Part shown: positions 1-20,231 of the stretch, piece by piece
How positions within the stretch are numbered: position 1 is the first letter of the stretch
How the letters are laid out: each line of letters begins with the position of its first letter
From: a virus
Length of the DNA stretch: 20,231 nt
Strand: one strand, 5' to 3'
Virus record (IMG/VR): IMGVR_UViG_3300021963_000824
Coordinates: 1-20,231 of that record
Position numbers and translations under genes: made by a program
The notes under the pieces: generated by a model
Told to the model about the DNA's origin: nothing
Database searches by the model: none
The model's input: the letters and a program-made list of their open reading frames with translations, nothing else

Positions 1-550
1 TCTTATTAAAGAGTTTATCGGCAATTTGCTTTGGTGAAGGGTTTTTCTGGCCATTAGTGGCTACCCATTCACCCCATCGGGCGTTCTTGACCATATCACG
101 TATCTCTTTGTCTTCCTTTAGTTCTGGGTGGGCGTTCTCAGCCTGTTCCCATAGCTTCTGTTCTCGGATTTGTTCCTGAGCTTCCTTACGAGCTTCCATA
201 CGAGCCGTCTCGGTTGCTTGGGTAATCTGTTGATTGATAGCAGAAGCGAAAGCGTTAGGGTCTACGTTACCATCTGCGTCTTGCGGTAGATTGTTCCAGT
301 CAAACGGTTGCGTTGGCGCTTGTTGAGCGTACGGCAAAGTATCGACTTGAACATCATCATACTCAGATGTTTCAGTTGGTGCTTCGTTAGTTTGTGTAGG
401 TGCGGGAGCTTGTTCTGGCGCACTTATAGGTGCTTCTGTGGTAGCTTCTTGTTCCTGTGGAACTGGTTGGCTTTCTTGTTGTTCAACAGGCAATGGGCTT
501 GCGGCCTCCTGGCTTATTGATTCTATTAGTTGATCTGATGATTCCTCCAT
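1..550 (-). CDS. Probable phage scaffold-type / head-assembly protein (3' end outside window)
   Basis: The first 183 residues are visible and the gene runs off the left edge. Residues about 1-75 are a low-complexity stretch rich in Gln, Glu, Pro, Ala and Thr. From about residue 95 an acidic, predicted helical region follows (TETARMEARKEAQEQIREQK, then a segment ending NGQKNPSPKQIADKLFNK). A disordered acidic N-terminus followed by coiled-coil-like helix is typical of capsid scaffolding proteins, and its position downstream of the portal fits; the major capsid protein would be expected next, off the edge. The ATG is preceded by GGAGG (minus strand of 558-562) with 7 nt spacing, which fixes the start. 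Function is inferred from composition and position only; no catalytic motif is seen. Confidence 0.6.
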   Translation of the reverse strand, partial: MEESSDQLIESISQEAASPLPVEQQESQPVPQEQEATTEAPISAPEQAPAPTQTNEAPTETSEYDDVQVDTLPYAQQAPTQPFDWNNLPQDADGNVDPNAFASAINQQITQATETARMEARKEAQEQIREQKLWEQAENAHPELKEDKEIRDMVKNARWGEWVATNGQKNPSPKQIADKLFNK

Positions 551-568
551 TTGTATGCCTCCATTTAA

Positions 569-585
569 TTCATTTACATAATGAA
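569..585. repeat. AT-rich inverted repeat upstream of the scaffold-type gene
   Basis: TTCATT and AATGAA form a perfect 6-bp dyad around a 5-nt centre (TACAT). It lies in the only sizeable gap of this part of the operon, just upstream of the ribosome-binding site of the scaffold-type gene. It could be an mRNA hairpin or a protein site. AT-rich dyads of this size also occur by chance. Confidence 0.3.
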
Positions 586-606
586 TATAACTTATTTACA
601 AATAGA

Positions 607-804
607 CTATTTTCTAATTAGTTTTCCTACCGGGCATTTCGAACACTTGATACCATAGACGTGCTCGTTGTCTTCCGAGTGGTCTGGTTGCCAGTCGTGT
701 ACGCAGTTAGGGTCGTTGAGTTGTACCATATCTTCTTTTTTAATTAGCATAGACTCACCCATCTCGCCATCAACAACAGGTGTTATGTATAAATCATTTT
801 CCAC
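607..804 (-). CDS. Small protein with a CxH...CxxC zinc-ribbon-like motif
   Basis: A 65-aa protein if translation starts at the GTG at 804. Near the end it has Cys-Val-His, then Cys-Ser-Lys-Cys about 20 residues later, a spacing compatible with one bound zinc. The stretch between is acidic and His-rich (HDWQPDHSEDNEHVYG). The 804 GTG would overlap the preceding gene by 11 nt, as is usual in this operon. A second in-frame GTG at 840 would give 77 aa but needs a 47-nt overlap; neither has a strong Shine-Dalgarno. It lies between the 93-aa gene and the scaffold-type gene. I do not recognise the family, and metal binding is an inference from the cysteines. Confidence 0.6.
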   Translation of the reverse strand: MENDLYITPVVDGEMGESMLIKKEDMVQLNDPNCVHDWQPDHSEDNEHVYGIKCSKCPVGKLIRK

Positions 805-1075
805 TAATTTTCTCGATGTTGTCAGCGGCTTGCTGGCCACTAGCTTCGATAGACTTAAAGGCGCTTATAACCATGCGTAAGCCCTCAATCTTATAGCGTA
901 CTTGGATATAGGTATCGTGATCCACGGGTGCGTCGTTTAGTAGTTGGTTGGCTAGGTCGGCTATTAGCATATTGACCGTTCCCTCAACAATCGACCAGTC
1001 TGGTAGTTCTTTTAAGCTGGCTAGTTTATTAGCGTTGTCTAGTGATTGCTGGTAGGCCTCTAGTTCTGGGTTCAT
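794..1075 (-). CDS. Small helical phage protein of unknown function (93 aa)
   Basis: The ATG overlaps the portal stop codon by one base (TAATG), so translation is probably coupled to the portal gene. The protein looks all-helical. It begins NPELEAYQQSLDNANKLASL and has a central SIVEGTVNMLIADLANQLLN segment and an acidic middle. No cysteines, signal peptide or membrane segment are visible. Its place directly after the portal suggests a head-assembly or connector accessory role, but I do not recognise the family. Confidence 0.7.
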   Translation of the reverse strand: MNPELEAYQQSLDNANKLASLKELPDWSIVEGTVNMLIADLANQLLNDAPVDHDTYIQVRYKIEGLRMVISAFKSIEASGQQAADNIEKISGK

Positions 1076-2940
1076 TAGTACATTCCTCCGTTAGTTGGTG
1101 GTTGCATAGGATCTTGCCCCATTGGTGGTGCTTCCATAGGTTGTTCCATAGGCGGCATATCAGCACCCGGCATCATTGAACCGTCTGGCATTTGGTGCAT
1201 AGGTTGTTGCATATCTGGTTCATCTACCAATAGGCCCTCGACTGATTTCATACCAAACTTCTCAGATACATTATCAAACAGCTCTTTGAAGTCAATAACG
1301 AGCGGCTTGGTCTGACCCTGAGTAGCTTGCGCTTGAGCTATCGAAGCGCTTTGTAAGGCTAGTGTCTGTTGTATAAATTGTAAGTATGATGCTCTCTGGT
1401 CTTCACGGCTAACGGGTTCCATAGAAGCGTCGTCAATGCGTAATTCCATATCACCCTGTAACATAGCTGGGTGGATTTCTTCATTGACTCCCTTTGGTCC
1501 AGGTACAGTAACAGCACGGTCTAGGTACTGTTGGTTATTAGATAGCCACATCATTCCTACTTGGTGGATTGACTGCTGGAAGTTAGCACGCATAAAGGCG
1601 ATTATATCGCCAGCGGCCTGTTGTAGTCGCATAATTCCGGTTGCTGTGCCTTGTGTCTTGTCGGTAGATGAGCTGGTCTGACCAGTAGCGTAAGCCGATA
1701 CAGTAGCGTCTTCGACAGCTTTCTCAAGCACTCCTAGTACCTGTTGTACGCTGGCTGGGTTTGGCTCTGGCATAGTAAACTTAGTTGGTGGTGTTCCCTG
1801 GTAAGTTATCTGTCCGCCGGGTTGAACGACAAAGTTAGATACACGTGAGTTCTCAGGTATCATATACATACCATCGACAGAAAGGTTCCAGTTGTCCATG
1901 TAGTGATTAAAAACGTCATTGACGGCACTCTGTAGGCGTTCTGTGAGCTCAAAGATACCCTCACCCCAAACATCGTATGGTCGTTGCTTAACGATAAAGC
2001 GTACCAGTGGGTATTTACCGTGCCAGTAAGGGTTCTCTTGTTCTCGTAATTCCACCCAGGGTAGTGGGTTACCACTCTTAGTGCCGGCGTCAGCGTAGGT
2101 GCATATCTTACTACCCTCGTAACACTCATAAATAGCAACGTAATCAACGGTCTTATCGGTTACGATTGGGTCTTGGTCGTTAGTTAGTCGGTTGCGTGAT
2201 TTCTTATACTGAGCGAACTGATCGGCGCTGGCTCTGGAGTTTTCTAGCTTATCTAGGTTGTTGTATATCTTCTCGGCCTTATTCATTTCTTTGAGCTGAT
2301 CTAGGGTCTTATATTCTTTTATGATAATCCAGGGTGACTTATAAAGGTTGGCTGCGCCGGGGGCAATAAATACATTAAAGATATTTACCGGTACTAGGTC
2401 GTTACAGCCGTGCTTTGATTCGGTAACTTTTTGTTTAGATAAATCTACCGTTCCGTCATCTCCAATAATGCGTTCGTATTGCTTTTTAGTCTTAACTTGC
2501 CACGGGACTTTAGCGAGTCCAGTTCCGGTTACCACAGCGTCAATCAAACAACTTAGCATTTTATCTCTAATCGACTCATCCATATTTGGGTTGTCGTAAT
2601 CGTATTCAAGTTTGAGTTGCATCTTGTGAGCCATCTCTTTGACAGCTTCGTCACTAGCGTCTGGGTTTCTAAGAGCTACTTCAAAGCCAGGTTTAAGGCC
2701 GACAAACTTAGATATTAAGTTCCACGCCTTACCAGCTAGTATTGGAATAAAGATTTTAGATCGCCAGAGTGCGATGTTACTGTCATCGACTGTTGCGTAC
2801 ATAAGTTTGTACCAATCAGAAAACTTCTTGAACATTGTCTCCTGATTATTAACGGCTATCGTGTAGCGTTCTTTCCAAGTTTGTGCCGCTGGATCTTGAT
2901 CTATTTTCTTAACCGGTTTCTTGACATTGTCTTTTTTCAT
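1075..2940 (-). CDS. Portal protein (P22-type / DUF-type large portal)
   Basis: About 621 aa, within the usual size of large portal proteins. It should form the dodecameric ring at one capsid vertex through which terminase packages DNA. An early helical region (WKERYTIAVNNQETMFKKFS) leads into a region with WRSKIFIPILAGKAWNLISK, typical of portals that begin by describing a membrane-like crown segment. The middle has the aromatic VRFIVKQRPYDVWGEGIFEL segment and then the helical LTERLQSAVNDVFNHYMDN, the pattern seen in portals around the stem. The C-terminus is Met/Pro/Gln-rich low complexity. I chose the ATG at 2940. A TTG at 2979 gives 13 more residues and sits 3 nt after the upstream stop, so the start is uncertain. 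The family call rests on overall pattern and neighbours. Confidence 0.8.
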   Translation of the reverse strand: MKKDNVKKPVKKIDQDPAAQTWKERYTIAVNNQETMFKKFSDWYKLMYATVDDSNIALWRSKIFIPILAGKAWNLISKFVGLKPGFEVALRNPDASDEAVKEMAHKMQLKLEYDYDNPNMDESIRDKMLSCLIDAVVTGTGLAKVPWQVKTKKQYERIIGDDGTVDLSKQKVTESKHGCNDLVPVNIFNVFIAPGAANLYKSPWIIIKEYKTLDQLKEMNKAEKIYNNLDKLENSRASADQFAQYKKSRNRLTNDQDPIVTDKTVDYVAIYECYEGSKICTYADAGTKSGNPLPWVELREQENPYWHGKYPLVRFIVKQRPYDVWGEGIFELTERLQSAVNDVFNHYMDNWNLSVDGMYMIPENSRVSNFVVQPGGQITYQGTPPTKFTMPEPNPASVQQVLGVLEKAVEDATVSAYATGQTSSSTDKTQGTATGIMRLQQAAGDIIAFMRANFQQSIHQVGMMWLSNNQQYLDRAVTVPGPKGVNEEIHPAMLQGDMELRIDDASMEPVSREDQRASYLQFIQQTLALQSASIAQAQATQGQTKPLVIDFKELFDNVSEKFGMKSVEGLLVDEPDMQQPMHQMPDGSMMPGADMPPMEQPMEAPPMGQDPMQPPTNGGMY

Positions 2941-2982
2941 ATTATTATCATACCCTATTCTCAAATTAAGATTGGTCAATAA

Positions 2983-5925
2983 CTACCCAACACCCTTTAA
3001 GAGCATTTGTGGTGCATAGGTCTGGGTTGCAAAAGCTGTGGCTGCAAAAACATAAGCCCAGTTCAAACTCGAAGCAGTTGGGGAACCAGTAGAAGTGTGC
3101 TGGAGTGCTGTTAAGTCATCGGTAGCAACTGCCAGACTACCAGACCAGCTTCCTGTTACTGCTGTGCTGGTTATTGTAATTGCTGGTGTTTGGTTGGCAA
3201 CGTTTTTTCTAAAAGTCAGAGTTCGTGTATTTGTAGAGCTTGGTGCAACAGATAGGTCAGCTCGCAAAGCAGTAATTGTATGAGCAAATGCCAAAGACGA
3301 TATTAAACTTTCGGTGGCATTCCAAACATCAAAACTAGATGAGTATGTAGTACCAGATACATTTACACTATCACCACCAAAGACAATTCCATTACCATCG
3401 ACATTACTGTCATACTCACACGATATAGCTATTCTTAGAGCAGGGCTTGGTGCTGTAGGAGTACTTGGCGCAATTTTCCAATATAGTGTATCACCATTAG
3501 TTACAGCCACAGTACTAGCATCGGTATTAAACGAATTAGAGCTATCTAGTACCATTGAAATAGCTGTATCAATACCACCTTTAACTAAAGTTACGGTATA
3601 AGAGCCAGCAGTCAGCGTACCACCTATTAACTTACAGTAGGCATTTACTATATTCCCACTATCATTAGGCATAGTAACAGTAGCTGCACCAGCTGTTGTA
3701 CTAATTCCACCACCATCTTGTACTCCTAAAAATCTATTAGCAGTAGTGCTTGCAGCTGTAATAGTTGTAGAGTACCAGGGCTGATTTGCACTTGTTACTG
3801 CTAATCGCCACTTGTTACCAGTAGAAGCAGCTGGTGTGCCAGTTGGTGTGCTTATAACACTTAGGGCATCGCCAGCAACAGAGATTTTTGCCTGTGTTGT
3901 ATTGCTAGCAGTTACTGCTGCACTTGTTATATTTGCTGGTAAGCCATAAGATACAGACATTAGTCTTTCAGTAACACCACCAGGTGCAGTAGTTAAATCA
4001 AATCTAAAGTTAGAATAAACTGCTGCAGTTGGTGCAACAACAGGCTGAGTATCGCTCGAAGCCCAAGTAATAGCCGAACCACCATCCATTGGCTGAAATC
4101 TGGGGTTCGCATTCAAAGGCAAACTAGATGCGTTACCCATCATTATAGGCCATTGGTAGCCAGTCATTCCATAAAGTGAATAAAGCCTAGTAGTTTCAGT
4201 TGTAAAAGCACTCATATTTTGTGGTAAAGTACCATCGTATGTTCTAAGTAATGAATAAGATGTGCCTGTTATGGTGTCGTAGTATGTACCATTTGGTGCG
4301 TAGCCACCTACTGTTCCATACGAATAAGCAATCCTATAGCCTGCTGCTGGTAAAGTCGGGAACGATGAAAAGAAAAGAGGTTCGGCTAACGCTGTAGCTG
4401 TTAGTGATGTGTGCATTAACTCACCAGCACCATTATAAATACCAGCCACAGTATCGAGAGATTGACCACTTACTCCGATTACACTTGCTAAATTACCAGT
4501 AGTTGCTAATGTAGCATCAGAAGCGACTATAAGATTAGAAGTAGTTACTGCTGTTGCACCCAGCGTTGTATAACCAAAAGTAGGGTCAATTACTATTGGG
4601 TAGGTGGCGTTGTCTATAAAGTCTTGCGGTATAGTAATACGCATTTCAGTGTCTATATCTATATCACCCCAGACCTCCCAGCCAGTAGCGTCTTTTATGA
4701 TTGGTCGGTAGATGTGAAACGCTTTGCCTGATTTATATTCGTTGCCTTGCTTACTATCGTGATATACAGCATACGAACCTGTTACTCTAGGACTTTGATA
4801 TTCTGTCTTTACTTTGTCATCAGATATAGCTGGCTGTTTGCCAAACTTCAAATCTTTGGTTTGAATTGACATTGTATAGACATTGGTATCTGGCTTAGTA
4901 GCTAGCGTAATATCAAACTCAAAGCCATCTTCATTTTGCTCTGAAGCAGTCAATCGCCAGACATCATCTCTCTTGCCATTTACAATCCAGTTCTCGTTAT
5001 TGTGTGCTGCTTCTATCTTAGCAATCTTGGCTTCTTCGGCTGGTGTGAATACTCTCGGCACAAGTGGCAATCCATAAAGCTCGGCATAGCGTTCTATAAT
5101 CTCGGTAGTAATAGTATCTGGTAGTATATCTGGTAGCCCATAAGCATATTGGTCGCTTCGGGGTACAGGGTTAGGGTTGTTAGAATACGCTAATGCACCA
5201 TTATAATCGTGCCCGAGATTTAGATAGGCGTAATACTGCCCACTAAAAAACCCAGTAGAGAAGAACTTCACATCTTTGTCGCCATCTTTGTAATACAGTT
5301 TGTATTTGTTTAGTGGTTTCTGGTATGCCTCTATTCCATATCTTGCCAATACCTCTGTAATAGCAGTGATTGTAGAGTTATGTATTTTATCTGTGTCGTC
5401 TTCTTTATTGTAATGCACTTCTATTAGTACCAGCTTGTTGTCCATTGTCATTGGGTCATTCCAGTTAGTACCAGATAGGCGTACTTCTGGTATATCTAGT
5501 TTGCTTCGGTCTAAAAACTCATTAGCGTTATAAAAGCCATAATACATCATCGCTCTTTGATTTGAAGAATATATATGTATTGTATGGCCCCAGTTAAAGT
5601 ATCTATCAACTTCATAGCCAGCAGCTATTCTCTGTGGGCTGATTTCGCCCTCGTCTATTAGTGATATGTGGGTATCTGGTGTAGTGGTGCTAACAAGTGG
5701 CTCAAAGCTGGCAGATACATCGCCCTGTTCCCAGATAGCCTTATCGCCATCAAGTGTCATCGTGTGGGGAGTTTCATCGTGAATAACGCCAACCGATAGA
5801 TTGACTTCATTATTCCAGCCTTTAATCTTTACTCGTGGCAGAGCTTCTGGTTGTTTTTCATCACCAACAACAGTTTCCAGATGCTCTACTGGGTCAGCCG
5901 AGTAAGTAGTTCCCTCTTGTTGCAT
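2983..5925 (-). CDS. Large virion surface/tail protein (980 aa) with a lipoate-ligase-like segment near the N-terminus
   Basis: Residues 30-80 (from PRVKIKGWNNEVNLSVGV) and about 310-460 (DGFEFDITLATKPDTN, then GSYAVYH, GKAFHIYRP, GWEVWGDI and YPIVIDPTFGYTTLGA) match, from memory, a protein type common in environmental phage structural modules. Between them, residues about 110-290 read like a lipoate-protein-ligase A fold: NQRAMMYYGFYNANEF, DIPEVRLSGTNW, a helix ending LARYGIEA, then PLNKYKL, DVKFFSTGFFSG and a C-terminal TEIIERYAELYGL. Residues 460-980 are Ser/Thr/Ala/Gly-rich beta-type sequence, probably repeated surface domains. The ATG has GAGG 8 nt upstream and starts 3 nt after the preceding stop. 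The ligase-like segment lacks the usual RR-GGG signature, so catalysis is doubtful. Virion location is inferred from neighbours. Confidence 0.7.
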   Translation of the reverse strand: MQQEGTTYSADPVEHLETVVGDEKQPEALPRVKIKGWNNEVNLSVGVIHDETPHTMTLDGDKAIWEQGDVSASFEPLVSTTTPDTHISLIDEGEISPQRIAAGYEVDRYFNWGHTIHIYSSNQRAMMYYGFYNANEFLDRSKLDIPEVRLSGTNWNDPMTMDNKLVLIEVHYNKEDDTDKIHNSTITAITEVLARYGIEAYQKPLNKYKLYYKDGDKDVKFFSTGFFSGQYYAYLNLGHDYNGALAYSNNPNPVPRSDQYAYGLPDILPDTITTEIIERYAELYGLPLVPRVFTPAEEAKIAKIEAAHNNENWIVNGKRDDVWRLTASEQNEDGFEFDITLATKPDTNVYTMSIQTKDLKFGKQPAISDDKVKTEYQSPRVTGSYAVYHDSKQGNEYKSGKAFHIYRPIIKDATGWEVWGDIDIDTEMRITIPQDFIDNATYPIVIDPTFGYTTLGATAVTTSNLIVASDATLATTGNLASVIGVSGQSLDTVAGIYNGAGELMHTSLTATALAEPLFFSSFPTLPAAGYRIAYSYGTVGGYAPNGTYYDTITGTSYSLLRTYDGTLPQNMSAFTTETTRLYSLYGMTGYQWPIMMGNASSLPLNANPRFQPMDGGSAITWASSDTQPVVAPTAAVYSNFRFDLTTAPGGVTERLMSVSYGLPANITSAAVTASNTTQAKISVAGDALSVISTPTGTPAASTGNKWRLAVTSANQPWYSTTITAASTTANRFLGVQDGGGISTTAGAATVTMPNDSGNIVNAYCKLIGGTLTAGSYTVTLVKGGIDTAISMVLDSSNSFNTDASTVAVTNGDTLYWKIAPSTPTAPSPALRIAISCEYDSNVDGNGIVFGGDSVNVSGTTYSSSFDVWNATESLISSLAFAHTITALRADLSVAPSSTNTRTLTFRKNVANQTPAITITSTAVTGSWSGSLAVATDDLTALQHTSTGSPTASSLNWAYVFAATAFATQTYAPQMLLKGVG

Positions 5926-5928
5926 ATG

Positions 5929-6855
5929 TTACGCCTCGTCGTAATAAGATACTGAATAATGTATTGTTTGTGCCGAGCTAAGGTTTAAGTTTAATAGTGT
6001 AGCACTAGCTGTTGAGAATATAAAGTCTGGTGCAGGTACTACAAGATTAGCACCAACGCTTACACCAGTCGGTGCTTGTAATATTACTTGCCAAAGCACT
6101 GTTGTACTTGATTTGAATATACAGGTAACAGCAGTAGTCGATGTAGTAGTTAGCGAAAACGCTTTAATCTTCAGCTTGTTAGTTCCAGCATTTATAATTG
6201 TATTATCACCACTTGATGAAGCAGTACCAGCTTTAGATAGTATCGTTTTGCCAGCATCATTTGCTTGTACTATACGAGTTGTACCTGTACCAGTAGCACC
6301 TACGCCACTAGATATAGTATTACCTGCTAACTGATTTACATTGACCGACTGATTAGCTGTCAATGCACCGATAGTATTAGAGCCAGTTTGTAATGTGGCA
6401 TTTGTTACTGAACCAGTTTTAGTTACTACTTCATTTGCGTTAGCTGTTACTTGGTCTATTGATACTTTACCGATTAGGGCTGAACCCGCTGCTATGATTG
6501 GGGTGTTGGCCGCCAGTGATACAGCTAGTGTGCCAGTACCTGCATTGGCGGTTACTGTACCAGATACTGGTTGAATAGTATCGGCAAAAGCTGAAGTGTC
6601 AGAGCTTTCAATGTCGTAGTCTATACGTAATTTATCGCTGTTAGCTTCTCCACCCTGTAATACAGATAATGTAATAACATTGGTTGCTACTGTTGCTGTA
6701 GCTACAGTGCTATCAGCAAAGTTATAAAGTATCTTATTGGTTGTAGTGTTGGTTATAAGTGCTAATTTGTCTAATCTAACAGTAGTAATGTCAGTAAGAG
6801 TAATAGTCTTAGCTGCTACTGAGAATGTATAATTTTTTGGTAGTCCTTTTGCCAT
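5929..6855 (-). CDS. Ser/Thr/Ala-rich virion protein (308 aa)
   Basis: Almost no charged residues and no cysteines except one; it is dominated by Thr, Ala, Ser, Asn and Val in short alternating runs typical of beta-solenoid or beta-sandwich surface proteins. The N-terminus (MAKGLPKNYTFSVAAKTITL) is beta-type. The middle has VNVNQLAGNTISSGVGATGT, a pattern common in phage tail-fibre or head-fibre proteins, and the C-terminal 90 residues look like a compact beta domain. The ATG has AAGGA upstream with suitable spacing. It sits between the collagen-like gene and the 980-aa gene and probably belongs to the same appendage. The Ser/Thr content makes it a possible substrate for the glycosyltransferases upstream (inference). 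Confidence 0.65.
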   Translation of the reverse strand: MAKGLPKNYTFSVAAKTITLTDITTVRLDKLALITNTTTNKILYNFADSTVATATVATNVITLSVLQGGEANSDKLRIDYDIESSDTSAFADTIQPVSGTVTANAGTGTLAVSLAANTPIIAAGSALIGKVSIDQVTANANEVVTKTGSVTNATLQTGSNTIGALTANQSVNVNQLAGNTISSGVGATGTGTTRIVQANDAGKTILSKAGTASSSGDNTIINAGTNKLKIKAFSLTTTSTTAVTCIFKSSTTVLWQVILQAPTGVSVGANLVVPAPDFIFSTASATLLNLNLSSAQTIHYSVSYYDEA

Positions 6856-6864
6856 AGTGTTTCC

Positions 6865-7359
6865 TTACAGTGCCGCCGCCATCGCTATTGCAAATGCTTT
6901 TGTAGCAGATGACGAAGCTGGTGATGAGTTAGTTATTATTGGTGCAGATGGTGTGGTGTTGTCTATTGTGATACCAGTTCCTGCTACTAATGATTGTACC
7001 ACGCCTGCAGCACCAGTGGCACCAGTCGAACCCGTAGCTCCCGTTGCTCCAGCAGCTCCTGTAGCTCCCGTAGAACCAGTAGAACCCGTAGCTCCTGTAG
7101 AGCCAGTAGCACCTGTACTTCCAGTTGCTCCAGTAGAGCCTGTTGTTCCTTTATCAGCCAGCACCTGCCAGTAGGTAGTGTTGGTTGGTACAGTTCCAGC
7201 AACAGCGTCTAAGAACATTACATAAGACGAACCAAGATAATCTACCGAGTCGCCAACTGCGTAATCAGTACCAGCATTGTATGCTCCTTTTGGTACTAAA
7301 CCACCACTTACATTAGTAAATTGGATTGGATCCGTAAGTTTGACAATTTGAAATCCCAT
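6865..7359 (-). CDS. Collagen-like virion/fibre protein with N-terminal carbohydrate-binding-like module
   Basis: 164 aa. Residues 20-70 ([20 protein letters not shown], then a Tyr-Trp segment) resemble the small chitin/carbohydrate-binding-type modules found in phage fibre proteins, where a bulk-aromatic 'Y-x-V-G-D-x-V' pattern is followed by Trp. Residues about 71-118 are sixteen Gly-X-Y triplets, mostly GST, GAT and GAA. A short Ser/Ala/Pro tail ends with [10 protein letters not shown]. Such repeats form trimeric collagen-like shafts in phage fibres. The triplets contain no proline, so stability would rest on Thr, which in some bacterial collagens is glycosylated. The ATG overlaps the preceding stop (TAATG). 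Confidence 0.75.
7006..7149 (-). repeat. Degenerate 9-nt-unit repeat encoding Gly-X-Y triplets
   Basis: About sixteen codon triplets of the form GG(N)-AC/GC-AC/GC are repeated in tandem. Codon wobble varies between units, so long identical DNA stretches are limited. The antisense and shifted frames stay open across it, giving spurious ORFs rich in Pro/Val or Leu/Arg. Length variation by slippage or recombination is plausible here. Confidence 0.7.
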
Positions 7360-7682
7360 TATGCGTATGTCCCCGTTGCCCGATTATTCCATGATACATC
7401 AGTTGCTACTTTACCACTAGCAGCACTAGAGCTTGCTAGGTCGTATAATACTATTGTCCAGCCAGTTGAAGCGTTTGAAGTACCGATGTCTGCCGAGCCT
7501 GTATAAATTGAAGTAGAGCTAGAGTAATCGTATCGTTCTGTCGTATTGGCGGCAACACCGGCTCGTTCCCACGTACCAGCACCGCTATTCCATAAATAGT
7601 TATCTACTCGTTTAGCGTGATTCTCTGGATCGTGTTCTAGCTGATTAAGCTGTCCGGCTGAGTTAAAGTCTGATGTTGCCAT
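7359..7682 (-). CDS. Small virion-associated protein of unknown function (107 aa)
   Basis: The start overlaps the stop of the 43-aa gene upstream (TAATG). The protein is polar, rich in Ser, Thr, Ala and Asn, and has several tryptophans in beta-type surroundings ([43 protein letters not shown]). That composition resembles short domains in phage tail or decoration proteins. No catalytic motif, signal peptide or membrane segment is visible. Its place at the head of the collagen-like, 308-aa and 980-aa genes suggests it belongs to the same surface structure. I do not recognise a family. Confidence 0.65.
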
Positions 7683-7813
7683 TAGATTCTCGCAATCGCT
7701 TTCTTACAAGCTGACTCAAACTGTGCTAGAGTTATATCTAAAAACACCAGTATTTTCTCGGCTGGGATTTCGTAGATATTATCTTGGTTGTCGTATTGTA
7801 CTTTTATCTTCAT
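7682..7813 (-). CDS. Tiny conserved-looking protein, 43 aa
   Basis: The translation begins MKIKVQYDNQDNIYEIPAEK, continues through ILVFLDITLAQFESACKKAI and ends ARI. The ATG has AAGGA 7 nt upstream and the stop overlaps the next start (TAATG), both strong signs of a real gene. A short beta hairpin followed by one helix is likely. The gap in the operon is filled exactly by this reading frame. No function can be assigned. Confidence 0.7.
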   Translation of the reverse strand: MKIKVQYDNQDNIYEIPAEKILVFLDITLAQFESACKKAIARI

Positions 7814-7823
7814 AACTGGTTCC

Positions 7824-8156
7824 TTATAATTGACTCAGCAACTTTTCGTTGGTATCAATCTCTTTCCTAAGTTTAGCGTATTCATAAACCTTATCTAGCC
7901 TAGTCTCACCCATCCTGAGCGTTCCTAGTCGGTTCTCAACGCTTTTTATGGCGTACATTAGCTCGGCATCAGTCATGCCTTCCTTATAAAAGTAGTCGTT
8001 AATATACTTTGCTCGTGTAGTCTGTTCGTGGTTGGCTTCTGTTATCCCTAACAGGTTGGCTATCTTAATACCATCTACTTGCACCGGCGCTGTTGCCGGG
8101 CTTACTGATACATCTACTCCGTCGTCTTTTGGTGTTACTGTAATCTTGTCGTTCAT
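7824..8156 (-). CDS. Small phage protein of unknown function (110 aa)
   Basis: The N-terminal third is Val/Asp/Pro-rich and probably extended (KITVTPKDDGVDVSVSPATA). The rest is helical and charged, with YINDYFYKEGMTDAELMYAI and a heptad-like KVYEYAKLRKEIDTNEKLL end that could form a coiled coil. The ATG overlaps the stop of the GT-B gene upstream in an ATGA arrangement. A helical-hairpin connector or chaperone-type role next to fibre genes is conceivable, but nothing in the sequence shows it. Confidence 0.65.
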   Translation of the reverse strand: MNDKITVTPKDDGVDVSVSPATAPVQVDGIKIANLLGITEANHEQTTRAKYINDYFYKEGMTDAELMYAIKSVENRLGTLRMGETRLDKVYEYAKLRKEIDTNEKLLSQL

Positions 8157-9082
8157 CTTAATGCTCCTATCGCTCTTATTAGTTTCTCTGTGCTATCTAC
8201 CCAATCACTGAAAGGTTCGACTGCTAACTTATATCTTAGTATCTTTTGGTGGGCCTTGTCGTGCATAATCTCTACTAGCTTCTCGACATAATTGTCTTTA
8301 TCGCACCTGATTCCATATCTAACGGTTTCAGCTAGCGCCATCGTGGGGTAGATCACTGGTATCGTCTGACAGACCTGGGCTTTGACAGCACTCATACAGA
8401 ATAACTCTCCACCGATACACGGATGTAGCCAGAAGTCGCTGGTTCTAAACAGTTGATCCATCAAGTCGTCATCTACTTGACCTAAAAACATTGTATTGGG
8501 CATATCCCGTGGTTTAATTCCGTAAGTCACCAGTAGCGTAGCTCGTGGTTCTAACTCTACCACCTCTGGCCACAAGCGTTCTAGCTCGTCAAAGCCTCTG
8601 TCTGGGCTTGAGGCGTACAGGCACTGGAACTTAGTCTTCTTATCAGCGTAGAGCGTGCTGGAGTTGTAACCATGTGGCACCACTCTGGCTCTGCCCACGA
8701 ATCCCAGCTTATCTAGGGCGTACTTCGATGGGAATATAACCCCAGCGAACCGGCTAACGTCTTTTTCAGCTATATCTGTTTCATTAGTCAAATACCAGAC
8801 GTTCTTATCGTTAGCGTGTTCAAATTCTAGGTACTTTACATTGACTTCTTTGTCGTGCGGTACGTAATCGGCATAGCCCTTGTACTGAACACCCTTATAT
8901 TCGGTAGGTTGGCCATTGTAATAGACTGTTACGGCGTAACCACGCTCTTTTATGTTAGTTGCCCACTCTCGAACGCTCTCTTCGGTACCAGCAAGGAAAG
9001 TATCGTGTGGCGACCAGCCCTCTGTCTCGTAAGTAAGGACCGGGTTGCAGATAAATGCGATTGATTGTGCTAGTTTTTTCAT
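8153..9082 (-). CDS. Glycosyltransferase, GT-B fold (GT4-like), complete
   Basis: 309 aa with both Rossmann halves. The N-terminal half has the acceptor-side pattern GTEESVREWATNIKERGYAV around residues 32-51 and ends at ARVVPHGYN (132-140). The C-terminal half starts at CLYASSPDRGFDELERLWPE (154-173), followed by the donor-binding segment LHPCIGGELFCMSAVKAQ (219-236) and IPVIYPTMALAET. In GT4 enzymes this region holds the Glu residues that contact the nucleotide sugar. It should transfer a sugar from a nucleotide donor to an unknown acceptor in the cytoplasm. The start overlaps the preceding GT2 stop (TAATG). The detached C-terminal half at 10930-11481 is a paralogue of its second domain. 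Confidence 0.8.
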   Translation of the reverse strand: MKKLAQSIAFICNPVLTYETEGWSPHDTFLAGTEESVREWATNIKERGYAVTVYYNGQPTEYKGVQYKGYADYVPHDKEVNVKYLEFEHANDKNVWYLTNETDIAEKDVSRFAGVIFPSKYALDKLGFVGRARVVPHGYNSSTLYADKKTKFQCLYASSPDRGFDELERLWPEVVELEPRATLLVTYGIKPRDMPNTMFLGQVDDDLMDQLFRTSDFWLHPCIGGELFCMSAVKAQVCQTIPVIYPTMALAETVRYGIRCDKDNYVEKLVEIMHDKAHQKILRYKLAVEPFSDWVDSTEKLIRAIGALR

Positions 9083-9717
9083 TAGTCTATTGTCCCATAC
9101 TTGTTTTTGTATGCCATTAAAGCTTCAGTGTAATAAGTATCGTCAGGATCTATCACCTTAAAGGTCTTTTTACCCTCGTGGAAGATAGTACCGTTGTGGT
9201 TTTTGCCTATGCGTAAGCCTTTTTCGAGAGCGTCGTGCCACAAGGCAAGGTCTTCAGCGTATCCTCTGCCGAAGTCTGTACTCAGCATACCTAAATCACG
9301 GAATACGTCTGACTTGATCGCCCAACAGCTACCAAACTTGTCGCCATCGGTTATGATATCGGCTTTATTGTATCCGTCGCAATCAGAAGTCCTGATACTC
9401 ATAATGTCGTAGTCCTCTAGAGGCTCTGTAAGGGCTTCAAACCAGCCTTCGGTAGCAAGTGTGTCATTGTTTAATACTATTGTTATATTGCCTGTACTGG
9501 CCTCAAAACCAGCATTTACAGCACCAGCGTACCCTTTGTTGTCTTCTAGGTGTATGTTAGTAGCAAAGTCTATCTCTGCTACAACCGGCGAACCATCATC
9601 GACTACTATAATCTCGTGTGGAGTACAGGTTGCTTTAACGGAATTGACGCAGTCTTGTGTCATTTCGACATAGTCCTCGTCTATGTAATAGGCTGGTATG
9701 ATAACAGATACTTTCAT
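9082..9717 (-). CDS. Glycosyltransferase family 2 (GT-A fold)
   Basis: 211 aa, close to a bare GT-A catalytic domain. The canonical start MKVSVIIPAYYIDEDYVEMT is followed by the nucleotide-binding VVDDGSP (38-44), the GYAGAVNAG segment (62-70), and NND (83-85) as the metal-binding DxD equivalent. A likely acceptor/catalytic stretch with DFGRGYAEDLALWHDALEKG follows, where the ED pair matches the usual catalytic-base region. There is no membrane segment, so it acts in the cytoplasm. The ATG overlaps the methyltransferase stop (ATGA). The donor and acceptor cannot be told from sequence. Confidence 0.85.
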   Translation of the reverse strand: MKVSVIIPAYYIDEDYVEMTQDCVNSVKATCTPHEIIVVDDGSPVVAEIDFATNIHLEDNKGYAGAVNAGFEASTGNITIVLNNDTLATEGWFEALTEPLEDYDIMSIRTSDCDGYNKADIITDGDKFGSCWAIKSDVFRDLGMLSTDFGRGYAEDLALWHDALEKGLRIGKNHNGTIFHEGKKTFKVIDPDDTYYTEALMAYKNKYGTID

Positions 9718-10226
9718 TTAATTAACCCCACGCTTAGGTTCTCTTCCACCGGGTAGAAGTCAGGGTCTCGACGAGCCACAACCTTAAAGCCAGCGTTTAG
9801 AGCGTGTTGTTCAATTAGTGCGTAGTTCCACGGGTTACGATGGATACTACCAGCGTGGTGTTCCCAATCGTCGTATCTATCCTTATCCCAGGGTCTGTGG
9901 TATTCACCCACTAGGTTGTGTCGCCACTGATCCGTTAGTCCGTCTCTTAATATAAACTTACAGATTACATCTATGTCAGGTGTTTCAAGTATGCAAGTGC
10001 CACCCTCTTTCAGCACTCGATAAAACTCTTCAAACATCTTCTGATTTAGATTGTATGGTACGTGTTCTATTACCTGATAGGCTACTATCTCATCTACGCT
10101 GTTATCCTCGTATGGTAGCTCAGTAATATCTGCTTGCACGTCAGCAGCCTTATCGTACTTATCCACAGATATAAAGCCGTCTAGCTTGGTGTCACCGGCT
10201 CCAAGATTTAGTTTTATTTGGGCCAC
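9714..10226 (-). CDS. SAM-dependent methyltransferase, class I
   Basis: 170 aa. Motif I is LNLGAGD (6-12), an acidic residue at the end of beta 2 lies in SVDKYDK, the ADITELPYEDNSVDEIVAYQ region follows, and the EH pair of VIEHVPY (52-58) is typical of the methyltransferase-11 type often found among sugar-modifying genes. The rest includes FYRVLKEGGTCILETPD, a standard beta-5 region. It probably methylates a sugar or glycan made by the neighbouring transferases (inference from context). The start is GTG with GAAGGG upstream, and it overlaps the GT2 gene by 13 nt. Confidence 0.8.
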   Translation of the reverse strand: MAQIKLNLGAGDTKLDGFISVDKYDKAADVQADITELPYEDNSVDEIVAYQVIEHVPYNLNQKMFEEFYRVLKEGGTCILETPDIDVICKFILRDGLTDQWRHNLVGEYHRPWDKDRYDDWEHHAGSIHRNPWNYALIEQHALNAGFKVVARRDPDFYPVEENLSVGLIK

Positions 10227-10933
10227 AGGTTTAACCCTTCAAGCTCTGGTGGTAAATCAGCTTTAATAAAGTCGTGTAGTGTATCAGGTGTAGTCGGGTG
10301 TACGTCTTGCACGCCAGGTTCCCAGGTCTTCCATACATCGTTAAACCATTGAACAGTATCGAAGTCGTTAGCGTGGGCGTAGTGAGTTATCTTCTCGTAT
10401 ACTTCCATGTCGGTTCTAGCCCAGCTAAAGTGGTGAATAAAGACCGGTGCTGTTGCGTAACTGCTACTGACTACCCGTTTATCTACGAACCTTATACCGG
10501 GTCTTACTAGAATAAGCTGTTGGTAATCTTTTGGTGGGTCAGCAACCCAACCGTCTTTCCAGTAGGTTAGCTGATGATCGACTACAAAGGCATCGTTCTG
10601 TGGAACAGAGTCTATAAGTTCCTTTAGCTTAGCCCAGTTGTCGTCATCCAAGAACTCGTCGGGATCTAATACTATGATCCAATCGTAGTCACCGAATAAG
10701 TCTTGTCCAAAGTTACGCTGTTCGTGTTCTGTCTCCCACGGTCTTTTGATTACCATAGCACCGTTAGTCTCTGCTACCTCGTAGGTGTCGTCTCTAAAGA
10801 CGTTCTCGTCACCAAACCAAGGCTTCTCGCTTACTAGAACACACTTAGTTAGTACCCAATCGGGTATATGCTGCAACCACGGACCAATGAAACGCTCTTC
10901 ATTAAGTGCTATGGCTACAACAGCTACTTTCAT
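10214..10933 (-). CDS. Glycosyltransferase family 2-like protein
   Basis: 239 aa. It opens MKVAVVAIALNEERFIGPWL with the ALNEE pattern of the lipopolysaccharide-type GT2 subgroup. LDPDEF (89-94) is the DxD metal/nucleotide site, followed by a conserved-looking VDHQLTYWKDGW and a late HHFSWAR segment as in that subgroup. It is soluble. The ATG overlaps the stop of the GT-B half upstream (ATGA). The Pro-rich C-terminal end (PPELEGLNLWPK) is probably a tail. Donor and acceptor are unknown. Confidence 0.8.
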   Translation of the reverse strand: MKVAVVAIALNEERFIGPWLQHIPDWVLTKCVLVSEKPWFGDENVFRDDTYEVAETNGAMVIKRPWETEHEQRNFGQDLFGDYDWIIVLDPDEFLDDDNWAKLKELIDSVPQNDAFVVDHQLTYWKDGWVADPPKDYQQLILVRPGIRFVDKRVVSSSYATAPVFIHHFSWARTDMEVYEKITHYAHANDFDTVQWFNDVWKTWEPGVQDVHPTTPDTLHDFIKADLPPELEGLNLWPK

Positions 10934-11481
10934 CTCAGTACCTTATCCCATACTTTAGCCACATCAGCCCAATCAACGTTATCCACAGGTTTAGTCACGT
11001 GGTTACTCTTCAAGGCTTTGACTAGGTTGTCCACATATTCTCTCTGTTTATCCACATTAGTGTAGATGTCTTCACACTTCACGGTGTAGGTGTTGTCCTG
11101 TACGGTTTCCTCTAGTGCGTAGCAGCCGGTGGTAACAGGTATACAGCCAGCTTCTTGAGCCTTGAGTGCAGTGATGCAGTGTATCTCAGTAAACTCCGTG
11201 GGGTATGCCCATACTTTAATCTCTTTCATAGCGCTAGCTAGTTCTTTGTGACTCACTCTACCGTTCTCTGTAACACCGTCTAGGCTGTTGATTAGTTGTG
11301 TTATCTTAAACCTCCAGCGCATTTGCTCTGGGTTCTTGGCGTGTACCTTATCGAACGTATCCCAACCGTAGTAGATGTCTAGCGTAGCTTCTGGTATCTG
11401 TTTGAGTACGTCTGGCCACATCTTTAGCAGGCATTCTAAGCCACGATCGTAGCTCGAGAAGTATCCGACGCTATTCTTCAT
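10930..11481 (-). CDS. Detached C-terminal (donor-binding) half of a GT-B glycosyltransferase
   Basis: 183 aa from the ATG at 11481. It begins straight at the first strand of the second Rossmann domain (MKNSVGYFSSYDRGLECLL) and includes YYGWDTFDKV, a helical middle, and the donor-site segment YPTEFTEIHCITALKAQEAG with Glu 96 and Glu 99, followed by CIPVTTG. There is no acceptor domain. The matching N-terminal half ends the 577-aa protein about 300 nt upstream, so the two chains probably assemble into one enzyme. A TTG at 11493 would add four residues. The chosen ATG overlaps the 50-aa gene by 11 nt. If the two halves do not associate, this would be a gene remnant, but the frame is intact. Confidence 0.75.
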   Translation of the reverse strand: MKNSVGYFSSYDRGLECLLKMWPDVLKQIPEATLDIYYGWDTFDKVHAKNPEQMRWRFKITQLINSLDGVTENGRVSHKELASAMKEIKVWAYPTEFTEIHCITALKAQEAGCIPVTTGCYALEETVQDNTYTVKCEDIYTNVDKQREYVDNLVKALKSNHVTKPVDNVDWADVAKVWDKVLR

Positions 11482-11623
11482 TAAGTTTCTCAATCTTTCG
11501 GTTTAGCTTGGCAGTCTTCTTGGCAGTCAGTCGTGGTACTTCCATCCACGCTGTACCAACGTACTCGTATATCTTTCCCCAACGCTTAACGAATAACCCG
11601 TAACCTGTTTCTATAATCTTCAT
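11471..11623 (-). CDS. Tiny basic protein, 50 aa
   Basis: The protein starts MKIIETGYGLFVKRWGKIYE and ends with a Lys-rich helix (LTAKKTAKLNRKIEKLNEE). The ATG follows GGAGG with 5 nt spacing, the best Shine-Dalgarno in this part of the operon, and overlaps the previous stop (ATGA). A beta hairpin with Trp residues followed by a basic helix could bind nucleic acid or membrane, but that is a guess. It occupies the linker between the two GT-B halves together with the 53-aa gene. No family recognised. Confidence 0.7.
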   Translation of the reverse strand: MKIIETGYGLFVKRWGKIYEYVGTAWMEVPRLTAKKTAKLNRKIEKLNEE

Positions 11624-11781
11624 ATTTCCTCCACGATTTTAGTTTTTACTTCTTTAACCATTAAGCAACCAGGGTGCTTTAGTTGTTCACCAAAGGTTTC
11701 ACTGAGCGTAACAAACGGCCCTAGACGCTTACAGATATCTATCTCGTCGGTATCTATTAAAAGGTAGTAGAGAGTTTTCAA
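11620..11781 (-). CDS. Tiny protein, 53 aa, TTG start
   Basis: It starts at a TTG that overlaps the stop of the GT2-TPR-GT-B gene (TTGA), with AGGAG 6 nt upstream, and its own stop overlaps the next start (ATGA). The protein reads MKTLYYLLIDTDEIDICKRL, then an FVTLSETFGEQLKH segment and a C-terminal MVKEVKTKIVEEI. The alternating pattern of two beta strands and a helix fits a small folded domain. No stop-free alternative in this interval is better. No family recognised. Confidence 0.65.
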   Translation of the reverse strand: MKTLYYLLIDTDEIDICKRLGPFVTLSETFGEQLKHPGCLMVKEVKTKIVEEI

Positions 11782-13511
11782 AACTGACTCCTCTTTATTC
11801 CGTTACCTACTATCTTAAAGTTAGCTTTTGTCGATAGGTAATCCGGGTACAGACTTCGGTGGTAAGCACTCTTTACAAAGAACGTATCGACCACATCTTT
11901 GACTTTATCTAATCTCTCGGGTTGGATTGTGTCGTGTAGATCAACTGCTATGTACTTAGCCTTAAACTCACTAGCTAACTCGGGAGCACGCCATATCACC
12001 AGCCTATTAAACGTATCTTCGGTGTTGATTGTATTCCAAGGCAAGTACCGGACTGCTGTACCGCCCTCTCGTAGTTCACCATCAAACTCTGTGGTATGTT
12101 CTATGAAGTCGATGTGTTCGTCATCTCTCTCGTTATAGACGGTTACTTCCCAGCCTAGTTGAGCCAGCTCACGTGTTAGGTATACGATAGCTTCTTCACT
12201 ACCACCCATACCAGCACCTAGCGTATCTGCTCCCCAGACTTCGTTAGTTGGTCCACAGAAGAAGACCAGGCTCTTATCTGACCATACGGTAGGCTTGAAG
12301 TATTGCTGTTTCATCTTCGTAATACGGCTATCGAAGGTCATATCATTTGGCAGGCTTTCAAACAGCTTACCGACATCACCCTTCTCTTGTGATATAAACT
12401 CGGCTAGTTCTTTAATATCTTTAATAGCCATGTGCTCTTGGTAGTTGTATTTGAGTAGTGGCAACCAGTAGTTAGCGTCTTCGTTGCGTGGTGATTGCCT
12501 TAGGGCTTCTAGTATCGTCTCGTAAGCGTTCACAGAGTCTAGCAGGTGCGTGTAGGCTACTGCCGCATATACTAGACATCTAATTGATACCATTGGGTCA
12601 ACTACCGAGAACGTCTTAGGTTGTGGCTTACCAACAGCTGTTTTCATCCAGTCAATCACTTGTCCCCACTCTTCGTTGGAGTAGGCTATCTGAGCTTTAA
12701 TGTAATAAGCGTCTGGGTAGCTCGGTAGCAAATCAATAGCAGCACTAGCAGCAGCGTGAGCTTTAGCAGGGTTATCGGCTATGATGTGTATCTCAGCAAT
12801 CTTACACCAGCTGCGGTACTTCTCTTCATCCCAGCCACTGGTTTCAATATGCTCCAAGAACTTCTCAATAGCTCGGTCGTACTTCTTGAGTCCAAAGTAA
12901 GATAGTGCCAAGTAATGTGTGATACGTGGGTCTTTATCTTTCTTGTATTCTCTTAGTAGTATCTTATGATTGCGTTCGTTACTCTCCGGGGCTTGATCGA
13001 CGTGCTTGTTGTGTTTGACTACAATCCTATCATCGTATGAACCTTTGGGTTGGTCACCTATAAGAGTTTCGTGTACTGCACCTACCCAAGCAAACGGATG
13101 TGAGCGTCTTATCAGTCGTTCCCTATCGTGGAGTGCCATACACTCGCCAGCAGAGTTTTGTATGTAGTTATACGGCCAGAAGGTAACGTCTGTCTTCTCT
13201 CGTTCCATTTGGTCTACCATATCAGGTAAGAAGTCAGCGTGTAGTATCTTATCGTCAGAGTCTAGCCAGAACCAGTAGTCAGTGTCTATCTGTTTGAGAT
13301 TATAGTTACGAGCCTTAGCGAAGTCTGCTACCCAGTGGAAGTAACTAACCTTTAGTTTAGGATACTTCTCTATCAAATCCTCGAACTCGTCTTGTCTGTC
13401 TTCACTGGTTACTGTTAGAAAGCACTTATCTATCTGGTCGTAGACGCTAATAAGTATCTGCTCAAAGGCTTCTACTTCATCACGAACGATGATACCCAAT
13501 CCGAGTGTCAT
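11778..13511 (-). CDS. Fusion: GT2 domain, TPR repeats, N-terminal half of a GT-B domain
   Basis: 577 aa. Residues 1-180 are a GT2 domain with IIVRDE (7-12), ADFAKARNYN (62-71), the metal-binding WLDSDD (82-87) and VGAVHETL (143-150). Residues about 195-350 are TPR-like helical pairs (HYLALSYFGLKKYDRAIEKF; AYYIKAQIAYSNEEWGQVID), which could hold a partner or acceptor. Residues 414-577 are the acceptor half of a GT-B enzyme, with GAGMGGSEEAIVYLTRELAQ (432-451) and the usual end IVGNGIKRSQF. The donor half is missing and is encoded separately at 10930-11481. The ATG at 13511 overlaps the DUF5659-like stop (ATGA). An upstream in-frame ATG at 13556 adds 15 residues inside that gene and is less likely. 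Confidence 0.8.
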   Translation of the reverse strand: MTLGLGIIVRDEVEAFEQILISVYDQIDKCFLTVTSEDRQDEFEDLIEKYPKLKVSYFHWVADFAKARNYNLKQIDTDYWFWLDSDDKILHADFLPDMVDQMEREKTDVTFWPYNYIQNSAGECMALHDRERLIRRSHPFAWVGAVHETLIGDQPKGSYDDRIVVKHNKHVDQAPESNERNHKILLREYKKDKDPRITHYLALSYFGLKKYDRAIEKFLEHIETSGWDEEKYRSWCKIAEIHIIADNPAKAHAAASAAIDLLPSYPDAYYIKAQIAYSNEEWGQVIDWMKTAVGKPQPKTFSVVDPMVSIRCLVYAAVAYTHLLDSVNAYETILEALRQSPRNEDANYWLPLLKYNYQEHMAIKDIKELAEFISQEKGDVGKLFESLPNDMTFDSRITKMKQQYFKPTVWSDKSLVFFCGPTNEVWGADTLGAGMGGSEEAIVYLTRELAQLGWEVTVYNERDDEHIDFIEHTTEFDGELREGGTAVRYLPWNTINTEDTFNRLVIWRAPELASEFKAKYIAVDLHDTIQPERLDKVKDVVDTFFVKSAYHRSLYPDYLSTKANFKIVGNGIKRSQF

Positions 13512-13753
13512 AGCTCCACCGGCTTTCTGACGGCTTTGCCTACCCTGTGAATACACTTAGCGTATATCTTAGCTGGTACTTCTGCGTCGTTATCGAATGC
13601 TTTTATAAGGTCAGGGCGATCAGGTCTATCGATAAATACAATCATATTGCTGCCGGGTCGAGCAGTTGTAGCTGAGCCTAGTAGTTCCATCTCGTGATAC
13701 ACCAGAAAAGCAGCCAATGGTAGGTCTCTTGTTTGGTATGTTTCTACTGACAT
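13508..13753 (-). CDS. DUF5659-like small protein
   Basis: 81 aa. The order of a TYQTRDLPLAAFLVYHEMEL helix, a beta strand (SNMIVFIDRP), then an acidic helix and VPAKIYAKCIHRVGKAVR fits the DUF5659 type seen in phages, as I remember it. The function of that family is unknown. It is the first gene after the promoter at 13780-13808 and has GAGGGTG upstream of its ATG. Its stop overlaps the glycosyltransferase fusion start. Confidence 0.65.
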   Translation of the reverse strand: MSVETYQTRDLPLAAFLVYHEMELLGSATTARPGSNMIVFIDRPDRPDLIKAFDNDAEVPAKIYAKCIHRVGKAVRKPVEL

Positions 13754-13776
13754 TTTATCACCCTCTTTAATTTACG

Positions 13777-13799
13777 GTAAGCATACTGCTCTGGCTTAC
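13777..13799. repeat. Inverted repeat over the -10 region downstream of terL
   Basis: GTAAGC (13777-13782) and GCTTAC (13794-13799) form a perfect 6-bp dyad with an 11-nt centre. It covers the -10 and part of the spacer of the predicted minus promoter, the position expected for a repressor or activator site. Confidence 0.4.
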
Positions 13800-13808
13800 T
13801 TTTGTCAA
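13780..13808 (-). promoter_or_regulatory. Sigma70-type promoter for the sugar-modification cassette
   Basis: On the minus strand there is a consensus -35 TTGACA (13808-13803), a 17-nt spacer and -10 TATGCT (13785-13780). Transcription would begin near 13773, about 20 nt before the ATG of the DUF5659-like gene. It lies in the 59-nt gap between terL and that gene, the first real gap after terS-terL. Its first ten bases (TTGACAAAAG) match those of the promoter at 16855-16884. Confidence 0.6.
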
Positions 13809-13812
13809 GTGC

Positions 13813-15000
13813 TCAATCCAATCTCCTGCCGGTGTATTGATCGAACACTCCAACAACCTTAGCTGGTCCACGCTCTTCTCTGGGCTTGAAAGTCTCTAGG
13901 CCATAACGTATTGCATCCATGGCGTCACTCATATAGTGGTCTGGTACGTTTAGTATGTTGCCTTCTCGGTCTGTCTTCCACATATAGTTCTGATACGACT
14001 TACGCACGTTGTGTGAGCGTTTGGTGACACTTATCTGCTGACCTTGTACCCACTGAATACCCTGACTAACAGAACCCTGTCCTTTGTTAGCACCCACTAC
14101 GTTACAGCCATACTCTGTCATCTCGTCAATACTCTTAGGCTCGGCTGAGTCAGCTACACACATTACGTTAGGGTCTGGTTGATTCATTAGAGTATCGGCT
14201 ATCTGTCGGTTCTTCATACCAATCCTGTGGATAAGTTCGTCTATGATATAACCTCCGTTGTATGAGTAGATATCCACAAGGCAAGCCGGGTCTTGTGCAT
14301 AACCGAAGTCTAGTCCTCGACGTTCTAGCCGGGCTTCGTGTGGTAAATCAACGTCTAGCTTCCAACCTTTGTATATCTTACCCTCTACTTCACCAAGTTG
14401 TCCTTCACCATAGACAGTCCACCAGCTTTTGTTGTCTTTGCGTGATTCGATTGACGCTACGATGTTCGGATCAAGTGCTTCGTTGTCTTTGTATGTGAGA
14501 ATAATAAAGTCTACGTTGGGTTTGTCTTTGTAATCAGTATAAAACCAAAACTCTCTTGTTGGATTCCAGTCACCCCATATTACGTCTTTAGTACGCACTT
14601 CTAGCTGCTCAAAGGTCTCTTTGGGTATATTGTTTAGCTCATTGACAAATAGTCTGTCACGCCTAGGTCCACGCACCTTGTGGGGCATATCTAAACTGAA
14701 GAATTCTATCTTAGAACCTGTTTCGAATGTATAGGTGAAGTCTGATCTATTCCAGCTATCATCTTTGTAGTAGTTGTGCGATTGCATAATGTTAAGGAAA
14801 TCTCTAATTGCTCCACGCTTTAAGTGTGGTACAGACTCTGAAGTAATGCTAGTTAGTGTCGCAACCTTATCAGTCTGTGCTTGGTTTATTAGTATTTGAA
14901 TTATAGATATCGTCTTACTGGCTGACGTACCACCGGCAACTCCCCTAACCCTCTTGGTTAGACTCAATAACTTCTTGACTGCTGTAGTTGGCTGATACAT
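13813..15000 (-). CDS. terL: Terminase large subunit
   Basis: 395 aa; a DNA-packaging ATPase and nuclease that docks on the portal. The Walker A variant GGTSASKT (23-30) is characteristic of the PBSX/SPP1-type Terminase_3 group. Walker B is LFVNE (117-121). The adenine/coupling region has FFSLDMPHKVRGPRRDRL. The RNase H-like nuclease domain shows D231 in LDFGYAQDP, D284 in CVADSAEPKS, and D359/D362 in HYMSDAMDAIRYG. The length is a little short for the family but all motifs are present. The ATG at 15000 lies inside the terS 3' end (56-nt overlap), and the N-terminus TTAVKKLLSLTKRVRGVAGG is in keeping with the family, so the long overlap appears real. Confidence 0.93.
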   Translation of the reverse strand: MYQPTTAVKKLLSLTKRVRGVAGGTSASKTISIIQILINQAQTDKVATLTSITSESVPHLKRGAIRDFLNIMQSHNYYKDDSWNRSDFTYTFETGSKIEFFSLDMPHKVRGPRRDRLFVNELNNIPKETFEQLEVRTKDVIWGDWNPTREFWFYTDYKDKPNVDFIILTYKDNEALDPNIVASIESRKDNKSWWTVYGEGQLGEVEGKIYKGWKLDVDLPHEARLERRGLDFGYAQDPACLVDIYSYNGGYIIDELIHRIGMKNRQIADTLMNQPDPNVMCVADSAEPKSIDEMTEYGCNVVGANKGQGSVSQGIQWVQGQQISVTKRSHNVRKSYQNYMWKTDREGNILNVPDHYMSDAMDAIRYGLETFKPREERGPAKVVGVFDQYTGRRLD

Positions 15001-15367
15001 TTAGTTCCTTTATGTTTACGGCTTCAATTCCATTTAATATCGGTGTCGGTAAGTCTTTATCATTAGTCGTTATATCTTGCTTTGGCTTGAACTCTTTAGC
15101 TCTACGTTCTAAGTACCACTTGGCTGTATTGGTATCGCTTTCGATATCATCTACTACCTTACGCTTTGCTTTCAGCACTGGCTCATCTTGCCATTTAGCA
15201 ATCTCTTGTATAAAGTCTGGCTCTCTTTTGATATGATTATGCAGCGTTTTTACAGAAATGCCAGAGTATCTGCACGCTTCTTCTTGCGTTGCGCCGATTA
15301 AAAATATCATACGCAAATCTTTTAATACTTGTTCGGTCATAACCGTAGGTCTTCCTATCTTAGGCAT
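14945..15367 (-). CDS. terS: Terminase small subunit
   Basis: 140 aa. The N-terminus MPKIGRPTVMTEQVLKDLRM leads into a helix-turn-helix with TQEEACRYSGISVKTLHNHI (about residues 28-47), the DNA-recognition domain of small terminases. A helical oligomerisation region and a polar tail follow. It binds the packaging site and delivers the DNA to TerL. The ATG at 15367 has GGAAG upstream and overlaps the HNH stop by 8 nt. An upstream ATG at 15448 would add 27 residues inside the HNH frame and is rejected. Confidence 0.85.
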   Translation of the reverse strand: MPKIGRPTVMTEQVLKDLRMIFLIGATQEEACRYSGISVKTLHNHIKREPDFIQEIAKWQDEPVLKAKRKVVDDIESDTNTAKWYLERRAKEFKPKQDITTNDKDLPTPILNGIEAVNIKELNVSANYSSQEVIESNQEG

Positions 15368-15962
15368 ATTGTTCTTCCCATTTATTATGTTTGTGCATAT
15401 TACAGGGCGGGCATAGCCATTGAACATTTTTAATACTATGCAATCCACCCTTACTAACTGGCTTTATGTGGTCAAGGTGTTTACTTTCACTAATACTAGC
15501 ATTACAAATAACGCATTTATATTTTTGTACTTCCAGCATACTCTTTAATTCTTTTGCATTTATGGTGTTGTCTGAAATAGTTTTAAGCAATACTTTTCTT
15601 TTTCTAGATGCTTCTCTTTGTCTCAATTCCTTAAGTTCAATAGCTGTATTAGTACAAGATACGCAATTTCTTTTTTTATAAAGACCCTTTCCATCATACA
15701 GTAGGGATGATAGTATCTTATAACATATGCGACATTGTCTTTTATTATTTATGGCTTTAGCTAGACCGTGTAGTAGGTTTTTTGCAAATATGTATACTTC
15801 AATATCATAAAATCCTATATTATTTTTTAAGTATTTGTTTATGGTTTGAGATTTAATTTTGTTCTCAAATAAATAACCACTATCATATAGAAAGTTTCTT
15901 ACATTTCTATGCACGGCAGGATAAAGATATTGGGCTGGTGTCATTACGGTAGCTTTAGCCAT
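15360..15962 (-). CDS. HNH endonuclease, probable homing-type insertion
   Basis: 200 aa. The C-terminal HNH finger is clear: C150-x2-C153, the LDHI pair (D164, H165), N179, C184-x2-C187 and H190/H192. A second CxxC pair set lies at 77-80 and 100-103, probably another zinc site. The gene is visibly more AT-rich than its neighbours (for example 16 G/C in the 60 bases from 15541) and uses many AAA, ATA and TTA codons. It is joined to both neighbours by 8-nt overlaps of nearly the same sequence, ATGGCTAA and ATGCCTAA. HNH proteins next to terminase genes take part in cos packaging in HK97-type phages, so a packaging role is also possible. The base composition and junctions favour a mobile origin. 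Confidence 0.85.
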   Translation of the reverse strand: MAKATVMTPAQYLYPAVHRNVRNFLYDSGYLFENKIKSQTINKYLKNNIGFYDIEVYIFAKNLLHGLAKAINNKRQCRICYKILSSLLYDGKGLYKKRNCVSCTNTAIELKELRQREASRKRKVLLKTISDNTINAKELKSMLEVQKYKCVICNASISESKHLDHIKPVSKGGLHSIKNVQWLCPPCNMHKHNKWEEQYA

Positions 15963-16302
15963 TGTCTTTTGCCTTGTAATCACTTCTTTTATAATCAGTT
16001 GCTATGATACGCATTGTCTTCTGTTTGCTTAAGCCTATGTTCTGACCTAAGTTGAATATCTCGCTAGGCTGGATTGCTGTTGGTCGTAGGCTAGTAGGCT
16101 TGGTTGGGATGTCTTCTACATAGTATTGACCTTTGATAATTGCTGAGCGCATATCTGGATCTATGTTTTTGAGTGGTATATCTTTGACACCGGAGTTCTC
16201 ACTAGAGTTCTCTATTAAGCAGTAGAAGTCGTATAGCGCCTGTATAAAGCCGATTGGTAAGTCTTCGAAGCCTTCTGGTAAGTTGTTCATTTGGTTGTCC
16301 AT
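15955..16302 (-). CDS. First gene of the late operon, unknown function (115 aa)
   Basis: An acidic N-terminal half (MNNLPEGFEDLPIGFIQALY and NSSENSGVKDIPLKNIDPDM) is followed by a more basic end (LSKQKTMRIIATDYKRSDYK). NLGQNIGLSKQKTMRI has a helix-turn-helix flavour but is too short to call. It precedes terS and may be an accessory to packaging or regulation. No convincing Shine-Dalgarno precedes the first ATG; an in-frame ATG four codons in has GGA upstream and is an alternative start. Confidence 0.6.
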   Translation of the reverse strand: MDNQMNNLPEGFEDLPIGFIQALYDFYCLIENSSENSGVKDIPLKNIDPDMRSAIIKGQYYVEDIPTKPTSLRPTAIQPSEIFNLGQNIGLSKQKTMRIIATDYKRSDYKAKDNG

Positions 16303-16344
16303 TTGTTAGTTTATAGTTATATTATAACCTATTTACGAGTCGCA

Positions 16345-16377
16345 ACACAGAAACCCCGCATTGCTGCAGGGCTGTGT
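16345..16377 (-). promoter_or_regulatory. Leader hairpin upstream of the late operon
   Basis: ACACAG (16345-16350) pairs with CTGTGT (16372-16377). Inside it, CCC/GGG and GCA/TGC continue the stem with small bulges around a 4-nt loop (TTGC). It lies between the weak minus promoter and the first late gene, so it would be in the mRNA leader. No U-tract follows on either strand, so it is not an ordinary terminator. Confidence 0.5.
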
Positions 16378-16395
16378 GAATGAATTGGTAACTTC

Positions 16396-16425
16396 ACTAT
16401 AGCACATTATTATAATACAATGCAA
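16396..16425 (-). promoter_or_regulatory. Possible promoter for the late operon
   Basis: On the minus strand there is TTGCAT (16425-16420), 18 nt, then TATAGT (16401-16396). Each box is two mismatches or fewer from consensus. Transcription would start near 16389 and run through the leader hairpin. A second -10-like TATAAT (16326-16321) lies closer to the gene with no good -35. Confidence 0.4.
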
Positions 16426-16490
16426 TAGCTACCCTTACCCTTTATTAGCCTCCGGCCCCAGAGCTTCCTCGATCCTATTTGGTCTGGCTT

Positions 16491-16511
16491 CCCCTCCCTT
16501 GCTTCCCTCCC
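16491..16511 (-). other. G-quadruplex motif on the late-sense strand
   Basis: The minus strand reads GGGAGGG, AAGCAA, then GGGAGGGG: four runs of three or more G with loops of 1, 6 and 1 nt, which meets the classical quadruplex rule. It is part of a near-tandem duplication (GGGAGGGAAGC followed by GGGAGGGGAAGC). If late transcription starts at 16848, the motif would be present in the leader RNA. Confidence 0.6.
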
Positions 16512-16550
16512 TCCTAGCTATAAGCTTCTTAATGCAACTTATATGTTAGC

Positions 16551-16577
16551 CAGTCGGTCGGTCGCTTCGGTCGGCTG
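16551..16577 (+). other. Plus-strand-specific GU-rich hairpin
   Basis: As plus-strand RNA this 27-nt segment folds into an 11-bp stem with a 5-nt loop. The outer CAG/CUG is followed by CGGU/GUCG-type pairs with several G-U wobbles. On the minus strand the wobbles become A-C mismatches, so a hairpin is favoured only in plus-sense RNA. No gene on the plus strand is known to feed it; TTAATCTTAT follows, a weak U-tract. Confidence 0.35.
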
Positions 16578-16722
16578 TTAATCTTATCTACACATTGTTT
16601 TGATAGCTGTGTAGCAGTAACAGTCTGCTCCTTACTAAAACCCAATTCGTTCAGGTTGATTCAACGATACCACAGTTTTATTATATTTAGCAAGCCTTTT
16701 ATGCTACAGACTTTTTAACTAT

Positions 16723-16755
16723 AAAAAAACAACCCCAGTTAGGACTAGGGCTGTT
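16723..16755 (-). terminator. Rho-independent terminator, minus direction
   Basis: On the minus strand AACAGCCCTAGT (16755-16744) and ACTGGGGTTGTT (16739-16728) form a 12-bp stem with two G-U pairs and a CCTA loop. The T-run (16729-16723) continues from the stem's 3' end. In plus-sense RNA the two G-U pairs would be A-C mismatches, so the element is oriented. It lies about 95 nt downstream of the minus promoter start and 420 nt upstream of the first late gene. Confidence 0.75.
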
Positions 16756-16848
16756 TATTACCGCCGGAGGTACGCAGTCTGGTAAGGACTATTCTCTTGC
16801 CGGCTAGTACATGTAGGAATGCCTTACAGCGAACTGACTTTGTACTAT
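16723..16848 (-). ncRNA. Candidate structured small RNA or terminated late leader
   Basis: It is bounded by a good promoter and an oriented terminator, with no reading frame. Near the 5' end TAGTACA (16847-16841) and TGTACTA (16811-16805 area) can close a 7-bp stem around two small hairpins: CAG-UUCG-CUG, a UUCG tetraloop, and GUAAGG/CCUAC. Then GCCGG...CCGGC encloses UAGUC/GACUG, whose loop (CUUACCA) can pair with GGUAA immediately after the outer stem, giving a possible pseudoknot. No known RNA family is recognised. Either a free regulatory RNA or a leader that decides readthrough into the late genes, comparable in layout to lambda 6S RNA. Folding is by eye. Confidence 0.55.
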
Positions 16849-16854
16849 GCTACT

Positions 16855-16884
16855 AGTATATCATACCCGTTACGCTTTTGTCAA
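16855..16884 (-). promoter_or_regulatory. Strong sigma70 promoter for the structured RNA
   Basis: On the minus strand there is a perfect -35 TTGACA (16884-16879), 18 nt and -10 TATACT (16860-16855), with TGA just before the -10 (extended -10 type). The predicted start is near 16848. The octamer AAGCGTAA (minus strand of 16870-16877) lies in the spacer and recurs at both early promoters. An imperfect palindrome (GTCAATA ... TATTGTC, 16880-16897) overlaps the -35. Confidence 0.7.
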
Positions 16885-16908
16885 TACTTTTATTGTCTAC
16901 TAAAATGC

Positions 16909-16945
16909 CCGCAGGGGGTGAACAATCAATAGATCGAACCTGCGG
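16909..16945 (-). other. Hairpin whose loop is complementary to two early ribosome-binding sites
   Basis: CCGCAGG (16909-16915) and CCTGCGG (16939-16945) form a perfect 7-bp stem around a 23-nt loop. In minus-sense RNA the loop contains UUGUUCACCC. This is complementary over 10 nt to GGGTGAACAA in front of the 53-aa gene (17056-17065), and over 10 nt to GGTGAACAAT in front of the 84-aa gene (18020-18029). A minus transcript starting at the TATAAT at 16954-16959 would begin right at the stem. Alternatively it is a remnant of another early-gene leader. Confidence 0.4.
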
Positions 16946-16953
16946 ACAGAGCT

Positions 16954-16959
16954 ATTATA
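16954..16959 (-). promoter_or_regulatory. Possible -10 box upstream of the anti-RBS hairpin
   Basis: The minus strand has a perfect TATAAT, which would start transcription near 16947, at the 5' arm of the hairpin. No good -35 sits at 16-18 nt; the nearest TTGATT is 20 nt away. The region is AT-rich, so chance is likely enough that this is listed only as a possibility. Confidence 0.25.
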
Positions 16960-17011
16960 CTATATTAAAAGTGTACTAAAATCAACTATAAAAAATGTCT
17001 TATCAAAAGCC

Positions 17012-17040
17012 TTGACAAGCAATAAGCGTAAGCGTACAAT
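17012..17040 (+). promoter_or_regulatory. Early rightward promoter 1
   Basis: TTGACA (17012-17017), 17 nt and TACAAT (17035-17040). The -35 lies in the dyad CTTGACAAG. AAGCGTA occurs twice, at 17024 and 17030. Transcription should begin near 17047, giving a leader of about 20 nt with AAAGGGTG as ribosome-binding site. The module TTGACAAGC-N9-AAGCGTA is shared with the promoter at 17962-17990. Confidence 0.8.
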
Positions 17041-17066
17041 AGAGATATAAAGAAAGGGTGAACAAC

Positions 17067-17228
17067 ATGGGTGAGCAAACAACTAACATATCAAAGTTAA
17101 TATCGTGGTATAAGGCTGGATTGATATCCAAATATACCTTTGTAGATAAGCTGATTGACGCAATGGATGAAGCTGACTGCAAAGATAGCGTGGAGGCAAT
17201 TACTAATGGAAGAGTCGTTATATTCTGA
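17067..17228 (+). CDS. First early gene, 53-aa protein of unknown function
   Basis: The protein starts MGEQTTNISKLISWYKAGLI and continues SKYTFVDKLIDAMDEADCKD, then SVEAITNGRVVIF. It is amphipathic and helical with a hydrophobic end. The ATG follows GGGTGAACAAC and is the first start after the early promoter; its 3' end overlaps the nuclease gene by 23 nt, so translation is likely coupled. First-transcribed small phage proteins often act on host functions, but nothing here identifies a target. Confidence 0.7.
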   Translation: MGEQTTNISKLISWYKAGLISKYTFVDKLIDAMDEADCKDSVEAITNGRVVIF

Positions 17229-17952
17229 TAGTATCAAGCTAAAGTTTACACATAGTGGACATCGTTATCAAATAGATGCTGGTAGTGGTTGGAAGCCTGT
17301 GCAGGGCGTTACGACCATACTAGGCAAGGTAGTGGCTAAAGATGGTTTAGTGAATTGGGCTGCTAACCTAGCTGTGCAGGCTATGGTCGATGGTGCCACT
17401 CCAGACGAAGCCAAGAAAGCTCACATTAGAAAGAAAGACGCCGGTGCTGACGTTGGTTCAGAAGTTCATAACTACATTGAGAACTTTATAAAGACCGGCA
17501 AAGAGCTGAGCGTTACGCTAGAAGCTGAGCCGGCTGTGGAAGCCTTTCAAGAATGGCTAACGCAGCGTACCGTTAAGTTCTTACATAGTGAGATACCAGT
17601 CTACTCTAAGAAGTACGACTACTGCGGTACCTGCGACTTCGTGGCTGAGGTAGATGGCCGACGCTACATTGGCGATTGGAAGACTGCCGATCCAAAGAAA
17701 GAGTGGAAGAACAACAAGTACACCGGCAAGCTAACAGCCTACCCGGAGCATTTCATACAAGTTGCTGCTTACGATCAGGCGTTGTGTGAGATGGGTTACG
17801 ACTCGTTCGATGGACATATGATTGTCTACGTTACTAAGGGTGGAACACTACACACTTTTATAAACAAAGACGTCAATGCCAATAAAGGTGCTTGGCTTGG
17901 TGCATTGTTATTAAGCCGCCGGTTACAAACACTCGATAATTCAAGTTATTAA
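17206..17952 (+). CDS. PD-(D/E)XK nuclease, RecB/Cas4-type exonuclease
   Basis: 248 aa from the ATG at 17206. Motifs in order: GVTTILG (34-40), GSEVHNYIE (84-92) with His 88, HSEIPVY (127-133) with Glu 129, GTCDF with D144, GDWKT with D157 and K159 as the catalytic core, and FIQVAAYDQAL (183-193) with Q185 and Y189. This is the full RecB-family nuclease set as seen in Cas4 and phage exonucleases. It lacks the four cysteines of a Cas4 iron-sulfur cluster; the two cysteines at 140 and 143 are not enough. It probably takes part in DNA recombination or end-processing with the SSB-like protein downstream. GGAGG lies 9 nt before the ATG. A longer reading from 17155 lies in the preceding gene and is rejected. 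Confidence 0.85.
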   Translation: MEESLYSDSIKLKFTHSGHRYQIDAGSGWKPVQGVTTILGKVVAKDGLVNWAANLAVQAMVDGATPDEAKKAHIRKKDAGADVGSEVHNYIENFIKTGKELSVTLEAEPAVEAFQEWLTQRTVKFLHSEIPVYSKKYDYCGTCDFVAEVDGRRYIGDWKTADPKKEWKNNKYTGKLTAYPEHFIQVAAYDQALCEMGYDSFDGHMIVYVTKGGTLHTFINKDVNANKGAWLGALLLSRRLQTLDNSSY

Positions 17953-17961
17953 AAAAAAGAC

Positions 17962-17990
17962 TTGACAAGCTAATTATTTAAGCGTAACAT
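17962..17990 (+). promoter_or_regulatory. Early rightward promoter 2
   Basis: TTGACA (17962-17967), 17 nt and TAACAT (17985-17990). As in promoter 1, the -35 sits in CTTGACAAGC, and AAGCGTA starts at the same offset (18 nt after the first base of the -35). A TACAAT at 17997-18002 is closer to consensus as a -10 but is 29 nt from the -35. It lies in the 75-nt gap between the nuclease gene and the 84-aa gene. Confidence 0.65.
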
Positions 17991-18027
17991 CTAAAGTACA
18001 ATAATAAATTAATGAAAGAGGTGAACA

Positions 18028-18282
18028 ATGGATAAGATAGGATTTGACGATTGGATCAGCGACCAGGATGTAGAGTATGTTTTAGTGGCTAAGGTTAATG
18101 ACGAGGTTGCCTACCGGCGCATAACTTCAGACATTGGCAACATTGGCAAGGACTTGGAACACGCCGAAGAACAGGTTATGCAATTACTAGAGAGCCAATA
18201 CGTAGACGATAACTACGACTCAGAGCTTAAAGAAGAAAGGTTCTTAAACGAAGAGAGGTTTATAAGCAATGAGCGAGTATAA
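18028..18282 (+). CDS. Acidic early protein of unknown function (84 aa)
   Basis: The protein starts MDKIGFDDWISDQDVEYVLV and is strongly acidic, with a helical, Glu-rich second half (DLEHAEEQVMQLLESQYVDD, ending EERFLNEERFISNERV). The ATG follows AGAGGTGAACA, sharing GGTGAACAA with the first early gene. It is the first gene after promoter 2 and overlaps the SSB-like gene by 14 nt. A highly acidic small protein next to DNA-binding proteins could be a DNA mimic or an SSB partner, but that is unsupported speculation. No family recognised. Confidence 0.65.
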   Translation: MDKIGFDDWISDQDVEYVLVAKVNDEVAYRRITSDIGNIGKDLEHAEEQVMQLLESQYVDDNYDSELKEERFLNEERFISNERV

Positions 18283-18784
18283 GATAAGTAAAGTATCTGA
18301 CCAAGAACCTAAAAAGTACGATGGTCAGTACGGTACTACCTACTACATCAAAGTAATGCTCGATGGTCACGCTAAGCCGGTCGAGATCGGCAAGAAGTCG
18401 CCAGACGCTCTTAAAGCTGGTGATACAGTCTATGGAAGTATTACAGCTACCGAGTACCAGACTGATAAGTTTAAGGGTGAACAGAAACCTTTCGAGCAAG
18501 GCTCGTTTAATAAGGGCTTTAACAAGGTCGAAGACCCAGCCAAGCAAGATAGCATTATAAGACAATCTTCTATGAAGGCTTCTATTGACTTAGTAAGCAA
18601 TGGAAAGATTGACTTGGATGAGCTATACACTAGGGCTGACGACATTGTCGCTTGGGTCAAGAACCAGTTACTCGTGCTACCAGAGTCACTTAAAAAAGGT
18701 GAACCGCAAACAGACGAACCACCACTAACTGAGCCAGAGGAAGACTTTGATGAGGAGATTGACTTCGATGACATCAAGTTCTGA
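18269..18784 (+). CDS. SSB-like OB-fold protein with acidic C-terminal tail
   Basis: 171 aa. The N-terminal 60 residues have an OB-like run of beta strands (YKISKVSDQEPKKYDGQYGT, TYYIKVMLDGHAKPVEIG, GDTVYGSITATEY). A Lys/Gln/Gly-rich middle follows, then a helix, and the protein ends in an acidic tail (EEDFDEEIDFDDIKF). That tip recalls the DDDIPF end of bacterial SSB, which recruits partner proteins. Together with the RecB-type nuclease next door, a single-strand binding or recombination role is likely. The ATG has GAGAGG about 10 nt upstream. The fold is inferred by eye. Confidence 0.65.
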   Translation: MSEYKISKVSDQEPKKYDGQYGTTYYIKVMLDGHAKPVEIGKKSPDALKAGDTVYGSITATEYQTDKFKGEQKPFEQGSFNKGFNKVEDPAKQDSIIRQSSMKASIDLVSNGKIDLDELYTRADDIVAWVKNQLLVLPESLKKGEPQTDEPPLTEPEEDFDEEIDFDDIKF

Positions 18785-19130
18785 TATCTTCGCCGTACCA
18801 TCGACAATCGTAAAGGTTGAAACGATGAGTGATCGAACCCTCAAGTTGCGAGTCGATACGACACGTGAATTGCCAGCTGACGATGAAGCAAAGATTATGC
18901 ACCTAAGGGGAACTCAGGGCTGGTTCGTATACAGCGACAGAGAGGTCACAGAAAGCGATATACCAGAAGTTGGTATAGACCACGAGGTTAGTGAGAAAAG
19001 TCCGTCACAGCGCCTTAGAAACGTTGTGTGGCTACTCTGGGACAAGAACACCAGCAAGCAAAAGACTTTCGATATCTACTATCGTGAGGTTATGGATAAA
19101 ATAATAAACAAATTGAAGGAGGATTTATAA
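18768..19130 (+). CDS. Conserved phage protein of unknown function (120 aa)
   Basis: The order of strands STIVKVETMSDRTLKLRVDT, ELPADDEAKIMHLRGTQGWF, and a helical end with SPSQRLRNVVWLLWDKNTSK and FDIYYREVMDKIINKLKE matches a protein I have seen beside SSB or recombination genes in other phages, without a named function. The SPSQRLR-VLW part is the most typical. I chose the ATG at 18768, with GAGGAG upstream and a 17-nt overlap with the SSB-like gene. The ATG at 18825 (with AAAGG upstream) would remove the first beta strand; 18747 adds an unlikely Arg-rich start. Confidence 0.7.
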   Translation: MTSSSDIFAVPSTIVKVETMSDRTLKLRVDTTRELPADDEAKIMHLRGTQGWFVYSDREVTESDIPEVGIDHEVSEKSPSQRLRNVVWLLWDKNTSKQKTFDIYYREVMDKIINKLKEDL

Positions 19131-19369
19131 TGGCCGGTAATATAATTGGTGGAATCAAAGCAGGTAAAACAAACAAGAAACGTTATGGTAAGGACTTTTA
19201 CAAGTCAATCGGTGCTATGGGTGGATCTAAAAGCCGAGGTGGTGGATTCGCTAGTGATGTGGTTGGCGCAGACGGTCTAACCGGGCGTGAGCGATCAGTA
19301 ATTGTCGGCACTGCCGGCGGTATGATTAGCAAACGAGGTAAAGCAATTAAACTAAACCAAGGAGAATAA
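19130..19369 (+). CDS. Small basic Gly-rich protein, KGG-type
   Basis: 79 aa. It has GGIKAGKTNKKRYGKDFYKS, then SIGAMGGSKSRGGGFASDVV and VGTAGGMISKRGKAIK. The GxxGGxKxRGGGFA pattern and the overall composition resemble the KGG (stress-induced bacterial acidophilic repeat) proteins that are common in phages and may bind nucleic acids. The function is unproven. The ATG overlaps the previous stop (TAATG) and has GGAGG upstream. Confidence 0.6.
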   Translation: MAGNIIGGIKAGKTNKKRYGKDFYKSIGAMGGSKSRGGGFASDVVGADGLTGRERSVIVGTAGGMISKRGKAIKLNQGE

Positions 19370-19370
19370 A

Positions 19371-19703
19371 ATGGCAACATTTACACAAAAGAACACGGTT
19401 ATTGTACTAGCAATAGTAATAGTATTGGCTAACATAGGCTTCGCCCTGTATCAGAGCAATCAAATGCCTAAGCAGGTTAAGAAAAGCGTTGAAAGCTACT
19501 TTCAGGCACACAAGGCTGAGTTAAAAGGTGATAAGGGTATTCAGGGCGTTCCTGGCGAAACTGGTGCTGTCGGAGCTGCTGGAGCAGCAGGTCGTACTGG
19601 AGCAGTCGGAGCAAGTGGAGCAACTGGTAGTGCTGGAAAAGCTGGTCAAGATGGTATGAACGGTTGTACTTGGGTCGATGGTTACGGATGGTATTGTCCA
19701 TAA
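19371..19703 (+). CDS. Membrane-anchored collagen-like protein
   Basis: 110 aa. One membrane segment lies near the N-terminus (residues about 9-27, VIVLAIVIVLANIGFALY), then a short basic helical stalk. Sixteen Gly-X-Y triplets (53-98) include GDKGIQGVPGETG with one Pro. The end, CTWVDGYGWYCP, has two Cys that could close a small loop. It is likely a type II or signal-anchor protein with the collagen part outside the cell. It differs from the virion collagen-like protein, as it is in the early block and has an anchor. A role in the cell envelope or in excluding other phages is possible but only inferred. AAGGAG precedes the ATG. Confidence 0.75.
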   Translation: MATFTQKNTVIVLAIVIVLANIGFALYQSNQMPKQVKKSVESYFQAHKAELKGDKGIQGVPGETGAVGAAGAAGRTGAVGASGATGSAGKAGQDGMNGCTWVDGYGWYCP

Positions 19704-19725
19704 ATTAAACTAAAAGGAGGGTGAA

Positions 19726-19878
19726 GTGTATAAAATAATATGGGTAATAATATCAGTAACAGCAGTGCTGGTCTTACTATGGTTCTGCTGGTTGGTTTTT
19801 CAACTATCTGACTTGGTAGCGTGCAGTAATGTACCATTTGATGAGCTAACAGCACACTGTGTCGAGGTAATAAAATGA
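19726..19878 (+). CDS. Membrane microprotein, 50 aa, GTG start
   Basis: The GTG has GGAGG 5 nt upstream. The protein starts MYKIIWVIISVTAVLVLLWF and has one hydrophobic membrane helix (about 5-27, Trp/Cys-rich), followed by a short polar tail with two Cys (ACSNVPFDELTAHCVEVIK). The stop overlaps the next ATG (ATGA). A small membrane protein right after an anchored collagen-like protein could be its partner, or act on the envelope (for example holin-like or exclusion). None of that is shown. Confidence 0.65.
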   Translation: MYKIIWVIISVTAVLVLLWFCWLVFQLSDLVACSNVPFDELTAHCVEVIK

Positions 19879-19994
19879 AGGATTTAGAAAAAAAAGTAAT
19901 CAAGCTCTACAAGAAAAGAGCTAAGGCTCACAAGGTTCTCTTGGAAGTAGATATAGAACTAGACGACCTGATTAAGGTATTGGCAGGGCTATGA
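19875..19994 (+). CDS. Tiny charged helical protein, 39 aa
   Basis: MKDLEKKVIKLYKKRAKAHK is followed by VLLEVDIELDDLIKVLAGL: a Lys-rich helix then an acidic leucine-rich one, probably a helical hairpin or coiled coil. The ATG follows GAGGT with 6 nt spacing. Both ends are joined to neighbours by ATGA overlaps, which is the main support for its being a gene. Confidence 0.65.
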   Translation: MKDLEKKVIKLYKKRAKAHKVLLEVDIELDDLIKVLAGL

Positions 19995-20231
19995 CTTTCG
20001 AAACCAAAGACTCTGGCAAGCGTATCAACTACGACTCGGGGATGGTCAGGGACACTACAGATGGCAAAGCCCGTTACGACCTAATACCACTACCAATGCT
20101 TAAAAGGTTGGCAGAGCTATACGCTCGTGGTGCTGAGAAGTACGATAAAGACCTACCAATTAACATAGATAACTGGTATAATGTATGCACGACAATATGC
20201 AAGAAAAACCACTTAACCGATATAGATACCA
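19991..20231 (+). CDS. dATP/dGTP diphosphohydrolase-like protein (DUF5664), 3' end outside window
   Basis: The first 80 residues are visible. The pattern TKDSGKRINYDSGMVRDTTD, GKARYDLIPLPMLKRLAELY and ARGAEKYDKD is the start of the phage family annotated as dATP/dGTP diphosphohydrolase N-terminal domain (DUF5664). Members are thought to hydrolyse deoxynucleotide triphosphates; some work beside modified-base pathways. The usual xNW follows KY by about four residues, but here NW comes 12 residues after KY (INIDNWYNV), so an insertion may sit there. The ATG overlaps the previous stop (ATGA). Confidence 0.7.
   Translation, partial: MTFETKDSGKRINYDSGMVRDTTDGKARYDLIPLPMLKRLAELYARGAEKYDKDLPINIDNWYNVCTTICKKNHLTDIDT

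Follow-up and report, generated by a model that had tools for sequence, protein, structure and literature searches.

The divergent gap between the early and the late genes of an uncultivated phage very likely contains the gene of a stand-alone structured RNA of about 125 nt, which is known in kind (a phage small RNA gene) and new as a family. We consider it probable on the whole that this gene is switched together with the early genes and that its product acts in trans. Most of what is known about RNA regulators of phages comes from a handful of cultivated phages, and here a new RNA family with a cleanly conserved structure, linked to a putative early regulon via a promoter motif, comes from an uncultivated phage group. 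A candidate second RNA with a predicted regulon adjoins it, and both give sharp and cheap predictions (transcript ends; repression in trans via GGTGAAC), making RNA control of the early-to-late change directly testable.

The window analyzed here, to whose full length all window coordinates refer, is a 20,231-base IMG/VR virus fragment (IMGVR_UViG_3300021963_000824) from a tailed phage. Late genes run down the minus strand from 16302 (a 115-aa protein, HNH, TerS, TerL, portal and others), early genes up the plus strand from 17067 (among them genes for a 53-aa protein and a PD-(D/E)XK protein that resembles exonucleases), and the RNA sits between them. The TerL relatives from cultivated phages are less than 60% identical to the window TerL, and more distant relatives occur in MAGs; the phylum of one TerL-bearing MAG has genomes of mostly 0.5-1.1 Mb, which Patescibacteria would fit, a weak hint. 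The HNH/endonuclease VII-like gene at 15360-15983, between the first late gene and terS, was not seen at that place in the related contigs L003, L006, L007 and L013. A strong plus-strand terminator-like stem, CAGTCGGTCGGTCGCTTCGGTCGGCTG, lies at 16551-16577 in the gap between the RNA and the late genes, and no known plus-strand gene would require it.

Promoter, terminator and fold in the window

The elements of the RNA gene are as follows, the predicted RNA being read from a consensus sigma-70 promoter.

16879-16884, minus strand: -35 box TTGACA of the RNA promoter, conserved in L003, L013, L007 and L022
16855-16860, minus strand: -10 box TATACT with TGA in front, from the sequence and its conservation in relatives
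16722-16848, minus strand: structured small RNA, predicted start near 16848 (AUAG...), about 125 nt, from folding and a homologue match at E=1.7e-6
16805-16847, minus strand: P1 domain, its closing stem formed by 16847-16841 and 16811-16805; in four sequences every cell is paired (100%), with stem and inner hairpin changed on both sides
16828-16835, minus strand: AGUUCGCU, the UUCG hairpin within P1, conserved in relatives
16763-16804, minus strand: window-specific second domain GCCGG (16804-16800) / CCGGC (16767-16763), in place of the relatives' three-way junction
16758-16762, minus strand: GGUAA, possible pseudoknot partner of the loop CUUACCA (16786-16780), read from the sequence
16727-16756, minus strand: intrinsic terminator stem-loop of 13 pairs including two G-U, then a U-run, from sequence scan and folding

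The initial annotation had described TTGACA-N18-TATACT with TGA before the -10, about 126 nt free of a reading frame, and a terminator fully paired on the minus strand only, and we found all three. The promoter (16884-16855) has an 18-nt spacer and 11 of 12 consensus positions, is one of only two such sites within 14000-20231, and is kept in five sequences. No ORF of at least 40 aa overlaps 16722-16884, and folding of the plus strand of the terminator is broken at precisely the two G-U places. The stretch 16884-16722 thus has what marks a stand-alone bacterial sRNA gene, namely its own promoter, an intrinsic terminator and no such ORF. The transcript would fold into a 5' hairpin, P1, with a UUCG loop, followed by a structured body and the terminator.

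The folding energy of the window RNA is -38.6 kcal/mol (z = -2.5), a value equalled by 1 to 4 of 200 dinucleotide shuffles, and the fold is better than chance, though moderately and not strikingly so on energy alone. Two stems drawn by eye in the initial annotation, the closing stem UAGUACA/UGUACUA and GCCGG/CCGGC, recur in the minimum-energy structure, the latter around AGUC/GACU. The UUCG hairpin is missing from that structure when the window is folded alone, but the comparison supports it, AGUUCGCU being conserved with one compensatory change. All nine pairs of P1 are formed in each of four sequences (36 of 36 cells), with three pairs changed on both sides.

Homologues and the family fold

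Scanning viral contigs for TerL yielded 52 loci, three of which (L003, L013 and L007, the first two almost identical) span the gap and carry a homologous element, flanked by the exonuclease gene and the 115-aa late gene; the TerL of these element-bearing related contigs is 83-87% identical to that of the window. Several other near relatives stop short of the gap. A profile made from the three, with the window held out, found the window element at E=1.7e-6, promoter included, and nothing better than E 0.89 elsewhere in the window. L006, with a 90% identical TerL, crosses the gap without the structured RNA, and this phage type can therefore do without it.

In the three relatives the RNA starts AU(A/G)G, and P1 is formed by GGUAGA/UCUGCC or UAGUAGA/UCUGCUA around the UUCG hairpin. 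The 3' arm of P2 is followed by a U-run, and inside this terminator stem lie P3 and a three-way junction with P4 and P5, an unusual build. The complete fold has 100% of cells paired with seven pairs changed on both sides, which none of 500 shuffles matched; slid controls stayed far below it, at 0-1. A covariance model of the three led to a fourth member at L022 5404-5524 (21.6 bits, with E 0.03 over 0.67 Mb), which has its own TTGACA-17-TAATAT promoter and its end about 17 nt upstream of terS. When L022 was included, the model found a fifth member (28.4 bits, E 0.0019) in L105, a small contig carrying a tyrosine integrase, in a prophage-like leader context. Here a 10-bp outer helix closes the core, there is no U-run, P1 is ill-defined, and the core lies in the 5' leader that precedes a 57-aa ORF and a 230-aa gene. 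Upstream of this fifth copy, at L105 1590-1860 on the minus strand, is a long and seemingly structured leader.

The P1/P2/P3/P4/P5 fold with compensatory changes was found in all five relatives. Together they have 96.7% of cells paired and 23 of 39 pairs changed on both sides (a result reached by 0 of 500 shuffles), figures from an alignment that was fitted to the model and hence biased towards it, and few independent homologues stand behind the covariation. The unpaired junction bases AUCA, UGU, UUAAA(C/A)GG and CCAUC are conserved. It is clear from the comparison of the sequences that homology, promoter, P1 structure, terminator and shared promoter motif (see below) are real features of the element. 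The proposal of a stand-alone foldable RNA made in the initial annotation is upheld by homologues at the same place with their own conserved promoter and terminator, and the covariation in homologues by which it was to be judged is clear.

No known family had been recognised, and Rfam 15 was silent too for the window, L003, L006, L007, L013, L022 and L105, returning nothing or matches far below gathering (E 0.68 or worse). A BLAST search with the region for distant relatives in phage and plasmid records gave chance-size matches only. Pattern scans of viral contigs (5' motif; terminator; 5' motif with U-run) gave, beyond L003, L013 and L007/L058, matches within coding genes or lacking promoter and fold, and the small late protein used as bait for homologues had no match. 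Among several hundred genomes of the phylum of L105's MAG the covariance models found only that MAG; larger searches were strictly filtered, and weak members could escape them.

The window copy shares promoter, position, 5' end and P1 with the family and appears to lack the three-way junction core. The family fold of the second domain differs from the fold drawn for the window, the family covariance models gave the window second domain 6.2-7.1 bits, the same level as other window places, and the family junction motif has no match in the window. The aligned bases point to a change in the 5' P2 arm, from CCCCAG to CCGGCA, whereupon GCCGG/CCGGC and the local 13-bp terminator would have taken over. 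The three-way junction of the relatives is closed by their terminator stem itself, and in the window the body appears remodelled to GCCGG/CCGGC and a compact terminator hairpin, which forms independently of the rest of the fold. The second domain as drawn in the initial annotation may hold for the window phage, though the comparison lends it no support; a CUUACCA/GGUAA pseudoknot is possible from the window letters and has no equivalent in the relatives.

An operator-like motif, the late genes and alternative readings

The spacer of the RNA promoter contains an operator-like motif that recurs in early promoters.

16870-16877, minus strand: operator-like motif AAGCGTAA in the RNA promoter spacer, common to the early promoters at 17012 and 17962
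17012-17040, plus strand: early promoter TTGACA-17-TACAAT with the AAGCGTAA motif, from sequence scan and motif count
17962-17990, plus strand: second early promoter TTGACA-17-TAACAT with the AAGCGTAA motif, from motif count

In L003, L013 and L007 the same spacer reads GCTTATGC. The motif, a close variant or its reverse complement is present in the early promoters at 17012 and 17962 of the window, 2677, 6657 and 7553 of L058 and 3793 of L063. Copies of GC(A/G)TAAGC or AAGCGTAA lie at 16870, 17024 and 17980 in the window, 734 and 854 in L003, 2662, 7532 and 7953 in L058, and 3776 and 6128 in L063. In 53.8 kb of sequence from five phages, promoters contain 13 of the 26 copies of the motif where 0.42 would be expected, an enrichment that is overstated because the motif was defined from these same promoters and homologous promoters were counted repeatedly. 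Despite the overstated statistics, the co-occurrence of motif and promoter is plain. The initial annotation missed both this motif and the tiny RNA next door.

The simplest reading is that one putative common phage repressor acts on the RNA promoter and the early promoters. Because the motif is common to them, we regard the RNA as quite likely a non-coding unit of the early regulon, probably turned on with the early genes through relief from that repressor. We infer transcription, the common repressor and the action in trans; the last, through binding of a protein or an RNA, we consider somewhat more probable than not. A search for base-pairing targets of the structured RNA among gene-start regions, or with the tiny RNA, gave none above background.

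The initial annotation had left the choice between a trans regulator and an element deciding readthrough into the structural genes. Two further features bear on this choice.

16352-16373, minus strand: second terminator-like stem between the RNA and the late genes, from sequence scan
16321-16326, minus strand: late -10 box TATAAT directly before the first late gene (ATG at 16302), conserved in five contigs

Since the first late gene has its own -10 and the second stem lies between, the RNA would not be required for bringing transcripts to the late genes. These features, together with the independent compact terminator, argue against a readthrough switch, and of the two options the trans regulator is the better supported.

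The most serious alternative is a conditional terminator, an attenuator or riboswitch-like leader in which a ligand or protein stabilizing the junction would halt transcription ahead of the late genes, with readthrough otherwise. What keeps it alive is that junction and terminator stem are coupled in the relatives, where P2 doubles as closing stem and terminator (L003, L013, L007 and L022), and that the L105 core, which lacks a U-run, lies in the leader of a small ORF and the 230-aa gene. The conserved unpaired junction bases resemble a putative binding site, the L022 copy ends close to terS, and L007 has an alternative short terminator hairpin overlapping P2/P3; this hairpin, however, is not conserved by eye in L003, L013 or L022. 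With the conserved -10 of the first late gene, the stem 16373-16352, a distance of 420 nt between RNA and late gene and a window terminator that forms without the junction, we find such a terminator rather unlikely. Riboswitch-type or protein-binding multi-helix leaders are alike in having a stem-closed, terminator-coupled three-way junction with conserved unpaired bases, but the new RNA has no Rfam match to them, a late promoter of its own follows downstream, and no conserved antiterminator was found.

Far less probable is a packaging RNA or terminase partner in the manner of the phi29 pRNA. The length of about 120 nt, the three-way junction and the position immediately before the terminase module in the window, L003, L013, L007 and L022 would suit it. 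Packaging motors of the phi29 type, however, work without TerS, and this phage encodes both a small and a large terminase; moreover the L105 copy has a different context, L006 has the same terminase and no RNA, and consistent loop-loop pairing was not seen by eye. That the fold arose by chance in non-coding DNA, or that the stretch works as DNA (for example as a packaging site), would agree with the moderately low folding energy but is hardly credible, as the compensatory changes speak strongly against it, as do the conserved promoter and U-run of the homologues.

The comparison with lambda 6S RNA and HK022 put RNA made in the initial annotation is borne out by no tested feature, and neither of these nor pRNA was adopted as an identity, no defining feature being present. 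HK022 put acts in cis on RNA polymerase and gives readthrough of downstream terminators, and it counts against this likeness that the window element itself ends at a terminator. Lambda 6S, OOP and PreS and VpdS of phage VP882, whose functions are described in PMC12197685, resemble the RNA preferred here, an early-switched small RNA acting in trans, as small non-coding RNA genes in phage regulatory regions with their own promoter and terminator; no Rfam relationship to it was found for them, and the conserved junction fold and the early-promoter motif are features of the new family.

A candidate tiny hairpin RNA beside the structured RNA

Just upstream of the structured RNA, and adjoining it, lies a candidate for a second RNA, with a T-rich tail.

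16895-16959, minus strand: candidate tiny RNA with -10 TATAAT (16959-16954), hairpin GUCCGCAGG..CCUGCGGGC and a weak U-run, kept in five contigs
16916-16925, minus strand: its loop UUGUUCACCC, complementary to early ribosome-binding sites
17056-17069, plus strand: GGGTGAACAACATG region at the first early gene start, complementary to the loop
18019-18030, plus strand: AGGTGAACAATG, start region of an 84-aa early gene, complementary to the loop

It is present in the window and at L003 760-838, L013 1954-2032, L007 4316-4395 and L006 4700-4785, with every pair kept and two changed on both sides. Base complementarity links the loop UUGUUCACCC with the GGGTGAAC ribosome-binding sites of early genes, although the loop also resembles the anti-Shine-Dalgarno tail of 16S rRNA, so that any strong ribosome-binding site matches it partly. 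Starts of the type G(A/G)GTGAAC-ATG, complementary to the loop, occur in two early genes of the window, three of L058, four of L063 and two of L013, mostly the first genes after motif promoters, and in no late gene save one chance 3-codon frame in L006. In the window alone the count is two of eight early against none of 22 late genes (P 0.06). The loop complementarity alone stands out; whole-RNA duplex energies do not. An extra match of the anti-RBS pattern scan, in L064, falls inside a gene and was dropped.

These matches make the tiny RNA a candidate shared translational shut-off RNA for early genes. Tentatively, the early/late boundary could be a hub of two RNAs, the operator-controlled RNA of the new family, expressed with the early genes, and a 45-nt hairpin RNA whose loop, matching a G[A/G]GTGAAC tag at the ribosome-binding site of the first gene in operator-controlled early transcripts, would shut off early translation as a set. 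The c4 RNA of P1/P7 and the sar RNA of P22 block translation by pairing near a ribosome-binding site, c4 probably via loops (PMC12197685). The tiny RNA is alike as a small phage RNA that would pair near a ribosome-binding site; c4 and sar have a single ant mRNA as target, whereas the tiny RNA would address several early genes via their common tag. T4 RegA represses the translation start of a set of early mRNAs (PMC3014915), which is what we propose for the tiny RNA, with the difference that RegA is a protein.

A late-strand gene of 96 to 133 aa, missing from the window and L003, has a leader with two AATTAGCGT-type repeats at L013 2200-2390, L007 4860-5040 (L058 8200-8290) and L063 6270-6450. 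Opposite this leader a promoter with 12/12 consensus positions (TTGACA-17-TATAAT) precedes a terminator-like stem, an arrangement that looks like a cis-antisense RNA gene whose -35 overlaps the Shine-Dalgarno sequence of the 96- to 133-aa gene.
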